Shown: positions 1 to 64,000 of the stretch, one piece after another | Layout: each line of letters begins with the position of its first letter | Position numbering within the stretch: position 1 is the first letter of the stretch | From: Salinimicrobium sediminis | GTDB taxonomy: Bacteria > Bacteroidota > Bacteroidia > Flavobacteriales > Flavobacteriaceae | Assembly (NCBI RefSeq): GCF_900215295.1 | Contig: NZ_OCMF01000001.1 | Span: forward strand, 620,001 to 684,000 | Length of the DNA: 64,000 nt | Reading direction: 5' to 3' | The notes under the pieces: model-generated | The model's input: the letters and a program-made list of their open reading frames with translations, nothing else | What the model was told of the DNA's origin: nothing | Database searches by the model: none | Program-made: the position numbers and the translations under genes

Positions 1-215
1 TCAGCGATACCGGAAAAGGAATTCCAAAAAGCAAGTATAAGCAGATCTTTGAACCGGGCTATACCACCAAAAAACGCGGGTGGGGCCTTGGTCTCTCCCT
101 TGCCCGCAGGATCATAGAAAGATACCACAGCGGCAGGATCAGAGTGCTAAAAAGCGAGATCAACAAAGGAACTACCATCGAGATCCAGCTTCACAAGGCT
201 AATACTGCTGCATAA
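1..215 (+). CDS. Sensor histidine kinase, C-terminal fragment
   Basis: Only the last 70 or so residues are in the window; the reading frame is open from base 3 and ends in TAA. They carry the end of a HATPase_c domain: a DTGKGIP ATP-lid motif, then IFEPGYTTK and the glycine-rich GWGLGLSLARRI motif, as in sensor kinases that phosphorylate a histidine from ATP. The sensor part and H-box lie outside the window, so signal and partner are unknown. Its last 17 bases overlap the end of the opposite-strand thioesterase gene, so the two genes converge with no room for a separate terminator. Confidence 0.9.
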   Translation, partial: SDTGKGIPKSKYKQIFEPGYTTKKRGWGLGLSLARRIIERYHSGRIRVLKSEINKGTTIEIQLHKANTAA

Positions 216-609
216 CCTCTTTAAGTTCCGGCGGAATAGGCAGGGCCTTATCTATACCGAAGTCGAAGAACACTGCAATATCCCTTCCTTCTGCACATAC
301 TTCTCCTTTTTCATTCAGAATAAGCTGATCCAGGCCAAAACTGCTGTTCTTAATGTAAGCCAGTTTGGTTTTTACGGTAGCTGTACCGGGATAAAAAAGC
401 GATTTTTTGAAGTCGCAGTGGGTAGAAACTAAGATGGCGCCTTTATTAGATTCTGCGAACAATTTTGCCAGACCGGCGGCTTCCCAAAAGTTCACCCGTC
501 CCGATTGTAGAAACCTGATAAAAGTGAGGTTGTTCACGTGACGGTACATATCCAGATCGCTAAAATCTATACGCAGGTCCAGTGAAAGCTTATATTCTGT
601 AATATCCAC
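199..609 (-). CDS. Acyl-CoA thioesterase, hotdog fold (4HBT/YbgC-like)
   Basis: A 136-residue single hotdog domain, the normal length for the 4-hydroxybenzoyl-CoA thioesterase/YbgC family, which hydrolyses acyl-CoA thioesters in the cytoplasm. The N-terminal signature is visible at residues 18-27: an aspartate, then MYRHVNN, the family's D-x-x-x-H-V-N-N helix start. The start codon is GTG, and its first base is the last base of the upstream HIT gene's TAG stop, so translation is probably coupled. Actual substrate cannot be read from the sequence. Confidence 0.85.
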   Translation of the reverse strand: MDITEYKLSLDLRIDFSDLDMYRHVNNLTFIRFLQSGRVNFWEAAGLAKLFAESNKGAILVSTHCDFKKSLFYPGTATVKTKLAYIKNSSFGLDQLILNEKGEVCAEGRDIAVFFDFGIDKALPIPPELKEVMQQY

Positions 610-998
610 TAAATATTTGCCTTTATGTCTTTGGCAATCTGTTCGAATTCTTCTTCAGAAAAAGGAACACTGTTCGCAAAGTTCATATCTCCCATATTAT
701 TCAGCGGAATAAGGTGAACATGCACGTGCGGCACTTCGAGCCCAACCACGGCCATTCCAACCCGCTTACAGGAAATCGCTTTTTCAAGACCTTTGGCCAC
801 TTTTCGGGAGAAGGCCATAAGACCGATATAAGTCTCTTCATCAAGGTCAAAGATCTTGTTTACCTCCTCCTTGGGAATACAAAGGGTGTGGCCTTTTGTG
901 TTGGGGCGGATATCCAAAAAAGCTAAAAATCTATCGTCTTCAGCGACTTTATAGGCGGGAATCTCTCCGTTGATGATCTTTGTAAAAAGTGTTGGCAT
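609..998 (-). CDS. HIT family nucleotide-binding protein
   Basis: About 129 residues with the histidine-triad motif HVHVHLIPL at residues 91-98 and the N-terminal TLFTKIINGEIPAYKV block of the Hint/PKCI branch. Such proteins hydrolyse nucleoside phosphoramidates or adenylated compounds. I chose the ATG at 998 because family members begin M-x-T-x-F-x-K-I-I; the frame stays open upstream to 1022 without homologous-looking sequence. The stop overlaps the GTG of the thioesterase by one base. A terminator separates the gene from greA upstream, so it probably has its own promoter, which I could not identify. Confidence 0.92.
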   Translation of the reverse strand: MPTLFTKIINGEIPAYKVAEDDRFLAFLDIRPNTKGHTLCIPKEEVNKIFDLDEETYIGLMAFSRKVAKGLEKAISCKRVGMAVVGLEVPHVHVHLIPLNNMGDMNFANSVPFSEEEFEQIAKDIKANI

Positions 999-1050
999 AG
1001 CATTGAATTTTTGAAGTAACAAGTTAAGATTTTCAGCTTAAAACCTAAGC

Positions 1051-1077
1051 AAAAAAAATCCCTTCCGAAGAAAGGAT
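1051..1077 (-). terminator. Rho-independent terminator after greA
   Basis: On the minus strand an 8-bp stem (one G-T pair) with loop TTCG is followed by eight T residues. It lies 24 bases past the greA stop and ahead of the HIT gene. Confidence 0.75.
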
Positions 1078-1100
1078 CTTTATAATGCATTTTTGAGTCT

Positions 1101-1577
1101 CTAGTCACGGGTGATCTCCAGGATCTCGAATTGAATGGTTCCTGAAGGCACCTGCACTTCAGCAATTTCCCCAACTTTCTTTCCTAAAAGGCCTTTGCCT
1201 ATAGGACTATCTACAGATATTTTTCCCGATTTTAAATCGGCTTCACTTTGGGCAACAAGTTTGTATTTAACCTCAGCCTTATTAGTAAGGTTCTTGATCT
1301 TTACTGTTGAATGTACCAGTGCTTTTGATGTATCCAATTGAGTTTCATCAATAAGACGGGCATTAGCAAAAACTTCTTCCATTTTTGCAATTTTCATCTC
1401 AAGAAGGCCCTGCGCCTCTTTGGCTGCATCATATTCGGCATTCTCACTAAGGTCTCCTTTATCACGCGCTTCGGCAATAGCCTGGGAAGCTTTTGGCCGC
1501 TCCACGTCTCTCAGGTGGTTAAGTTCATCCCTGAGCTTTTTTAGACCATCGGCGGTATAATATGATACTTTACTCAT
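1101..1577 (-). CDS. greA: Transcription elongation factor GreA
   Basis: 158 residues, the family's normal length. The N-terminal coiled coil contains the paired acidic residues of the GDLSENAEYDAAKE segment (about residues 41-54), which enter the RNA polymerase secondary channel and stimulate cleavage of backtracked RNA. The C-terminal FKBP-like domain ends in the typical SPIGKGLLGKKVGE block. A TAnnTTTG promoter box lies about 55 bases upstream, and a terminator-like hairpin fills most of the leader (see those entries), suggesting attenuation. Confidence 0.97.
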   Translation of the reverse strand: MSKVSYYTADGLKKLRDELNHLRDVERPKASQAIAEARDKGDLSENAEYDAAKEAQGLLEMKIAKMEEVFANARLIDETQLDTSKALVHSTVKIKNLTNKAEVKYKLVAQSEADLKSGKISVDSPIGKGLLGKKVGEIAEVQVPSGTIQFEILEITRD

Positions 1578-1599
1578 AATTTAGTCGTTTATATAAATA

Positions 1600-1627
1600 G
1601 AAAAAATCCCATTCGTCGACGGGATTT
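1600..1627 (-). terminator. Terminator-like hairpin in the greA leader
   Basis: On the minus strand a 7-bp perfect stem (AAATCCC with GGGATTT) encloses a 10-base loop containing GTCGAC and runs straight into TTTTTTC. It lies between the putative greA promoter and the greA start, not after any gene on either strand, so it looks like an attenuator. An alternative role is protecting the transcript's 5' end, because the predicted start is almost at the foot of the stem. Confidence 0.6.
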
Positions 1628-1630
1628 ACA

Positions 1631-1638
1631 CAAATATA
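1631..1638 (-). promoter_or_regulatory. greA promoter, -7 box
   Basis: Minus-strand TATATTTG matches the Bacteroidota -7 consensus TAnnTTTG exactly. The -33 element is not clear. Confidence 0.55.
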
Positions 1639-1691
1639 GTAAATTAAAATCTCCAGTACAATTATATCTCTTAGCTTTGAAAAAACCTTTT

Positions 1692-2120
1692 ATGAAGCAA
1701 TTTTTTGCCCTTTTTCTCCTGATTTTTACTTTTTTGGGATGTTCATCAGATGATGATCTTCGCCGCAACCCTTACCTGCCTCACCTCAACTTTTCAGTAA
1801 ATTTTGATCTAAGCCTTCCTGAATATAATCAACTCAATTTCCCGGGAAATAAATTTGTTACCCGCAATTACGGCATCAATGGAATTGTGATCTTCAACCT
1901 CAACAATGACCAGTACATGGCTTTTGAACTCACAGACCCTAACCACGTTCCGCAGCCCTGCTCTACCCTTACTGTGGAAGGAACCGAAGCTGTTTGCTCC
2001 TGTGGGGATGGCAATAAGTACACTATTATTACAGGACAACAAATAGCCGGGGAAGGAGAATATTCTCTAAAACCTTACCGGGTGGAAAGGGTTGGCAATG
2101 TACTGCGGGTATCAAATTAA
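1692..2120 (+). CDS. Hypothetical lipoprotein
   Basis: A protein of about 142 residues with a lipoprotein signal peptide: basic start, hydrophobic stretch, then LGCSSDDD, where the cysteine would be lipidated. The run of acidic residues just after the cysteine matches surface-exported lipoproteins of Bacteroidota. Two later cysteines flank a CSCGDG segment near residue 105, but I recognise no domain. The frame also offers a TTG at 1677; I prefer the ATG at 1692 because the TTG sits inside a TAnnTTTG-like box (1672-1679) that may be the promoter. Followed by a strong terminator. Confidence 0.7.
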   Translation: MKQFFALFLLIFTFLGCSSDDDLRRNPYLPHLNFSVNFDLSLPEYNQLNFPGNKFVTRNYGINGIVIFNLNNDQYMAFELTDPNHVPQPCSTLTVEGTEAVCSCGDGNKYTIITGQQIAGEGEYSLKPYRVERVGNVLRVSN

Positions 2121-2143
2121 AGAGACAAGAATTTTACAGCATT

Positions 2144-2183
2144 AAAAAAGGCATTTTAGAGAGGTTTCTAAAATGCTTTTTTT
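2144..2183. terminator. Bidirectional terminator between convergent genes
   Basis: A perfect 10-bp stem (2151-2160 with 2167-2176) and 6-base loop are flanked by A-rich sequence on the left and seven Ts on the right. It can stop the lipoprotein gene on the plus strand and the TonB receptor on the minus strand. Confidence 0.85.
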
Positions 2184-2198
2184 AATGCTCTTATAATT

Positions 2199-4556
2199 TT
2201 AAAATTTAAGCGTCACACCCACCAGGAAATTGCGGGTTGCCTGCGGATAGTAGCCTGCACCTTCATAGGTTGTTCCATCCCAGTCATAGGTGTAGTAGTA
2301 CCCGTTTGACACATATTCTTCACTAAAGATATTGTTGATCAATCCTGTGAAAACTACAGTTTCAAATAATGGTGCATTTCTCCAGGTGTATTGCACGTTA
2401 AGATCATGTACCCAGTAATCTTCGAGTAAAGCTGCTTCATTTTCAAGGTTGCTCATATACTGCTCCCCTACATATTTTGTAAGGAATTTAAGCTCCAGAC
2501 CATCAACAGGTCTGTATTCCAGGATATTTCCGGCAACAATATCCGGCGAATAGGAAATATCGGTTTTTCCGAAGTTAATAAGCTCCCCGTCCCAAGGTGC
2601 AAACCACTCATCATTTTTGTTACGGCTGATGGCAATATTCGGTCGCCAGCTGAACTTGGGATGCAACATCACCACGGCATCCAGCTCCAACCCTAACCGG
2701 TAGCTGTTACCGCTGTTCCTCCTTATTGGAGATCCTACATCATTAAGTTCACCAGTGAGGACAAGTTGATTGCGGTAATCCATGTAATAAATATTGGAAT
2801 TCAGCTGAAATTTTTCTGAAGCATATCTCCAGCCTAATTCATAGTCGTTCAATTCTTCGGGTTCGGGATTTCCAGCTTCGTAATCGGTTCTGTTCGGCTC
2901 CCGGTGTGCTCTGGCGAAGGAGAAGTAAAGGCGGCCGGCTTTAGAAAATCTATAAGTTAATCCGGCTTTTGGATTAAAAAAGGTGTGAGCATCATCAACA
3001 ATAAAAGGCACATTTTCTTCCTCTACCCCATCCACTTCGTAGTGAATTCTTCTTAGTTGAAGATCTCCATAAAGGCTCAGTTTTTCGGAAACCTCCACGG
3101 TGGCTTTAGAAAAGACATTAAAATCGCTTTTTTGGGACTGGTTGTCATAGTAATGCTGCAGGGGCAAAGTGGGGGCAAAGCGCGCATGGATGATCTCCCC
3201 AAAATGATCTCCTTCATAATTATTCCAGGCACCTCCGGCTATTACTTCGAGACCCTCCTGTTGATATTGCACATTAAATGTTGTTCCATAAAAGTCGTTC
3301 ACCAGCCATTTTTTGGTCACCAGGTCACTTTCTGTGATCTCTTCTCCATTTGCTGTAAAAGGTTCGATCCCGTACTCCAGGAGATCCTCTCCGGCACGAT
3401 ACGACTCATAGAAACCTCTGCCGTAAGTGTAATGAAGAGCAAGATTTGAAGACCATCCTTTGTCATACCGCTCATTCCACAGCAACTGGAAATGATCCTG
3501 CTTATAATCATCAACATGGTTATCGTAAAATGCTAAATTTCCATCCTCATCTTCATAAGCTCCCGCCGGATTGAACCTGCGATTCTCCTTTAATTGGTCT
3601 GCATCTATCCCATCCCAGGCCTGGTACGTGACTTCGCTCCCACCAAAGGTTAGCGCTTTGATGAGGCTGGTCTCCCCAACGTAGGACCCTTGAAAAAAAT
3701 AGGATTTTAGATCGGTGGAGGCCCGGTCTATGTATCCGTCGCTTTTGATGACAGAAGCCCTTCCGGAAAACTCCCAGTGATCATCAAAGATCCCGGTACT
3801 GAATTTTACCGTATGCTTTCGGGTATTATAAGACCCAAAGCTGTTGGCAATCTCTGCGGAAGGTTCGTAACTATACCTGTCTGTAAGTATATTTAAACTG
3901 GCTCCAAAGGCACCGGCACCATTGGTTGAAGTACCTACTCCCCGCTGAAGCTGCAGATTCTCTACCGAAGATGCAAAATCTCCCAGGTTTACCCAAAAGG
4001 TACCCTGGCTTTCGGCGTCATTATAAGGCACCCCGTTGATCGTTACATTGATGCCCCGGGATTCGGTTCCCCGCACGCGAATGCTGCTGTAGCCAATACC
4101 GGCTCCGGCATCGCTGGTCATCACAACTCCGGGCAGGTATTGCATCAAAGCCGGAATATCCTGGCCAAGGTTACGATCTTCGATCTCCTCATTGCTCAGA
4201 TTACTGAAGGTGATAGGAGAATCGGCAGTAACACGAACAGCCGAAAGGAATACCTCATTAAGCACCTCCTGCGCGTCACTCATGTCTACGTTTAAGATCA
4301 TATCTTCAGAAAGATCAATGCTGATCCTTTTTTGATTTCCGAAGGAAAAGATTAGCTGGTACTCTCCTTCTTCAAGTTGAAGAGCGTATTTTCCCGCGGA
4401 ATCTGTTTGGGTAAATTCTGAGCTTTTTTCTACCCTCACCAAAACTCCGGAAAGTGGCGAATTCCCATCTGTCACAATACCTGAAACCTGAAATTCCTGT
4501 GAAAAGCCGTTTAGGGCAAAAAAGAAAAAACTAAATAGTAAAAAGACATTTTTCAT
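2199..4556 (-). CDS. TonB-dependent outer-membrane receptor, probable thiamine importer
   Basis: About 785 residues: signal peptide (MKNVFLLF... ending GFSQ), CarboxypepD-like carboxypeptidase-regulatory repeat (about 20-105), plug domain (SIRVRGTESRGINVTINGVPYNDAESQ region) and a 22-strand-type barrel ending in the aromatic F of VGVTLKF. The frame extends upstream to 4628, but the ATG at 4556 gives a clean signal peptide and leaves room for the riboswitch. Control by a TPP riboswitch immediately upstream is the reason for assigning thiamine or its phosphate esters as substrate; THI-element-controlled receptors are known in Bacteroidota. No SusD partner is adjacent, unlike glycan importers. 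Confidence 0.9.
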   Translation of the reverse strand: MKNVFLLFSFFFFALNGFSQEFQVSGIVTDGNSPLSGVLVRVEKSSEFTQTDSAGKYALQLEEGEYQLIFSFGNQKRISIDLSEDMILNVDMSDAQEVLNEVFLSAVRVTADSPITFSNLSNEEIEDRNLGQDIPALMQYLPGVVMTSDAGAGIGYSSIRVRGTESRGINVTINGVPYNDAESQGTFWVNLGDFASSVENLQLQRGVGTSTNGAGAFGASLNILTDRYSYEPSAEIANSFGSYNTRKHTVKFSTGIFDDHWEFSGRASVIKSDGYIDRASTDLKSYFFQGSYVGETSLIKALTFGGSEVTYQAWDGIDADQLKENRRFNPAGAYEDEDGNLAFYDNHVDDYKQDHFQLLWNERYDKGWSSNLALHYTYGRGFYESYRAGEDLLEYGIEPFTANGEEITESDLVTKKWLVNDFYGTTFNVQYQQEGLEVIAGGAWNNYEGDHFGEIIHARFAPTLPLQHYYDNQSQKSDFNVFSKATVEVSEKLSLYGDLQLRRIHYEVDGVEEENVPFIVDDAHTFFNPKAGLTYRFSKAGRLYFSFARAHREPNRTDYEAGNPEPEELNDYELGWRYASEKFQLNSNIYYMDYRNQLVLTGELNDVGSPIRRNSGNSYRLGLELDAVVMLHPKFSWRPNIAISRNKNDEWFAPWDGELINFGKTDISYSPDIVAGNILEYRPVDGLELKFLTKYVGEQYMSNLENEAALLEDYWVHDLNVQYTWRNAPLFETVVFTGLINNIFSEEYVSNGYYYTYDWDGTTYEGAGYYPQATRNFLVGVTLKF

Positions 4557-4604
4557 TCGTAATACATTGTTACGAATAAAAGGGGCGGTTATTCTGTAGT
4601 TTAT

Positions 4605-4642
4605 AAAATAAAAAATCCTGAAAACCACAAGCGGTTAACAGG
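4605..4642 (-). terminator. Attenuator terminator of the TPP riboswitch
   Basis: Minus strand: stem CCTG..AACC with GGTT..CAGG (4617-4642, two-base internal mismatch) followed by ATTTTTTATTTT. The 5' arm with two upstream bases (4637-4644) is an exact 8-base complement of 4728-4735 inside the aptamer, giving a plausible antiterminator pairing. Confidence 0.6.
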
Positions 4643-4655
4643 AGTACTATACTTA

Positions 4656-4765
4656 GTGGGTGCAAATTTTGCACCTTTCCCTTGGCAGCATTACCTGCCC
4701 AGGTTCCTTGGGTATGATCTCAGCTTTCTCCTGTTTTCACAGGCGTTAGCACCCCTTTGAGATGA
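4656..4765 (-). promoter_or_regulatory. TPP (THI-box) riboswitch
   Basis: Read on the minus strand, the aptamer landmarks occur in order: GGGGTGC, a CCTGT/ACAGG hairpin, GCTGAGA, ATACCC, GGAACCTG, GGTAATGC and AAGGGA. These are the conserved blocks of the thiamine pyrophosphate aptamer, including the pyrimidine-sensing CTGAGA and the pyrophosphate-side GGTAATGC-like helix. It precedes a TonB receptor on the same strand. Downstream, a short GGTGC/GCACC hairpin (4659-4675) and a terminator complete the leader. The closing P1 helix is not obvious, so the edges are approximate. Confidence 0.92.
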
Positions 4766-4767
4766 CG

Positions 4768-4775
4768 CAAAGTTA
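4768..4775 (-). promoter_or_regulatory. Promoter -7 box of the riboswitch-receptor transcript
   Basis: Minus-strand TAACTTTG matches TAnnTTTG and would start transcription just before the aptamer. Confidence 0.55.
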
Positions 4776-4852
4776 AATGCTTTTTTTCGATTTAACCTAA
4801 ATTTTCACGGATTAGATTTTAAAGCATATATTTTTATAATTTCAATTCATCT

Positions 4853-7267
4853 ATGGCTAAGAAAAGATCCTCCCTAACATTTACGGTTTTTGCCGGGTAT
4901 CTGGTACTTGCGGCTTTAATGGGCTTAGCTGTTTGGTTCATTTATAACCAGGTGATCAATTACACCACCATGACCGAAAGGAATACCATGGGAAACCAAA
5001 AGCTATTGCTGGTGGGGGAAGCAGCAACAAAATTGTATGAGGCGGAAAGCCTGAGCCGGCAATTGATACAAACCGGAAATCTAGAAGGGCTTGAAGGCTA
5101 TACGGCCAAAATTGATTCTATAAAAACCACTCTGGCTTCTTTACAGGATTACAGGACAGATAGTTCCCTTGACAGCGAGATTGACAGTATCAATGTCCTG
5201 TTATCCCAAAAATCCAGGAATCTAAAGGAACTCCTGGAGCTGCGGGCAAGAGGAGAAACAGATAGCTATTACGCGCGGGTTCTGGATGAATTAAAACGCG
5301 TAGACGAAAATTTTGAAACTCAGGATTACAACCGGCGTTTCCGGGATATGGCTCCGCACCAACGGCAGCTGCTAATCAAACTTTTAAATTACGCCAACGA
5401 ACAAAATCCCGAACCGCCTGCTATCACTGTAGATTCGCTGGTGAATTCGGTAAAAACGGTTTTGGGCCAGCTGGAGACGCAGGAAAGAAGATATAGAATG
5501 GCATTAAAGGAACAGGAAGACCAGCTCCTGACCAATGAGATCCAGCTAAACAACAGACTGAGGGGGCTACTCTCAACCCTTGAAACCGAAGAAAGATTGA
5601 ATTCAATTAATCAGGTGGAAGCCTGGCAGGATACTATTGAAGAAACATCAAAGATCATCATATTTCTTGGCGCAGCCAGCCTGCTGGTCATTCTCACCTT
5701 CGTTTTCCTGGTCACCCAGGATGTAATAAAAAGCCAGCGGTACAGATTAGAACTGGAGAGGGCAAAAAATTATGCCGAAAGTTTATTGAAGAGTCGCGAA
5801 CAATTCATGAATACTGTTACTCATGATCTGCGATCTCCACTTAATTCTGTTATTGGTTACACGGGTCTGCTGGAAAAGAGCAATCTCAACAAATCCCAGA
5901 ACCGCTACCTCGCCCAGTTAAAAAGATCTTCAGATTATCTCCTCCACCTGGTAAATGACCTCCTGGATCTGTCCCGTTTAGAGGCCGGAAAAATGACTGT
6001 AGAAGAACTGGCTTTTAATCCGAAGAATCTTATTGAAGAAACTGTTGAAAATGCAGTACCACCCGAAAAACCCAGAGAGGTAGAAGTGTTAGTCAATGTT
6101 TCTGACGACCTGGACACGAGGGTGATCACAGATCCATTTAGAATAAAACAAATCCTCACTAATCTGGTGAGCAACGCCTGTAAATTTACACCCAGGGGAA
6201 GTGTGGAAGTTAAAGCATGGCTAAGACAGGCAAAACACAACCCTGTACTCTGCATCGAGGTAAAAGATACCGGAATTGGAATATCTGAAGCCCAGAAGGA
6301 AAAAGTTTTTGAAGAATTTTCCCAGGAAGACAGCAGCATCGAAAAACGATATGGCGGAACAGGACTGGGGCTGGCAATCAGTAAAAAAATCACCGATTTA
6401 CTCCAGGGGAGGATAAGCCTGGAAAGTGAGGTAGGACATGGCAGTACTTTTCTTCTGGAGATTCCTGTGGCTTACGCAGAAAATAACCATGCGCCGGCAG
6501 TAGAGCCCCGCCTTCAGTTAAAAGATGCCGCAGGTAAGAAGGTACTTATAGTTGATGATGAACCTGCACAATTAGGGCTGCTTAAGGAACTCATTAAAAG
6601 TACCGGAATGAACTACCAAACTGCTCACAATGGAAAAGCAGCTTTAAAAATAATTAAAAATCAACGCCCCGATCTCATTCTTACAGATATCCAGATGCCA
6701 AAAATGGATGGTTTTGAACTCCTGAGGACCATTAGAGAGGATCTAAAGCTAAAGGATCTACCTGTTATTGCCCTTTCTGGCCAGCCAGATGTTAGTGCTT
6801 CAGATTATCTTCAATCAGGTTTTAGCGGAAGCCTTCTAAAGCCGTATTCTTCTCAAAAACTATTACAGATCATTAGTGATTTGCTCCACTTGCAATTACA
6901 AAAAGAACCTGCATCCCAACCTGCAGCAATGGATCTTAACAAAGGCTATTCTTTAAGCGAGATCAAAAATTTTGCGGGTGAAGATCCAGAGGCCATGAAT
7001 GCTATTTTAACAGCCTTTATTACCAGCACCCGAAGCAATTTAGAGGCTTTGGAACTCGCGAGTAAAAAAGGTGCAAAAAAGAAGGTTTCTGCCGTTGCTC
7101 ACAAAATGCTTCCTATGTTCAGACAATTAAAGGTGCCCCATCTCATCCAAAAACTGGTGACCCTTGAAAATGCCAACGGAAAAGAAAAAGGAAAGGTGGA
7201 TGTACAGGTCTTTGTTGCCGAAGTTGATGAACTTCTTAGAAAATTGGAACAGGAAATTACAGATTAA
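4853..7267 (+). CDS. Hybrid sensor histidine kinase with receiver and Hpt domains
   Basis: 804 residues. Order: TM helix about 12-32, periplasmic mainly helical sensor about 33-268, TM helix about 269-290, short coiled linker, HisKA with H324 in VTHDLRSPLN, HATPase_c (N box around 435, DTGIGIS, GTGLGLAIS), receiver domain with D612 in LTDIQMPKMDG, and a C-terminal helical Hpt-like domain with H750 in AHKMLP. This supports an internal His-Asp-His relay, as in ArcB or TorS, although the AHKML match is looser than the usual AHxLKG. It converges on an NtrC-type regulator with an 11-base overlap; the pairing of the two is an inference. Confidence 0.95.
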   Translation: MAKKRSSLTFTVFAGYLVLAALMGLAVWFIYNQVINYTTMTERNTMGNQKLLLVGEAATKLYEAESLSRQLIQTGNLEGLEGYTAKIDSIKTTLASLQDYRTDSSLDSEIDSINVLLSQKSRNLKELLELRARGETDSYYARVLDELKRVDENFETQDYNRRFRDMAPHQRQLLIKLLNYANEQNPEPPAITVDSLVNSVKTVLGQLETQERRYRMALKEQEDQLLTNEIQLNNRLRGLLSTLETEERLNSINQVEAWQDTIEETSKIIIFLGAASLLVILTFVFLVTQDVIKSQRYRLELERAKNYAESLLKSREQFMNTVTHDLRSPLNSVIGYTGLLEKSNLNKSQNRYLAQLKRSSDYLLHLVNDLLDLSRLEAGKMTVEELAFNPKNLIEETVENAVPPEKPREVEVLVNVSDDLDTRVITDPFRIKQILTNLVSNACKFTPRGSVEVKAWLRQAKHNPVLCIEVKDTGIGISEAQKEKVFEEFSQEDSSIEKRYGGTGLGLAISKKITDLLQGRISLESEVGHGSTFLLEIPVAYAENNHAPAVEPRLQLKDAAGKKVLIVDDEPAQLGLLKELIKSTGMNYQTAHNGKAALKIIKNQRPDLILTDIQMPKMDGFELLRTIREDLKLKDLPVIALSGQPDVSASDYLQSGFSGSLLKPYSSQKLLQIISDLLHLQLQKEPASQPAAMDLNKGYSLSEIKNFAGEDPEAMNAILTAFITSTRSNLEALELASKKGAKKKVSAVAHKMLPMFRQLKVPHLIQKLVTLENANGKEKGKVDVQVFVAEVDELLRKLEQEITD

Positions 7268-8600
7268 TACCGTACTGTTTTAACTTGTTGTAAAGTGTCT
7301 TACGATCAATGGACAGCAATCTTGCAGCCTTACTTTTATTCCCATGAGTTTTTTCCAAAGCATCAAGAATCAACTCCTGTTCATTTTTGTTCTTAAAAAG
7401 GCTGTAATTTTCTTCAGGTTTTGATTCATGCCTTGCCGAAAGCACTTCTGAAGGCAGACAGGCTGAGGATATATATTCTCCTTCAGAAAGAAGTACTGCG
7501 CGCTTTACCACATTCTTTAGCTCCCGTAAGTTCCCTGGCCAATGGTAGGCTTTAAATGCCGCAATTGTTTTTTCTGAAAACCCCGAAAGGTCTTTTTCAA
7601 GCTCCTTATTCGCGCTATCCAGAAAATAATTGGCAAAGATCATTAAATCCTCCTCCCGGTCCTTTAGTGCAGGAACTTTAATGGAAAATTCATTTAACCG
7701 GTGATATAGATCTTCCCGGAATTCTCCTTTTTTGACAGCTTCAAAGAGGTCTTCATTTGTAGCGGCGATCACCCGAATGTTTACATGTATCTCCTCATTG
7801 CTGCCCACAGGTTTGATCTTGCGTTCCTGTAAAGCCCGAAGTAACTGAACCTGCAGTTCATAATTAAGATTCCCTATTTCATCCAAAAATAGAGTTCCTC
7901 CATTGGCAGCTTCAAAATGTCCGGTTTTATTGTTTACAGCTCCTGTAAAAGATCCTTTTACGTGCCCAAAAAATTCGCTGGAAGCCAGCTCCCTGGGAAT
8001 TGCGCCGCAATCCACAGCGACAAACGGGGCTGCACTACGTTTGCTCTTATCGTGAATGCTTTTTGCTATCTGCTCCTTTCCGGTTCCGCTTTCACCCATA
8101 ATAAGCACAGACATATTGGTAGGGGCGACAAGATCAATGTAATTATTGAGCTTGGCAGAAGCTTCACTGGCACCTTTGATATAGGTATCAGCAGTAGTTT
8201 TTTCAGCTTTTTTGGAAATCAAAGGTTTGGAAGGACTTTGTTCCTTTTTAAGGGCCTCATTTATTGCCTTCATGATCACTTCAGGATGGAAAGGCTTGGC
8301 GATATAATCCAAAGCGCCTTCTTTTATTGCATTTACAGCCATACTGATTTCCGCATAGCTGGTCATCATGATCACCCCCGTTCTCTCACCTTTCTTATTG
8401 ACAGCCTGCAGGATCTCTAAACCTTCCTTATCGGGTAATCGAACATCAGAAATAACCACGTCATACCTGTTTTTCCCGACGAGGCTAAGAGCTTCTGTTG
8501 CAGTATAGACGGCATCCACTTCACACTCCTTTTTAAGGAGGAAAGTTTTAAGCATGGTGCAAAAAGCAACGTCATCTTCAACTAAAAGAATTTTAGCCAT
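7257..8600 (-). CDS. Sigma-54-dependent response regulator, NtrC family
   Basis: 447 residues: receiver (phosphorylation site D52 in ISDVRLPD), AAA+ domain with Walker A GESGTGKE (169-176), Walker B LFLDE (237-241), and a Fis-type helix-turn-helix at the C-terminus (GNKSKAARLLSIDRKTLYNK region). The sigma-54 contact loop reads GSFTGA (216-221) instead of GAFTGA, a tolerated variant in the family. It should bind enhancer sites and remodel sigma-54 polymerase when phosphorylated. Start ATG at 8600 has a TAnnTTTG box 21 bases upstream. The convergent hybrid kinase is the natural partner candidate. Confidence 0.95.
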   Translation of the reverse strand: MAKILLVEDDVAFCTMLKTFLLKKECEVDAVYTATEALSLVGKNRYDVVISDVRLPDKEGLEILQAVNKKGERTGVIMMTSYAEISMAVNAIKEGALDYIAKPFHPEVIMKAINEALKKEQSPSKPLISKKAEKTTADTYIKGASEASAKLNNYIDLVAPTNMSVLIMGESGTGKEQIAKSIHDKSKRSAAPFVAVDCGAIPRELASSEFFGHVKGSFTGAVNNKTGHFEAANGGTLFLDEIGNLNYELQVQLLRALQERKIKPVGSNEEIHVNIRVIAATNEDLFEAVKKGEFREDLYHRLNEFSIKVPALKDREEDLMIFANYFLDSANKELEKDLSGFSEKTIAAFKAYHWPGNLRELKNVVKRAVLLSEGEYISSACLPSEVLSARHESKPEENYSLFKNKNEQELILDALEKTHGNKSKAARLLSIDRKTLYNKLKQYGINL

Positions 8601-8620
8601 AGGTATTTCTTAAGTATTGA

Positions 8621-8628
8621 CAAAATTA
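8621..8628 (-). promoter_or_regulatory. Promoter -7 box of the NtrC-type gene
   Basis: Minus-strand TAATTTTG, an exact TAnnTTTG match, placed for a very short leader. Confidence 0.5.
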
Positions 8629-8663
8629 GAACTTTAAACAGCTTTACAAACAAAAAATAAGCA

Positions 8664-8695
8664 TAAAAAAAGGGAGCTATAAATATTAGCTCCCT
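8664..8695 (-). terminator. Rho-independent terminator, minus strand
   Basis: An 8-bp perfect stem (AGGGAGCT with AGCTCCCT; 671-678 and 688-695 of the 8 kb block) is followed on the minus strand by seven Ts. The nearest upstream gene on that strand ends at 8876, so about 180 bases of non-coding transcript precede it. Confidence 0.8.
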
Positions 8696-8734
8696 CTTTC
8701 AATTCACCATTACGGTGTAATTAAATTCCGTTTT

Positions 8735-8875
8735 TTCAGATCTCCTGGATTGCTCCCTGCTTTGAACCTTGTTAGGACTGGTTAAGCTTAGGAAAATACT
8801 ACTCTCTAATAACACATGTTCCTATGAAGAGGTCTGCCACCGGGAGTCGGTATCTCCCATTAACGGTGGAAAGGA
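8735..8875 (+). ncRNA. Candidate structured RNA, possibly 6S-like
   Basis: This stretch holds no ORF but can form a long irregular hairpin on the plus strand: 8748-8757 with 8842-8854, 8775-8779 with 8831-8835 and 8789-8794 with 8819-8824, leaving an open centre that contains TTTGAACCTTG opposite GCCACC. Several pairs are G-U on the plus strand and would be A-C mismatches on the minus strand, which favours plus. The overall shape resembles 6S RNA. A competing local fold exists at the 3' side (8837-8842 with 8864-8869, 8842-8846 with 8854-8858). Strand, ends and identity are uncertain; a structured 3' UTR of the minus gene is the alternative. Confidence 0.35.
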
Positions 8876-9229
8876 TTACTGGTTTACTTCATCCTTTTTT
8901 TCTTTATCGATCCAGTTTCCCTGTGCATCTGCATGAAGCTCTTTTTCCTCTCCTTCGGCAGTTGTAACCTTAAGTTTGAATTCCTGCTCTCCTTCTGTTT
9001 CTTTTACATAAGCTTCAGCAATTGTAGCTCCCGCAAAATCCCGTTCAACGGCCTGTTGAACTTCTGCAGGTAATTCCTGAATTTCAATTTGAAGATAATC
9101 ATCCTGCGCTCTTTGCTCAACAGTTTCTTCAACTTCTACCTGTGCCTGCGCAACTTCCTGGGCAGATAAAGTTTGGGCAGAAAATAACATCGCTGATGCG
9201 GCTACTACGGTAAGGCAAATCTTTTTCAT
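8876..9229 (-). CDS. PepSY-like exported small protein (paralogue 1)
   Basis: 117 residues with a clear signal peptide (MKKICLTVVAASAMLF...LSAQ). The mature part has an acidic glutamate-rich linker and then a compact PepSY-like unit: LPAEVQQAVERDFAGATIAEAY, a beta strand of alternating charge, EGEEKELHADAQGNW. It is a paralogue of the gene at 12938-13279, which shares the pattern LPxEVxxALxxDYxGAT...EGEEKxLxADAQGNW. Proteins of this type are periplasmic and of unknown function. A terminator lies about 180 bases downstream, with a structured stretch between. Confidence 0.85.
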   Translation of the reverse strand: MKKICLTVVAASAMLFSAQTLSAQEVAQAQVEVEETVEQRAQDDYLQIEIQELPAEVQQAVERDFAGATIAEAYVKETEGEQEFKLKVTTAEGEEKELHADAQGNWIDKEKKDEVNQ

Positions 9230-9308
9230 AATTTAATTTTTAAGTGACTTGGTTTATTTTTTATTTGGTTCTATGTCTACTATAGAAAAAAATGCGCCAG
9301 ACTGAACC

Positions 9309-9340
9309 AAAAAAAGAAAGGCCTTATTTTCAGGGCCTTT
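9309..9340 (-). terminator. Terminator after the arfB operon
   Basis: Stem AAAGGCC/GGGCCTTT with an 8- to 9-base loop, followed on the minus strand by CTTTTTTT. Confidence 0.75.
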
Positions 9341-9424
9341 AAAGAAGTAGCAGAATTTTATTTTGTGGGATTTATGTAGTATTCCCCAATTTTTCTGTAG
9401 AATTTTTCCTCACAAAATGATATC

Positions 9425-9826
9425 CTATTTGAGCGGATCTTTCCTCGCAGCCTTTTTTTCGGAAAGCTGTTTCTTTTCCCTAAGCCTTTTAAATTTTGCG
9501 GCTTTGGGAGTTTTGGTTTTTTTTCGGGGTTTAGGTTTTACCAGGGAAGTTTTAATAAGATCTACAAACCGTTGAGTTACGAGCTCTTTATTTTTATGCT
9601 GACTGCGGGATTCATCGCACTGAAGGATCAATTCTCCTGAATTTGTAAGGCGGGAGCTGAGTTTCTTCAACGCCCGCTGCTTTTCCTCTTCGTTCAAGGC
9701 TTGAGATTCCTGAAGCTTAAAATGAAGTTCCACCTTTGAAGATACCTTGTTCACATTTTGTCCCCCGGCACCCGAACTTCTTACCGCTTTATATTCGGCT
9801 TCCTGTATGAGTTGTTTTTCATCCAC
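9425..9826 (-). CDS. arfB: Alternative ribosome-rescue factor ArfB (class I RF-like)
   Basis: 133 residues, the normal size. The catalytic GGQ motif is visible in RSSGAGGQNVNKVSSKVEL near residue 21, and the C-terminus is the long, lysine/arginine-rich tail (from about residue 95) that ArfB inserts in the empty mRNA channel of stalled ribosomes before hydrolysing peptidyl-tRNA. There is no stop-codon recognition domain, which separates it from RF1/RF2. The start is GTG, directly after the TAG of the DUF4301 gene with no gap, so it is the last gene of that operon. Confidence 0.93.
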   Translation of the reverse strand: MDEKQLIQEAEYKAVRSSGAGGQNVNKVSSKVELHFKLQESQALNEEEKQRALKKLSSRLTNSGELILQCDESRSQHKNKELVTQRFVDLIKTSLVKPKPRKKTKTPKAAKFKRLREKKQLSEKKAARKDPLK

Positions 9827-11377
9827 CTATTTAACCTGGTGTGAAGGTTTGAGAAGATCTGCAACGGTTTTTACAGGATTAAAGGTTTCAACCGGAACTT
9901 CCACAAAAATGGTATTCCACCTGGCCATACCTCCGTTCCATAATCCGGGGAGCTCCAGGGCCTTTAGTTCCTTCCCGTCCCTGGTTTTGTTCGCAATGAA
10001 ACTTGTCTCCTCATCCACATACTCGTGCAGATCGAATTTATTTCCGCGGAAGTCTTTAAACGAACAAACCACATCAACCGGATTAAAATGTGTTGCTTCC
10101 TGGGCGATCTTACTCTGCTGATAATTATCGTGATCAATTTGGGAGCTTTCTACGATCTGCAGGGAAACTTCACCATTCTTGTGAGTAACCCAAAAAGGTC
10201 CGCCTCCCGGTTCGCCTTCATTTTTTACCATTCCGCAGACGCGTAAAGGCCTGTTCAGTAATTTCTGTAGAGCCTCAATTTTCTCTTCTTTTTTAAGCTC
10301 TTCAAAATTGATATTTGATCCTGCGTTGAGATCTTTCTGAAGAAACTGTTCCATTTCCTGAAGTTCATCACTTCCCGCACCTTCTTCAAGTTTCTCTAAA
10401 TAATTAAAGGTCTTCTCCTGCAACTGCAGTAGTTTGCCTCCCAACATCTTTTTATAGGTGGCGAGCAACTCCCTGTTTCGGGGAATGACAACATTATCTA
10501 TATTCTTTATAAAAATTAAATCGGCTTCCTGTTTGTTCAAATTTTGGATTAGTGCTCCATGTCCTCCCGGCCTAAAAAAGATCTCTCCATTTTCATCTCT
10601 AAAGGGTTCATCCTCTAAAGTAACGGCAACAGTATCTGTTTTTGGATCCTGATAGGAATAACTGACTTCAAAAATGTTTTCCGTCTCCTTTTCCAGCCGG
10701 GGAATAACCTTTTCGGCTTCCTCTTCAAATTTTTCCCGGTGTTCTTCAGCAACTGTAAAATGCACCCTGACTTCTCCATTAACAGAAGCATAATCTACAG
10801 CTTCTACAAGATGTTCTTCAAAAGCAGTAGCAAGGTGATCTTCATATCTATGAAAAGGCACCAGCCCTTTTGGCTGATTTCCCAGATCCAGCCCATCCTC
10901 CTCCAGCATATATTTTACGAACAGGTAATCTTTCCTGTCCTGGGGTAGTTCATCAAATCCAGATGTGGCTTCTGTGGCTCTTTGCATTACTTCCTTATAG
11001 AACGGAAGATCTTTAAGCCGGCCAAAGAATCTTTCCAGGCTCTGGTCATTCTTTCGATCGATATAGTCTTCCAGAGATTCATTTTCGGGATCGAATTCAT
11101 CCAGCAATTGATAAAAAGCTTTAAACATCCTTGTTGCAGCCCCCGAAGCCGGAACGAACTTTAGGATATCCACCTCATCCTGCCGGGCCTCAAAAAATTT
11201 GAGGAGTTCCTCCCTTTCCTCTTCAGAAATCGAAAGAATGCCGTTTCTTACTGTGGCTGCCTCTCTAATATTTACAAAGACGTTACCTTTTTTAAAGATC
11301 CCTATTTGCTGTTCTACTTTTTCGGGAGTAATTCCCTTATTCCGGATCTGAATGATATCCTTTTCGCTAAAGCTCAA
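9827..11377 (-). CDS. DUF4301 family protein
   Basis: 516 residues, cytoplasmic, no signal peptide or membrane helix. The sequence fits DUF4301, a family found mainly in Bacteroidota. Two stretches resemble sugar-nucleotidyltransferases: VPASGAATRMFKA near residue 60 (compare the LAAGxGTRM loop) and the glycine-rich FRPGGHGALIQNL followed by DLIFIKNIDNVV near residue 290, which looks like a UDP-sugar pyrophosphorylase-like substrate loop. That reading is an inference; no activity is known to me. It overlaps the NadR-like gene by 11 bases and abuts arfB. Confidence 0.8.
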   Translation of the reverse strand: MSFSEKDIIQIRNKGITPEKVEQQIGIFKKGNVFVNIREAATVRNGILSISEEEREELLKFFEARQDEVDILKFVPASGAATRMFKAFYQLLDEFDPENESLEDYIDRKNDQSLERFFGRLKDLPFYKEVMQRATEATSGFDELPQDRKDYLFVKYMLEEDGLDLGNQPKGLVPFHRYEDHLATAFEEHLVEAVDYASVNGEVRVHFTVAEEHREKFEEEAEKVIPRLEKETENIFEVSYSYQDPKTDTVAVTLEDEPFRDENGEIFFRPGGHGALIQNLNKQEADLIFIKNIDNVVIPRNRELLATYKKMLGGKLLQLQEKTFNYLEKLEEGAGSDELQEMEQFLQKDLNAGSNINFEELKKEEKIEALQKLLNRPLRVCGMVKNEGEPGGGPFWVTHKNGEVSLQIVESSQIDHDNYQQSKIAQEATHFNPVDVVCSFKDFRGNKFDLHEYVDEETSFIANKTRDGKELKALELPGLWNGGMARWNTIFVEVPVETFNPVKTVADLLKPSHQVK

Positions 11378-11945
11378 TTTTCTGAATTTTTAGTTCTTCG
11401 ATAATTTTTACGGCCGTTTCAAAGCGTTGCTGCAAATTTCCCTGCAACAACCGGTACGGCAAATCATTTTTTTCAAGGGTAGATTTGAATCTGTCAAACA
11501 TTTGATCCCTTTGCAGGGGCCGGTCACGCAGATCATCTTCCACCCAGGGAACGTCAATATACGTTAAAAAATAAAGATCATATTGTGCCTTTAACGCAGG
11601 TTTAAGAAGGCTGGGGTCAACAATTTCGTCATAGTAGGCACGGGAATAAACCACCAGTTCAAGAAGATTGGTGTCACAAAAAAGAAGTTCATCAGCCTTA
11701 GCAGCCATCTTGTTTTCGAGAGCCATTTGTCCTACTGCAATAGGTAAAAGATCATGAGGTTCACAGCTTTTTTGCTCTTTATCCCACTTTACCTGGAGAT
11801 ATTCGCGCATGTATTCGGGAACCCACCTTGTATTAAAGTGTTCCGCAAGCATTTGTGCCAGGGTGGTCTTGCCGGTAGATTCCGGTCCAAAAAGTACAAT
11901 TTTCAGGAGGTTACGTGACCTCCGCTGCTCAAGCTTCGCTTCCAT
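11367..11945 (-). CDS. NadR/RNK-like P-loop kinase
   Basis: 192 residues. Walker A is GPESTGKTT near residues 19-27, followed by the VPEYMREYL segment typical of the ribosylnicotinamide kinase domain of NadR, and a DTNLLELVVYS segment near residue 100. There is no NMN adenylyltransferase domain, so this is a stand-alone kinase. It overlaps the end of the PnuC-type permease gene by 43 bases, a classic uptake-and-trap pairing: the permease facilitates diffusion and the kinase phosphorylates the vitamin. Substrate may be nicotinamide riboside or, given the thiamine-binding gene upstream, thiamine. Confidence 0.85.
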   Translation of the reverse strand: MEAKLEQRRSRNLLKIVLFGPESTGKTTLAQMLAEHFNTRWVPEYMREYLQVKWDKEQKSCEPHDLLPIAVGQMALENKMAAKADELLFCDTNLLELVVYSRAYYDEIVDPSLLKPALKAQYDLYFLTYIDVPWVEDDLRDRPLQRDQMFDRFKSTLEKNDLPYRLLQGNLQQRFETAVKIIEELKIQKIEL

Positions 11946-12538
11946 GTTTTATATCCGTAAACGGCTATTATTGTAAATAGCAGGTATTGCAGACTTGTAA
12001 AAGTAAGACCTTTATAAAAATAAAGTGGAACTGAGATCACATCCCCTATGATCCAATAGATCCAGTTCTCAAGTTTCTTCCGGGCCATGAGCCACATTCC
12101 TACGAAGAAAATTGCAGTGGTCACCGTATCAACATAAGCGGTCCAGCTATTCCATTTATCGAAATAATCATAGACACCAAATGTAAAAGCCATGGTAGCT
12201 ATAAAAATTATGAAGCTCCAAAAATGCCCTTTCTGAGTGGTCTTTGTAATAGGGATAAAGTGCACGGCATCTACTTTTCTGGTCCAAACATACCAGCCGT
12301 AGATACTCATGGTAGAATAGTAAAAATTGATCATCATGTCTCCCAGTAATTCCCACTGCCAAAGTAAATAGACAAAAATGACAGTACTAATGATGCCCGT
12401 GGGATATACCAGGATATTTTCCTGTTTGGAATACCAAACGGAAAGGAATCCAAAGATCACCGCAATGATCTCGAGTATAATGTAAAGAGTAGGATAATCT
12501 GAATACTGCTGAAAAAAGAAATCAAAAATCGGCTGCAT
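11903..12538 (-). CDS. PnuC-type vitamin permease (NR or thiamine, PnuC/PnuT)
   Basis: 211 residues with about seven hydrophobic helices, no signal peptide. PnuC hallmarks are present: an N-terminal YPTLYIILEIIAVIFGFLSV helix, W and Y residues in the core (SIYGWYVWTRK) and the C-terminal ENWIYWIIGDVISVPLYFY helix with its conserved W and N/D. Members take up nicotinamide riboside (PnuC), thiamine (PnuT) or riboflavin (PnuX) by facilitated diffusion. The upstream neighbour is a thiamine-binding YkoF/MTH1187-like protein (17-base overlap) and the downstream one a NadR-like kinase, so both NR and thiamine are reasonable substrates. Confidence 0.88.
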   Translation of the reverse strand: MQPIFDFFFQQYSDYPTLYIILEIIAVIFGFLSVWYSKQENILVYPTGIISTVIFVYLLWQWELLGDMMINFYYSTMSIYGWYVWTRKVDAVHFIPITKTTQKGHFWSFIIFIATMAFTFGVYDYFDKWNSWTAYVDTVTTAIFFVGMWLMARKKLENWIYWIIGDVISVPLYFYKGLTFTSLQYLLFTIIAVYGYKTWKRSLSSGGHVTS

Positions 12539-12782
12539 AGTCGCTTCGGTTTCCTTTCACCAGTTTTATGGTTAAGATCACATGATCTGTTGCCTGAAAT
12601 GCCTCCTTTACCTCTTCGGTGAGAAACTCCATGATCTTGTCATAATCTCCATAGATCTGGGTACTCAAAGGATTTTCCATTACGGTTAATCCCGAACTTC
12701 TCAACTTTTTAATAAAAGCTTTAACAGGAGCTTCAAAATCATCCTGCAAGGGGGTAAGTGCAAGTTCTGCTGAAATCTGCAT
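12522..12782 (-). CDS. Thiamine-binding protein, YkoF/MTH1187 family
   Basis: 86 residues, a ferredoxin-like alpha-beta domain matching the small YkoF/MTH1187 (DUF77) family: ISAELALTPL at the start, SGLTVMENPLSTQIYG with the conserved glycine and threonine, and a last strand HVILTIKLVKGNR. Family members bind thiamine or related pyrimidines in the cytoplasm. It opens the minus-strand operon with the permease and kinase. A TAnnTTTG box lies 14 bases upstream of the ATG; no TPP riboswitch is visible here. Confidence 0.85.
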   Translation of the reverse strand: MQISAELALTPLQDDFEAPVKAFIKKLRSSGLTVMENPLSTQIYGDYDKIMEFLTEEVKEAFQATDHVILTIKLVKGNRSDYAADF

Positions 12783-12795
12783 AAATTGTTTTTTT

Positions 12796-12803
12796 CAAAG
12801 GTA
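12796..12803 (-). promoter_or_regulatory. Promoter -7 box of the vitamin-uptake operon
   Basis: Minus-strand TACCTTTG, an exact TAnnTTTG match 14 bases from the start codon, implying a leader of only a few bases. Confidence 0.5.
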
Positions 12804-12854
12804 AAAGAATCAGCCGGAAACTTGCAGAAATATTAAAAACCGGAATTTTAAGCA

Positions 12855-12888
12855 AGAAAAAAGGCCTTCCAGTTTCCTGGAAGACCTT
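12855..12888 (-). terminator. Terminator after PepSY-like paralogue 2
   Basis: A 12-bp stem (12861-12872 with 12877-12888, one mismatch region) and short TTT-type loop are followed on the minus strand by six Ts. Confidence 0.85.
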
Positions 12889-12937
12889 TCTAAACCCCTA
12901 AACCGGAAAACCCATCTTTAGAAGTTTGTTTAATTTG

Positions 12938-13279
12938 TTATTCCAGATCACTGTCAACTTTCTGTACCCAGTTCCCCTGAGCATCTGCAAAAAGGTCCTT
13001 CTCTTCTCCTTCCGGCGTACTTAGTACAAGTTTATAAGTTACTACCCCATCTTTTTCGGAAGAATAAACTTCAGAAAGTGTGGCCCCCTCGTAATCTTTT
13101 TTTAAGGCCTGACGCACTTCCTGTGGCAGATCCTGCTCTTTGATCTGAGTATATACTGTTTGTTGTTCTTCAACAAATGGAGTTTCACTTTCTGAATTTT
13201 CGTAGACCTGGGCGTTGGCAGTTCCTACTGTGCAAAACATCACTCCAGCAATTGCTGCGGTAAAAAATATTCTTTTCAT
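12938..13279 (-). CDS. PepSY-like exported small protein (paralogue 2)
   Basis: 113 residues. Signal peptide MKRIFFTAAIAGVMFCTVGTANA is followed by an acidic linker and one PepSY-like unit, LPQEVRQALKKDYEGATLSEVY ... EGEEKDLFADAQGNW. It shares this unit with the gene at 8876-9229. I chose the ATG at 13279 over a TTG two codons upstream. It has its own terminator and is not co-transcribed with the vitamin operon. Confidence 0.85.
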   Translation of the reverse strand: MKRIFFTAAIAGVMFCTVGTANAQVYENSESETPFVEEQQTVYTQIKEQDLPQEVRQALKKDYEGATLSEVYSSEKDGVVTYKLVLSTPEGEEKDLFADAQGNWVQKVDSDLE

Positions 13280-13456
13280 GATCAATTATTTTAGTAATGG
13301 TTATAACAGAATAATTGAAATAATTGGACCGGATTGGATGAGAAAGCTTAAAAGCCTCACCACGTAAGGATTTAATTCAGAAACAACTGAAATTTTTTAA
13401 GGGTAAAAAATGAGATTTTCCCCAACTTCTGTGGAAACTTACCACAAAAAAGCCTG

Positions 13457-14161
13457 TTACAAAGTCAGACCTTGTTCAAACGCAGTCCCAATCACCACCA
13501 GATCTGCACCCGCGTTCCAGGCTGCCTCTAATTGTTGGGCATTTCTGATGCCGCCACCCACGATAAGCGAAATCTGTGTTGCCTCCTTTACTACTGAAAT
13601 TATTTTGGGATCTACAGGATGAATAGCTCCGCTGCCGGCTTCGAGGTAAATGAGTTGCTTTCCTGAATACTTTCCTGCCAGGGCTGTATCCACGATATAT
13701 TCGGGGTCTTGTTGACATAAAGGTGCAGTTGCACTCACCCGTTGCACCGCACATTCCCTTCCGCCATCGATGAGCAAATAACCGGTGGGAATGATTTCAA
13801 GACCGCTATTTTTCAGTAAAGCCACAGACCTCACCTGCTGACCAATGAGATATTCAGGATTTCTGCCCGAGAGCAGGCTGAGAAATAGTAGCGCATCTGC
13901 AGAATTGGATATCTGCTGATGATCTCCCGGAAACAGAACCAGAGGCAGGGAAGTTTCAGCTTTTATGGCTTTAACACAGCTCTCCATTTCGTTGGAAGTC
14001 ACTGTGCTTCCTCCAATAAAAATATGTGTGGTAAAAGATGGTAGCTCCTGCAGAAAATCTTTAGCCGTCTCAGGATCAAATTTTTCAGGATCTATCAGTA
14101 CAGCCAGTTGTTTTTTTCCGGCTTTTTCGGCTTCAAGTAGATTCCGCAGCACGTGCCTCAT
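13457..14161 (-). CDS. Geranylgeranylglyceryl phosphate synthase family
   Basis: 234 residues forming a TIM barrel of the GGGPS/PcrB family, which joins a polyprenyl diphosphate to glycerol-1-phosphate. Visible family features: LIDPEKF near residue 23, the GGS phosphate motif in IFIGGSTVTSNE, YLEAGSGA near 175 and the C-terminal VGGGIRN and DLVVIGTAFEQ phosphate-binding loops. Homologues are widespread in Bacteroidota as the group II branch. The ATG at 14161 shares a base with the TGA of the PPTase gene, so the two are translationally coupled. Confidence 0.93.
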   Translation of the reverse strand: MRHVLRNLLEAEKAGKKQLAVLIDPEKFDPETAKDFLQELPSFTTHIFIGGSTVTSNEMESCVKAIKAETSLPLVLFPGDHQQISNSADALLFLSLLSGRNPEYLIGQQVRSVALLKNSGLEIIPTGYLLIDGGRECAVQRVSATAPLCQQDPEYIVDTALAGKYSGKQLIYLEAGSGAIHPVDPKIISVVKEATQISLIVGGGIRNAQQLEAAWNAGADLVVIGTAFEQGLTL

Positions 14162-14805
14162 CAAGCAGGGGTTTCTACTTTTCTAAGGGTATAAACACAG
14201 GTGAAGCCTTCAAATTCCAGAAATTCAAACTCATACCAACTCGTGTGGCCGTTGAAAGTGATCTTACCTGTTGTTCTGTGATCGTCAAAATCAAAATCGG
14301 TGATATTAATGTGTTGCAAAAAGCTCACTTTTGGCTGGGCGTATAATTTGTAAACTGCTTCTTTGGCGCCCCAAACTATGGTTAGTTTTCTTATCAGGGC
14401 ATCGTTATTAGCCAATGTCCTGTATTCTTCTATTGGAGTGAATTTATGAGCTATCAACAGGATCTTTTCGCGCTGCATTTCAATATCGATCCCAACCTCC
14501 CGATCACTGACGATAATGCCCGAAAAGCTAAAGGAATGCGTTATGGAAATATATTTTCCATCTCTAAGATGTGGTTTACCCAGATCATCGTAATAAAGAT
14601 CACGGTCTGTATATCCCTCTTGTGCAAGCAGATGCCGCACACTCAGGAATCCCCTCCTGTGGATATCACTTTTCATCCCTACAACTCTTTCCCGGCAAAC
14701 ATCGGTAAGCTCTATCCCCTCATTAAGTTCGTCAAAAGACTCTTCTATCTTCCAAATGAGGACATTAGTCGCGGGATTTATTGTTATTCTTTTGTAAAGG
14801 GGCAT
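14161..14805 (-). CDS. 4'-phosphopantetheinyl transferase (Sfp type)
   Basis: 214 residues. The magnesium/CoA signature is present: VGIDIEMQREKI near residue 108 and WGAKEAVYKLYAQP near residue 150, with ISITHSFSFSG before it. Enzymes of this family attach the phosphopantetheine arm of CoA to carrier proteins such as ACP. No carrier-protein or NRPS/PKS gene lies nearby, so it may serve the primary fatty-acid ACP. First gene of a two-gene unit with GGGP synthase. Confidence 0.92.
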   Translation of the reverse strand: MPLYKRITINPATNVLIWKIEESFDELNEGIELTDVCRERVVGMKSDIHRRGFLSVRHLLAQEGYTDRDLYYDDLGKPHLRDGKYISITHSFSFSGIIVSDREVGIDIEMQREKILLIAHKFTPIEEYRTLANNDALIRKLTIVWGAKEAVYKLYAQPKVSFLQHINITDFDFDDHRTTGKITFNGHTSWYEFEFLEFEGFTCVYTLRKVETPA

Positions 14806-14826
14806 ATATAACTCTTAGATATTCTG

Positions 14827-14834
14827 TATTTTTG
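14827..14834 (+). promoter_or_regulatory. Putative ahcY promoter, -7 box
   Basis: TATTTTTG matches TAnnTTTG, 33 bases before the ATG; a small GCATT/AATGC hairpin follows. No clear -33 element. Confidence 0.4.
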
Positions 14835-14867
14835 CATTCTTGAAAATGCAAAATCAAAGATAATAAT

Positions 14868-16184
14868 ATGTCAACGAAAACGGTACCCTATACAAAGTAT
14901 AAAGTAAAAGATATTTCCCTTGCAGAATGGGGAAGAAAAGAAATAGAACTGGCCGAGGCCGAAATGCCCGGGCTAATGGCTTTACGTGAGGAATATGGAG
15001 CAGAACAGCCTTTAAAAGGCGCCCGCATAGCAGGATGTCTTCACATGACCATCCAAACTGCAGTACTTATTGAAACTCTGGTTGCTCTTGGCGCAGAAGT
15101 TACATGGAGCTCCTGTAATATTTTCTCTACTCAGGACCAGGCCGCTGCGGCGATCGCTGCTGCAGGTATTCCGGTTTATGCGTGGAAAGGAATGAATGCA
15201 GAAGAATTTGACTGGTGTATCGAGCAAACGCTTTTCTTTGGAGAAGATCGTAAGCCGCTTAATATGATCCTTGACGATGGAGGAGATCTTACCAATATGG
15301 TGCTGGACAAATATCCTGAACTTGCCGAAGGTATAAAAGGTCTTTCGGAAGAAACCACTACAGGTGTTCACAGGCTTTATGAGCGAATGAAAAACGGAAC
15401 ACTTCCAATGCCTGCCATTAACGTAAACGACTCTGTTACCAAATCTAAATTCGACAACAAGTACGGGTGTAGAGAAAGTGCTGTAGATGCGATTCGTCGT
15501 GCGACAGATGTGATGCTGGCCGGCAAAAGAGTTGTGGTTTGTGGATACGGAGACGTTGGTAAAGGTACCGCTGCATCCTTTAGAGGTGCGGGATCTATTG
15601 TAACCGTTACCGAGATCGATCCAATTTGTGCACTACAGGCTGCCATGGACGGATTTGAAGTGAAGAAACTTGAAACTGTGCTTCCAAAGGCAGACATCGT
15701 GATCACCACTACCGGAAATAAAGATATCGTACGCGGGGAGCACTTTAAAGCAATGAAGGATAAGACCATTGTTGCCAATATTGGTCACTTCGATAACGAG
15801 ATCCAGGTTGCGTGGTTAAATGAGAACTACGGAAATACCAAGAATGAGATCAAACCTCAGGTAGATAAATATACCATCGACGGAAAAGACATCATCCTTC
15901 TTGCTGAAGGTAGATTAGTTAATCTTGGATGTGCTACAGGTCACCCAAGTTTTGTAATGAGTAACTCCTTTACAAACCAAACCTTAGCGCAGATAGAGCT
16001 TTGGAAGAATACAGATCAATACGAGAATAAGGTTTATATGCTACCAAAACATCTTGATGAAAAAGTAGCTGCCCTTCACCTTGAGAAAATTGGGGTAGAG
16101 CTTACAGAGCTTTCACAGGAACAAGCCAAATATATTGGCGTAACTGTTGAAGGCCCGTTTAAACCTGAATATTATAGATACTAG
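14868..16184 (+). CDS. ahcY: Adenosylhomocysteinase (SAH hydrolase)
   Basis: 438 residues, full length. It hydrolyses S-adenosylhomocysteine to adenosine and homocysteine with a tightly bound NAD+. Visible: N-terminal [15 protein letters not shown] substrate block, the NAD-binding loop CGYGDVGKG at about 225-232, the GHFDNEI segment, and the C-terminal KPEYYRY tail that completes the partner subunit's cofactor site. Isolated gene, divergent from the PPTase operon. Confidence 0.98.
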
Positions 16185-16210
16185 ATGTGAGATATGAGAT
16201 TTGAGATGTG
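16185..16210 (+). repeat. Short GAGATATGAG-type direct repeat
   Basis: Imperfect repeats of the unit (t)gagat(a/g/t)tgaga directly after the ahcY stop. The same unit recurs at 30117-30160, in both cases between a terminator-side gene end and the next gene. Confidence 0.5.
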
Positions 16211-16248
16211 AAATTCTCATTGATCCTTATCCATTAAATACTATACCA

Positions 16249-16294
16249 TTAAAATTCCTCTTCGAAAATGACATTTTTGGAGGGGAATTTTTAT
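16249..16294. terminator. Bidirectional terminator between ahcY and DUF2007
   Basis: Arms AAAATTCC..TC and GAG..GGAATTTT, with an inner AAAATG/CATTTT stem, run into TTTTTA on the plus strand. Convergent genes end on both sides. Confidence 0.65.
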
Positions 16295-16509
16295 TAGAAT
16301 CCGTGGGCTTTGAGTACAGCGAGAGCCTGCTCCTGTTGATCTTCGGGAACCTGAATGCGCATGCCGGTAATGCCGAGTCCAGCCAGACCAGCGGCACTAT
16401 CTGTCGCCATATCCGGTGCCATATATTGGATATCATGCTCTTCCAGGAGATTACGGATTATTGCAATCTCTGAAGAATGAGTAGTATTAAAAATGGTAAC
16501 GAATTTCAT
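16294..16509 (-). CDS. DUF2007 putative signal-transducing protein
   Basis: 71 residues, a single DUF2007 domain of ferredoxin-like fold: MKFVTIFNTTHSSEIAIIRNLLEEHDI opening, and a final VPEDQQEQALAVLKAHGF strand-helix. Function unknown; the family is often labelled a putative signal transducer on thin grounds. It is the shortest of four DUF2007 proteins in this window and the only one with no membrane helix or zinc ribbon. Confidence 0.85.
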   Translation of the reverse strand: MKFVTIFNTTHSSEIAIIRNLLEEHDIQYMAPDMATDSAAGLAGLGITGMRIQVPEDQQEQALAVLKAHGF

Positions 16510-16567
16510 TTTCAGGAGTTTTAACGGATTTGCTTTTCAAGTTATAAAATCTTTGTAAGCATTCGAC

Positions 16568-16598
16568 ATAAAAAAACCTCCGGAAATTCCGAAGGTTT
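16568..16598 (-). terminator. Terminator after the DUF3332 gene
   Basis: Stem AACCTTCGGAA with TTCCGGAGGTT (one mismatch), then seven Ts on the minus strand. Confidence 0.85.
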
Positions 16599-16621
16599 TG
16601 AAAACAGGTATTCCTTTTGAT

Positions 16622-17200
16622 TTATTTAGTACTGGCAAGCATACATTCTTCGTAAAGAGCAATTTTTCCATTAAGCACTGCCAAACCTTCTTCCTTGGAA
16701 ACATCACTGTTGATCCTTACTTCTTCTCCATCGGGTAAGTAAACAATGTAGAAGCCTTCTTCATAAGAAGATAATTTGATCTTCTCCCCGTCTTTTACTG
16801 CATTCCAGGAGCTATCTGAAGGATCAAAGACCATTTTTAGCTCATTGCCTTCTCTCTCGCCCGATAAAACTTTAATTTTAATTTCATTCTTAGTGGCGAT
16901 CATTTCATACTTCACTCCATCCTTTTCAATAAGTTGTTTTTCAACCTCTCCTTCGTTCATTGCAATAGGATTGGATCCGGACCAAAATTCAACGAGGTTG
17001 AAGATAAGAACATCTCCTGCATAAAACAGAGGATAGATAGGGATGATATTAAGACCCCAAAAAATGGCATTATTGACAAACTTATTGTCAGAAGCATTTT
17101 CGTTCCAATCTCTAAGCCCATTCCACGCATTGAACGATCCCAGACAGCTGGTGCTTAAAAATGCCAGAGACATAACAGAACATAAAAGTAATTTTCTCAT
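16622..17200 (-). CDS. DUF3332 family lipoprotein
   Basis: 192 residues. Signal peptide ends in a lipobox-like STSC followed by LGSFNAWNGLRDWNE; the WN...W..N..DNKFVN pattern, then a hydrophobic IFWGLNIIPIYPLFYAGDVLIFNLVEFWSGSNP stretch, is the DUF3332 signature. The remaining two thirds looks like an all-beta soluble domain. Function unknown. It is a single-gene unit with its own terminator. Confidence 0.88.
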   Translation of the reverse strand: MRKLLLCSVMSLAFLSTSCLGSFNAWNGLRDWNENASDNKFVNNAIFWGLNIIPIYPLFYAGDVLIFNLVEFWSGSNPIAMNEGEVEKQLIEKDGVKYEMIATKNEIKIKVLSGEREGNELKMVFDPSDSSWNAVKDGEKIKLSSYEEGFYIVYLPDGEEVRINSDVSKEEGLAVLNGKIALYEECMLASTK

Positions 17201-17315
17201 ATTTTTTAGTTTTAGGTTAGACCAATCAAGGTAATAAAAAAAGAAAAGCAGAATTTGAGATTCCCGTTAAAATAGAGACCCATAAGTCCTGTTTGCATTT
17301 AAACCCGGAAAGAGG

Positions 17316-17633
17316 TCATGGCTTCAAGAAAAAATTAATGAAAAAGGATGCTGTTATGATTGCTAGAAGCGCAATTACCAGCCATAGCCAAAATTTGGCC
17401 AGGGAAACAGAACTTTGAGAGTCTTCAGAATTAGAAAGAAATCCGTTTTCCTTAAGTAAAGCCAGCGCTACTGATTCGTCACTATTCTTTACCTGCACTT
17501 TCACTTCCGGAGGGAAGTCGGCCGGATTGGATTCCTCCAGAATTCGATAATTAAGGTTGTTCTGCTCAAGTATCCCTTTAATGAGAATGATCTGGTTTTG
17601 CCTGGAAGTGCGGTAAATAGTTGAATAGCTCAT
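17316..17633 (-). CDS. DUF2007 protein with C-terminal membrane helix
   Basis: 105 residues: a DUF2007 domain (about 1-68; YSTIYRTSRQNQIILIKGILEQNNL start, VKNSDESVALALLKENGF end), a serine-rich linker and one transmembrane helix near the C-terminus (about 80-101), so the domain faces the cytoplasm as a tail-anchored protein. Neighbours a close relative at 17662-17985, 28 bases upstream on the same strand, which suggests tandem duplication. Confidence 0.82.
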   Translation of the reverse strand: MSYSTIYRTSRQNQIILIKGILEQNNLNYRILEESNPADFPPEVKVQVKNSDESVALALLKENGFLSNSEDSQSSVSLAKFWLWLVIALLAIITASFFINFFLKP

Positions 17634-17661
17634 CTATTATCTAAATTAGTATTGAAGAAGG

Positions 17662-17985
17662 TTATTCTACATTCATGAACCAGGTAATTACTATTGCCAC
17701 TATGACTAAAATGAGCAAAGCCAAAAAGATTAGAATTAATTTTTTAGATTTTAAGCGCCTGGTACGGGAGTGATGTGGAACGGCAAGAAATCCGGTTTGA
17801 TCAAGCAAATCACGGGCTTTTTCTCTATTATCTTCTGCCACAAGGATCCTCTTTTGCAAGGGTTTGCCGGGATCACCCGCAGGCACAGTATGTACTTCAT
17901 ATTTCAATCCTTCCCTGCGAAAAAGATCTTCAAGGATGGAGATTTCATTATCATCTTGAGTGGAATAAATGCTAATGAACTCCAT
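17662..17985 (-). CDS. DUF2007 protein with C-terminal membrane helix
   Basis: 107 residues, same architecture as the gene downstream at 17316-17633: DUF2007 domain (FISIYSTQDDNEISILEDLFRREGL; VAEDNREKARDLLDQTGF), a basic linker (SRTRRLKSKK) and a C-terminal helix of about 21 hydrophobic residues. The basic cluster before the helix fits a cytoplasmic domain held at the inner membrane. Confidence 0.82.
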   Translation of the reverse strand: MEFISIYSTQDDNEISILEDLFRREGLKYEVHTVPAGDPGKPLQKRILVAEDNREKARDLLDQTGFLAVPHHSRTRRLKSKKLILIFLALLILVIVAIVITWFMNVE

Positions 17986-18012
17986 GGTATTGAATTTTAG
18001 GTTACTATAAAA

Positions 18013-18047
18013 ATAAAAAAACCCTTCCGAATAAAATTCGAAAGGGT
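18013..18047 (-). terminator. Terminator after rplU-rpmA
   Basis: Stem ACCCTTTCGAAT with ATTCGGAAGGGT (one mismatch), loop of four, then seven Ts on the minus strand. Confidence 0.88.
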
Positions 18048-18070
18048 CAAATATCTAATAGAAAAATTTC

Positions 18071-18331
18071 TTAAGCCTGGAACGGTTCGATAGAAACGTA
18101 AGACTTGTTGTCCTTCTTTTTAGTGAATTTTACAATACCGTCTACTCTGGCATGTAAAGTATGGTCTTTTCCTGCATACACATTCTCACCTGGATTGTGA
18201 GCAGTACCTCTTTGTCTAACGATGATGTTCCCTGCAATGGCAGCCTGTCCTCCAAAGATCTTCACACCTAAGCGTTTTGATTCAGATTCTCTACCGTTCT
18301 TGGAACTACCAACTCCTTTTTTGTGAGCCAT
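18071..18331 (-). CDS. rpmA: 50S ribosomal protein bL27
   Basis: 86 residues. [24 protein letters not shown] is the usual N-terminus reaching to the peptidyl-transferase centre, with no N-terminal cleavage extension of the Firmicutes type. [17 protein letters not shown] is the conserved core. Second gene of the rplU-rpmA operon, 27 bases after rplU, with a terminator behind it. Confidence 0.98.
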
Positions 18332-18358
18332 TTTGTTTTATTTTTAGCAGTTAAACTT

Positions 18359-18847
18359 CTAGCTTAAAGCAGCTATTAATTCGGCTTTTTTCATTGAAGA
18401 GTATCCTTCAAGACCTCTTTCTTTAGCCATTTCTCTTAGTTCAGCAACTGTGTTGTTGTTAAGATCATTGTTTGCAGCCTCTTCTTTCTTGTCAGATTTT
18501 GGCTCCTCTTTCTTAGCAGAAGTTGCTTTTTTACCGTTAACCGAAATTCCTTCAATAGAAATCTCTGTTAGTGCCTGGCGATGACCATTCTTAACACGGT
18601 AACCTTTTCTTCTCTTCTTTTTGAAAACAATTACTTTGTCTCCTTTAAGGTGCCTGGTGATCTTTGCGTCAACCAAAGCTCCTTCTATAGCGGGGGCGCC
18701 AAGAGTAATGTTGTCACCGTCACCTGTAAGAAGAACTTTATCGAAAGAAACACTGTCTCCTTCTTCTCCTGCAAGCCTGTGAACAAACACCTTCTGGTCT
18801 TTTGCAACTTTAAATTGCTGCCCTGCTATCTCTACAATTGCGTACAT
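18359..18847 (-). CDS. rplU: 50S ribosomal protein bL21 with C-terminal SAP/Rho_N-like extension
   Basis: 162 residues against about 103 for typical bL21. Residues 1-104 are standard bL21 ([17 protein letters not shown] start, [16 protein letters not shown]). A lysine/glutamate-rich linker (about 110-125) then leads to a 35-residue helical unit, [30 protein letters not shown], which resembles Rho N-terminal or SAP/HeH helix-extension-helix motifs that bind nucleic acid. The extension occurs in Bacteroidota homologues as far as I know; its role is not established. Confidence 0.96.
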
Positions 18848-18901
18848 AGCGTCTTTAATTAAGGTTTTACGTTCTCGCCCCGAGTTTTTTCAAGGCGGGT
18901 G

Positions 18902-18909
18902 CAAATATA
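18902..18909 (-). promoter_or_regulatory. rplU-rpmA promoter, -7 box
   Basis: Minus-strand TATATTTG, an exact TAnnTTTG match. The 50-base leader includes CTCGGGGCGAG, able to form a tight hairpin, and a CCCGCC/GGGCG pairing that may serve autoregulation. Confidence 0.6.
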
Positions 18910-18940
18910 CTCCTAATTAATTAATTTGCAAAGGCTTTAT

Positions 18941-19405
18941 TTAATATGTGTGTTTTCTTCCTTCAGAGGTATTCCATGAAGGTTTATAGAGCTGCATGAT
19001 GGTAAGAGTTACTACCAGGGAAGTGGCAAAACCCATAAGAGCTACAGTGAAAACGAGCATACCCATATTTACAAACCAATCGGTTTCCCACATGGTGATC
19101 ACTTCTTCTTCAAAGCCGGGGTTGAGGACACTCGCATAAATAGCAAAAAAAGCCGTAAAAATAATAGTAGCTATAAAACCGGTAGTTAATCCCGCGATAA
19201 AACCTTTTTGATATTTGAATTTAGACTGCTTTTTATCCCTGTAAGCTTTAATGGCCATAAAGATTCCAATCCCTGTAATTACTAAATTGAAGACACTATA
19301 AACCGGATTTTTATGCAGGTCGAAAAGCGACAGCAGTAAAAAATACGCTATTAACGCAACGGCAATAAATATCCCATACATTAAGGGCACTGAGGATCTT
19401 TTCAT
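18941..19405 (-). CDS. DUF4199 membrane protein
   Basis: 154 residues, four predicted membrane helices (about 8-27, 35-52, 68-92, 113-137). The layout, with the KAYRDKKQSKFKYQKGFIAG loop between helices two and three, fits DUF4199 of Bacteroidota. Function unknown. Confidence 0.83.
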   Translation of the reverse strand: MKRSSVPLMYGIFIAVALIAYFLLLSLFDLHKNPVYSVFNLVITGIGIFMAIKAYRDKKQSKFKYQKGFIAGLTTGFIATIIFTAFFAIYASVLNPGFEEEVITMWETDWFVNMGMLVFTVALMGFATSLVVTLTIMQLYKPSWNTSEGRKHTY

Positions 19406-19576
19406 GGAGTTGGTTTTAGTAATTTGTATAAATTTCCAAAAATTATGAGGAAATTACCCTTAATAGCTTGTTAATTTAGACTTAGAGGCCCTTCTATAAA
19501 TATTTCCGGTGAAAATAGTGTAACGAAACCTGCCATTCCCACACTAATATTCTGTATTAAATAAAAACCTTTTAAA

Positions 19577-20899
19577 ATGATCAACAAACTTAAATTAGCT
19601 GCCTTTGCTTTATTCCTTGGGGTTACCGGGACGGCACAGGAAGTTGAATTTGTCCAGTACACCCTGGATAACGGGCTAGATGTTATCCTGCACCAGGATA
19701 ATACGGCACCCGTTGTAACTACATCTGTAATGTACCACGTAGGGGCAAAAGATGAAAATCCTGAAAGAACAGGATTTGCGCATTTTTTCGAACATCTTCT
19801 TTTTGAAGGAACTGAAAACATCGGAAAAGGAGAATGGTTTAAAATAGTTTCTTCCAATGGAGGATCAAATAATGCCAACACTTCTGATGACCGCACTTAC
19901 TATTACGAAATTTTCCCTTCTAACCAATTGGAGCTGGGTCTTTGGATGGAATCTGAAAGAATGCTTCACCCCGTGATCGACCAACAGGGAGTTGACACTC
20001 AAAACGAAGTTGTAAAAGAGGAAAAAAGACTTCGTATTGATAACGCACCTTATGGAAACATTCTTACCGCAGTAAAGCAGAACCTTTTCACGAAGCACCC
20101 TTACAGATGGTCTCCTATTGGGTCTATGGAACATCTTGATGCAGCTACACTGGAAGAATTCCGTGCTTTTAATGAAAAATTCTATGTTCCTAATAATGCT
20201 ACCCTTGTAGTTGCAGGAGACATTGAGATCGAAAAGACCAAAGAACTGATCGAAGCATATTTTAGCGATATTCCAAAAGGAGCTCCTGTTGAAAAAGAGA
20301 AATTTGTTGAGGAGCCAATTACTGAAACTCTTCATGCAACTTATCACGATCCAAACATCCAGATCCCGGCTATCGCCCTTGCCTGGAGAACACCTTCTAT
20401 GAAAGAACGTGATGCTTATGTTTTAGATATGGTTTCCTCTGTACTTTCTGACGGAAAATCATCACGACTTTACAAGAAACTGGTTGACGACCAGAAGCAG
20501 GCTCTTCAAATTGGTGCTTTTAACCTGGCACAGGAAGATTATGGCCAGTACGTGATCTTTGGTTTGCCTTTAGGAGAAACCTCTCTTGATACTTTGGTTG
20601 CAGAAGTTGATGAAGAGATCACAAAACTTCAGACTGAATTAATCAGCCAGAGAGAATTTGAGAAGCTTCAGAATAAATTTGAGAACAGGTATGTGAATTC
20701 CAACAGCAGTGTTGCAGGAATTGCAAGTTCTCTTGCTACTTACCAGCAACTTTATGGCAATACAGATCTTATCAACGAAGAGATCGACATCTACAGATCT
20801 ATTACCAGGGAAGAAATTCGTGACGTTGCAAAAAAATACCTGAATCCAAATCAGCGCCTGGAACTGGAATATCTTCCAAAGCAGGAAACTGAACAATAA
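19577..20899 (+). CDS. M16 zinc peptidase, catalytic subunit
   Basis: 440 residues with signal peptide (cleavage after about TGTA-Q). The inverted zinc motif HFFEH is at 69-73, with the distal glutamate in the NEVVKEEKR segment about 75 residues on, so this is an active pitrilysin-type metallopeptidase in the periplasm. It lies 13 bases before a second, larger M16 protein lacking HxxEH. Such pairs act as heterodimers in which one partner supplies zinc and the other the R/Y substrate-binding motif. Confidence 0.94.
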   Translation: MINKLKLAAFALFLGVTGTAQEVEFVQYTLDNGLDVILHQDNTAPVVTTSVMYHVGAKDENPERTGFAHFFEHLLFEGTENIGKGEWFKIVSSNGGSNNANTSDDRTYYYEIFPSNQLELGLWMESERMLHPVIDQQGVDTQNEVVKEEKRLRIDNAPYGNILTAVKQNLFTKHPYRWSPIGSMEHLDAATLEEFRAFNEKFYVPNNATLVVAGDIEIEKTKELIEAYFSDIPKGAPVEKEKFVEEPITETLHATYHDPNIQIPAIALAWRTPSMKERDAYVLDMVSSVLSDGKSSRLYKKLVDDQKQALQIGAFNLAQEDYGQYVIFGLPLGETSLDTLVAEVDEEITKLQTELISQREFEKLQNKFENRYVNSNSSVAGIASSLATYQQLYGNTDLINEEIDIYRSITREEIRDVAKKYLNPNQRLELEYLPKQETEQ

Positions 20900-20912
20900 A
20901 ATTTAAATTAAG

Positions 20913-22979
20913 ATGAAGAACAAAATAGTAGCCTTAGCAGTTTTATTCCTTGCAACTACAGGAATTCATGCTCAGCAAATAGACAGGAGCCAGCAGCCGG
21001 AAGCAGGCCCGGCTCCCGAGATCAACCTTGGAAAACCGGAAACCTTCACCCTAAAAAACGGTCTAAAGGTTCTGGTGGTTGAAAACCATAAATTACCAAG
21101 AGTGTCCATGACGCTTACCATGGACAATCCTCCTCATTTTGAAGGAGAAAAAGCAGGAGTATCCTCTTTAATGGGTTCAATGCTTGGAGAGGGAACAAAG
21201 GATATTCCTAAAGAAAAGTTCAACGAAGAGATCGATTATTTAGGAGCCAGCGTGAATTTCTTTTCCCGCGGAGCTTCAGCAAACACCCTCTCAAAGTACT
21301 TCCCAAGAGTTCTTGAATTGATGGCAAAAGGAACTTTGAACCCTGATTTTAATCAGGAGCAATTTGCTACAGAAAAGGAGCGTAGTCTTGAAAACCTTAA
21401 AAGTGGTGAAAAAGACGTGGCTTCAAATGCGCGTAGGATAAGCAGTGCATTGAGCTATGGAAAAAACCATCCTTATGGCGAATTCACTACTAAAGAAAGT
21501 GTAGAGAAATTATCTCTTGGAGATGTGCAGCAGTACTACCAGAATTTTTTCGTGCCTCAAAATGCATACTTAGTAGTTGTTGGAGATGTAAAGACACCCG
21601 AAGTTAAGAAACTTGTTGAGAAACATTTTAGCTCCTGGAAGAAAAGAGAGCTTCCAAAAACCAACCTTCCGGAAGTAAAAAATCCCGATCAAACCGTTGT
21701 TAACTTTGTTGATTTCCCGAATGCTGTCCAAAGTGAGGTACAGGTTACCAATACTATTCAGCTTACAAAAGGAGATCCGGATTATTTTCCTGTACTTATG
21801 GCCAACAAGATCCTTGGTGGAGGTGGAGAAGCCAGATTGTTCCTTAACCTTCGCGAAGACAAAGGATATACTTACGGAGCATACTCCAGCACAGGGGACG
21901 ACAAATATGTTGCCCGCTTTGTAGCAAGCGCCAGCGTTCGTAACGCTGTGACTGATTCTGCTGTGGTTGCCTTCCTTGACGAATTACACAGGATTAGAAA
22001 TGAGAAAGTTTCCCAGGAAGAATTGGCCAACGCCAAAGCTAAATACACGGGAGATTTCGTACTGGCTTTAGAGCGTCCTTCTACCATAGCTCAATATGCC
22101 TTAAATATCGAAACTGACGATCTTCCTGAAAATTTCTATCAAACCTATCTTCAAAAGATCAATGAGGTAACTGCCGAGGACATACAGAGAGTTGCTAAAA
22201 AATATTATTTGGCAGATAATGCCCGTATTGTGGTAGTAGGTAAAGGAAGTGAAGTAGCTCCTGCATTGGAAAAACTTAGCTACAACGGCAAGAAAATCCC
22301 TGTAAAGTACTTTGACAAAAATGCCAATCCTATTGATAAGCCAGACTACAATAAGTCTGTTGATCCAAACGTAACGGCATCAAAGGTATTCGAGGACTAC
22401 ATCAAAGCAATTGGTGGCAAGGAAGCTGTAGAAAAAGTAAATTCAGTTTATATGATCGCACAGGCCGATTTCCAGGGACAAAAAATGGATCTTGAGTCTA
22501 AAGTGACCACGTCAGGAAAATCTTCTACGGAAGTTGGAATGGGTGGAAATGTAATGCAAAGACAGATCTTTAATGGAGCCACTGGTTTTGTAGCTGCTCA
22601 GGGACAAAAGATCCCTTACACCGAAGAGCAAATTGTTGCGGCTAAAGCTGAAGCACATCCTTTTCCTGAAATGATTACAGAAAATGCTACTGTAACAGGA
22701 GTTGAAGATGTAGATGGTGAGGCTGCATATGCCGTAAAGATCAGTGACAACACTACCAACTACTATAGCAAAGAAACCGGCTTAAAAGTAAAGCAGGTAA
22801 AAACTATTCAGCAGGGACCACAAACCATGACGGTTCCTACTACTTTTAGTGATTACCGTGAAGTGAATGGCGTAAAATTCCCATTCAGCATCAACCAGAG
22901 CATGGGACCTATGGTAATTAATTTTGAAGTTTCAGAAATTAAAGTCAACGAAGGAGTTGCAGATGCAGATTTCGAATGA
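20913..22979 (+). CDS. M16 peptidase-like, non-catalytic R/Y subunit with C-terminal extra domain
   Basis: 688 residues. Signal peptide ends ...GIHAQ. Residues about 30-470 are the two M16 halves, but the HxxEH position reads MGSMLGEG, so no zinc is bound. The glycine-rich loop GGGGEARLFLNLREDKGYTYG (about 290-310) is the R/Y pair motif that the catalytic partner needs. The last 190 residues (from about 490) form an additional beta-rich domain of lipoprotein-carrier-like character, beginning KVFEDYIKAIGGKEAVEKV. Ends in a good terminator. Confidence 0.92.
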   Translation: MKNKIVALAVLFLATTGIHAQQIDRSQQPEAGPAPEINLGKPETFTLKNGLKVLVVENHKLPRVSMTLTMDNPPHFEGEKAGVSSLMGSMLGEGTKDIPKEKFNEEIDYLGASVNFFSRGASANTLSKYFPRVLELMAKGTLNPDFNQEQFATEKERSLENLKSGEKDVASNARRISSALSYGKNHPYGEFTTKESVEKLSLGDVQQYYQNFFVPQNAYLVVVGDVKTPEVKKLVEKHFSSWKKRELPKTNLPEVKNPDQTVVNFVDFPNAVQSEVQVTNTIQLTKGDPDYFPVLMANKILGGGGEARLFLNLREDKGYTYGAYSSTGDDKYVARFVASASVRNAVTDSAVVAFLDELHRIRNEKVSQEELANAKAKYTGDFVLALERPSTIAQYALNIETDDLPENFYQTYLQKINEVTAEDIQRVAKKYYLADNARIVVVGKGSEVAPALEKLSYNGKKIPVKYFDKNANPIDKPDYNKSVDPNVTASKVFEDYIKAIGGKEAVEKVNSVYMIAQADFQGQKMDLESKVTTSGKSSTEVGMGGNVMQRQIFNGATGFVAAQGQKIPYTEEQIVAAKAEAHPFPEMITENATVTGVEDVDGEAAYAVKISDNTTNYYSKETGLKVKQVKTIQQGPQTMTVPTTFSDYREVNGVKFPFSINQSMGPMVINFEVSEIKVNEGVADADFE

Positions 22980-23000
22980 CAGTTAGTTTTAGTAATAAAA

Positions 23001-23026
23001 AGACCGGCTTAGGCCGGTTTTTTTAT
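23001..23026 (+). terminator. Terminator of the M16 operon
   Basis: GACCGGC/GCCGGTTT hairpin followed by seven Ts. Confidence 0.88.
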
Positions 23027-23030
23027 TACT

Positions 23031-23063
23031 AAAAGAATAACAGCCAATTCAAAAAAGGCTGTT
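23031..23063 (-). terminator. Terminator of the 57-aa exported peptide gene
   Basis: A perfect AACAGCC/GGCTGTT stem with an 11-base loop; on the minus strand it runs into ATTCTTTT. Confidence 0.65.
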
Positions 23064-23103
23064 AATTTTAGAATTTTCTTAAGGAAGAGGAAATAACTTT
23101 TGT

Positions 23104-23277
23104 TCAGATGAACAAATTCTGCTCAGCACCTGCATCTGCTACTTCAACGTTATGCTTCTTAAGAGAAGGATTTACATTTTTCTGAAGATCAGCAAGTTCT
23201 GCTGCCGCAAATTGCCAGGCTACCATTAAAGCAAGTCCGACAAAAAAGGCAAAGCCAAAAAATAGTCTCTTTTTCAT
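23104..23277 (-). CDS. 57-residue exported peptide, hypothetical
   Basis: A short frame from ATG 23277 to TGA 23104. The protein begins MKKRLFFGFAFFVGLALMVAW, a strong signal or membrane helix, and ends with a hydrophilic NVNPSLKKHNVEVADAGAEQ tail. The layout of signal helix plus short tail with an NVE-A element recalls the small NVEALA-type exported peptides of Bacteroidota, though the match is weak. It is followed by its own terminator, which supports expression. No homologue recognised with confidence. Confidence 0.6.
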   Translation of the reverse strand: MKKRLFFGFAFFVGLALMVAWQFAAAELADLQKNVNPSLKKHNVEVADAGAEQNLFI

Positions 23278-23345
23278 TGAAGTAGGGTTTTCAGATTAAA
23301 AAGTAGAGTGAAGTTAATATAAAGTTAAAAGTATACCAAATGGTT

Positions 23346-24230
23346 TTACTTAATTTTTTTTCTGCTATTCACTATTAACACTCCAACGATAATAATTACC
23401 CCCGACAATATTTGTATGAAAGTAAACTTCTCCCCATCAAGAAATCCCCAACTCAGGGCGACTATCGGCACCAGGTAAGTAACTGAAGTCGAAAAAACAG
23501 GATCAGAGATCTGTATCAATTTGTTGAAAACTATTAAGGCGGCCCCGGTTCCAATAACTCCTAAAATTGCGATATAAAATAGACTTAGGGGAACTTCGGG
23601 AGCTACCAAAACTTCAGTTGAAAAGAATCCGGTGGTGGCAAGTACAACTAGTGCAGGAATAGCAATAACCATAAAATTGCCGGTGGTAATGGCCAGTGCA
23701 GGTAAAGATTGCAGGTGCTTCTTGATCACATTTGCATTGAACCCATAAAAAAGGGAAGCCAGGATCACCAACAGGGAATACCAGTAATTTTGATCGGGAT
23801 TTACAGAGGCTCCACTCCAAATAAGGGCAGTGGTTCCTGCTAATCCCACCATAACTCCAATAAACTTTTTCCTGACAAAGGCAGCCTCAAAAAGGGCAAT
23901 TCCTACAAGCATGGATAGCAATGGAGTTGTTGAATTTAGGATAGAAACTATTGCGCTATCGATCTCGGTTTCTGCAAAGGAGAAAAGATAAGCCGGAAAG
24001 AAAGTCCCGAAGAAGCCGGAAAAGGCTATCCATTTCCACTGCTTGCCTTTGATATGTTTTAAAGATCTAAACCCTATCACAAGGAGAAAAAGTGCTGCAA
24101 AAACAGTTCGAAGGGATCCTACCTGTAAGGCGGTAAGACCAACGAGGCCTTTCTTTATTAAGATAAAGGAACTGCCCCATACGAGAGCAAGAAGACATAA
24201 GTAGATCCACTTAAGGTGTTGTTTGGGCAT
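23346..24230 (-). CDS. DMT-superfamily (EamA) transporter
   Basis: 294 residues, ten hydrophobic helices in two EamA halves. The first half starts LKWIYLCLLALVWGSSFILIKKGL with the WGSxF motif of RhaT/YdcZ-like exporters. Substrate cannot be predicted. I chose ATG 24230 rather than the TTG at 24251; two TAnnTTTG boxes lie at 24236-24243 and 24249-24256, and only the second gives room for a leader. Confidence 0.9.
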   Translation of the reverse strand: MPKQHLKWIYLCLLALVWGSSFILIKKGLVGLTALQVGSLRTVFAALFLLVIGFRSLKHIKGKQWKWIAFSGFFGTFFPAYLFSFAETEIDSAIVSILNSTTPLLSMLVGIALFEAAFVRKKFIGVMVGLAGTTALIWSGASVNPDQNYWYSLLVILASLFYGFNANVIKKHLQSLPALAITTGNFMVIAIPALVVLATTGFFSTEVLVAPEVPLSLFYIAILGVIGTGAALIVFNKLIQISDPVFSTSVTYLVPIVALSWGFLDGEKFTFIQILSGVIIIVGVLIVNSRKKIK

Positions 24231-24248
24231 GGCAGCAAAATTAGGTCG

Positions 24249-24256
24249 CAAAAGTA
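24249..24256 (-). promoter_or_regulatory. Promoter -7 box of the DMT transporter gene
   Basis: Minus-strand TACTTTTG, exact TAnnTTTG, 19 bases upstream of the ATG. Confidence 0.45.
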
Positions 24257-24270
24257 TAAAACCCCGCGCA

Positions 24271-24837
24271 CTATTGCTGCTCCCTCCATTTTACTGTTTC
24301 CATAAGGTGCCGGATGTCCTTTTTTAGATAAGCTGCAGCCGGTAAAATGGAATCAAAATTGGGTTGAGTCTCAAAATAAACCGAGCCCGTTAGGAAATGA
24401 TCCGTACTGTCGGTAAGGTAGAATTGTGCCTGGGAAGCGGCATCTCCCGTAACTTCATAAAACATTCCATAGGTGCGGTTTAGATCATTGGTATAACGGG
24501 AACCTTCAATGGCATCTGCCTTGATCGTATGCCGTAACGGAAGCTTCTGAGCATCGGCCAGCAGGGAGTCCAGGTTATTCTTCACCGGTTGGTAGGTGAT
24601 AAAAATAGTGCCCTTTAGATCCTCATAATCAAGATTGATCCAACAGTTATTTCCACCTCTAAGGTTTTTTGCTACTGCATATTTATTTTTTTCAAAGCTG
24701 TAACCACAATCCCTGCTGAAGGATTCATATTCGGTTTCCGGATATTCAAGGGCGAGATAGGCATCAGGTTTTGGCTGCACCTCTTCTCCACAGGAAATGA
24801 GCGTAAAAAAAAGTGCAAAAAATATTAAATTTTTCAT
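24271..24837 (-). CDS. gldD: Gliding motility lipoprotein GldD
   Basis: 188 residues. Lipobox TLISCG puts the lipid on Cys16. The conserved GldD blocks are visible: YxxLEYPETEYESF, CGYSFEKNKYA, CWINLDYEDLKGTIFITYQP and GMFYEVTGDAASQAQFYLTD. GldD is an outer-membrane-associated lipoprotein needed for gliding in Flavobacterium. Its ATG overlaps the gldE stop by 4 bases, the usual gldE-gldD arrangement. Confidence 0.95.
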   Translation of the reverse strand: MKNLIFFALFFTLISCGEEVQPKPDAYLALEYPETEYESFSRDCGYSFEKNKYAVAKNLRGGNNCWINLDYEDLKGTIFITYQPVKNNLDSLLADAQKLPLRHTIKADAIEGSRYTNDLNRTYGMFYEVTGDAASQAQFYLTDSTDHFLTGSVYFETQPNFDSILPAAAYLKKDIRHLMETVKWREQQ

Positions 24838-26153
24838 ACTTCGTTGATGCTCACTTTTATTTGTTTGATCCGCTTTTTATCCACAGCTTCAATAGTGAAA
24901 CTAAAAGCATCAAAAAGGATCACTTCATTCTTCCGCGGAAAACTTCCTGAGATCTCCAGAAGGAATCCTGCCAGAGTTTCGGCCTCTCCCCTGTTCTCTT
25001 CGAACAATACCGGATTTTCAAGTTTTAGAACCCTGTAAAAATCCTTTAAAGGCGTCTTCCCTTCAAAAACGTAATTATTGTCATCCAATTTTGAAAAAAT
25101 AAGATCCTCATCGTCGAACTCATCGCTAATGTCACCTACAATTTCTTCAATAATATCTTCTAAAGAGATCAAACCGCTGGTCCCTCCATATTCATCCACT
25201 ACTATCGCCAGGTGATTTTTCTTGTTTTTAAAATCATTGAGCAGGTCATCAAGTTTTTTGTTTTCGGGTACAAAGTAAGGTTCTCTTAATAGAGAGGTCC
25301 ATTCATAATCTTCCTCTTCTAAAAATGGCAAAAGATCCTTCACATACAGGATCCCTGTCACATTATCTATGTTCTCCTTATAAACCGGGATTCGGGAATA
25401 TCCATTCTCGATTATTTCCGGAATGATCTCGCTGTAGGGCTGATTCTCATTAAGAGCAAATATATCCATCCGCGGCTTCATCACCTGTTTAGTATCGGTA
25501 TTCCCAAAGGAAACGATTCCCTTGAGAATCTTGTGTTCTTCTTTAGTGGTATCTGTCTGGCTGGTCAACTCAAGCGCCTGCGACAGCTGGTCAACACTTA
25601 AGCCGGCTTTTTGATTCCCTAATCTTTCGTGAATACTAATTGTAACCGCCCGCATCGGGATACTTAAAGGAGAAAATACCTTATCCAAAACGTTGAGAGG
25701 ATAGGCCATAAAGTGAGAAAATTCCACCCTGTTACGACTTGCATATACCTTTGGCAGGATCTCGCCAAAAAGCAGGATAAGAAAAGTCACGACCACTACT
25801 TCCAGAAGGAATTGCAGGTCCACTCCCATTACAACAGTGTCTATACTTTCAAAGGCCTTATCTGTGAGATTGTCAAACAACAGGATGATGGCAATATTGA
25901 TCATATTGTTGGCTACAAGAATGGTTGCCAACAGCTTCTTAGGCCTGTCGAGGAGGCTTATAACGATTTGTTCTTTTACTGTCCTTTTAGATTCTTCAGC
26001 TTCAAAATCGGCCGGAGTCAGTGAGAATAATGCCACTTCGGCACCGGAAACCATTGCAGAAGAAAAAAGCAATAATAGAGCCGCGACTATTCCAAAGAGT
26101 TGCGGGAGATTATCAGCAAAAAGGGAAATAAAACTGGCAGGATCAGGATCCAA
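24834..26153 (-). CDS. gldE: Gliding motility-associated protein GldE (CNNM/CBS membrane protein)
   Basis: 439 residues. Four membrane helices in a CNNM/DUF21 domain (about 10-190, with the VSGAEVALFSL motif near 35), a CBS pair (about 205-330, with KPRMDIFALNE and YGGTSGLISLEDIIEEIVGDI) and a C-terminal CorC_HlyC domain. Similar proteins move magnesium or cobalt; in flavobacteria this gene precedes gldD and is named gldE, where it can compensate for GldD. Third gene of mutY-ssb-gldE-gldD. Confidence 0.95.
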   Translation of the reverse strand: MDPDPASFISLFADNLPQLFGIVAALLLLFSSAMVSGAEVALFSLTPADFEAEESKRTVKEQIVISLLDRPKKLLATILVANNMINIAIILLFDNLTDKAFESIDTVVMGVDLQFLLEVVVVTFLILLFGEILPKVYASRNRVEFSHFMAYPLNVLDKVFSPLSIPMRAVTISIHERLGNQKAGLSVDQLSQALELTSQTDTTKEEHKILKGIVSFGNTDTKQVMKPRMDIFALNENQPYSEIIPEIIENGYSRIPVYKENIDNVTGILYVKDLLPFLEEEDYEWTSLLREPYFVPENKKLDDLLNDFKNKKNHLAIVVDEYGGTSGLISLEDIIEEIVGDISDEFDDEDLIFSKLDDNNYVFEGKTPLKDFYRVLKLENPVLFEENRGEAETLAGFLLEISGSFPRKNEVILFDAFSFTIEAVDKKRIKQIKVSINEV

Positions 26154-26174
26154 ATGTTGTGGTTTTAATTAAAC

Positions 26175-26666
26175 TTAGAACGGCAGGTCATCATCATCCT
26201 CCTGCGTAAAGCTTTGGGATTGGTTTGACGCCGAATTTTGACGGGACTGGCCCGTAGCCTGGGGCTTGCTTTGAGATTGTTGCTGTTGCCCGTAACCGGA
26301 GCCGGAATTATCTCCTGCTCCCGATGCATCTTTAGGTGTCAAAAATGTGAAATCTGTGCAGTGAATTTCTGTAGAATATCTTTCTACACCTTTATCATCC
26401 TGCCATTTCCGGGTTTTGATCCTTCCCTCAATATAAACCTTATCACCTTTTTTGAGGTATTTCTCACAAATTTCCGCAGCTTTATTTCTTACCACCACGT
26501 TGTGCCATTCGGTGTTAGTTACGCGTTCCCCGCTGGTTTTATTGGTGTAGACTTCATTGGTGGCCAAAGGAAAACGTCCAATAGATCCTCCTCCTTCAAA
26601 ATAGTGCATTTTCACATCATCTCCTGTATGGCCAATCAGCATTACTTTATTGAGAGTTCCGGTCAT
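26175..26666 (-). CDS. ssb: Single-stranded DNA-binding protein
   Basis: 163 residues: an OB fold (about 1-110; LNKVMLIGHTGDDVK, EWHNVVVRNKAAEICEKYLKKGDKVYIEGRIKTR), a glutamine/serine/glycine-rich disordered linker, and the acidic tip DDDDLPF that recruits replication and repair partners. Sits between mutY and gldE, a synteny often kept in Flavobacteriaceae. Confidence 0.96.
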   Translation of the reverse strand: MTGTLNKVMLIGHTGDDVKMHYFEGGGSIGRFPLATNEVYTNKTSGERVTNTEWHNVVVRNKAAEICEKYLKKGDKVYIEGRIKTRKWQDDKGVERYSTEIHCTDFTFLTPKDASGAGDNSGSGYGQQQQSQSKPQATGQSRQNSASNQSQSFTQEDDDDLPF

Positions 26667-26760
26667 CTTTTGCAGTTTTAATTATCATTCTAAAATAGGA
26701 AAAATTTGTTCTCGAAATTCCTTCTGAAAAATTCAATTTTTGGCGAGCTTCCCCAAAAAG

Positions 26761-27801
26761 CTAAAAATCAAAGGTATCAATAAAATTTTCGATGAGAACC
26801 GGCACGGGAAATTTATTTGCTTCCTCAAAAGATATTCCCTTTTGGGGCAGTTCCCGGCAACTATAGATCCAGAATTTCGTAAAGATGTGCTGGTGAGTCA
26901 ATTTATGGACTATGGGCGTGTCATTATATAATGAGAGACCATCTATTGTTTCTAAAGAATAATTTTGAAATTCTTCCTCCTGTACAAGATTTTCTACGGA
27001 AGCTTCAGCAGTTGTTTCTACTAAAGGGAATTGATACAGACCTTCCCAGATCCCTTTTCCCCTTCGCTGCTCCAGTACTGTTTCACCTTTTTCAGAAAGA
27101 AACACCAGGTAATTAAAATGCCTTTTTTGGACCTTTAGCTTCTTAAGCTTCACCGGAAGCTGTGAAATTCTGTTCTGGTTAAATGCAACACATTCCGAAG
27201 CAAAAGTACAGGTAGAACACAAAGGATTGCGTGGCTTGCATTGTTCGGACCCAAATTCAATAAGCGCCTGATTAAAGTTGGCGGGATCGTCCCGAGAAAT
27301 AAGATTCTGCGCCAAATTCCGGAATTCTTTTATTCCTGCGGAAGAATTTGTGGGAGTTTCAATTCCATAAATACGAGCCAAAACCCTAAATACATTCCCG
27401 TCTACCGCAGCCTGGGCCTCATCAAAACATACTGAAGCAATGGCACTGGCAGTATAATCACCAACCCCTTTTAATTTGATCAGCTCCTTATGAGTTTGAG
27501 GAAACTCCCCTCCCAATTCAAAAGCTATATATTTTGCGGTGAAAAGGAGATTACGGGCACGGGAATAGTAGCCCAGGCCCTGCCATAGTTTTAGCACCTC
27601 CTCCTCGGAAGCATTTGCAAGCGAAAAAATATCGGGAAAGGCGTTAAGAAATTTAAAATAGTACGGTTTTCCCTGTTCTACACGGGTTTGTTGAAGAATA
27701 ATTTCACTAAGCCAAATTTGATATGGGTCTTTTGTTGCTCTCCAGGGTAAATCTCGTTTGTTCTCTAAATACCAAAGGATCAATCTTTTAGCAAAAATCA
27801 T
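26761..27801 (-). CDS. mutY: A/G-specific adenine glycosylase MutY
   Basis: 346 residues. It removes A mispaired with 8-oxoguanine. Visible: helix with catalytic glutamate E33 in LSEIILQQTRV, helix-hairpin-helix LKGVGDYTASAI (110-121), catalytic aspartate D134 in VDGNVFRV, and the 4Fe-4S ligands C188, C195, C198, C204 in C-x6-C-x2-C-x5-C spacing. A C-terminal NUDIX-like domain (about 225-346) reads the 8-oxoG. First gene of the mutY-ssb-gldE-gldD run. Confidence 0.97.
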   Translation of the reverse strand: MIFAKRLILWYLENKRDLPWRATKDPYQIWLSEIILQQTRVEQGKPYYFKFLNAFPDIFSLANASEEEVLKLWQGLGYYSRARNLLFTAKYIAFELGGEFPQTHKELIKLKGVGDYTASAIASVCFDEAQAAVDGNVFRVLARIYGIETPTNSSAGIKEFRNLAQNLISRDDPANFNQALIEFGSEQCKPRNPLCSTCTFASECVAFNQNRISQLPVKLKKLKVQKRHFNYLVFLSEKGETVLEQRRGKGIWEGLYQFPLVETTAEASVENLVQEEEFQNYSLETIDGLSLYNDTPIVHKLTHQHIFTKFWIYSCRELPQKGISFEEANKFPVPVLIENFIDTFDF

Positions 27802-27886
27802 TAAAGCATTTTCTTTGATGCAATAATAATTCTTTATTCTCTTACTATTTAATGGATTAGGATTAAATAATTGCCGATTTAATTCA

Positions 27887-27894
27887 TATATTTG
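27887..27894 (+). promoter_or_regulatory. Promoter -7 box of the HU gene
   Basis: TATATTTG, exact TAnnTTTG, 44 bases before the ATG. Confidence 0.55.
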
Positions 27895-27938
27895 CCCCTC
27901 GAAAATTTACAAACCCCAATTTAATAAATTATACGAAA

Positions 27939-28229
27939 ATGACGAAAGCAGATATCGTGGCAAAAATCTCCGAGAAATTAGGAATGGAAAAAGGAGATGT
28001 TCAGGCTACTGTGGAAACCTTTATGGAAGAGGTAAAAACTTCATTAGAGGCAGGTGATAATGTTTACCTAAGAGGATTTGGAAGCTTTATCATCAAAACA
28101 AGAGCTGAAAAGACAGGAAGGAATATTTCGAAGAATACGACTATTAAGATCCCCGCACATAACATCCCGGCTTTCAAACCGGCCAAAGTATTTGTTGAAG
28201 GTGTAAAATCCAACGTCGAGGTTAAATAG
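27939..28229 (+). CDS. hup: HU/IHF-family DNA-binding protein
   Basis: 96 residues, standard length. MTKADIVAKISEKLGMEKGDVQATVETF forms the dimerising helices, GDNVYLRGFGSF the strand, and KTGRNISKNTTIKIPAHNIPAFKPAKVF the DNA-embracing arm with the conserved proline. Nucleoid-associated. Followed by bS22-like and rng. Confidence 0.96.
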   Translation: MTKADIVAKISEKLGMEKGDVQATVETFMEEVKTSLEAGDNVYLRGFGSFIIKTRAEKTGRNISKNTTIKIPAHNIPAFKPAKVFVEGVKSNVEVK

Positions 28230-28281
28230 AACTACTGCCCGTGGGCAGATCCAATAAATTAATTAATTAAAAAGTCACACT

Positions 28282-28371
28282 ATGCCAAGTGGTAAAAAGA
28301 GAAAAAGACATAAGGTAGCTACGCACAAGCGTAAAAAAAGAAGAAGAGCTAACCGTCACAAGAAAAAGTAG
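28282..28371 (+). CDS. 29-residue basic ribosomal-type protein (bS22/AURKAIP1-COX24 like)
   Basis: A short frame from ATG to TAG that codes for 29 residues, 17 of them lysine or arginine: MPSGKKRKRHKVATHKRKKR, then RRANRHKKK. It matches the AURKAIP1/COX24-domain small proteins seen in flavobacteria, related to bS22 of mycobacteria and mS38 of mitochondria, which bind 16S rRNA near the decoding site. It lies between HU and RNase G. The following terminator's stem begins inside its last codons. Confidence 0.85.
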   Translation: MPSGKKRKRHKVATHKRKKRRRANRHKKK

Positions 28372-28390
28372 TTTTCATACTACTTTTTTT
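28365..28390 (+). terminator. Terminator overlapping the end of the bS22-like gene
   Basis: Stem AAAGTAG/CTACTTT with 8-base loop, then TTTT(T). The TAG of the stem is the gene's stop codon. Confidence 0.75.
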
Positions 28391-28490
28391 ATTTAAATCG
28401 TTCTTTGAAATCGAGGTTTAAGTTCAGGTTTTTTTGAATTTAAATTTCTTCAGGATTATTAAAAACCCTGTGAATTTTATTGTTTAATCC

Positions 28491-28508
28491 ATCCCGAAAT
28501 CTCGGGAT
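28491..28508 (+). promoter_or_regulatory. Hairpin in the rng 5' leader
   Basis: A perfect 7-bp stem, ATCCCGA with TCGGGAT and loop AATC, lies 15 bases upstream of the GTG start of rng and has no T run. RNase E of enterobacteria autoregulates through leader hairpins; whether this one does is open. Confidence 0.4.
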
Positions 28509-28523
28509 TAAAATCAATTTAGA

Positions 28524-30065
28524 GTGAACAAAGAGTTAATTATTAGAACCGGTTCCTCTGCTGTAGATTTTGCCTTATTAAAAGATGGAAAACTAATAGA
28601 ACTCAACAAGGAAGAAGACGACAGTAATTTCGCCGTTGGGGATATTTTCCTCGCAAAAGTGCGAAAAACTGTTCCCGGCTTAAATGCCGGCTTTGTAAAT
28701 GTAGGCTATACCAAAGATGCTTTTTTGCATTACCATGACCTTGGCCCGCAGGTGCTTTCCTTGCTTAAGTTCATAAAACGTGTAAGCACAGGTAAATTAA
28801 AGGATTACTCCCTCAAGGATTTTCCTTTAGAAAAAGATATTGATAAGGACGGAAGCATTGCCGATGTCCTTAAATCAAATCAATCGCTACTGGTACAGGT
28901 AGTAAAAGAGCCAATTTCCACCAAAGGCCCCCGAATAAGTTCAGAACTTTCCCTCCCGGGCCGTTATATCGTATTGGTACCTTTTTCCAACAGAGTTTCT
29001 GTTTCTCAAAAAATAGAAAGCAAAGAAGAAAAGGACCGCCTTAAACGACTGGTAAAAAGCATTAAACCCAAAGGCTTTGGAATTATCGTACGTACCGTAG
29101 CAGAAGGCAGAAAAGTAGCAGAACTGGACAACGACCTTCAGAATTTAATGAGCCGTTGGACAGGAATGTGTAAAAAGTTGTATAAAGCACCTCATCCCTC
29201 AAAAGTACTGGGAGAATTGAACCGTGCATCCTCTATTCTTAGAGATGTATTCAATGATTCCTTTACTTCTATTTGTGTAGACGATGAGACCTTATACACA
29301 CAAATTAAAGATTATGTGAGCGAAATTGCTCCAAAGAAAGAATCCATTGTAAAATTGTACGACTCAAACATCCCCATCTTTGAAAAATTTGGGATCGAAA
29401 GACAAATTAAAACTACTTTTGGCCGCACCGTCTCCATGAATAAAGGAGCATACCTGGTTATAGAGCACACCGAAGCTATGCACGTTATTGACGTGAACAG
29501 CGGGAATCGCTCGAACAAATCCAAGAACCAGGAGGATACCGCACTTGAGGTTAACCTCATTAGTGCGACTGAAATTGCCCGACAACTGCGCCTTCGCGAT
29601 ATGGGAGGTATTATTGTAGTTGATTTCATAGACATGAACAAAGCCGAAAATAGAAAAGCTTTGTATGACCATCTTAAAGAAGAGATGAGTGACGACCGTG
29701 CAAAACATAAGATTTTGCCGCCAAGTAAGTTTGGTCTTGTACAAATTACGAGACAGCGAGTAAGGCCAGAGATGAATATCAAAACAAGGGAAGAAAATCC
29801 CAACAAGACGGGAGAAGAAATTGAAGCTCCTATTGTTTTGGTAAACAGGATCAACCAGGATCTGGAAAAACTCCTAAAAAAAGACTATAAAAAGATCACC
29901 CTGAGTGCACATCCTTTTATAGCAGCCTTTTTAACCAAAGGTTTTCCATCACCCCGCTCTAAATGGTTCTTTGACCATAAGCGCTGGGTAAAAATAGTAC
30001 CTAGAGATGCTTACACGTATCTTGAATACCACTTTCACGACAACGACGGGGAAGAAATTCAATAA
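28524..30065 (+). CDS. rng: Ribonuclease G/E family endoribonuclease
   Basis: 513 residues, RNase G size (no long disordered C-terminus as in RNase E). Contains the S1-like domain (GDIFLAKVRKTVPGLNAGFVNVG, about 43-65, interrupted by a lysine-rich insertion), 5' sensor, and catalytic aspartates in HVIDVNSGN and GGIIVVDFIDM. It processes rRNA and mRNA 5' ends. Start is GTG. Own terminator at 30074. Confidence 0.96.
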   Translation: MNKELIIRTGSSAVDFALLKDGKLIELNKEEDDSNFAVGDIFLAKVRKTVPGLNAGFVNVGYTKDAFLHYHDLGPQVLSLLKFIKRVSTGKLKDYSLKDFPLEKDIDKDGSIADVLKSNQSLLVQVVKEPISTKGPRISSELSLPGRYIVLVPFSNRVSVSQKIESKEEKDRLKRLVKSIKPKGFGIIVRTVAEGRKVAELDNDLQNLMSRWTGMCKKLYKAPHPSKVLGELNRASSILRDVFNDSFTSICVDDETLYTQIKDYVSEIAPKKESIVKLYDSNIPIFEKFGIERQIKTTFGRTVSMNKGAYLVIEHTEAMHVIDVNSGNRSNKSKNQEDTALEVNLISATEIARQLRLRDMGGIIVVDFIDMNKAENRKALYDHLKEEMSDDRAKHKILPPSKFGLVQITRQRVRPEMNIKTREENPNKTGEEIEAPIVLVNRINQDLEKLLKKDYKKITLSAHPFIAAFLTKGFPSPRSKWFFDHKRWVKIVPRDAYTYLEYHFHDNDGEEIQ

Positions 30066-30073
30066 CATTAAGA

Positions 30074-30108
30074 GACGCCTTTCATTAATTTGGGAGGCGT
30101 TTTTTTAT
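30074..30108 (+). terminator. Terminator of rng
   Basis: ACGCCT/AGGCGT stem with 14-base loop, followed by seven Ts. Confidence 0.8.
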
Positions 30109-30116
30109 TTATAGAT

Positions 30117-30160
30117 TTGAGATTTCAGATATGAGATATGAGATATGAGAATTCAGTATT
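30117..30160 (+). repeat. GAGATATGAG direct-repeat tract
   Basis: Four to five imperfect units of TGAGAT(A/T)T in tandem, related to the tract at 16185-16210. A second repeat-like run of TTGAA(T/C) units (30200-30227) follows and includes the putative recX start. Confidence 0.5.
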
Positions 30161-30220
30161 GAGATCTCCCTACCAAAAATCTAATTTTACATACTATTTT
30201 TGAACCTTGAATCCTGAATT

Positions 30221-30700
30221 TTGAATAAAGAATCCGGTAAATCATACACCGTTAAAGAAGCCACTTTAAAGCTAATGCAATACTGCGCCTACCGTGACAG
30301 GTCGCAAAAGGAGGTGGAAGATAAGCTGCTTGAAATGCGCATGATCCCTGAAGCCAGGGAACAGATTATTATTCAACTTATGCAGGAGGATTTTCTGAAT
30401 GAAGAGCGTTTCGCTCGGAGCTTTGTAAGGGGGAAGTTCAGGATCAAAAAATGGGGACGCCAAAAGATAAAGCAGGAGTTAAAGTCAAAGGAGATCTCCT
30501 CCCCTATTATTAGGCTCGCAATGACAGAGATACCGGAAAGCGACTATAGAAGCACCTTGTATTTGTTGGCTGAAAAGAAGCTCACCCTCCTTTCTGAACC
30601 GGATAAATTCAAACTCAGAAAAAAATTGAGTGATTACCTGCTCAGAAAAGGGTATGAGGCTACTCTTGTTCATGGAATATCTGACGAATTGGTTTCCTAA
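30221..30700 (+). CDS. recX: Recombination regulator RecX
   Basis: 159 residues made of RecX three-helix repeats: LMQYCAYRDRSQKEVEDKL (about 18-36), FLNEERFARSFVRGKFRIKKWGRQKIKQEL (about 58-87) and a last repeat ending YLLRKGYE. RecX modulates RecA filaments. The start TTG at 30221 lies in a TTGAAT repeat and is uncertain; the next in-frame ATG would remove 18 residues that still look like RecX. The last 4 bases overlap the convergent ester-cyclase gene. Confidence 0.88.
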   Translation: MNKESGKSYTVKEATLKLMQYCAYRDRSQKEVEDKLLEMRMIPEAREQIIIQLMQEDFLNEERFARSFVRGKFRIKKWGRQKIKQELKSKEISSPIIRLAMTEIPESDYRSTLYLLAEKKLTLLSEPDKFKLRKKLSDYLLRKGYEATLVHGISDELVS

Positions 30701-31122
30701 TGTTTCTTTATCTCAAAATCTGTTCCTAACTGTTTTAGGATTCCCAGCTCATCACTACTACCCCATCGTTCTACCATCTTGCCATCTTTAAAACGGCTTA
30801 TTTGCATTCCCCTCACCTTAATTGGTGTGTTCGTTGCTTTTAATCCCATAAATTCTCCCTTGTGTGTACCTGTTAGGGTATAGGCAAAAGCCACATTGTC
30901 CTCATCTGCAACCATTTTCTCCACTTCTATATGCATATCGGGAAAAGCTTCTCTCATCATGCTGAAAAAATCTATATAACCTTGTGGACCGGGTCCCTGA
31001 TTGGGTGCCGGGTCATGTTCCTTTACATCCTGAGCTACGAGATCATGGAGTTTTTCAAGATTTCCATTGTTTACTGCTTCACCAAATTTCTCCTGTACTT
31101 TTTTGTTCTCTTCTTTATTCAT
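30697..31122 (-). CDS. SnoaL-like ester cyclase family protein
   Basis: 141 residues, one NTF2-fold domain. The pattern HDPAPNQGPGPQGYIDFFSMMREAFPDMHIEVE, then HKGEFMGLKATNTPIKVRGMQISRFKDGKMVERWGSSDELG, is that of the broad SnoaL/ester-cyclase group (stress-related, substrate unknown in most). I used ATG 31122 rather than the TTG two codons before it. No operon partners. Confidence 0.85.
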   Translation of the reverse strand: MNKEENKKVQEKFGEAVNNGNLEKLHDLVAQDVKEHDPAPNQGPGPQGYIDFFSMMREAFPDMHIEVEKMVADEDNVAFAYTLTGTHKGEFMGLKATNTPIKVRGMQISRFKDGKMVERWGSSDELGILKQLGTDFEIKKH

Positions 31123-31228
31123 TTTCAATTTTTTTGATTCTCCTTAATATCACGATTATCAAAGCAACAAAAAACTAATTTTTGCCAATTAGGATAAGTT
31201 TAGATGAACTTCACAAAGGTTGGAGAGG

Positions 31229-32107
31229 TCAGGAGATATGATTTTTCCTGTTTGTTCTCTTAACAGCCTGCCTGTTTTTATAATCTATCCAGTCCTGGCC
31301 TTTCCATTTTCTCATAGCGTTATCAAAATGGCGCATAAAAAAAAGGTTGTAGAGTGCTTTACTCAGGTTGGGCAAGTGTCGAGGTGCTGCCCTAAGGCTC
31401 ATCGAGAAGCCGGGAGTGAGGTAAGTCATTTGATGCCAGTAACCTTCTGGCATATAGAGTGTCTCCCCATGATTAAGTTCGGCAACATAGCCACTGGCAT
31501 TCTTAAGGGCCGGGAATTTTTCATAGTCCGGATGTGAAAAGTCTATATCCTCCCGGGAAATAAGAGCGTGCGGCACCTTGTACAGATACTTCGTTTCTGA
31601 AGGCGGAAAAATGATACAGCGCTTTTTTCCGTGGAAATGAAAATGAAGGATATTGGCAAAATCGATATCATAGTGCATAAACACTTTTGATCCCTCACCT
31701 CCAAAGAACAGCATTGGGATCTGTTTCAGCAGGCGCAGACCTATATCGGGATAACTGAAGTCCTTTTGCAATGCAGGTACTTCTTTTAAAAGATGGTAAA
31801 GAAAAATGCGGTAAGAAGTTGGCCCTTTCTTTATAAGATCAATATAATTCCGCATCTTCATGTACTTATGCGGCTCATTGAATTTGTACTTCGAGGAGAT
31901 CTTTTCATTGCTGTCAAACAACGGCACCGTCTTTTCTCCCGCTTTTTCCTGAATATATTCAAGTGACCATTTCTCATATGCCGGCCAGTCTTCTATGAGA
32001 TGGTCAATGACCACCGGCTTTTGCGGCTTTACATACTGCTCAAAAAAATCCTCTTTTGAGATCCTCTCAATCCTGGGAACATCAGTTAATTGAAATCCTG
32101 CATTCAT
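31229..32107 (-). CDS. JmjC/cupin-8 domain oxygenase-like protein
   Basis: 292 residues, a cupin_8 (JmjC-like) protein. The iron ligands are visible as H-Y-D in FMHYDIDFANIL (about residue 150) and a distal histidine in EGYWHQMTYL (about 229), with the 2-oxoglutarate-binding lysine probably in HGKKRCIIFPP. N-terminal VPRIERISKEDFFEQYVKPQKPVVI is the usual cupin_8 opening. Relatives hydroxylate proteins; the target is unknown. It follows bioB after a 48-base gap on the same strand, but a metabolic link is not evident. Confidence 0.85.
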   Translation of the reverse strand: MNAGFQLTDVPRIERISKEDFFEQYVKPQKPVVIDHLIEDWPAYEKWSLEYIQEKAGEKTVPLFDSNEKISSKYKFNEPHKYMKMRNYIDLIKKGPTSYRIFLYHLLKEVPALQKDFSYPDIGLRLLKQIPMLFFGGEGSKVFMHYDIDFANILHFHFHGKKRCIIFPPSETKYLYKVPHALISREDIDFSHPDYEKFPALKNASGYVAELNHGETLYMPEGYWHQMTYLTPGFSMSLRAAPRHLPNLSKALYNLFFMRHFDNAMRKWKGQDWIDYKNRQAVKRTNRKNHIS

Positions 32108-32155
32108 CACTCATCTGCTTTTAATCAATTTCCGGTGCTACTTTTGCCGATTTGC

Positions 32156-33244
32156 TCAGCTTTTTGCCCGGGCTTTCTGCGCCTCCAGGTTTCTTTCGAT
32201 CACATGTCCCGGGCGTGACCATTTAGGCTTCTCTCCTAAATTCTGAAATTTAGAATCTTCTGCGGCCACGGTTTCAGGTTGTGACTTTTTCACGAATGGC
32301 TTCTGCGGATTTAATCCCAAAGCCCTGAACATCTCCATATCTTCATTTACATCGGGATTTGGAGTGGTTAGGAGTTTATCTCCTGCAAAAATGGAGTTAG
32401 CTCCAGCAAAGAAACACATCGCCTGTCCTTCCCTGCTCATTTGCGTTCTCCCTGCAGAAAGTCTTACCTGGGTCTCGGGCATAACAATTCGGGTAGTAGC
32501 TACCATTCTCACCATTTCCCAGATCGATACCTGCTCCTGATCTGCCAGTGGAGTGCCTTCTACCGGCACCAATGCATTAATGGGCACAGATTCCGGCTGT
32601 GGGTTTAATCTTGACAGCGCCACTAACATTCCCGCGCGGTCTTCTATGGTCTCTCCCATTCCAATGATTCCACCGCTGCAAACGGTAACATTGGTTTTTC
32701 GAACGTTGTCAATGGTCTTCAGGCGGTCTTCAAAACCACGGGTGGAGATCACTTCTTTGTAGTATTCTTCCGAAGAATCAAGGTTGTGATTATAAGCATA
32801 TAATCCGGCTTCGGCTAAGCGCTGAGCCTGATTTTCAGTAAGCATTCCAAGGGTGCAGCATACTTCCATCTCCAATTTGTTGATCGTACGAACCATTTCC
32901 AGCACCTCATCGAATTCCTGTCCGTCCTTCACATTTCTCCAGGCAGCACCCATACACACTCTGGAGCTGCCTGCTTCTTTAGCGCGTAAAGCCTGGGCTT
33001 TCACCTGATTCACGCTCATCAGATCATTACCTTCCAGGTTGGTGTGGTATCGGGCAGCTTGAGGGCAGTACCCACAATCTTCGGGACAACCCCCGGTTTT
33101 AATGGACAATAAGGTCGAAACCTGAACAGTATTTGGGTCGTGATTTTCCCTGTGAACAGTCGCCGCTTCATAAAGCAGTTCCATAAAAGGTTTGTTGTAG
33201 ATCTCCAGGATCTCTTCTTTCGTCCAGTCGTGTCTTATTGCCAT
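32156..33244 (-). CDS. bioB: Biotin synthase
   Basis: 362 residues. Radical-SAM cysteines C53, C57, C60 in GGCPEDCGYCPQ; later YNHNLDSS and the C-terminal LSAGRTQMSREGQAMCFFAGANSIF. It inserts sulfur in dethiobiotin. The frame is open upstream to 33322, overlapping the synthase gene, but ATG 33244 matches the family start. Last gene of the biotin locus. Confidence 0.97.
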   Translation of the reverse strand: MAIRHDWTKEEILEIYNKPFMELLYEAATVHRENHDPNTVQVSTLLSIKTGGCPEDCGYCPQAARYHTNLEGNDLMSVNQVKAQALRAKEAGSSRVCMGAAWRNVKDGQEFDEVLEMVRTINKLEMEVCCTLGMLTENQAQRLAEAGLYAYNHNLDSSEEYYKEVISTRGFEDRLKTIDNVRKTNVTVCSGGIIGMGETIEDRAGMLVALSRLNPQPESVPINALVPVEGTPLADQEQVSIWEMVRMVATTRIVMPETQVRLSAGRTQMSREGQAMCFFAGANSIFAGDKLLTTPNPDVNEDMEMFRALGLNPQKPFVKKSQPETVAAEDSKFQNLGEKPKWSRPGHVIERNLEAQKARAKS

Positions 33245-33305
33245 TGAAAAATGTTTAGATTCAAAAATAATAAAATGTAGGTGTTTATTAGCCTCAATTA
33301 GGTTT

Positions 33306-34457
33306 TTATAAAGAACGCTCAATTAAAATACTCACTGCATTACCTCCAAACCCCACAGCATTGATCAGGATCTTCTCCAGTTTCTGCGGAAGTTTCTCTT
33401 CGGAAAGAAAAGGGACAGGAATAAATATTTGCTGCTGAAGCATTAATACTGCCAGTTCAAGACTTAAGGTGCCCGAAGCTCCAAAAGTGTGACCTACCTT
33501 CCATTTGTTGGTAGTTAGCGCCGGAAGTTCCTCTCCAAAAATGGCTTTTACAGCTGCCATTTCTGAAAGGTCTCCCTTTACAGTTCCGGGAGCATGCATC
33601 ACCACCACATCAACTTCTTCCGGAGAAATATTACCCAATGCCATTCTCATTGCCTGCTGAAAGGCATTTCCGGAAGCCGAAATAGATGCAGGATGATCCA
33701 GCTCCTCAGTCGCATAACCAATCCCGATGATTTGCGCCAGCGCATCCCTTCTTTCTCCTGCCTCCAAACATACAACCGCAGCTCCCTCCCCTAAAACCAT
33801 CGAATTTTGCCTTTTTTGAAGATCAAGTGCCCTGCAGGGATACGGTCTTTCCTTTGAAGCAATTACTTTCATAGCTGCCATCTGTGCCATTGTAAAAGGC
33901 GTGAGAGCCGCCTCGCTACCACCCGATATAAATTTCTTAGCCATGCCGGCAGAGAGCCAGGCAATCCCGTTTATTACCGCATGCAACGCCGTAGAACAGG
34001 TAACCGAATGTGAAATTTCTGGACCCCTGCTCTTGAGATCCTGCGCCACCCAGGAGGAAATATTTCCAAGAGTAGTATTGGGAGATGATAAGGTTTGTGC
34101 TTTTCCGGTTTTGAGATACTCGGTGAAATGCTCCTCAAACAAAGTAGTCGCACCCCTTGAACTTCCTATGTTGATGCCTATATCCTCTCCTCTTTCCCAT
34201 CCTGCTCTCTCCATTGCCAATCTGGTAGCATATATCGCGTACAATACCGAATCATCTACTTTCCTGAATTGAGATCTCAGGTTATTGATCTCAGTTTTTA
34301 TTTCCTGCGGAAGAAATCCTGCCCAGGCAGAAACCTTCCCAAAATCGCTTTTTTGAAGCAGGTGTGAGTTCTGCAAATATCTGCTCCATATCTCAGAATG
34401 ATTTGAGCCCAATGCAGAAACTGAGCCTATGGAAATAATAGAAACCGAAGTTTTCAA
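33306..34457 (-). CDS. FabF-like beta-ketoacyl synthase in the biotin locus
   Basis: 383 residues, thiolase fold. The Cys-His-His triad is complete: C154 in SVTCSTALHA, H288 in MHAPGTVKGD, H323 in KWKVGHTFGASG, so it should be an active condensing enzyme (FabB/FabF class, not FabH). It is shorter than housekeeping FabF (about 415) and stands between the SET-domain gene and bioB, not beside acpP. This suggests a dedicated role in making the pimeloyl chain, which is an inference. Confidence 0.92.
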   Translation of the reverse strand: MKTSVSIISIGSVSALGSNHSEIWSRYLQNSHLLQKSDFGKVSAWAGFLPQEIKTEINNLRSQFRKVDDSVLYAIYATRLAMERAGWERGEDIGINIGSSRGATTLFEEHFTEYLKTGKAQTLSSPNTTLGNISSWVAQDLKSRGPEISHSVTCSTALHAVINGIAWLSAGMAKKFISGGSEAALTPFTMAQMAAMKVIASKERPYPCRALDLQKRQNSMVLGEGAAVVCLEAGERRDALAQIIGIGYATEELDHPASISASGNAFQQAMRMALGNISPEEVDVVVMHAPGTVKGDLSEMAAVKAIFGEELPALTTNKWKVGHTFGASGTLSLELAVLMLQQQIFIPVPFLSEEKLPQKLEKILINAVGFGGNAVSILIERSL

Positions 34458-34514
34458 AAGTGGAAGTTTGCGGCAAAAATAAGGGCTGGAACTTAAATAC
34501 GAACAGGGTTTCTG

Positions 34515-35102
34515 TTATTTTTCGTGATAGTACAGATTAAGAATGGAATCCAGAGGTTCGTTTTTCTCCAGCTGCCCGGTGATCTTACTTATGATTTCTT
34601 TGGGCACCAGTTTGATAAGAGGTTGTTCTACCTTCTGAAAATCCTTAAAAGCATCATTTAACTGCCGGTCCCATTTTTCATGATATTTCAGCAGGTCATC
34701 GGGGTAAACAGTATCTCTTCCGGTGCCTTCATCTATAGCTTTAAAGGGTTCTGAAATGTTGAGATAGCCGTAATCGTCTGTAAGTTGTTCCCCGGGTTGA
34801 ATATCCCTTACCGCCAGTTCAAAATCATGAGCTGAGGAAAGGCAATTCGCATTGAAACTGTGATTCACATATTTTGCCTGGTCCCAACATAGCACTAGAT
34901 GCCCCTTATTGTTCCTGAAACAATATTTGTCTACCTGTTCCTGAACCTTTGGGTGCATTTTCTCCACCTCCTCTGCATGGATCACTCTGTCAAGCGCATC
35001 CTGCACCCAGGTAATGGTGCCTTTAGGGATAAATTTTTTTGCAACTACTCCGTAGCCTACCACTTCATTAATAAATTGAACCTCTGTATCGGGATGCATC
35101 AT
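34515..35102 (-). CDS. SET-domain protein in the biotin locus
   Basis: 195 residues. A SET fold is supported by GYGVVAKKFIPKGTI (residues 16-30), KYVNHSFNANC (78-87; the N-H-S knot and cysteine), and GEQLTDDYGYL (104-114; the catalytic tyrosine Y111 or Y113). SET enzymes methylate lysines using SAM. It is located 66 bases after bioA and 57 before the FabF-like gene on the same strand. No substrate is known; the absence of bioC nearby makes a link to biotin chemistry worth testing. Confidence 0.85.
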   Translation of the reverse strand: MMHPDTEVQFINEVVGYGVVAKKFIPKGTITWVQDALDRVIHAEEVEKMHPKVQEQVDKYCFRNNKGHLVLCWDQAKYVNHSFNANCLSSAHDFELAVRDIQPGEQLTDDYGYLNISEPFKAIDEGTGRDTVYPDDLLKYHEKWDRQLNDAFKDFQKVEQPLIKLVPKEIISKITGQLEKNEPLDSILNLYYHEK

Positions 35103-35168
35103 ATCTTAGAGAATTTCTTCTAAAATAGGTAAATGACGCTCTCCTTTTTTGCAAAAAAAAGTTAAGGC

Positions 35169-36449
35169 TTAAAATTTTTCCAAAGCCTTCTCAATACTGG
35201 TGTATATCTTCTGAAGCTGATCATCACTGGTAATATAGGGAGCTGAAATGTAGATGGTATTCCCCAAAGGCCTCAAAAATACGCCCTCCTTCATAAAATG
35301 GGCAAAGAGCCTGTTCCGCAGATTGCCGTAACGCTCCATTTCCACATCCAGCTCAAAGGCGAGGATCACTCCCAGCTGCCGCATATTTTTCACTTTAGGA
35401 TGCCGTTTTAGTTGCCCGGCAAAAATTTGATGAGAGGCAATGTTTCTTTCAATATGCCCTTGCATTTCTGCCGATGTCAGCAGTTCAATCCCCGCAAGAG
35501 CTGCAGTACAGGCAAGCGGATTAGCGGTATAGGTATGGCCGTGAAAAAGGCCTTTTGAGAGCTCTTCGGAATAAAAAGCATCATAGATCTTCCTGCTACA
35601 GGAAGTGACCGCCATTGGCAGGAGTCCGGCGGTGAGGGCTTTGGACATACAGATGATATCAGGCTGCACCTCAAGAAATTCTGAAGCGAAATTCTTTCCG
35701 GTTTTGCCGAAGCCGGTCATCACCTCATCGGCGATAGTGATGATGTGATTTTCCCTGCACAGCTTCAGGAGATCATTAAGACCTTCGGCATTATACATTT
35801 TCATTCCTGCGGCGCCCTGCACCATAGGTTCAAAAATGAAACCGGCAATTTGGTGTTCAGCAATAAGATTCCGGAGCTTCAGTAGAACATCAGCATTATT
35901 TTCTCCGGCAGGAATGGGCAGGCGCAGCACCTTCAAAAAATGATCTTCAAAAGCCCCGTTATAAACAGATAATCCTGAAACTGACATAGCACCAAAAGTG
36001 TCTCCATGAAAACCTTCTTCAAAAGCCAGCAGGACCTTACGGTCATTCCCCAAATTGTGATGGTACTGTAGGGCCATTTTTATTCCGACTTCGGTCGCGG
36101 TGGAGCCGTTATCACTAAAAAAAAGTTTTTCCTGGTTAGAAGGCAGGATCTGTATCAATGCTTCTGAAAGTGCAATTGCAGGTTCATGTGTAAATCCGCT
36201 GAATACCACCTGGTCCAGCTGTTGCATTTGGGCTGCAACTTTCGAGGTAATGAATTCGTTACAATGTCCATAAACCGCAGTATACCAACTGGATATTCCA
36301 TCAACGTATTCTTTCCCGGACTCATCGTATAACAAAGCACCTTTTGCTCTAACTATCGCCAACATGTCTCCTGCAAGTTTGTGCTGGGTCAAAGGATGCC
36401 ACAGGTGTTTTCTATCCCTCTGCGAAAGGGTCTGGGTCTCAGTCTTCAT
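35169..36449 (-). CDS. bioA: Adenosylmethionine-8-amino-7-oxononanoate aminotransferase
   Basis: 426 residues, class III PLP aminotransferase. HLWHPLTQHK at the start and YDESGKEYVDGISSWYTAVYGH are BioA-specific; the PLP aspartate is in IIIADEVMTGFGKTG-like ITIADEVMTGFGKTG, and the Schiff-base lysine in MSKALTAGLLPMAV. Converts KAPA to DAPA with SAM as amino donor. Overlaps bioD by 11 bases. Confidence 0.97.
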   Translation of the reverse strand: MKTETQTLSQRDRKHLWHPLTQHKLAGDMLAIVRAKGALLYDESGKEYVDGISSWYTAVYGHCNEFITSKVAAQMQQLDQVVFSGFTHEPAIALSEALIQILPSNQEKLFFSDNGSTATEVGIKMALQYHHNLGNDRKVLLAFEEGFHGDTFGAMSVSGLSVYNGAFEDHFLKVLRLPIPAGENNADVLLKLRNLIAEHQIAGFIFEPMVQGAAGMKMYNAEGLNDLLKLCRENHIITIADEVMTGFGKTGKNFASEFLEVQPDIICMSKALTAGLLPMAVTSCSRKIYDAFYSEELSKGLFHGHTYTANPLACTAALAGIELLTSAEMQGHIERNIASHQIFAGQLKRHPKVKNMRQLGVILAFELDVEMERYGNLRNRLFAHFMKEGVFLRPLGNTIYISAPYITSDDQLQKIYTSIEKALEKF

Positions 36450-37068
36450 TTTCGGTTAATTTATTTCTGAATTTTTCAGCGTATTCTAAAATGACATTTC
36501 TGTCAAAATAAGGTTCCTGATCAATCCTTCCGAGTATTTCTACCCCTGACATTTCAGCAATGATCTTTTCTGAGGAAGGATGCTCCTCTCCGCTAAAAAT
36601 GATTCCGAAGCAATTGAGATCTCTGGCTCTTAGCGCTTCAATAGTCAGGAGCGTATGATTGATGCTGCCCAGGTAATGCCTTGACACCAGGATCACCCGG
36701 TGATCACGTTGAATAAGATCGGCAATGGTTTCTACTTCGTTCAAAGGGACCAGCAATCCGCCGGCGCCTTCGATGACAAGATGATTTTTGGTTCCAGGTT
36801 CCTCAATTTCTGAAACCCTGATCTTTACATTGTCGATCACAGCCGCAGCATGAGGGCTCATAGGCGTTTTTAGCGCATAGGCATTTTCGTGAAAGACTGT
36901 CTTTTTATTCGAAATAAGGCTTTTGATCTTGTGAGTATCGGATTTTTCCAGGTCGCCCGCCTGTATTGGTTTCCAGTAATCTGCTTCTAGAGCTTCGGTC
37001 ACAATAGCAGCGGCAATGGTTTTACCAACTTCGGTCCCTATGCCGGTGATAAAGTATTTAAGGTTCAT
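36439..37068 (-). CDS. bioD: Dethiobiotin synthetase
   Basis: 209 residues. P-loop GTEVGKT (11-17), YWKPIQAGD near 31, and IEGAGGLLVPL near 101 are the BioD motifs. It closes the ureido ring of DAPA with CO2 and ATP. Overlaps both neighbours by 11 bases. Confidence 0.97.
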   Translation of the reverse strand: MNLKYFITGIGTEVGKTIAAAIVTEALEADYWKPIQAGDLEKSDTHKIKSLISNKKTVFHENAYALKTPMSPHAAAVIDNVKIRVSEIEEPGTKNHLVIEGAGGLLVPLNEVETIADLIQRDHRVILVSRHYLGSINHTLLTIEALRARDLNCFGIIFSGEEHPSSEKIIAEMSGVEILGRIDQEPYFDRNVILEYAEKFRNKLTENED

Positions 37069-37477
37069 CGTGTTTAAATTTATTGTTACAATTCGCGCAT
37101 TGGTATTCCCGGTTTACAACAATAGGCAACGCATTCACTAAAAAAGAGATCCCAAAAAAGAATAAAGAGCCGGGGCTTTTGACATTGGTAAAAAGTTCGA
37201 CTTTATCGCTGTTACATTCGGGACAGATGATCTGTTCTCCTTCATCGTTCACAGAATATTTACTTATTGCATCCAATACCTGCCTCGCCTTTTCTTCATC
37301 TTCCTTTTTCACTTTCAGCTTCACTCCGCCGATAGCATTACTCACCAAAGGATCTGTATCTATGGTGTGATTGTCAACCAAAAAGGAGTTTATCCCTTCA
37401 GATTCCAGTCGGCCTTTAATAATCTGTGCTTCTGCCGAGTATTGAAATACGGCAACCGTGGAAAAAATTTGTTTCAT
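37058..37477 (-). CDS. DUF2007 protein with C-terminal zinc ribbon
   Basis: 139 residues: DUF2007 domain (1-70; STVAVFQYSAEAQIIKGRLESEGI; VKKEDEEKARQVLDAI) then a rubredoxin-like ribbon with cysteine pairs CPECNSDK and CANCNNKF (about 85-130) that brackets a hydrophobic segment (FFFGISFLVNALPIVV). It lies inside the bioF-bioD overlap chain (4 bases with bioF, 11 with bioD), so it is co-expressed with biotin genes. Its role there is unknown. Confidence 0.85.
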   Translation of the reverse strand: MKQIFSTVAVFQYSAEAQIIKGRLESEGINSFLVDNHTIDTDPLVSNAIGGVKLKVKKEDEEKARQVLDAISKYSVNDEGEQIICPECNSDKVELFTNVKSPGSLFFFGISFLVNALPIVVNREYQCANCNNKFKHDEP

Positions 37478-38613
37478 ATTAGCATTTTTAAAGCCTTAAA
37501 TAAATCCTCAATTTCTGTTTTGGAGTTGAAACTATGAAGGCAAATGCGCAACCTTTCCCTTCCTGCAGGTACGGTGGGAGAAAGAATAGGCCGCACATCA
37601 AACCCTGCAGCTGCCAAAGACTGTGAAGCTGCTTTTACCTCTTTATTCCCCGGAATTATAAAGCAATGTATTGCCGAGTCACTTTCCAAAAACTGCTCCC
37701 GGAATTCCTTTTTTGACACCTCAGCTTTGAAAAACCTGATATTTTCCCGGAGTTTTTCTATTTCAGAAATTCCTTCCCCCTTAAGGTTCTCGTATGCTGC
37801 GATGACAGCAGCCACCGAATGGGGGGCAAGGGCAGTGCTGTAGATGAAGCTTCGGGAAAAATTGATAAGATAGTCCCTTAAGTCCTTAGAACCTAACACA
37901 GCAGCCCCGTGTGTTCCCAATGCCTTGCCAAAAGTGACAATTCTGGCGAAGATCTTTTCCTGCAGTCCTTGTTCAGCAATTATTCCGGCTCTATAAATCC
38001 CTACAGCATGAGCTTCGTCAATGACCAGGTGAAAATTATTCTCTTCAGCATAAGTAGCAAGCAGCGTAAGGTTTGGTGAATCACCATCCATGGAAAAGAT
38101 AGATTCGGTGACAATATAAACCTCTCCGGAAATGCCATTTTTGAGCCTCCTTATCTTTTCCTGAAGATCTCCCACGTCATTATGCCTGAACTTTATAGCT
38201 TTAGCCGCACTAAGGCCAATGCCGTCACGAATGGACGCATGAATTAGTTCATCGTAAAAAATGTAATCCCCCCGGCCGGGTACTGCCGAAAAAAAGCCCA
38301 CATTGGCATCATAACCCGAATTGAAGATAAGTGCAGCTTCAGCTTTGTGATATGCTGCAATAAGATCTTCGCCCGGGGCAAACAATTGATGATTCCCTGT
38401 CAACAACCTGGAGCCTCCGGAGCCGTTCTTCAGCAGCGAATTTTGTTTAAGAATTTGATCGCTGCGTTCGAATATCCACTGATCTCCCGCGAAACCGAGA
38501 TAGTCATTTGAAGAGAAATCCAACAAGCCTTCAGAAGATTTTAATACTCTAAAGGCCCCACCGGCTTTTCTGTTCTCAAGGCTTTTACCTATTTTTATTG
38601 GTAACTTTGACAT
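37474..38613 (-). CDS. bioF: 8-amino-7-oxononanoate synthase
   Basis: 379 residues, alpha-oxoamine synthase. FSSNDYLGFAGD, the GSGGSRLLTGNHQ substrate loop, DEAHAVGIY and the PLP lysine in TFGKALGTHGAAVLGS are present. It condenses pimeloyl thioester with alanine. First gene of the minus-strand biotin transcript; only 23 bases separate it from the divergent mgtC-like gene. Confidence 0.96.
   Translation of the reverse strand: MSKLPIKIGKSLENRKAGGAFRVLKSSEGLLDFSSNDYLGFAGDQWIFERSDQILKQNSLLKNGSGGSRLLTGNHQLFAPGEDLIAAYHKAEAALIFNSGYDANVGFFSAVPGRGDYIFYDELIHASIRDGIGLSAAKAIKFRHNDVGDLQEKIRRLKNGISGEVYIVTESIFSMDGDSPNLTLLATYAEENNFHLVIDEAHAVGIYRAGIIAEQGLQEKIFARIVTFGKALGTHGAAVLGSKDLRDYLINFSRSFIYSTALAPHSVAAVIAAYENLKGEGISEIEKLRENIRFFKAEVSKKEFREQFLESDSAIHCFIIPGNKEVKAASQSLAAAGFDVRPILSPTVPAGRERLRICLHSFNSKTEIEDLFKALKMLI
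38602..38609 (+). promoter_or_regulatory. Promoter -7 box of the MgtC-like gene, inside bioF
   Basis: TAACTTTG, exact TAnnTTTG, lies within the first codons of divergent bioF, 28 bases before the mgtC-like ATG. Confidence 0.45.
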
Positions 38614-38636
38614 CGAAGGCTAAATTAAGAATATAA

Positions 38637-39086
38637 ATGGAGCTACTGGAATTCGGGTTTAGAATTGGCGCGGCCTTACTTGCCGGACTTTTTATTGGTA
38701 TGGAGCGTGAAATCCATAATAAAAATGCAGGTCTTAAGACCAATGCCCTGGTTTCCCTGGGGGCCGCTGTATTCGTTCTTACTTCCCTGGCATTTGAAGG
38801 AGAAAAATATGTAGACACTACCAGGGTGATTGGACAGGTGGTAACCGGAATTGGATTTCTTGGCGCAGGAGTTATTCTTCATAAAGGCACCATTGTAAGA
38901 GGTCTTACTACAGCAGCTACCGTATGGTGTAGTGCCGGCGCCGGCTGTCTTGCGGCAATAGGCCAATACAAAGAACTTTTTCTTTTAGTAGCGATAATTG
39001 TATTCGTAAATGTGGTTTTTAACCCGGTGGACCGGTTTATAGCCAGACTTTTTGGCCACGATAAAGAAGATAAGATCGATGATTAA
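38637..39086 (+). CDS. MgtC/SapB family membrane protein
   Basis: 149 residues with four to five membrane helices and the MgtC block FRIGAALLAGLFIGMEREIHNKNAGLKTNALVSLGAA, plus GQVVTGIGFLGAGVILH. Salmonella MgtC inhibits the F1Fo ATPase and supports growth at low magnesium; this protein lacks MgtC's long cytosolic tail, so it belongs to the shorter SapB/YhiD branch with uncertain function. Its end overlaps mrpG by 4 bases, convergent. Confidence 0.9.
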   Translation: MELLEFGFRIGAALLAGLFIGMEREIHNKNAGLKTNALVSLGAAVFVLTSLAFEGEKYVDTTRVIGQVVTGIGFLGAGVILHKGTIVRGLTTAATVWCSAGAGCLAAIGQYKELFLLVAIIVFVNVVFNPVDRFIARLFGHDKEDKIDD

Positions 39087-39469
39087 AGCTCGTCCCGGTG
39101 ATGATCCATATTGCGGGGAGAACTAATATTTTTTCCCGTTTTTCTGTACTTTCCTTCCAGGTCATCCATTAAAGTCTTTTCCCACATCTTAACTCCGGTA
39201 ATATAGGAAGCCTTCCCAATAAGATGAGCTCCTACAGGGGCAGTTAGCAGGATAAAGATTATTACTGCCAAAACCCTGGTGGTGGTGGAAAGATCGTTAA
39301 AATATACCGCCGCTGCGACCAGGATCAACCCTATTCCCAAAGTAGCTGCTTTTGTGGTCACTGCCATTCTAAGATAGGTATCGGGCATACGCAGAATACC
39401 CACTCCGGCAAGCAGCACAAACAGGGTACCGAGGGTGGCTATTATACCTATAATTGTATCTGTCATCAT
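39083..39469 (-). CDS. mrpG: Na+/H+ antiporter subunit G
   Basis: 128 residues, three membrane helices. LLAGVGILRMPDTYLRMAVTTKAATLGIGLIL is the MrpG/MnhG signature. Last of seven subunits; ATGA overlap with mrpF. Confidence 0.94.
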   Translation of the reverse strand: MMTDTIIGIIATLGTLFVLLAGVGILRMPDTYLRMAVTTKAATLGIGLILVAAAVYFNDLSTTTRVLAVIIFILLTAPVGAHLIGKASYITGVKMWEKTLMDDLEGKYRKTGKNISSPRNMDHHRDEL

Positions 39470-39738
39470 CTGTTCTTTCTTTTCTGAATATAATATGAGT
39501 AAGCCACCGTTGCCAAAAAGCCGATCAGCGCCAGAATTAAAGCAATATCAAGAAAGGTGGGTTGATGGGTAAGGATGCTGTAAATGGCAATAATTCCTAT
39601 TCCTATCGTCACCAGCAAATCAACTGCAATCACCCGGTCTGAGATGGACGGACCTCTAAAAAACCTAAGGAATACCAACAGTATTGACAGCGATAGCACC
39701 GGCAGAATGATATAATATAAATAGTTATCTAAGGTCAT
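39466..39738 (-). CDS. mrpF: Na+/H+ antiporter subunit F
   Basis: 90 residues, three helices. RFFRGPSISDRVIAVDLLVTIGIGIIAIYS is the MrpF core. Four-base overlaps with both neighbours. Confidence 0.94.
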   Translation of the reverse strand: MTLDNYLYYIILPVLSLSILLVFLRFFRGPSISDRVIAVDLLVTIGIGIIAIYSILTHQPTFLDIALILALIGFLATVAYSYYIQKRKNR

Positions 39739-40211
39739 GAAGATATCTCTAAAATGCGTTTTTCGAATCCGTTCTTTATATCCCTTATAAAATCTTCTTT
39801 GTTGGTGATGTACATGGAGTAAACGTACAGCACTTTTTTATCTTCAGAAACATCTAAACTCAGGGTTCCCGGAGTTAGCGTGATCATGTTGGCCAACATG
39901 GTGATCTGCCCGTCTGAGGTCACATCTAAAGGCACTCCAACAATTCCGGGCGTCATGTGATATTTTGGAGTTCCCACCTCCCATGCTACCTGCACATTGG
40001 CTTTTATCAATTGGTACAGAAAATAGAAAAAGAAGGAGATCAACTTGGGGACCAGTTTAAAATATCTTGCTTTGGAAGCTCCCCTGGTGATCACGAACAG
40101 CAGGAAGTAACTCAGGATAAATCCAAAGAGGATATTGGCAAAGGTGAAGCCTCCTGTAAGGGCGACCCAGATAAAGGTAAGCAGTAAATTTGCCAAAAAT
40201 CTGTTTTTCAT
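39735..40211 (-). CDS. mrpE: Na+/H+ antiporter subunit E
   Basis: 158 residues. N-terminal helices with the FTFANILFGFILSYFLLF segment and a C-terminal soluble part, MITLTPGTLSLDV...YVYSMYI, as in MrpE. Six bases after mrpD. Confidence 0.93.
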   Translation of the reverse strand: MKNRFLANLLLTFIWVALTGGFTFANILFGFILSYFLLFVITRGASKARYFKLVPKLISFFFYFLYQLIKANVQVAWEVGTPKYHMTPGIVGVPLDVTSDGQITMLANMITLTPGTLSLDVSEDKKVLYVYSMYITNKEDFIRDIKNGFEKRILEISS

Positions 40212-40217
40212 CTCCTT

Positions 40218-41726
40218 TTATTTTCGAAGCACTGCGTTAATATATTCCTGATTATCCATAAGCTCAAAAGCAATTCTTTCTGAAAGCGCCTGGATATTCT
40301 CTGCTCCAAATCCTAAGTAAAGACTCACGATGGACAAAAATATGATTGGAGCCATCATCTGAGTTTTCTTCATCTTTGTAAGCTTCTTAAAATACGGAAA
40401 ATTCCGGGTTTCGGGTAATTTTTCACCTGTCTTCCAGAACACTTCCCCCCATAGTTTAACGATCACAAATAAGGTAACAAAGCTGGCGAAAATAATTCCG
40501 CCAATGACCATATAATTTTCTGTGGTCCATCCTGCACTAATCAGAGATAGCTTTGGCCAAAATCCCGAGAGTGGCGGAATTCCCACCAGTGAGAATAACG
40601 GAATGGCAAATAATAAGCTCATTTTTGGATAATCTGCATAGAAATCTCCCAGTTTTTTGATGTTATGGTTCGCCTTTATTTTATAAATCACCCCGCTCAT
40701 CATAAACAGGTTTGTTTTTACTGTGATATCGTGAATCAAATAGAATACCGCCCCGGCTATTGCAATTTCGGTCATCATTCCCAATCCGGCGATCATGTAT
40801 CCAATATGGCAGATCACCAGGTAGGAAAATATTTTTCGGATATTCTTCTGAACTATAGCCCCCACAGCCCCACTAAATAATGTTAGCACCGCCACAGCGA
40901 GCAGAACGTTCTCCAGGAAGGGATCAACATCGAAGATCAGGGTAAAAACCCTCATTAGCGCGTATACTCCCACCTTGGTAAGAAGTCCTCCAAAAATTGC
41001 CGATACTGCGGAAGGAGGTGTGTGATAAGAGGCCGGCAACCAGAAGTACAACGGAAACACTGCAGATTTAATTCCGAAGCCCACCAGGAATAACAGAGCA
41101 TTCACCTGCACAAGCGTTCGGTTTTCGACAGCAGCCACTTTTGCTGCCAGGTCGGCCATATTCAGGCTTCCGGTTAGACCGTATAAAACTGCTATTGCAG
41201 TAAGGAAAATGATCGAAGCAAGAATATTTAGCGTAAAATATTTCACTGCCCCCTCCAGCTGTGCCTTTTCACCACCAATGGTTAATAGTACGAAAGAGGT
41301 GATAATAATGATCTCAAACCAAACATAGAGGTTAAAGATATCCCCTGTTAAAAAAGCTCCATTTAGTCCCAGCAGGAGAAAATGAAAAATGGGGAAAAAT
41401 CCGAATTTCAGACGGGCAGGAATAACCGATCCTGCTGAAAAGCTGGAAACTGCAACCCCGGCAATAGCGGTTAGCAGGACCATGGTAGCTGCAAAGGTAT
41501 CGGCGACAAAAGTAATTCCAAAAGGAGGTTGCCAATTTCCTGCCTGTACAGTATGTGATCCATGTTGCCATACAGAAGAGAAAAGCCATACAGCAATTCC
41601 CAGGTTTAAAATGCTCCCTACTATGCTAATGGTCCTTTGCCAGCTAATTTTGCTCCATACAAACATGAGCACAATGGCCAGAAGCATTTGAACAATAAGG
41701 GGATAAATGACTAGCTGTGGCATCAT
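40218..41726 (-). CDS. mrpD: Na+/H+ antiporter subunit D
   Basis: 502 residues, about 14 helices, homologous to complex I antiporter-like subunits (NuoM/N). Conserved charged sites are in [17 protein letters not shown] (transmembrane glutamate) and [38 protein letters not shown] (transmembrane lysines). With MrpA it carries the ion channels of the complex. Confidence 0.96.
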
Positions 41727-42076
41727 GAGTATTCGTCTGTTGCGTTCATTTCATCGAGATCGTCTGTCTTTACAACCTTATGTGCCCTTTTCACAAGCAC
41801 TATTGCAAAAGATTGTAGACCAAAACTTATCACGATGGCGGTTAATATAAGTGCCTGCGGAAGCGGATCTGAATAAGCGTCCAAAAAGACTTTGGAATCT
41901 TCGGGAATTATCGGGGGCGCTCCTTTGGCGATGCGACCCAATAAAAATATGAGCAGGTTAGCACCATTACCAAGCAGGATGATCCCAATGATCAATTTTA
42001 CAAGGCTACGCCGCAGGATCATGTAGATGCCCGATGCATATAAAGTACCTATGATTATGGCTAATAATATCTCCAT
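41723..42076 (-). CDS. mrpC: Na+/H+ antiporter subunit C
   Basis: 117 residues, NuoK-like: [19 protein letters not shown] and [25 protein letters not shown] with the conserved transmembrane acidic/proline region. Overlaps mrpD by 4 bases. Confidence 0.95.
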
Positions 42077-42078
42077 TT

Positions 42079-42492
42079 TTAAGTGGATTCAGAAATGGTG
42101 AAAATAATAGTCAGGGTCACCCCCTGTACTACCAGATAAACTCCGATGTCAAAAAATAAGGCCGAGCCAAGGTTTCCCACTATGGGTAGATGCTCCGGAT
42201 ACCACAGTCCCGTCATGAAAGGCTCCCCGGTAAAAATTAGCGGTGAAACCCCGCTAAGAAAAGAGAGCGCCAGGCCAGTCGGCATCAAAAATCCCGGGTG
42301 AAAATGCAATAATTTTCGGGTGTCACCAAGGCCATTGGCAAAAGCATGCAATACGAATGCTATGGAAGCTATTAAACCACCCACAAATCCTCCTCCCGGT
42401 AAATAATGTCCGCGCAAAAGAATGAACACCGAAAATATCAATAGCAACGGCAACATATAATTAGAAGCGGTACGTAGTATTATTGTTTTCAT
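42079..42492 (-). CDS. mrpB: Na+/H+ antiporter subunit B
   Basis: 137 residues, four helices; [26 protein letters not shown] is the MrpB signature. Three bases after mrpA. Confidence 0.95.
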
Positions 42493-42495
42493 CCT

Positions 42496-44814
42496 TTAAT
42501 CTTTTAATTCCCTGTCATCTCTTCTTAACCTCAATTTCAGCAAGCTGAAAACCCCAATTGCGGCAATGGTCAATACCGAAATTTCCATTAAGGTATCAAC
42601 CCCCCTGAAGTCTACCAGGATCACATTAACTACGTTCTTCCCTTTTGCCAGGACATAGGCATTTTCTGCATAGAAATCACTCACCTCTTTGTTTACAGGT
42701 TCTCCAAGAACTTCAAGAGCGATAAAAGTGATCAATACTCCAAATGAAATTGAAAGTATTCCATCTACAGCTTTCATCCTGTAATCTGAAATTGATAAAT
42801 ATTTCGGCAGACTTGATAACACCAGTACAAAAAGGATCACAGTAAGTGTATCAATTGAAAATTGGGTCATAGCAAGGTCGGGCGCACTATAGATCACGAA
42901 CATTAAACAAATTGCATAACCCACTACTCCCATGGCAACAACCGCAGTCAATCTCGATCTCGCACCAACAACGAAAAGAATAGCCAGGAACATGATTCCC
43001 ATAATGATCATTTCATAGTAGGTCATCCTCGAAAAGGAGGACAGGTCAATAGGAATTTCATTCTGGTCGGCAAAAAGGGAATACCCAACCAGGACCACAA
43101 GGAATAATATAATAGTGGATACATAATTGCGTAAAAAGCCATTTTGAAAGATCCTTGTCCACCAATTAGAAAAAGCTTTAAAGCCATGACCAAAGTTGGT
43201 AATAAGAGTAAGAGGCGCAATAAAATCCAGTCTGGCTATACCCCTTTCTTTCTTTGCTGAAGGCTTAAAGACTGCATATAACAGGATCCCTGTGGCAAGA
43301 GTGATGGCACTAAGGCCCAGGACAAGGTTAAATCCATGCCACAACTTGAGATGCACTGCACTGCCCTCCATCCCTACGGCATTTACAACCGGGGCAATAA
43401 TACTGTCATTGATGATCCCGGGAAATATTCCCACTATGATTCCCAGCAAAGCCAGGATCACAGGCGGTATCCACATAAGTATACCGGGAAGATGTACTTT
43501 TTTGAAATCATTGGGAAGGGGGCCGGTGAAAGGTTTTATTCCAGCCACAAATCCCGCATAGAGCACCAAAATATTTGTTGCAATGGCGAGTACGGTTAAG
43601 AAAACAGCCCAATTTCCCATCTCAAGGGTAGATTCGTATACCAGGTCTTTTCCTATAAAGCCAACAAAGGGAGGCATTCCGGCGCTGGAAAGAGCAGCTA
43701 AAAGTCCGGCAACTGCTACCGGCATCATCACCTTGCGAAGACCGGAGAGCCGGGTGACATCTCTTGTACCTGTTTCATGATCTATAATCCCGGTGATAAG
43801 GAATAAAGTCGCCTTATAAAGCGCATGGACCACAATATAGACCGCAGCAGCCGTTAAGGCATATTGGGTTCCTAAACCTATTAGGAAGACGAGCAATCCC
43901 AGGACCGAAATTGTTGAGTACGCAAGTACTCCCTTAAGGTCTGTTCGAAACAAAGTGTGAACCGCTGCATAGAACATGGTGATCCCCCCCACCGTAATCA
44001 AAGTTGTATTCCAGATATCTTCTCCCCCCAGCACAGGTGTAAACCTTAAAAGCAGGTAAATACCTGCCTTGACCATTGTGGCAGAATGTAGGTAAGTAGA
44101 CACCGGCGTGGGTGCTTTCATCGCACCCGGAAGCCAGAAGTGGAAAGGAAATTGTGCCGATTTTGTGAACGCAGCTCCAAAAAGGAGGATAACGATCCAG
44201 ATGTAATAATCACTCGAAATAATATTAGAACTAAGCCCTACCATTTCGCTTATGTCATACGATCCTGCAACATTACCTAAAAGCAGTGCCCCGGCAAGCA
44301 AAAGGAATCCACCCGACCCGGTAATGGCAAGTGCCAAAACAGCAGATTTTCGCGAGGCCTCACTGGTATTATTGAAACCAATAAGAAAGAAGGAACTTAT
44401 ACTGGTAAGTTCCCAAAAAATGAACATGGAGAGCAAATTATCGCTCAGCACAAGGCCCAGCATAGCCCCCATGAACATCCCCAGATATCCGTAGAACCTG
44501 TCAAGGTAGTCGTGATTTTTAAGATATTCGGCCGTATAGGCGAAGACTAAAAACCCTATACCTGTGATTAATAAGGAAAACAGCAAAGACAGCCCGTCAA
44601 GTGAGAAATTGAGGTCCAGGCCGAGAGAAGGCACCCAGGCAATTTCCTGCCTTATCACTTCTCCTGCTGCTACCTGTGGAAGAAAAGAGAGGAAATAAAC
44701 AAATAGGGCTAAAGGAACCAGAGCAGAAAGTACCGCAAGTTTTCCCTTTAAAAATTTCCCGGCAAAAACCAGGAAAATAGAAAAGACAAAACCTGAAAGT
44801 ATGGCTGTTAGCAT
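42496..44814 (-). CDS. mrpA: Na+/H+ antiporter subunit A
   Basis: 772 residues, about 20 helices. NuoL-like domain (about 1-500) with KSAQFPFHFWLPGAMKAPTPVSTYLHSATMVKAGIYLL holding the ion-path lysines and histidines; then DUF4040/MrpB-N-like helices (about 590-770) ending in VDFRGVDTLMEISVLTIAAIGVF. It heads a complete mrpABCDEFG operon giving Na+(K+)/H+ exchange, useful in saline or alkaline habitats. Confidence 0.96.
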   Translation of the reverse strand: MLTAILSGFVFSIFLVFAGKFLKGKLAVLSALVPLALFVYFLSFLPQVAAGEVIRQEIAWVPSLGLDLNFSLDGLSLLFSLLITGIGFLVFAYTAEYLKNHDYLDRFYGYLGMFMGAMLGLVLSDNLLSMFIFWELTSISSFFLIGFNNTSEASRKSAVLALAITGSGGFLLLAGALLLGNVAGSYDISEMVGLSSNIISSDYYIWIVILLFGAAFTKSAQFPFHFWLPGAMKAPTPVSTYLHSATMVKAGIYLLLRFTPVLGGEDIWNTTLITVGGITMFYAAVHTLFRTDLKGVLAYSTISVLGLLVFLIGLGTQYALTAAAVYIVVHALYKATLFLITGIIDHETGTRDVTRLSGLRKVMMPVAVAGLLAALSSAGMPPFVGFIGKDLVYESTLEMGNWAVFLTVLAIATNILVLYAGFVAGIKPFTGPLPNDFKKVHLPGILMWIPPVILALLGIIVGIFPGIINDSIIAPVVNAVGMEGSAVHLKLWHGFNLVLGLSAITLATGILLYAVFKPSAKKERGIARLDFIAPLTLITNFGHGFKAFSNWWTRIFQNGFLRNYVSTIILFLVVLVGYSLFADQNEIPIDLSSFSRMTYYEMIIMGIMFLAILFVVGARSRLTAVVAMGVVGYAICLMFVIYSAPDLAMTQFSIDTLTVILFVLVLSSLPKYLSISDYRMKAVDGILSISFGVLITFIALEVLGEPVNKEVSDFYAENAYVLAKGKNVVNVILVDFRGVDTLMEISVLTIAAIGVFSLLKLRLRRDDRELKD

Positions 44815-44840
44815 AGGGAACGTTCAAATTACTGGAAAAA

Positions 44841-44848
44841 CAAATATA
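44841..44848 (-). promoter_or_regulatory. mrp operon promoter, -7 box
   Basis: Minus-strand TATATTTG, exact TAnnTTTG, 27 bases before the mrpA ATG. Confidence 0.6.
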
Positions 44849-45032
44849 GCAGGAAAAAGTGAGCTTGTAAAGATGTTCAATCCTTTTTACCCATCAGAAA
44901 TTCTGATCCCGAAATAAATTTTATAATTAAAGAATGAGCAAAATTTAACTGTTTGGGAAAAGGGAAAAACGTAAGCTACTGAAGCAGCAGAATTTATTAT
45001 CTCATTTTCAGCAGGTTTAATGAAGAACAATT

Positions 45033-45091
45033 TCTCACACCGCTCCTACTACTCATCACAAATAGCAGCAATGGCAGGAGCGATTGTGAGA
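45033..45091 (+). repeat. Imperfect inverted repeat upstream of the M61 gene
   Basis: TCTCACA..GCTCCT (45033-45047) pairs with AGGAGC..TGTGAGA (45076-45091) around a 28-base loop, then GATTTTTACTTATTTT. It fills the second half of the 309-base gap 44815-45123; the first half holds the mrp promoter and nothing else I can identify. Could be a transcribed hairpin or a REP-type element related to the GCTCC palindromes at 46.9-47.2 kb. Confidence 0.5.
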
Positions 45092-45123
45092 TTTTTACTT
45101 ATTTTACTTCAAAAAATATATCT

Positions 45124-46896
45124 ATGCGTTTTTTGATTTTTTTACTGTTCTTCACTTCATTAGGCTTTGCCCAAACAAATTCCTATAATATTTCCTTCTC
45201 TAACGCCGAACATCATGAGGCAAAAATCATAGTCAATTTTCCTGAAATTGAACAGGACAGCCTAATTGTTCGTATGAGCCGAACTTCCCCCGGCAGGTAT
45301 GCATTGCACGAATTCGCTAAAAATGTCTATGGAGTAAAAGCGACAAATTCTAAAGGTGAAGCCCTGGGGATTACCCGCCCCGATCCTTACTCATGGCTGA
45401 TTAAGGGCCACGACGGCACAGTCAATCTGGAGTACACTCTCTTCGGAAATCGTGCCGATGGGACCTATTCACAGATCGATCAAAGCCACGCTCATTTGAA
45501 TATTCCAGCCACTTTTATCTATGCCGAAGGTCATGAAGAGCGACCCGTAGAAGTCACTTTTGAAACTGAAGCCTTCCCGGACTGGAAAATTGCTACTCAG
45601 CTTAAGCACGAGAAAAATAACACCTACTCTGCACCAGGTCTTTATTATTTCATGGACAGCCCTACGGAATTGAGTGATCATGCCGTAAGGGAATTTGAAC
45701 TCGATGGTCAAACAATCAAATTCGCCTTGCACGGTCCGGCCACGGAAGCTGAATTCAATCAATATTTTGAGCAGGTAAAAAAAATAGTGGAGCAGCAAAA
45801 AAGGGTTTTTGGGGAACTTCCAAAATTTGATTTTGGTGAGTATGTATTTATCGCCTGTTACCTGCCGCATGCCTCAGGAGATGGAATGGAACATCGTAAC
45901 AGCACCATTCTTACCAGCACCCGGATTCTAGGCGAAGGCGGAATTAAGAGAAATATTGGTACCGTGGCTCATGAATTCTTTCATGCCTGGAATGTCGAGA
46001 GAATACGACCACAGGACCTGGAACCATTTGACTTTAGGGAAGCCGATATGAGCGGACTCCTTTGGTTTGCTGAAGGCTTTACCAGCTACTACACCCCCCT
46101 AACCCTCGTGCGTAGCGGAATTATCACTCCTGAAGAATACGCAGAGGGCCTAAACGGCTCTTTTAATTATGTCTGGAATTCCCCTGCCCGTGAATATTTT
46201 AATCCCGTAGAAATGAGCTATCAGGCGCCTTTTGTAGATGCTGCAACCTCTGTTGATCCCGTGAACCGGGAGAATACTTTTATCTCTTACTATTCCTACG
46301 GAAGCATGTTGGGACTGGCCCTGGATCTACAGCTGCGCCAAAAAGGGCAAAATCTTGATGAATTTATGGAGATCCTATGGGAGAAATATGGCAAACCTGG
46401 AAATCCTTACACCCTTCAAGATCTGGAAACCACACTGGCAGATTACGCCGGAAAGGATCTTGCTTCAGAATTTTTCAGCAAATACATCTACAACAGCAAA
46501 ATGCCCGATTACGAAAATCTGTTCAAAACGGTGGGATTAAAAATAGAAAAGGCTTCTGAAAAGGCCTTTTTTGGAACCTCAATCCAAGCTGATAAAGATA
46601 CCATTTACATAAGCGAAAATCCCCGCAAGAATACTCCCGCCTTCAAAGCAGGGCTTAACCTGGGGGATAGGATCATTTCTTTAAATGGAACAGAAATAAA
46701 ATCCGAAGAAGCCTGGGAGGAAATGATTGAAAATTCCGAAGTGGGGGACAACTGGAACCTGGAGATAGAGCGGTTTGGCAATACAATACTGAAATCGGTT
46801 AAGCTGGAGCAGGATCCTACATATCAGATCTCAATTGATAAAAAGGCTTCCTCAAAAGCTGTGAAGGCGAGAGAAGACTGGTTGTCGGGGAAATAA
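45124..46896 (+). CDS. M61 family metallopeptidase with PDZ domain
   Basis: 590 residues with signal peptide (ends ...LGFAQ). N-terminal beta domain, then an aminopeptidase-like domain with zinc motif HEFFH in VAHEFFHAWNVERIRP (about residue 282) and the downstream glutamate in FAEGFTSYYTPL. A PDZ domain occupies about 490-570 (KNTPAFKAGLNLGDRIISLNG). Glycyl-aminopeptidase family M61, periplasmic or outer membrane. Followed by a palindrome array rather than a simple terminator. Confidence 0.93.
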   Translation: MRFLIFLLFFTSLGFAQTNSYNISFSNAEHHEAKIIVNFPEIEQDSLIVRMSRTSPGRYALHEFAKNVYGVKATNSKGEALGITRPDPYSWLIKGHDGTVNLEYTLFGNRADGTYSQIDQSHAHLNIPATFIYAEGHEERPVEVTFETEAFPDWKIATQLKHEKNNTYSAPGLYYFMDSPTELSDHAVREFELDGQTIKFALHGPATEAEFNQYFEQVKKIVEQQKRVFGELPKFDFGEYVFIACYLPHASGDGMEHRNSTILTSTRILGEGGIKRNIGTVAHEFFHAWNVERIRPQDLEPFDFREADMSGLLWFAEGFTSYYTPLTLVRSGIITPEEYAEGLNGSFNYVWNSPAREYFNPVEMSYQAPFVDAATSVDPVNRENTFISYYSYGSMLGLALDLQLRQKGQNLDEFMEILWEKYGKPGNPYTLQDLETTLADYAGKDLASEFFSKYIYNSKMPDYENLFKTVGLKIEKASEKAFFGTSIQADKDTIYISENPRKNTPAFKAGLNLGDRIISLNGTEIKSEEAWEEMIENSEVGDNWNLEIERFGNTILKSVKLEQDPTYQISIDKKASSKAVKAREDWLSGK

Positions 46897-46941
46897 TTAA
46901 TTAAGATTGAGCTTATCTTTTCACCTTTAGCAGGCAGGATT

Positions 46942-47225
46942 GGGCTAAAGCCCTTTTTCATATTTTATCTTGACCACGGGCTAAAGCCCGTGGCAATTTA
47001 TAGGTAACCTTATCGAGAAATTCATTATGCCGCTCCTCCGGAGCTTTACTTTAATACAAGGCCTTTTATCTATAAATATATCGCCTCTCTGAAGCTCATT
47101 TTTTAAACAGGCTAAATCCATTAATTGCCCAGGGCTTTAGCCCAACATTTCAGGATAGCTCCAAAGGAGCGAAATGTTTATAGGTCATAACATTTCTCAG
47201 ACCATAGAGCTCTGGAGGAGCGGCA
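46942..47225. repeat. Cluster of REP-like palindromes
   Basis: The 402-base gap between convergent genes holds six short palindromes: GGGCTAAAGCCC (46942-46953), CCACGGGC/GCCCGTGG (46974-46993), GCTCC/GGAGC (47032-47044), GGGCTTTAGCCC (47132-47143), GCTCC/GGAGC nested inside AACATTTC/GAAATGTT (47144-47178), and GCTC/GGAGC (47209-47221). The outer GCCGCTCC units are in inverted orientation. No ORF and no transposase is present. The pattern fits REP elements mobilised in trans by a RAYT-type transposase. Confidence 0.7.
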
Positions 47226-47240
47226 TAGACTCCCGCCTTT

Positions 47241-47278
47241 ACAAAAACAAAAAACCCGTTGCTTTCGCAACGGGTTTT
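47241..47278 (-). terminator. Terminator of atpD-atpC
   Basis: A 12-bp perfect stem (47251-47262 with 47267-47278) capped by a GAAA-type tetraloop, then a TTGTTTTTGT run on the minus strand. It may also stop plus-strand reads. Confidence 0.9.
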
Positions 47279-47298
47279 CAAAATATTTTGTCTTCAGC

Positions 47299-47589
47299 TT
47301 AATCTGCCAGAACTATAACTTTATTGTCTTTCATTTCCACTACTCCGCCTGCAACAGGAAGGATAAGGATCTTGCTGTCTCCTGCGTCCCTTGTGAAATT
47401 TTTAGAAAGATCTTCTGAACTCACAGGGTGTGAATGCGTAAAAACTTTGATCTCTCCTTTTGTAAGCACCGAAACTATGGGAGCGTGATTGTTCAACATC
47501 TGGAACTGCCCCTCCACACCCGGAACACTCAGAGAATCAACTTCTGCGCTTAGCAAAACGGCTTCAGGAGTAACTATTTCTAAGTACAT
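47299..47589 (-). CDS. atpC: ATP synthase epsilon subunit
   Basis: 96 residues: only the N-terminal beta-sandwich (LEIVTPEAVLLSAEVDSLSVPGVEGQFQMLNNHAPIVS) is present; the C-terminal two-helix inhibitory hairpin of the 130-residue form is missing. This short form occurs in Bacteroidota. Separated from atpD by 85 bases containing a long inverted repeat. The other atp genes are not in the window. Confidence 0.95.
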   Translation of the reverse strand: MYLEIVTPEAVLLSAEVDSLSVPGVEGQFQMLNNHAPIVSVLTKGEIKVFTHSHPVSSEDLSKNFTRDAGDSKILILPVAGGVVEMKDNKVIVLAD

Positions 47590-47599
47590 ATTTTTCTTT

Positions 47600-47673
47600 A
47601 GTATTGAGAATTGAGTATTGAGTAGTTAGAGATGAGACTTTATCTCAATACTAACTACTCATTACTCAATACT
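47600..47673. repeat. Long imperfect inverted repeat in the atpD-atpC gap
   Basis: Arms of about 31-37 bases built of TATTGAG/TAGTTAG units (47600-47637 and 47643-47673) are inverted around a 5-base loop and take up nearly the whole gap between the two genes. Confidence 0.75.
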
Positions 47674-47674
47674 A

Positions 47675-49189
<1,515 letters not shown>

Positions 49190-49279
49190 CTATTCCTTTA
49201 TATTGTGTTTTTATAAATAACTAAAAAAGAACCTGTCAGCTTTTAAAAATGAATAAAAGCCAATCACTTTTTCAGGCTG

Positions 49280-49287
49280 CAAAGATA
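49280..49287 (-). promoter_or_regulatory. atpDC promoter, -7 box
   Basis: Minus-strand TATCTTTG, exact TAnnTTTG, preceded by a T-rich region at about -33. Confidence 0.6.
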
Positions 49288-49471
49288 GTTTTTTTGTATA
49301 AAAGTCTATAAGAGAAATAATAACTTTTTTAGGAAAGTCTTCTTAGAAATGGTTCCTTCGGAAAAATGCCCTTTCAAAATATCATTTTTGGCACTTTTAT
49401 AAGATTTTTAATTGGCTAATTGATTATTTTTAGAACCTGATACGGGATATTTAATCCGAAGATCCTCAGAA

Positions 49472-49711
49472 ATGACAAAAACTGCAGAAACATATTTTTT
49501 TAAAGCGGTTCTGTTCCTCATAATATTCCTGAATATTTATGGGGCATTAGATTTTTTCGTACCCGGGATGAAAAAGAGTATTGCTTTTCTAATCTCTCTG
49601 CCAATATCTCAAATATTAGCTCCGAGCCTCAAATATATTCGATCGAGTGGTGTGAATAGTATCCAGCTCAAATGGATGTTCCTTAGAAAACCACTCATCT
49701 TTAATTGCTAA
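49472..49711 (+). CDS. Hypothetical small membrane protein
   Basis: 79 residues with one clear helix (about 9-30; FFKAVLFLIIFLNIYGALDFFVPG) and a second weaker one (about 33-48). It is followed directly by a strong terminator and lies in an otherwise empty stretch between divergent atpD and convergent glmS. I recognise no family. The coding case rests on length and the terminator only. Confidence 0.45.
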   Translation: MTKTAETYFFKAVLFLIIFLNIYGALDFFVPGMKKSIAFLISLPISQILAPSLKYIRSSGVNSIQLKWMFLRKPLIFNC

Positions 49712-49712
49712 A

Positions 49713-49752
49713 AAAAATAAAAAAGCCGCTTTTAAAAAAGCGGCTTTTTTTA
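49713..49752. terminator. Bidirectional terminator, glmS side
   Basis: AAAGCCGCTTTT/AAAAGCGGCTTT hairpin with A run and T run on both sides; serves glmS on the minus strand and the small ORF on the plus strand. Confidence 0.88.
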
Positions 49753-49771
49753 AAGGTTCTATATTTTAAAA

Positions 49772-51619
49772 CTACTCGACAGTCACAGACTTTGCCAAAT
49801 TCCTTGGTTGGTCCACATTTTTACCAAGCATTACTGCAATGTGGTATGAAAGCAACTGTAATGGAATGGTAGTTAACAGCGGAGTAAGAGATTCTATAGT
49901 GTCAGGAATTTCGATAACGTGATCTGCAAGGTCACGAACGCTGGTATCCCCTTCTGTTACAATTCCTATAATTTTCCCCTGTCTTGATTTAATCTCCTGA
50001 ATGTTGCTCACCACCTTCTCATAGTGACCTTTTCGTGTAGCGATGACCACCACCGGCATCTCTTCATCAATTAGAGCAATAGGTCCGTGTTTCATTTCGG
50101 CTGCAGGATAACCTTCAGCATGAATATAAGATATCTCCTTCAGTTTAAGCGCTCCTTCCAATGCAACAGGGAAGTTAAATCCACGCCCAAGATATAAACA
50201 ATTGCGGGCATCTTTATATTTGAAAGCCACTTCCTTTATGTGAGCATTTGATTCCAAAGCCACCTCTATCTTCTGCGGGATTGTTTCCAGTTCCTGTAGA
50301 TGCATATGGAAATCTGTATTGGAGATACTTCCTTTTGCCTTGGCTAATTTTAAAGCAATAAGTGTAAGTACGGTGATCTGAGTGGTAAAGGCTTTTGTTG
50401 AAGCCACCCCAATTTCCGGGCCGGCGTGAGTATAGGCTCCTGCGTGAGTTTCTCTTGATATAGAAGAACCTACAACATTACACACTCCAAAAACAAAGGC
50501 TCCTTTTTCTTTAGCCAGCTTAATCGCCGCCATAGTATCGGCTGTTTCTCCACTTTGAGAAATAGCGATCACCACGTCATCAGAGTTTATGATTGGATTT
50601 CTGTAACGAAATTCCGATGCATACTCTACCTCTACAGGGATACGGGCCAGGTCTTCAAATATATATTCGGCGACCAAACCTGCATGCCACGAAGTCCCGC
50701 AGGCAACGATAAGTATCCTTTTAGCGTTAAGGAAACGCTCCAGGTTATCGTCTACTCCTGCCATTCTAATAATACCTTCATCGGCAAGTAATCTTCCGCG
50801 GTAGGTATCTGTGATAGCACTTGGCTGCTCATAGATCTCCTTCAGCATAAAATGATCGAAATTATTTTTTTCAATCTGCTCAAGGTTTAATTGGAGCTCC
50901 TGGATGTAAGGATCAACCAAAGAGTCATCTTTGATCTTTCTTACTTTCACACCCTTATCTCTTCTTACCACTGCCATCTCTCCGTCTTCCAGGTAGATAG
51001 CATTATTGGTGAATTCAATGAAAGGAGAAGCATCTGAAGCGATGAAAAACTCATCTTTTCCAACTCCAATCGCGAGCGGACTTCCCAGTCTCGCCACAAC
51101 GATCTCATTAGGTTTCTTCTTGTCAAATACCGCAATAGCATAAGCTCCCACGGTTTGGGTAAGTGCAATTTGAACTGCCTTTCCAAGTTTTACTTTTTCT
51201 TTCTTGATTACGTCTTCAATCAGGTTTACCAAAACCTCAGTATCGGTATCTGAATGGAAAACGTAACCCCTTGCGGTTAATTCCTTTTTTAGGGTCTCAT
51301 AATTCTCAATGATCCCGTTATGAATGATCACCAGGTTACCCGAGTTGGAAACATGCGGATGAGAATTCACATCATTAGGCACACCATGTGTAGCCCAACG
51401 GGTGTGGCCCATTCCCAGGGTGCCGGAAGTATCCACTTCCTGCTCCATTTTTGCCTTAAGATCGGCAACCTTACCTTTGGTTTTACTTACCTTTAATTCC
51501 TTATCATCATACAAGGCGATTCCTGCACTGTCATATCCTCTGTACTCCAGCCTTTGAAGGCCCTTTAAAACTATGGGGTATGCGTCTCTATACCCAATAT
51601 ATCCTACAATTCCGCACAT
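49772..51619 (-). CDS. glmS: Glucosamine-6-phosphate synthase (isomerising)
   Basis: 615 residues. Class II glutamine amidotransferase with Cys2 nucleophile (MCGIVGYIGYRDA), then two SIS domains with the sugar-phosphate motifs ACGTSWHAG and ISQSGETADT, and the C-terminal NLAKSVTVE. Makes glucosamine-6-phosphate for peptidoglycan and LPS. No glmS ribozyme is visible upstream; the DUF4270 gene ends 3 bases before the start, so it is co-transcribed. Confidence 0.98.
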   Translation of the reverse strand: MCGIVGYIGYRDAYPIVLKGLQRLEYRGYDSAGIALYDDKELKVSKTKGKVADLKAKMEQEVDTSGTLGMGHTRWATHGVPNDVNSHPHVSNSGNLVIIHNGIIENYETLKKELTARGYVFHSDTDTEVLVNLIEDVIKKEKVKLGKAVQIALTQTVGAYAIAVFDKKKPNEIVVARLGSPLAIGVGKDEFFIASDASPFIEFTNNAIYLEDGEMAVVRRDKGVKVRKIKDDSLVDPYIQELQLNLEQIEKNNFDHFMLKEIYEQPSAITDTYRGRLLADEGIIRMAGVDDNLERFLNAKRILIVACGTSWHAGLVAEYIFEDLARIPVEVEYASEFRYRNPIINSDDVVIAISQSGETADTMAAIKLAKEKGAFVFGVCNVVGSSISRETHAGAYTHAGPEIGVASTKAFTTQITVLTLIALKLAKAKGSISNTDFHMHLQELETIPQKIEVALESNAHIKEVAFKYKDARNCLYLGRGFNFPVALEGALKLKEISYIHAEGYPAAEMKHGPIALIDEEMPVVVIATRKGHYEKVVSNIQEIKSRQGKIIGIVTEGDTSVRDLADHVIEIPDTIESLTPLLTTIPLQLLSYHIAVMLGKNVDQPRNLAKSVTVE

Positions 51620-51622
51620 AAA

Positions 51623-53182
51623 TTAATTCTTAGGTTCTGTGTAATAAATATTCAATTTTAGCCTCTTTTCCACATCTTCGGCATTTGGCCCATATAAAAC
51701 TGTAGCTTCAGGGGTAATTACAGATGCTGCAGGCACTCTTTTCACAACCTCATCTTGCTGCAACAAAGCTGAACTTGTTGTTAAACTTACGTTTTGAGAA
51801 ACTGCCAATCCTAATCTCACATTGGCGGAATCTTTATTAACGATATTATTGATATGGTTTGTCAACCTTACTTTATAGCTAAGACCGTTCCCATTTTCAT
51901 CTTGGGTCAATGGAGGCAGGTGCACCGAAATAGGTTTCACAGGATTAGATTCTTGCATAGCGTTGAGCTGATAATCATATAAAACCCTGTTGTTATCAAG
52001 ATCATAGATGTAAACCCTTTCCGGTTCATCCAGGTCTTCTGCAAGATCTCTGTTCACATGAAAAATCAAATTGGCTTCGTTGATCAACCAATCCATCTCT
52101 CTTAGCGCCTCCAGTTGATCTGAAACTCCGTTTCCATCTGCATCGGGGCCGGAGAAAAGTTCAATGACAGCCATAGAGCCCTCTCCTCCCTTGAGGTAAA
52201 GGTCATCCTCCCCAGTAAAATCGGGCATTTCCTGCTGGAATGTATTGACTTTTGGCGTTCCGAAGTTCAATTTATAAGATCTTCTGGCCTCCACAAGCTC
52301 TTCCTCATCGCCATCATCATCGGTATCTCTTACATCGGGAAGGTTGGTGGTATAATAGAGCACAATCCCGGCATTTTCATGCAGCAAATTAAGCAGCATC
52401 ATGGTTCCTTCGTTGTTTACCTGATCTGCATTGATATAGATCCCTCTAAAATAATCTTTAAAATTATTTTGATTAAGTAATTCTGAAGACCCGCCTTTAT
52501 CAAGGATCTTAGTCTGGAAAAACTGTTTATTAAGATGCAGACGTATTGCAGGACCAAGGGACAAAGTGTCGGCCTCTCCCGCAGAATCCACAGAGTATTC
52601 AACAATAGGCTCATTAGAAGGGCTAAAGCTGCCAACTTCTAAAAGCACATTAGAAGTAAGATTACTTAAAATGCGTGGCTCCATGTTGGAATAATACTTC
52701 TGGGACTTTTCAAAATTGGTTTCCGGATCGAAATTATTCAGATAAAAATTTGATTCGGTTATGGTAAGTTTTATTGGTCCTTCCCCATAGATGGAATCCA
52801 ATTTAAATTCTGTACTATCACCAACCGAAACTTCTCTGGAAAAAAATGGAATTGACAGCACCACGCTATCCAATACCGGCTCGTTTCCGAAGGAAGGATT
52901 GGAATTGGTGAGCATTAAACTGGTAAGCACACTGGCTTCCTGAGTTCCGAAAACAGGATCCTGATACACTCCTAGCAGGTTCAACTGTGTATTGTTGGTT
53001 TGAACAGGACCATACTTAAAGGTACTGGCAGTAATCTCTGCTTCATCATAAAGTTCGGCATTGAACCCTGGCTCGCCAATAACATCGCTGCCAATGGTTT
53101 CAAAATCGTCTTCACAAGCTATAAAAGAAAAAACAACAGCTGCTACTGTTGTCATTTTCAACATTCTATTCTTTAAATTCAT
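51623..53182 (-). CDS. DUF4270 family lipoprotein
   Basis: 519 residues. Lipobox in VVFSFIACEDD, then SDVIGEPGFNAELYDEAEITASTF, LLGVYQDPVFGTQEASVLTSLML and PVLDSVVLSIPF are the DUF4270 marks. It is an outer-membrane-directed, beta-rich lipoprotein of unknown function, with a calcium-like DADGNGVSD loop near 355. Lies between the glycogen-synthase-like gene (14-base gap) and glmS. Confidence 0.9.
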   Translation of the reverse strand: MNLKNRMLKMTTVAAVVFSFIACEDDFETIGSDVIGEPGFNAELYDEAEITASTFKYGPVQTNNTQLNLLGVYQDPVFGTQEASVLTSLMLTNSNPSFGNEPVLDSVVLSIPFFSREVSVGDSTEFKLDSIYGEGPIKLTITESNFYLNNFDPETNFEKSQKYYSNMEPRILSNLTSNVLLEVGSFSPSNEPIVEYSVDSAGEADTLSLGPAIRLHLNKQFFQTKILDKGGSSELLNQNNFKDYFRGIYINADQVNNEGTMMLLNLLHENAGIVLYYTTNLPDVRDTDDDGDEEELVEARRSYKLNFGTPKVNTFQQEMPDFTGEDDLYLKGGEGSMAVIELFSGPDADGNGVSDQLEALREMDWLINEANLIFHVNRDLAEDLDEPERVYIYDLDNNRVLYDYQLNAMQESNPVKPISVHLPPLTQDENGNGLSYKVRLTNHINNIVNKDSANVRLGLAVSQNVSLTTSSALLQQDEVVKRVPAASVITPEATVLYGPNAEDVEKRLKLNIYYTEPKN

Positions 53183-53196
53183 TCAGTTATTTCTAA

Positions 53197-54006
53197 TTAT
53201 GACAGCACCTCTTTTGTGTAGAATTCCTGGTAAGCTGAGGCAAATTCCTCACGGTTCTTATATTCCAACACCGGCTTGGCAAGTTTACTTAAATATTTCT
53301 TTAGTTCATCAGGAATATTATCTCCTGCAATTATAGCAGCATCAGAATTATCCACTGCTGTTTTCATAAGATTAACGTAGTTTGGCTTTTTTAAGTGTTT
53401 TACCTGTTCACTTTCCAACCCGTCAAATAAAACCTTCTTGTACATGTTGCTATCTAACGTACCATCGAAGTCCTGATTGTACACAGAGGTAACAATTTTA
53501 GCTTTATTGAATAAAGGTTCATTCCCGTAATAATTCCTAAGATACAGAGGCAGCATGGAAGAAAGCCAGCCGTTCACGTGAATAATATTAGGAGACCAGT
53601 TTAGTTTTTTTACAGTTTCTATCACACCTTTAGCAAAGAAAATAGCTCTTTCATCGTTGTCAGGAAAAAGATTTCCTTCTTCATCTGTTAGAGTGGCTTT
53701 CCTTTTAAAATAATCCTCGTTATCAATGAAATACACCTGCATTCTTTCTTTTGGGATCGAGGCCACTTTTATGATAAGCGGCATATCGAGATCATTGATA
53801 ACAAGATTCATTCCCGAAAGCCTTATCACTTCGTGCAATTGATGCCTACGCTCATTTATATTTCCAAAACGGGGCATAAAAATACGTATTTGACCTCCAT
53901 GGTTGTTCACCATTCTGGGAGCTTCAAAAGACATAGATGAAATTTCGGTTTCGGGTAAATATGGAATAACTTCAGATGATACGTACAATATCCTCTTATC
54001 TTTCAT
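53197..54006 (-). CDS. Glycogen/starch synthase-like, N-terminal domain only
   Basis: 269 residues with a GT5 N-terminal Rossmann domain only: RILYVSSEVIPYLPETEISSM, NNHGGQIRIFMPRFGNI, IIHVNGWLSSMLPLYLR. Full glycogen synthases have about 470 residues with a second GT-B domain carrying the ADP-glucose site, missing here; the usual KTGGLADV loop is also altered. So it is probably not a glycogen synthase; a sensory or anchoring role is possible. The stop is a normal one with no downstream remnant, so this is not a recent truncation. Confidence 0.85.
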   Translation of the reverse strand: MKDKRILYVSSEVIPYLPETEISSMSFEAPRMVNNHGGQIRIFMPRFGNINERRHQLHEVIRLSGMNLVINDLDMPLIIKVASIPKERMQVYFIDNEDYFKRKATLTDEEGNLFPDNDERAIFFAKGVIETVKKLNWSPNIIHVNGWLSSMLPLYLRNYYGNEPLFNKAKIVTSVYNQDFDGTLDSNMYKKVLFDGLESEQVKHLKKPNYVNLMKTAVDNSDAAIIAGDNIPDELKKYLSKLAKPVLEYKNREEFASAYQEFYTKEVLS

Positions 54007-54042
54007 AGGATCACTTTAATGCTGTTGTGAAATAAAAACACG

Positions 54043-54050
54043 CAAAAATA
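54043..54050 (-). promoter_or_regulatory. Promoter -7 box of the GT5-like/DUF4270/glmS operon
   Basis: Minus-strand TATTTTTG, exact TAnnTTTG, 37 bases upstream of the first gene. Confidence 0.5.
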
Positions 54051-54081
54051 CAAAATTTTATGCAGATTGCCAGTATTATAT

Positions 54082-54089
54082 TAAGTTTG
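54082..54089 (+). promoter_or_regulatory. Promoter -7 box of the panC operon
   Basis: TAAGTTTG, exact TAnnTTTG, 24 bases before the panC ATG, back to back with the minus-strand box at 54043. Confidence 0.55.
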
Positions 54090-54112
54090 CACGCCGTAAA
54101 TTTTAGAATAAG

Positions 54113-54961
54113 ATGCAGATTTTAAAGGAGAAGGACGCGCTAAAAAAGCAGATTGCAGCTTTTAAAAAAGACAATCTGAGCATAGGTTTTGTTCCTACCA
54201 TGGGAGCCCTTCATGCAGGTCATCTTTCTCTTATAAAACAAGCCCTTGCCACCTGTGATAAAGTGGTAGTGAGCATCTTTGTAAATCCTACCCAATTTGA
54301 TAATCCTGACGATCTGGAGAAATATCCCCGGACTCTTGCACAGGACGTGGAACGAATATCCCAGTTAAGCGGAGAGGTGATCATTTTTTCTCCCCCGGCT
54401 TCAGAAATGTATGGAAATACGGTTTCTTCAGAAAAATTTTCCTTTGATGGACTAGAGCATCAGATGGAAGGAAAGTTTCGTACAGGTCATTTTGACGGTG
54501 TAGGCACCATTGTAAAAAAGCTGTTCGAGATGGTGGAACCTGACAAAGCTTTCTTTGGGGAAAAAGACTTTCAGCAGTTACAGATCGTAAAGAAAATGGT
54601 ACAAAAGGAACAACTTAATGTTGAGGTAATTGGCTGCCCGATTGACAGGGAGATCAACGGACTCGCCCGCAGCTCCCGCAATGAAAGGTTAAGCCCCGAA
54701 GCACGACAAAATGCAGCCTTTATCTACCAGGTCCTTCAAAAGGTTAAGCAGGAATTTGGCACAAAAAGTGCATTAGAGATAAATAGCTGGGTTTCAGAAG
54801 AATTCAAAAAAAACAATGCACTGGAACTGGAATATTTTGAGATCGCCGATGAGGAGACTCTCATGACCATGCAAGAGAAAGAAGATAATCAGAAATACAG
54901 GGCATTTATCGCCGCTTATTCCGGCGACATCAGGTTAATAGATAATATAGCTTTAAATTAG
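54113..54961 (+). CDS. panC: Pantothenate synthetase
   Basis: 282 residues. [16 protein letters not shown] (28-43) contains the HIGH-like [33 protein letters not shown] and RSSRNERLS are the ATP and pantoate motifs. Joins pantoate and beta-alanine. Head of a plus-strand operon with panD 4 bases downstream. Confidence 0.97.
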
Positions 54962-54965
54962 CATT

Positions 54966-55316
54966 ATGCAGATCCACGTTGTAAAGTCAAAAATCCATCG
55001 CGTCAAAGTCACCGGAGCCGATCTTAATTATATTGGCAGCATTACCATAGATGAAGATCTTATGGAGGCAGCAAATATAATTGAAGGAGAAAAGGTGCAG
55101 ATCGTGAACAACAATAATGGAGAGCGTCTGGAAACCTATGCTATTCCCGGACCCCGCAACAGTGGCGAGATCACTCTTAATGGTGCCGCTGCCCGTAAGG
55201 TCGCAAAGGGAGATATTTTGATCCTCATCACCTATGCCATCATGGATATAGAAGAGGCAAAAAATTTTAAACCCGCATTGGTTTTCCCTAATGAAGAAAC
55301 CAACCTCCTCAATTAG
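54966..55316 (+). CDS. panD: Aspartate 1-decarboxylase proenzyme
   Basis: 116 residues. The self-cleavage site G24-S25 (YIGSITID) would generate the pyruvoyl group; [22 protein letters not shown] is the conserved core. It makes beta-alanine for panC, its neighbour. Confidence 0.97.
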
Positions 55317-55319
55317 ATC

Positions 55320-56285
55320 TTGAAGAAAAAGCTATTCAGGTTCACCAAAACTTTCCTTCCCCTTTTGCTGGGAGTTTTTTTGATCTGGTATTCCTTGAGC
55401 AGTGCCACTCCTCAAGAAAGGGAAGAACTTTGGAATAACATTAAACTGGCGGAACTTGAGTGGGTAATGCTCAGTGTTTTTTTCGGGATTCTTTCCCATC
55501 TTTCCCGGGCCTATCGCTGGAAATACCTTTTGGAACCCCTGGGTTTCCGCCCGCAGTTCGCCAACAGTTTTATGGCAGTGATGGGAGGCTATCTTGCCAA
55601 TCTTGGCGTTCCCAGATCGGGGGAAGTTCTTAGGGCGGCAACAGTTTCTACCTATGAAGACATTCCGTTCGATAAAGCTTTCGGGACCATAGTTTCTGAA
55701 AGAATTGCAGACGTTATTATGCTGCTGCTTATTACCTTATTCGGATTCCTTATCCAAACCGAAAGACTTATTCTTTACTTCAGCGAAAACGAGATCAATC
55801 CTTTTATTTCTCTTGGGTTACTCCTGCTCCTTCTTGGCTTCGGAATTGCTTTCCTTAACCTAATTAGAAGATCGAACCATCCGTTTATGGTAAAAATCAG
55901 AGATTTTGCCATAGGTCTTTTGGAAGGCATGAGAAGTATCCTGAAGATGAAGCACAAAAAAGGTTTTTTAATACATACTTTTTTCATCTGGATTATGTAC
56001 CTGCTCATGTTCTATGTGATCAAATATGCTTTGCCCGAAACTGAATCTCTAACAATTGCGGGATTCATGGCGGCCTTTATTGTTGGTTCATTTGCCATTT
56101 CTACTACCAATGGAGGTATCGGCGTCTATCCCATTGCCATGGGCGCAGTGCTGTTACTTTTTGGGATCAATCAACAGGCCGGGGAAGCTTTTGGCTGGAT
56201 CATGTGGGGGTCTCAAACTTTGATGGTGATTATTCTGGGAGGTCTTTCGCTATTATTTTTGCCTCTTTACAATCAAAAGAAATAA
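55320..56285 (+). CDS. Flippase-like (lysylphosphatidylglycerol synthetase TM-type) protein
   Basis: 321 residues, about eight helices, matching the LPG_synthase_TM/UPF0104 family: SHLSRAYRWKYLLEPLGF, MGGYLANLGVPRSGEVLRAATVSTYE, ERIADVIMLL and the late TNGGIGVYPIAMGA. No soluble synthetase domain follows. Starts with TTG three bases after the panD stop, in the same operon. Some relatives move lipids; function here is unknown. Confidence 0.88.
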   Translation: MKKKLFRFTKTFLPLLLGVFLIWYSLSSATPQEREELWNNIKLAELEWVMLSVFFGILSHLSRAYRWKYLLEPLGFRPQFANSFMAVMGGYLANLGVPRSGEVLRAATVSTYEDIPFDKAFGTIVSERIADVIMLLLITLFGFLIQTERLILYFSENEINPFISLGLLLLLLGFGIAFLNLIRRSNHPFMVKIRDFAIGLLEGMRSILKMKHKKGFLIHTFFIWIMYLLMFYVIKYALPETESLTIAGFMAAFIVGSFAISTTNGGIGVYPIAMGAVLLLFGINQQAGEAFGWIMWGSQTLMVIILGGLSLLFLPLYNQKK

Positions 56286-56319
56286 TTTTTATATTGCTCT
56301 AGGAAAAAACCTACTGCAT

Positions 56320-57465
56320 ATGAGGAAATTATACTTTCTAACTCTTATTCTTTTTACCTCACCCCTACTTTCTGCACAAACCATTTACAAGACCATAAAA
56401 TCTTCCAGGATTGGTACAGAAAGGGAATTAAAGATACAGCTCCCGCGGAATTATGAGCAGAATACCGAAAAAACCTATCCGCTTATCATTGTATTGGACG
56501 GCGATTACCTGTTCGAACCCATGGCCGGTAATGTTGATTACTATTCCTACTGGGATGAGATCCCCGAAGCCATCGTAGTAGGTGTTAATCAAATCGACAG
56601 CCGTGATGAGGACAGTATGTACGATTCGCAGCGTTTCCTTCCGGAAAAAAGAGGCGCCTTATTTTTCGAATTTTTGGGAATGGAACTTTTGAAGTTCATG
56701 GACGAAAACTATCGCACCTCGAAATTTGTAGCTATTGCAGGTCATGATATCACTGCTAATTTCCTCAATTATTACCTCTTTAAGGATGATCCGCTCTTTC
56801 ACGCTTATATCAACTTCAGCCCGGACCTGGCTCCGGAAATGGCTACGAGGCTAACCGAAAAATTTGCGGTTATCGAAAAACCCATATGGTATTACCTGGC
56901 TGTTGGCAGCAATGATATCCCAACCCTTCGAAAAGGCATAAACGATCTTGACACGCAACTGGCTTCGGTTACAAGTGATCATCTGAAATATAAATTTGAA
57001 GAAATTGATGCTGCCACTCATTACACCATAATAGGCCGGGCGCTACCAAGGGCGCTGGAGCACATTTTTGCGTCTTACAAACCTATCGGTCTCAAGGAAT
57101 ATGATGAGATCGTGATGATGGAAGGCTCGCCCTATGACTACCTTATCGATAAATATGACGTGATCAACAATAACTTCGGAATAAATAAAAAAGTCCGCAT
57201 CAATGATTATCTGGCTGTAGGCAAAGCCATGGAATTCCTTCAAAAATGGGAAGAGCTGGAGAAGCTGGGGGAACTGGCCAGAAAGGAATATCCTACTTCG
57301 GCCCTGGGCACCTATTATCTCGCACGCGCTTATGAGGCAACCGGCCGATCGAAAAAAGCCATGCGCACCTACCAGAGTGCTTACGGGCAGGAAGAAGTTG
57401 CTTTTGTCACCGTAGATTTTATGCTTCAAAAAGCCGAATTAATTAAAGAAGATTTCGGTTATTAG
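56320..57465 (+). CDS. Exported esterase-like protein lacking the serine nucleophile
   Basis: 381 residues. Signal peptide (ends LLSAQ), then an alpha/beta-hydrolase of the putative-esterase (IroE/Fes-like) family: KIQLPRNYEQNTEKTYPLIIVLDGDYLF, VVGVNQ, and the nucleophile elbow, which here reads AIAGHDITAN where GHSxGG is expected. The serine is replaced by aspartate, so normal ester hydrolysis is unlikely. C-terminal 90 residues are TPR-like (ALGTYYLARAYEATGRSKKAM). In the panC-radA operon. Confidence 0.86.
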   Translation: MRKLYFLTLILFTSPLLSAQTIYKTIKSSRIGTERELKIQLPRNYEQNTEKTYPLIIVLDGDYLFEPMAGNVDYYSYWDEIPEAIVVGVNQIDSRDEDSMYDSQRFLPEKRGALFFEFLGMELLKFMDENYRTSKFVAIAGHDITANFLNYYLFKDDPLFHAYINFSPDLAPEMATRLTEKFAVIEKPIWYYLAVGSNDIPTLRKGINDLDTQLASVTSDHLKYKFEEIDAATHYTIIGRALPRALEHIFASYKPIGLKEYDEIVMMEGSPYDYLIDKYDVINNNFGINKKVRINDYLAVGKAMEFLQKWEELEKLGELARKEYPTSALGTYYLARAYEATGRSKKAMRTYQSAYGQEEVAFVTVDFMLQKAELIKEDFGY

Positions 57466-57492
57466 CTGTTCATTTCTGAAGCTTTTATCTGA

Positions 57493-58857
57493 ATGGCTAA
57501 ATTAAAAACAACTTTTTATTGTCAGAACTGTGGCGCCCAGCACAGCAAATGGCAGGGGCAATGCAATTCATGCAAGGAATGGAACACCCTCGCTGAAGAA
57601 GTTCTCGAAAAAGCGGAAAAAACCACCTGGAAATCTCCGGCCTCTGCTGCTGTCAAAAAGGTTGCTAAGCCATTGCGCATTTCAGAGATCGAAGTGTCTA
57701 AAGAAGAGCGTCTTAATACAAATAATGCTGAACTGGACCGGGTCCTTGGCGGTGGAATTGTGCCCGGCTCTTTGACCCTGCTTGGCGGGGAACCCGGGAT
57801 TGGAAAAAGCACCCTACTCCTGCAGATCTCTCTTAACCTGAAGTTTAAAACCCTTTATGTTTCCGGAGAGGAAAGTCAGCAGCAAATCAAGATGCGGGCA
57901 CAAAGGATCAACCCCGACTCCAACAACTGTTATATCCTCACCGAAACCAAGACCCAGAACATCTTTAGCCAGATCGAAAAACTGGAGCCGGAAATTGTCA
58001 TTATTGATTCTATCCAAACGCTGCACAGCGACTACATAGAAAGCGGCCCCGGAAGCATTTCACAAATAAGGGAATGTACTGCCGAACTTATAAAATACGC
58101 CAAAGAAACCGCCACTCCTGTGATCCTCATTGGTCATATTACAAAAGAAGGAAGTATTGCCGGGCCTAAGGTGCTCGAACATATGGTTGATACTGTGCTG
58201 CAGTTTGAGGGAGACCGCAACCACGTGTACCGTATCCTTAGAGCTCACAAGAACAGGTTTGGATCTACCAATGAACTCGGAATTTACGAGATGCTTGGCA
58301 ATGGCCTGAGGGAAGTAAGCAACCCTTCTGAAATTCTTATTTCCAAGAATGAGGAAGACCTCAGCGGAACTGCTATTGCGGCTACCCTGGAAGGAATGCG
58401 CCCGCTAATGATCGAGATTCAGGCGCTGGTGAGTTCAGCAGTTTATGGTACGCCTCAGCGATCGGCTACAGGTTATAATGCAAAGCGACTGAATATGCTG
58501 CTGGCTGTCCTTGAAAAACGTGCCGGCTTCAGGCTTGGTGCGAAAGATGTCTTCCTGAATATCACCGGCGGAATTTCGGTCGATGATCCTGCTTTGGACC
58601 TTGCGGTAGTTGCGGCTATCTTGTCTTCGAATGAAGACATTGCGGTTCCAAAGGATATTTGTTTCGCTGCAGAAGTTGGTTTGGCAGGGGAAGTGCGCCC
58701 GGTAACACGCATAGAGCAACGGATCCAGGAAGCCGAGAAATTAGGATTCAGCAGCATCCTGGTTTCTGCACAAAGCAAGATCCCCAAGAACAACTTTGTC
58801 ATTAAGATTCAAAAAGTTGCCAAGGTCGAGGATGTGGTGAGCTACCTGTTTGGATGA
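57493..58857 (+). CDS. radA: DNA repair protein RadA
   Basis: 454 residues. Zinc finger C10-x2-C13...C24-x2-C27, Walker A GGEPGIGKS (98-106), the RadA KNRFGS motif near 256, and a C-terminal Lon-like domain (about 290-454; LAVVAAILSS). A RecA-like helicase that drives branch migration in recombination. Confidence 0.97.
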   Translation: MAKLKTTFYCQNCGAQHSKWQGQCNSCKEWNTLAEEVLEKAEKTTWKSPASAAVKKVAKPLRISEIEVSKEERLNTNNAELDRVLGGGIVPGSLTLLGGEPGIGKSTLLLQISLNLKFKTLYVSGEESQQQIKMRAQRINPDSNNCYILTETKTQNIFSQIEKLEPEIVIIDSIQTLHSDYIESGPGSISQIRECTAELIKYAKETATPVILIGHITKEGSIAGPKVLEHMVDTVLQFEGDRNHVYRILRAHKNRFGSTNELGIYEMLGNGLREVSNPSEILISKNEEDLSGTAIAATLEGMRPLMIEIQALVSSAVYGTPQRSATGYNAKRLNMLLAVLEKRAGFRLGAKDVFLNITGGISVDDPALDLAVVAAILSSNEDIAVPKDICFAAEVGLAGEVRPVTRIEQRIQEAEKLGFSSILVSAQSKIPKNNFVIKIQKVAKVEDVVSYLFG

Positions 58858-58874
58858 AATAAATTTGAAAAAAA

Positions 58875-59402
58875 ATGTCTTCTCAAAATGTAATTTTCAC
58901 AAAACTTTCTCCAGGCGATTTACAGGAGTTGACTGAAATTAGCAGAAGAACTTTTAATGAATCTTTTGGAGCAGACAATAATCCAAAGGATCTCGCGCTC
59001 TACCTGGATTCTGTGATGGGAGAAGAAAACTTACAAAGAGAACTTTCAAATCCTTTGTCAGAATTCTATTTTACAAAACTGGAAGGAAAAACAGTTGGTT
59101 ACTTCAAGATCAATTTAGGAGATGCACAGACCGATTTGAGGGAAGAAGATGCCATGGAACTCGAGAGGCTTTATGTTTCTCCAAATTTTCAAAATAGAAA
59201 GATTGGCCAAAAAATGCTTGATACCGTTATAGAAATGGCCATACAACGCAAGATGCGATATTTATGGCTGGGGGTTTGGGAAAAGAATATCCGGGCTATG
59301 GAGTTTTATAAAAGAAATCATTTCGAATTTAGCGGCACCCATCCTTACATGGTGGGAAATGACCTGCAAACGGATATAATCATGAAACTTTTCCTGCAGT
59401 AG
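58875..59402 (+). CDS. GNAT family N-acetyltransferase
   Basis: 175 residues. GNAT fold: beta strand LERLYVSPNFQNRKIGQKMLD holds the acetyl-CoA loop (Q/R-x-x-x-G-x), then LGVWEKNIRAMEFYKRNHFEFSGTHPY. Substrate unknown. Last gene of the operon, 17 bases after radA. Confidence 0.9.
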   Translation: MSSQNVIFTKLSPGDLQELTEISRRTFNESFGADNNPKDLALYLDSVMGEENLQRELSNPLSEFYFTKLEGKTVGYFKINLGDAQTDLREEDAMELERLYVSPNFQNRKIGQKMLDTVIEMAIQRKMRYLWLGVWEKNIRAMEFYKRNHFEFSGTHPYMVGNDLQTDIIMKLFLQ

Positions 59403-59456
59403 AAATCACCGTTCCTGTAGACCTCCGTTCCAGTTTAATTTCCCGGGGTACTTAAA

Positions 59457-59491
59457 AACGAAAAAGCCGCTCCTTTTTGAAGCGGCTTTTA
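59457..59491. terminator. Bidirectional terminator
   Basis: AAAAGCCGCT/AGCGGCTTTT stem with 9-base loop between convergent genes. Confidence 0.88.
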
Positions 59492-59501
59492 GTGCATTTA
59501 A

Positions 59502-59705
59502 TTACTGCCTGTGTTCTGCAGCAACTTCATCTGTATCTTTTCGATATTTAAGCATGGAGATTCCGGCGATAAAAAATACAAAGCCGAGAATGGCTAATGC
59601 CCATGGGCTAAACATTAAGGCAACACTGCCAAAAATGCCAAGCACACCCATAATTAGTGCAATTGCGCCTCCAATTAACATGATAACTGCTAACATCTTG
59701 ATCAT
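59502..59705 (-). CDS. Small two-helix membrane protein
   Basis: 67 residues: two helices (about 4-30 and 33-53) with GG/GxxxG spacing and a charged tail (KYRKDTDEVAAEHRQ). Unrecognised; similar small Flavobacteria membrane proteins are common. Own terminator shared with the GNAT gene. Confidence 0.75.
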   Translation of the reverse strand: MIKMLAVIMLIGGAIALIMGVLGIFGSVALMFSPWALAILGFVFFIAGISMLKYRKDTDEVAAEHRQ

Positions 59706-59908
59706 AACTTCAAGTTTTGGTTATTGAATAAAATTATTAATAAGCCAGTAGCAGCAATTATTTTTAACATTATTTAAAGTGAATTTTCAGTAAAAGGAGT
59801 GAAATTTTATCATTTCAAAATCTGATCCCCCTTATTTCTTTTAAAAAACTCCTTTTGCTGCAAAAGCTCTTGAAGGTTTGTTGGCACAGTTTCTGCCCAT
59901 AATCAGGG

Positions 59909-61051
59909 GTGAACAAGAAAAAACCAATTTTCCACCTTTTTATTTTCATCCTTCTGGCTCTCATTTTTGCAACTTCCTGCTCTAAAATGACCAAAGTAAA
60001 AGATGTTTTTACTAATCCAACAGCCCGCGAAAAATACGTACGGGACCTTAAGCAGGACCCCATAGCCCTGGCGCAATGGAAAGAAGCATTTGACAATGCC
60101 CTTTTTGACAGTATAGCTATTGCTTTACCATATGCCGAGGCAGGTAAATTCTCTCCGGCCTACCGGGAGGTCTATTCCTATAACTTCTCACTAAACCCGG
60201 GAGAGCGGCTTCAGGTGGAAGTAGATGCCGATTCTCTAAATACTCTTGTTTTCCTGGATCTTTTCCGGCAGGAAGTAGATTCTGCAACTACTTATAAACA
60301 TTTAACGGCGGCTGAATTTAACTCCAAACATCTGCGGCAGGAAATAGATGAACCTGGCATATATAAACTGCTTATTCAGCCTGAAATCTCTGCCAATTCC
60401 CCTTTCAGAATTAATATTTACAAAGAAGCAGTATATATGTTTCCTGTTGCGGGACGAGGAAATTCAGCAGTACAAAGTTTGTGGGGTGCGACCCGTGATG
60501 GCGGCAGGAGAAGTCATGAAGGAATTGACATTTTTGCCCCCAAAGGGACTCCCGTTATTGCTGCGACCAGTGGCCGCGTATCCAGAACCGGAAATCGTGG
60601 CCTGGGAGGAAAACAGGTGTGGTTGCGGGATGGCAAACGTGGAACCTCACTTTATTACGCCCATCTTGACAGCATTATTGCATCTCCGGGACAGCGGGTT
60701 TCACCCGGCGACACCCTGGGACTGGTAGGAAATACCGGAAACGCCCGCACCACTCCGCCACACCTTCACTTCGGAATTTATAAAGGATATCGCGGAGCCC
60801 AAAATCCGTTGCCTTACGTATACAGAACTCCTTCTCCTGAAGGGATAGCTCCTCCGGAAACTGCCTCAGATTATCTTTTGACAACCGGCACAGCCAATCT
60901 TAGAAAAGGTCCTTCCACAAAGGCTGAAATTGCTTCCCGAATTGAGGCGCAGGATACCTTGAACTATCTTGGAGAAACTACAGATTGGTACCACACCCGG
61001 CTCGGGAACGAAAACTTCTTCATTCACAAGAGCCTGGCGCGGCCTTTATAA
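59909..61051 (+). CDS. M23 peptidase lipoprotein with SH3 domain
   Basis: 380 residues. Lipobox FATSCSKM; LytM/M23 domain with zinc ligands H203 and D207 in SHEGIDIFAPKG and H285-x-H287 in PPHLHFGIY, so likely active peptidoglycan endopeptidase; bacterial SH3 domain at the end (TGTANLRKGPSTKAEI). Start GTG. Converges on the OmpA-family gene with a 10-base gap and no visible terminator. Confidence 0.92.
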   Translation: MNKKKPIFHLFIFILLALIFATSCSKMTKVKDVFTNPTAREKYVRDLKQDPIALAQWKEAFDNALFDSIAIALPYAEAGKFSPAYREVYSYNFSLNPGERLQVEVDADSLNTLVFLDLFRQEVDSATTYKHLTAAEFNSKHLRQEIDEPGIYKLLIQPEISANSPFRINIYKEAVYMFPVAGRGNSAVQSLWGATRDGGRRSHEGIDIFAPKGTPVIAATSGRVSRTGNRGLGGKQVWLRDGKRGTSLYYAHLDSIIASPGQRVSPGDTLGLVGNTGNARTTPPHLHFGIYKGYRGAQNPLPYVYRTPSPEGIAPPETASDYLLTTGTANLRKGPSTKAEIASRIEAQDTLNYLGETTDWYHTRLGNENFFIHKSLARPL

Positions 61052-61061
61052 AAATCTTCTT

Positions 61062-62027
61062 TTATTCTATTTCCTGAAGCAGTTTATTGATCTCATCCAG
61101 TTTTGGAGTAAGGATAACCTCGATCCTACGGTTTTTCGCCTTTCCCTCTGCTGTTTCGTTAGAAGCAACCGGTGCATGTTCTCCCCGGCCGGCAGCAGTA
61201 AGGTTCTGCGGATCAATATTAGCACTTGCCTGAAGCAACTGTACTATCGCAGTAGCTCTTTTCGTAGAAAGATCCCAGTTGTCGTTAAGCTGTCCGCTGC
61301 CGTTGTATGGCACATTATCTGTATGACCTTCAATAAGCACGGCGATATCAGGATTTTGAGCTAAGACCGTAGCCAGTTGCTGCACAGCCTTTTTACCTTC
61401 AGCTCCAACAGCCCAGCTTCCGGAGCTGAATAACAGTTTATTTTCCATGGAGACATAGACTTTGCCATCCCTTTGCTCCACGGTTAAACCTTTACCTTCA
61501 AAATTTACTAGAGCCTTAGAAATGGCATTTTTGAGAGCATTCATTTTTGCATCTTTTGCAGCGATCACACTTTCGAGCTCATCTACTCTTTTTGAACGGG
61601 CAGCCAGATCCTTTTCCAGTTTCTCAAGACGGGCTTTTTCAGCAGCAAGAGCTTTTTCTTTAGCATCGAGTTCTGCTAATAGTTCCCTATTCCTTTTTGA
61701 ATTTTCAGCAAGGGCCGAAGAACTGTTAGCTTCGAGAGCATCATAGGATGACTTTAGCTTCTCATAGCTTTGGCTTGTAGCGTTATATTCCTGCTGAAGA
61801 CGATCTCTTTCAGCCTTTGTTTTTTCGTATTCGGTTTGAAGGGCCGCAAGATCGGCTTCATTCTGTTGGTTTTTGGCTTGCAGGTCTCCGTAATTAGCCG
61901 ATAACTCCCGGTTCTCCTCCTGAAGTTGTGCATGACGATCTTCCAGATCCTTATAGACCTTAGCGCTAACGCAGGAAGAAAGAAATACAGAACTCCCGAT
62001 GACGGCCAAAATAAAATGCTTTTTCAT
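61062..62027 (-). CDS. OmpA-family lipoprotein with coiled coil
   Basis: 321 residues. Lipobox LSSCVSAK, a heptad-rich coiled coil (about 25-165) and a C-terminal OmpA/MotB domain (VLIEGHTDNVPYNGSGQLNDNWDLSTKRA, GRGEHAPVASNETAEGKAKNRRIEV) that binds peptidoglycan. Likely a tether between outer membrane and cell wall. Confidence 0.94.
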   Translation of the reverse strand: MKKHFILAVIGSSVFLSSCVSAKVYKDLEDRHAQLQEENRELSANYGDLQAKNQQNEADLAALQTEYEKTKAERDRLQQEYNATSQSYEKLKSSYDALEANSSSALAENSKRNRELLAELDAKEKALAAEKARLEKLEKDLAARSKRVDELESVIAAKDAKMNALKNAISKALVNFEGKGLTVEQRDGKVYVSMENKLLFSSGSWAVGAEGKKAVQQLATVLAQNPDIAVLIEGHTDNVPYNGSGQLNDNWDLSTKRATAIVQLLQASANIDPQNLTAAGRGEHAPVASNETAEGKAKNRRIEVILTPKLDEINKLLQEIE

Positions 62028-62054
62028 AAATGAAAGGATGTTTATAATGTGGAA

Positions 62055-62816
62055 CTATTCAATTTCTATAAAAACGGGGCAATGGTCACTATGTTGTGCA
62101 TCGGGCAAGATCACGGCCCGTTTCACCCTCTCTCGTAAAGGTTCACTCACCAGGTGATAATCGATCCTCCAGCCTTTATTATTTCCGCGGGCACCGGCAC
62201 GATAGCTCCACCAGGAATAATGTCCGGGATCAGTATTAAATTCCCGGAAGGAATCCACGAATCCGCTTTTCATGAAATTGCCGAGCCATTCCCGCTCTAC
62301 CGGGAGGAATCCTGAAGTATTCTTAAGCCTTACAGGATCATGAATATCTATCTCCTCATGGCATATATTATAATCCCCGCAAATAATAAGATTTGGAAGC
62401 TCCTGTTTAAGCTCATCAACGTAAGTCTGAAAATCGGCCATGTACTGCAGCTTATGATCGAGTCTCTTGATGTTGGTTCCCGACGGCAGATACATGCTCA
62501 TCACTGAAAAATCTTCGAAATCTGCACGAATGTTTCGGCCCTCAAAATCCATATAATCTATACCGGTTCCAAAGATCACATTTTTAGGCTCAATCTTACT
62601 AAGAATGGCGACGCCGCTATATCCTTTTTTTACTGCCGGAAACCAGGAATTGAATTTATACCCCAAATTCTCAAAAGGTTCCTGGTCAAATTGTTCGGGA
62701 GTTGCTTTGATCTCCTGCAGGCAAACAACATCGGCATTTGTGCTGTCAAGCCATTCGATAAATCCTTTTTTAATTGCTGCTCTTATTCCGTTGACGTTGT
62801 AAGAGATGATCTTCAT
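62055..62816 (-). CDS. xth: Exodeoxyribonuclease III
   Basis: 253 residues, single EEP domain: KIISYNVNGIRAAIKKGFIEWL, CLQEIK, the GDYNICHEEIDI site and DHCPVFIEIE. AP endonuclease/3' exonuclease for base-excision repair, here with mutY elsewhere in the window. Confidence 0.95.
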   Translation of the reverse strand: MKIISYNVNGIRAAIKKGFIEWLDSTNADVVCLQEIKATPEQFDQEPFENLGYKFNSWFPAVKKGYSGVAILSKIEPKNVIFGTGIDYMDFEGRNIRADFEDFSVMSMYLPSGTNIKRLDHKLQYMADFQTYVDELKQELPNLIICGDYNICHEEIDIHDPVRLKNTSGFLPVEREWLGNFMKSGFVDSFREFNTDPGHYSWWSYRAGARGNNKGWRIDYHLVSEPLRERVKRAVILPDAQHSDHCPVFIEIE

Positions 62817-62838
62817 TCCTTCTAATTTTAATGCTGCC

Positions 62839-62846
62839 CAAAAATA
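62839..62846 (-). promoter_or_regulatory. xth promoter, -7 box
   Basis: Minus-strand TATTTTTG, exact TAnnTTTG, 23 bases before the ATG. Confidence 0.5.
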
Positions 62847-62895
62847 GCATTTTTGGTCCTGCTTTTAGAAGGAATGAAATAGGATTTATCCCGGA

Positions 62896-64000
62896 TTAAT
62901 GAACAATAATTCGTGCTACCCTACCTTCATCGCGGGTTCCGATTCGCACCAGGTAAACTCCGGTAGCAACATGAGACATATCCAGGGTATAGGTATAGCT
63001 GTTAAAATTTTTCCTGATTAGATTCTCCACCAGCTTTTGCCCCAGCATATCATGTACGGTTAGCCAAAGCGGACTCTGAAAAGCAGTTTCGAAAGTGATC
63101 TCGTAAATATCTTCTTCTGAAGAAGTGATGATCAATTCCCCCTGTTGAAGTTCAGACTCCTCCACACCATCAACAATGATGACTGTATAATCGTTGGTAG
63201 TTCCATATTCCATCACATCACAGGGATCATTAAGATCGCCGGCATAACTTACATCGCCTGCCCGGGCACGCAGTAAATGTTCACCAAGAGGCGCATCTTC
63301 CGGAATTTCAAATTCAAAGGCCGTTGTGACACTGGAGGAACTAAATGTTCCAGAGGTCACAAGCCTTTCTGAATCTTCGAAAACTGCGTTATCGTTGAAA
63401 TCTATCCACATAGAAAATTCATTGCTGGTAGGCGCCTGCACTCCAACTCTATGGCTTTCAAGTTGCCTGTCAAGCCGGGTGGAAAATCCAATGAAGTTTA
63501 AATATCCATTAGTACAGTAGATATTCTCATTCACGATCTCCTCAAGGTAAAAGCTATTGATTCCGTCGTTAAAGGCACAGGATGAACCTTCAGGAATGCA
63601 ATCAAGGTGTGCAATGAAGGTTTCGGTTTCATCATTCTCGGGATTTGAATCATCCTCAAGAAAAGTAGCTGCTGTGATCTGGTAACCTTGCTGCGTAGAA
63701 AAATCGGTCGTCCTGGAAAAAGTAAAGGCTTCAATTTCATCTACCTCCAGAGTACCCGAAAAAACCTCTCTCACCCATTCTTCCTGATTAAGCATATACC
63801 CTACCTCAAAGCCTGACTGCGGCTCCCCACCAAAATTTTCAAGGGCAACCACAATATTTTCCTGCCCCAGGGAGGTTGAGGACATTGGGTGAAGTATTTC
63901 TGTCACCCCAATGTCCCGAGGCGGCAGGTTGGTCACTTCTACGGAATGCAGATCATTTGAAGGTTCTAAATCTCCCTCCAGATCTGTTGCCGCAGAAATT
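62896..64000 (-). CDS. Secreted GEVED-domain protein with T9SS sorting signal (5' end cut)
   Basis: The frame stays open through the window edge, so about 368 C-terminal residues are seen. It contains a CARDB-like Ig domain, a GEVED-type domain (SMWIDFNDNAVFEDSERLVTSG ... YGTTNDYTVIIV) and a type A C-terminal sorting domain ending VATGVYLVRIGTRDEGRVARIIVH. It should be exported by the type IX system and attached outside. The catalytic or adhesion part is upstream of the window. Confidence 0.9.
   Translation of the reverse strand, partial: ISAATDLEGDLEPSNDLHSVEVTNLPPRDIGVTEILHPMSSTSLGQENIVVALENFGGEPQSGFEVGYMLNQEEWVREVFSGTLEVDEIEAFTFSRTTDFSTQQGYQITAATFLEDDSNPENDETETFIAHLDCIPEGSSCAFNDGINSFYLEEIVNENIYCTNGYLNFIGFSTRLDRQLESHRVGVQAPTSNEFSMWIDFNDNAVFEDSERLVTSGTFSSSSVTTAFEFEIPEDAPLGEHLLRARAGDVSYAGDLNDPCDVMEYGTTNDYTVIIVDGVEESELQQGELIITSSEEDIYEITFETAFQSPLWLTVHDMLGQKLVENLIRKNFNSYTYTLDMSHVATGVYLVRIGTRDEGRVARIIVH

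Follow-up and report, generated by a model that had tools for sequence, protein, structure and literature searches.

The window analysed here is a stretch of 64,000 nucleotides from Salinimicrobium sediminis (contig NZ_OCMF01000001.1 of the assembly GCF_900215295.1, positions 620,001 to 684,000). It contains a run of seven genes, all on the minus strand, whose order had been described in an earlier note made from the sequence alone; the positions of this run were confirmed, and the family guessed by that note, Flavobacteriaceae, is correct. The features are as follows (coordinates of the window):

37474-38613, minus strand: bioF, KAPA synthase (best family TIGR00858, 321 bits, below the cut-off of 426)
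37058-37477, minus strand: DUF2007 protein with a weak zinc ribbon match (PF09413), considered as a bystander
36439-37068, minus strand: bioD, dethiobiotin synthase (TIGR00347, 119.7 bits, cut-off 83.3)
35169-36449, minus strand: bioA, DAPA aminotransferase (TIGR00508, 532 bits, cut-off 405)
34515-35102, minus strand: SET-domain protein (PF00856), probable protein methyltransferase, considered as a bystander
33306-34457, minus strand: FabF-like beta-ketoacyl synthase, hereafter KAS (PF00109 and PF02801), proposed pimeloyl-forming ketosynthase
32156-33322, minus strand: bioB, biotin synthase (TIGR00433, 410 bits, cut-off 225)
31229-32110, minus strand: cupin_8 protein located 3' of bioB (PF13621), flanking gene outside the pathway

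The products of bioA, bioB and bioD score above their NCBIfam cut-offs, and bioF has TIGR00858 as its best family, although the score is below the cut-off. BioF would be the expected user of a pimeloyl thioester. The Pfam scores of the DUF2007 domain (31.4 bits, cut-off 25.7) and of the SET domain (45 bits, cut-off 22.4) exceed the thresholds, and the zinc ribbon match of the DUF2007 protein (20 bits) is under its cut-off of 34.4. The SET protein displays the motifs NHS (in YVNHSFN) and YGY (in DDYGY) that had been noticed previously. The listed open reading frame of bioB begins with TTG and overlaps the KAS gene; the ATG at position 33244 (MAIRHDW) is the likelier start.

The earlier note had reported that bioC and bioH are absent in the window and had expected a gene of the cluster to replace the missing pimelate genes. 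The absence of bioC was upheld by a search of the whole genome, where no sequence reaches the BioC cut-off (184.95 bits; 14 partial matches, the best at 60.3 bits) and where neither BioG, BioW nor BioE was found. The BioE query was a gene of the relative G040, named from its gene context, and gave no match at E<=1e-5. Among the first four partial BioC matches, the first is UbiE and the third is ArsM, while for the other two BioC is the best family, though with weak scores. A BioC among these four methyltransferases was rejected, as the scores are far under the cut-off and cover only a part of the model. BioC, BioG and BioW were also searched in a set of 60 relatives (S. sediminis itself being counted among the genomes containing KAS and bioB). 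BioW was detected in none of them, the Bacillus subtilis control being positive, and BioG (PF04301) only in G014, whose bio cluster contains both BioG and BioC above the cut-offs (PF04301, 146.8 bits; TIGR02072, 204.1 bits). With this BioC as query, no match was obtained in the other 59 genomes at E<=1e-12. A BioE-like gene is present in two relatives devoid of KAS, G040 and G053, where it adjoins a MocR-type regulator in the bio cluster. None of the 33 relatives with KAS contains BioC, BioG, BioW or BioE. In a sample of the phylum, BioE-like genes were found in none of the 33 tested genomes with KAS versus 14 of the 37 tested (from 147) that contain bioB without KAS, four of these 14 being rows of the query itself.

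The distribution of KAS follows that of biotin synthesis. Among the 60 relatives, KAS is present in 33 and bioB in 36; all 33 genomes with KAS contain bioB, and none of the 24 genomes without bioB contains KAS (Fisher p 8e-14, uncorrected for kinship). The three relatives that contain bioB without KAS (G040, G053 and G014) each have other pimelate genes in their bio cluster. In the phylum sample of 392 genomes, the 34 with KAS are all included in the 181 with bioB, and the six KAS matches outside the family are located within bio genes or adjoin them. KAS is common in the order of the window and patchy elsewhere in the phylum. In the loci of the best 80 of 563 named matches, which include species of Flavobacterium and Zobellia, bioA occurs at least 78 times, bioD at least 74, bioF at least 73 and bioB at least 58 (part of the loci is truncated), a linkage beyond chance; such clustering with bio genes is known for BioZ. 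KAS accompanies bioB even where the two are unlinked (G033 and G038). In three congeners (G003, G004 and G009), KAS and bioB are both absent from the whole genome and the locus lacks bioF, bioD and bioA. No KAS was detected in 72,556 plasmid records at E<=1e-30. Concerning the Flavobacteriaceae of the 60 relatives, 26 of the 27 genomes with bioB contain KAS and none of BioC, BioG, BioW or BioE. Six Flavobacteriaceae (G083, G227, G262, G278, G370 and G447) contain bioB without KAS or BioE, the two genes searched there, and count against a role of KAS in pimelate formation. Likewise, 15 of 20 inspected regions with bioB from genomes without KAS show none of BioE, BioC and BioG. The conservation with bio genes, together with the absence of the other pimelate genes searched, was thus found for the FabF-like synthase and not for the SET protein, for which the earlier note had considered a role in pimeloyl synthesis as well as that of a bystander.

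The KAS is a protein of 383 amino acids with the catalytic residues Cys154, His288 and His323, together with Lys318 and with Phe370 in a GFGG motif. The Cys-His-His triad described earlier is intact; Cys154, His288, His323 and also Arg101 are invariant in 119 of 119 aligned rows (some genomes being represented twice). The protein shares with FabF (KAS II) the fold, the residues Cys-His-His-Lys of the KAS I/II class and the GFGG gate, and it lacks the Cys-His-Asn triad of KAS III (FabH). The 50 structure matches listed from the PDB are FabF and FabB proteins, with TM values to the query of 0.81-0.89; residues 125-131 of the monomer model have a pLDDT below 50. It differs from FabF by an identity of only 22-26% with the E. 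coli and Pseudomonas enzymes, by a score of 158 bits against the FabF equivalog TIGR03150 (cut-off 493.75), by its length, by its location in the bio cluster and by the polar invariant segment SPxTTLGN. This segment and Gln192 presumably line the acyl pocket, in view of FabF structures. A further difference is Arg101, which in the sequence alignment corresponds to Ile109 of Listeria FabF. The latter is equivalent to Ile108 of E. coli, the gate of the acyl pocket (PMC5206705; this position is also covered by PMC7138838). Arg101 likely occupies this gate, where a flavobacterial FabF contains an isoleucine.

We consider it probable that the pimelate moiety of biotin is formed by this FabF-like KAS in S. 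sediminis and in many of its relatives. The best reading of our analysis would be a dedicated pimeloyl-forming ketosynthase using a primer with a free carboxyl, comparable to BioZ and built on a KAS I/II scaffold. We infer its substrate, product and primer and the role of Arg101 as follows. Cys154 would be loaded with a short dicarboxylic primer whose omega-carboxylate is free, a malonyl- or glutaryl-thioester. Arg101 at the gate, with the polar invariant segment nearby, would neutralise this carboxylate, and His288 and His323 would drive the decarboxylative condensation with malonyl-ACP. The product would be reduced by the housekeeping FabG, FabZ and FabI, and pimeloyl-ACP would be delivered to BioF after one cycle with a glutaryl primer or two cycles with a malonyl primer. 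As no methyl mask would be required, this mechanism would account for the missing BioC. A narrower version is possible, which we advance tentatively: pimeloyl-ACP may be formed from three malonyl units without methyl mask, malonyl-ACP serving both as primer and as extender, and Arg101 and SPxTTLGN holding the omega-carboxylate over the two cycles. The usual primers of KAS I/II enzymes are acyl-ACP, which counts against the proposed function. For the glutaryl alternative, no intracellular glutaryl-ACP is known according to PMC7645780.

The pimelate routes counted in PMC12915131 are BioC-BioH, BioI-BioW, BioZ and BioE. BioZ, described in Agrobacterium and in Rhodothermus marinus (PMC7645780, PMC8024396), is also a dedicated ketosynthase of the bio cluster; it condenses a free-carboxyl primer, glutaryl-CoA, with malonyl-ACP, FabG, FabA and FabI complete the product, and BioC-BioH can be bypassed in this way in E. 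coli, whereas the joining of such a primer to malonyl-ACP is a prediction for KAS. BioZ is a FabH-like KAS III with a Cys-His-Asn triad (PMC7645780), unlike the FabF-like KAS of the window, and its arginine is at a different place: R147, S84 and S287 lie where the primer tunnel ends (PMC8024396). The change of R147, the proposed carboxylate holder, to alanine leaves partial activity, in contrast to S84A and S287A (PMC8024396), so that a single arginine need not be decisive. The BioC pathway, with BioH, BioG, BioK, BioJ or BioV, also feeds BioF with pimeloyl-ACP via fatty acid synthesis, but KAS and BioC/BioG were never found together in the 60 relatives. In the BioE-BioL system of Elizabethkingia and Chlamydia, BioE is a diiron oxygenase that cuts long acyl chains (PMC12915131); in the relatives G040 and G053, devoid of KAS, a BioE-like gene occupies the slot in the bio cluster. 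The formation of pimeloyl-ACP with a free carboxyl from three malonates had been proposed previously and was set aside because the enzymes of fatty acid synthesis have hydrophobic active sites (PMC7645780). It is a hypothesis only, for which the KAS of the window would offer a concrete candidate.

The role first imagined for the SET protein was that of a carboxyl or carrier methylase. As a substitute for BioC, it would methylate malonyl-ACP or another carboxyl, KAS would elongate the masked chain and an esterase would demethylate it later. SET enzymes use SAM, and the gene separates bioA from KAS in the window as well as in 11 of the best 80 KAS loci. This low number does not agree with the expected conservation of SET beside KAS and bioB, and SET is absent from 23 of the 33 relatives with KAS and on another contig than KAS in G022. 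It is found in 10 of the 33 relatives with KAS and in six of the 27 without (Fisher p 0.57), these six being all devoid of bioB. The three congeners that lack the bio genes at this locus retain there SET, without internal stops, as well as DUF2007 and cupin_8. A pimelate methylase of SET type is extremely improbable in view of this distribution and was rejected. DUF2007 persists in these congeners too and occurs in 45 of the best 80 loci, for which reason it was rejected as a part of the pathway. The SET protein is probably a protein methyltransferase outside biotin synthesis, the fallback of the earlier note, since it is retained where the bio genes are gone, and it would play no part in pimelate formation.

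Other explanations were considered for KAS. It is unlikely that it lengthens or provides a fatty acyl chain cleaved to pimeloyl-ACP by a putative BioI- or BioE-like oxygenase: long acyl chains are the substrates of BioE and BioI (PMC12915131), but BioE is absent from the tested genomes with KAS, inspection by eye revealed no oxygenase among the reading frames common to the KAS clusters, and an arginine at the pocket gate would be ill-suited to a long acyl chain. We regard as quite unlikely that KAS condenses methylated intermediates produced by a divergent BioC, with an unrelated esterase, encoded elsewhere in these genomes. Two SAM methyltransferases of S. sediminis (L003 and L005) do have the BioC model as best NCBIfam match (60.3 and 52.7 bits), but at scores far below the cut-off and with partial coverage, and the BioC of G014 found no counterpart in the other relatives. 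Moreover, the methylated chain needs no dedicated KAS in E. coli. Finally, KAS could act outside pimelate formation, for example on lipoate or membrane-lipid chains, and merely travel with the bio genes. The locus of G033, where KAS, 120 kb from bioB, directly precedes another KAS with the length of FabF, is in line with this view, which is nevertheless very unlikely given that all 33 relatives and all 34 genomes of the phylum sample with KAS also contain bioB, including the unlinked cases, and that both genes are missing together in the three congeners.

A pimelate route through KAS is thus likely, and no description of it was found: our search, which covered open-access full texts, showed no FabF-type pimelate enzyme in Bacteroidota. 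Pimelate formation for biotin varies among bacterial groups. If the proposed function is true, a single ketosynthase fills the pimelate gap in the biotin-capable Flavobacteriaceae, which could be annotated as complete, and it shows how a condensing enzyme of fatty acid synthesis can be retuned for a charged diacid. If pimeloyl-ACP is formed from three malonyl units, biotin would have one more route, based on a KAS I/II scaffold, and the three-malonate hypothesis would be revived.

The host genome (3.48 Mb in 8 contigs, 99.99% complete) carries the biotin cluster of the window on the minus strand, in the order bioF, DUF2007, bioD, bioA, SET (a SET-domain protein), KAS (a FabF-like beta-ketoacyl synthase), bioB, cupin_8 and SnoaL. 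The overlaps are of 11 bases for bioD/DUF2007 and bioA/bioD and of 4 bases for DUF2007/bioF, and gaps of 66 and 57 bases separate bioA from SET and SET from KAS. The ATG at 33244 is the likelier bioB start, which gives a KAS-bioB spacing of 61 bases. The order bioA, SET, KAS, bioB, cupin_8, RecX is common to the congener G008 and Salinimicrobium sp. JAGXIM010000100.1 (locus L084). The starts of bioF (minus strand) and mgtC (plus strand) are separated by 23 bases (window 38590-38700), so that each promoter must either overlap the neighbouring gene or sit elsewhere. The features are:

34515-35102, minus strand: SET gene
33306-34457, minus strand: KAS gene
31229-32110, minus strand: cupin_8 gene adjoining bioB, present at 50 of the best 80 of 563 named KAS loci and retained in congeners without bio genes
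39083-44814: run of seven ORFs adjoining the biotin cluster, presumably resembling an Mrp Na+/H+ antiporter operon, retained in congeners without bio genes
Locus L208 of congener G004, 9285-9500: remnant of bioA covering residues 354-426, located between SET and DUF2007

Among 60 relatives (the host's own genome included), KAS was detected in 33 and bioB in 36. All 33 KAS-containing genomes possess bioB and none of the 24 bioB-negative genomes possesses KAS (Fisher p 8e-14, kinship ignored). In G033, 120 kb separate KAS from bioB; there, KAS is directly followed by a 78-aa ORF, a FabF-length KAS and a 252-aa ORF (L062 8284-12771), a trio that we take to resemble acpP-fabF-rnc, the Pfam check covering the FabF. 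Three relatives have bioB without KAS. One (G014) encodes BioG (PF04301, 146.8 bits) and BioC (TIGR02072, 204.1 bits), both above cut-off, between bioF and bioD. In the two others (G040 and G053), a 207-residue gene adjoins bioF, divergent from a MocR-type regulator (family matches from the G040 gene). The 207-residue protein has no match among Pfam or NCBIfam models, and its stretches EEHRH and EEEGH resemble diiron ligands. From these stretches and its position in the bio cluster beside the MocR-type gene we label it BioE-like, on the model of the arrangement of BioE and BioL in Elizabethkingia described in excerpts of PMC12915131. Genome-wide, BioE-like was found in 2/60 relatives, BioC in 1/60 (query G014 protein, E<=1e-12), BioG in 1/60 and BioW in 0/60. 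The 36 bioB-containing relatives are thus distributed without any overlap into 33 with KAS, two with BioE-like and one with BioC and BioG.

The absence of bioC, noticed earlier in the window, extends at the model's cut-off to the whole host genome, where the best of 14 BioC matches scores 60.3 bits (cut-off 184.95). The first four of these comprise one UbiE, one arsenite methyltransferase and two proteins whose top NCBIfam family is BioC, but weakly. BioH and BioG would both be deprived of substrate where BioC is absent. The whole-genome searches for BioE, BioG and BioW gave no match in the host.

The scan of named genomes for KAS matched at least 588 stretches, of which 563 were confirmed; the best 80 were used, some of them ending at contig edges. 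These include Zobellia, Kordia, Salegentibacter, Gillisia, Arenibacter and Flavobacterium species, and contain bioA (78 loci), bioD (74), bioF (73), bioB (58), DUF2007 (45) and SET (11). The conservation with bio genes envisaged in the earlier note holds for KAS and fails for SET. That note had proposed SET as a carboxyl or carrier methylase for pimelate, or else as a bystander. The place of SET between bioA and KAS is compatible with the first role. Of its 16 occurrences in the 60 relatives, 10 are in the 33 KAS-containing genomes (in G022, on a different contig from KAS) and six in the 27 genomes without KAS (G003, G004, G009, G030, G039 and G042), all six devoid of bioB. In the congeners G003 and G009 the locus reads HU, Rng, RecX, cupin_8, SET, DUF2007, mgtC and the subsequent genes; bioB and KAS are gone on one flank of SET, bioA and bioD on its other flank, and bioF is lacking past DUF2007, tblastn at E<=1e-3 showing no trace of them there. 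The same genes are missing in G004, save the bioA fragment (48%), which is debris from the lost cluster. The absence of bioF, bioA and bioD refers to this locus in the three congeners; KAS and bioB have no match anywhere in their genomes. SET is free of internal stops in all three. Loss of the biotin genes thus took KAS along but spared SET and DUF2007. This natural loss is the strongest result in favour of the bystander, and SET is almost certainly one.

The wider phylum sample (392 genomes, each at least 90% complete) agrees with the association of KAS with biotin genes, but has gaps. KAS was found in 34 genomes, all among the 181 with bioB. A BioE-like search in 70 bioB-containing genomes, which covered 37 of the 147 without KAS, recovered the gene in 0/33 with KAS versus 14/37 without; four of these 14 belong to the alignment used as query and three matches contain TAA. 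Six KAS matches come from outside the family, two of them from another class, and all are within or beside bio genes. As counter-evidence, bioB occurs without KAS in seven genomes of Flavobacteriaceae (L186-L192), four with a bioB 60-62% like that of the window and three with an 84-85% type followed by cupin_8. One (G441) has BioE; the six others (G083, G227, G262, G278, G370 and G447) have neither, and since the fetched 18 kb contain no bioF, bioA or bioD near bioB, they may have partial pathways or bio genes at other sites. Of 20 fetched regions with bioB from genomes without KAS, two have BioE, three BioC and BioG, and 15 none of the three, including G441, whose BioE is on a different contig.

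In the PDB, the AlphaFold model of KAS (30 sequences, mean pLDDT 89.7, pTM 0.92) finds its matches among FabF and FabB structures, but KAS is distant by sequence (158 bits with the FabF model, cut-off 493.75) and carries Arg instead of Ile at the gate position. In an alignment of 119 rows (33 relatives, 80 named and 6 distant, some genomes twice), Cys154, His288, His323, Lys318 and Phe370 (GFGG) are invariant. Arg101 is also invariant, even in a homologue at 31.9% identity; the plain text GSSRGA occurs in all but one of the 80 named proteins (79), the aligned column being Arg in all 80. The aligned counterpart of Arg101 is Ile in one flavobacterial FabF and Ile109 in Listeria FabF. The latter is equated with Ile108 of E. 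coli, which with Phe400 appears to govern access to the pocket and whose change to Phe lowers elongation of long-chain acyl-ACPs (excerpts of PMC5206705); excerpts of PMC7138838 likewise describe I108 as gating the acyl pocket. The segment S125-P126-x-T128-T129-L130-G131-N132, invariant except L130 (118/119) and N132 (117/119), replaces I-P-x-M-I-A-D-I of that flavobacterial FabF, and Gln192 (118/119) replaces its Gly. On the pattern of FabF structures, this segment and Gln192 presumably line the acyl pocket; a formerly hydrophobic pocket would then have turned polar and positively charged.

BioZ demonstrates that such chemistry is feasible: it condenses glutaryl-CoA with malonyl-ACP, the product being completed by FabG, FabA and FabI. 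Its carboxylate is proposed to be neutralised by S84, R147 and S287, which sit where the tunnel ends, although R147A retains part of the activity (excerpts of PMC7645780 and PMC8024396). A three-malonate idea had been abandoned because of hydrophobic active sites (excerpts of PMC7645780). A polar, charged pocket of this kind in KAS would accommodate a short diacid primer with a free carboxylate that has to be held, and KAS would condense it on a KAS I/II scaffold as BioZ does on its own. A glutaryl primer would need one cycle; with a malonyl primer two would be required, and this would be the three-malonate idea at work. KAS I/II enzymes are normally loaded from acyl-ACP. For this reason, and since no intracellular glutaryl-ACP is known according to the excerpts of PMC7645780, malonyl would be slightly preferred. 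Condensation of a free-carboxyl primer aided by Arg101 is probable, though somewhat less so than the pathway role; the R147A result and the genomes outside the searches reduce its rating very slightly.

KAS belongs to biotin synthesis, and very probably serves its pimelate supply. We class it as a putative dedicated pimeloyl-forming ketosynthase on a FabF-type scaffold; open-access full-text literature, the scope of our search, gave no description of a FabF-type pimelate enzyme. The likeness to BioZ, condensation of a free-carboxyl primer, is for KAS a prediction, and the absence of the KAS III feature of BioZ sets KAS apart. Two genomes of another class (L180-L181) hold a 44-47% identical KAS inside a bio cluster, which could bear on the missing biotin step in Balneolaceae mentioned in excerpts of PMC9909488.
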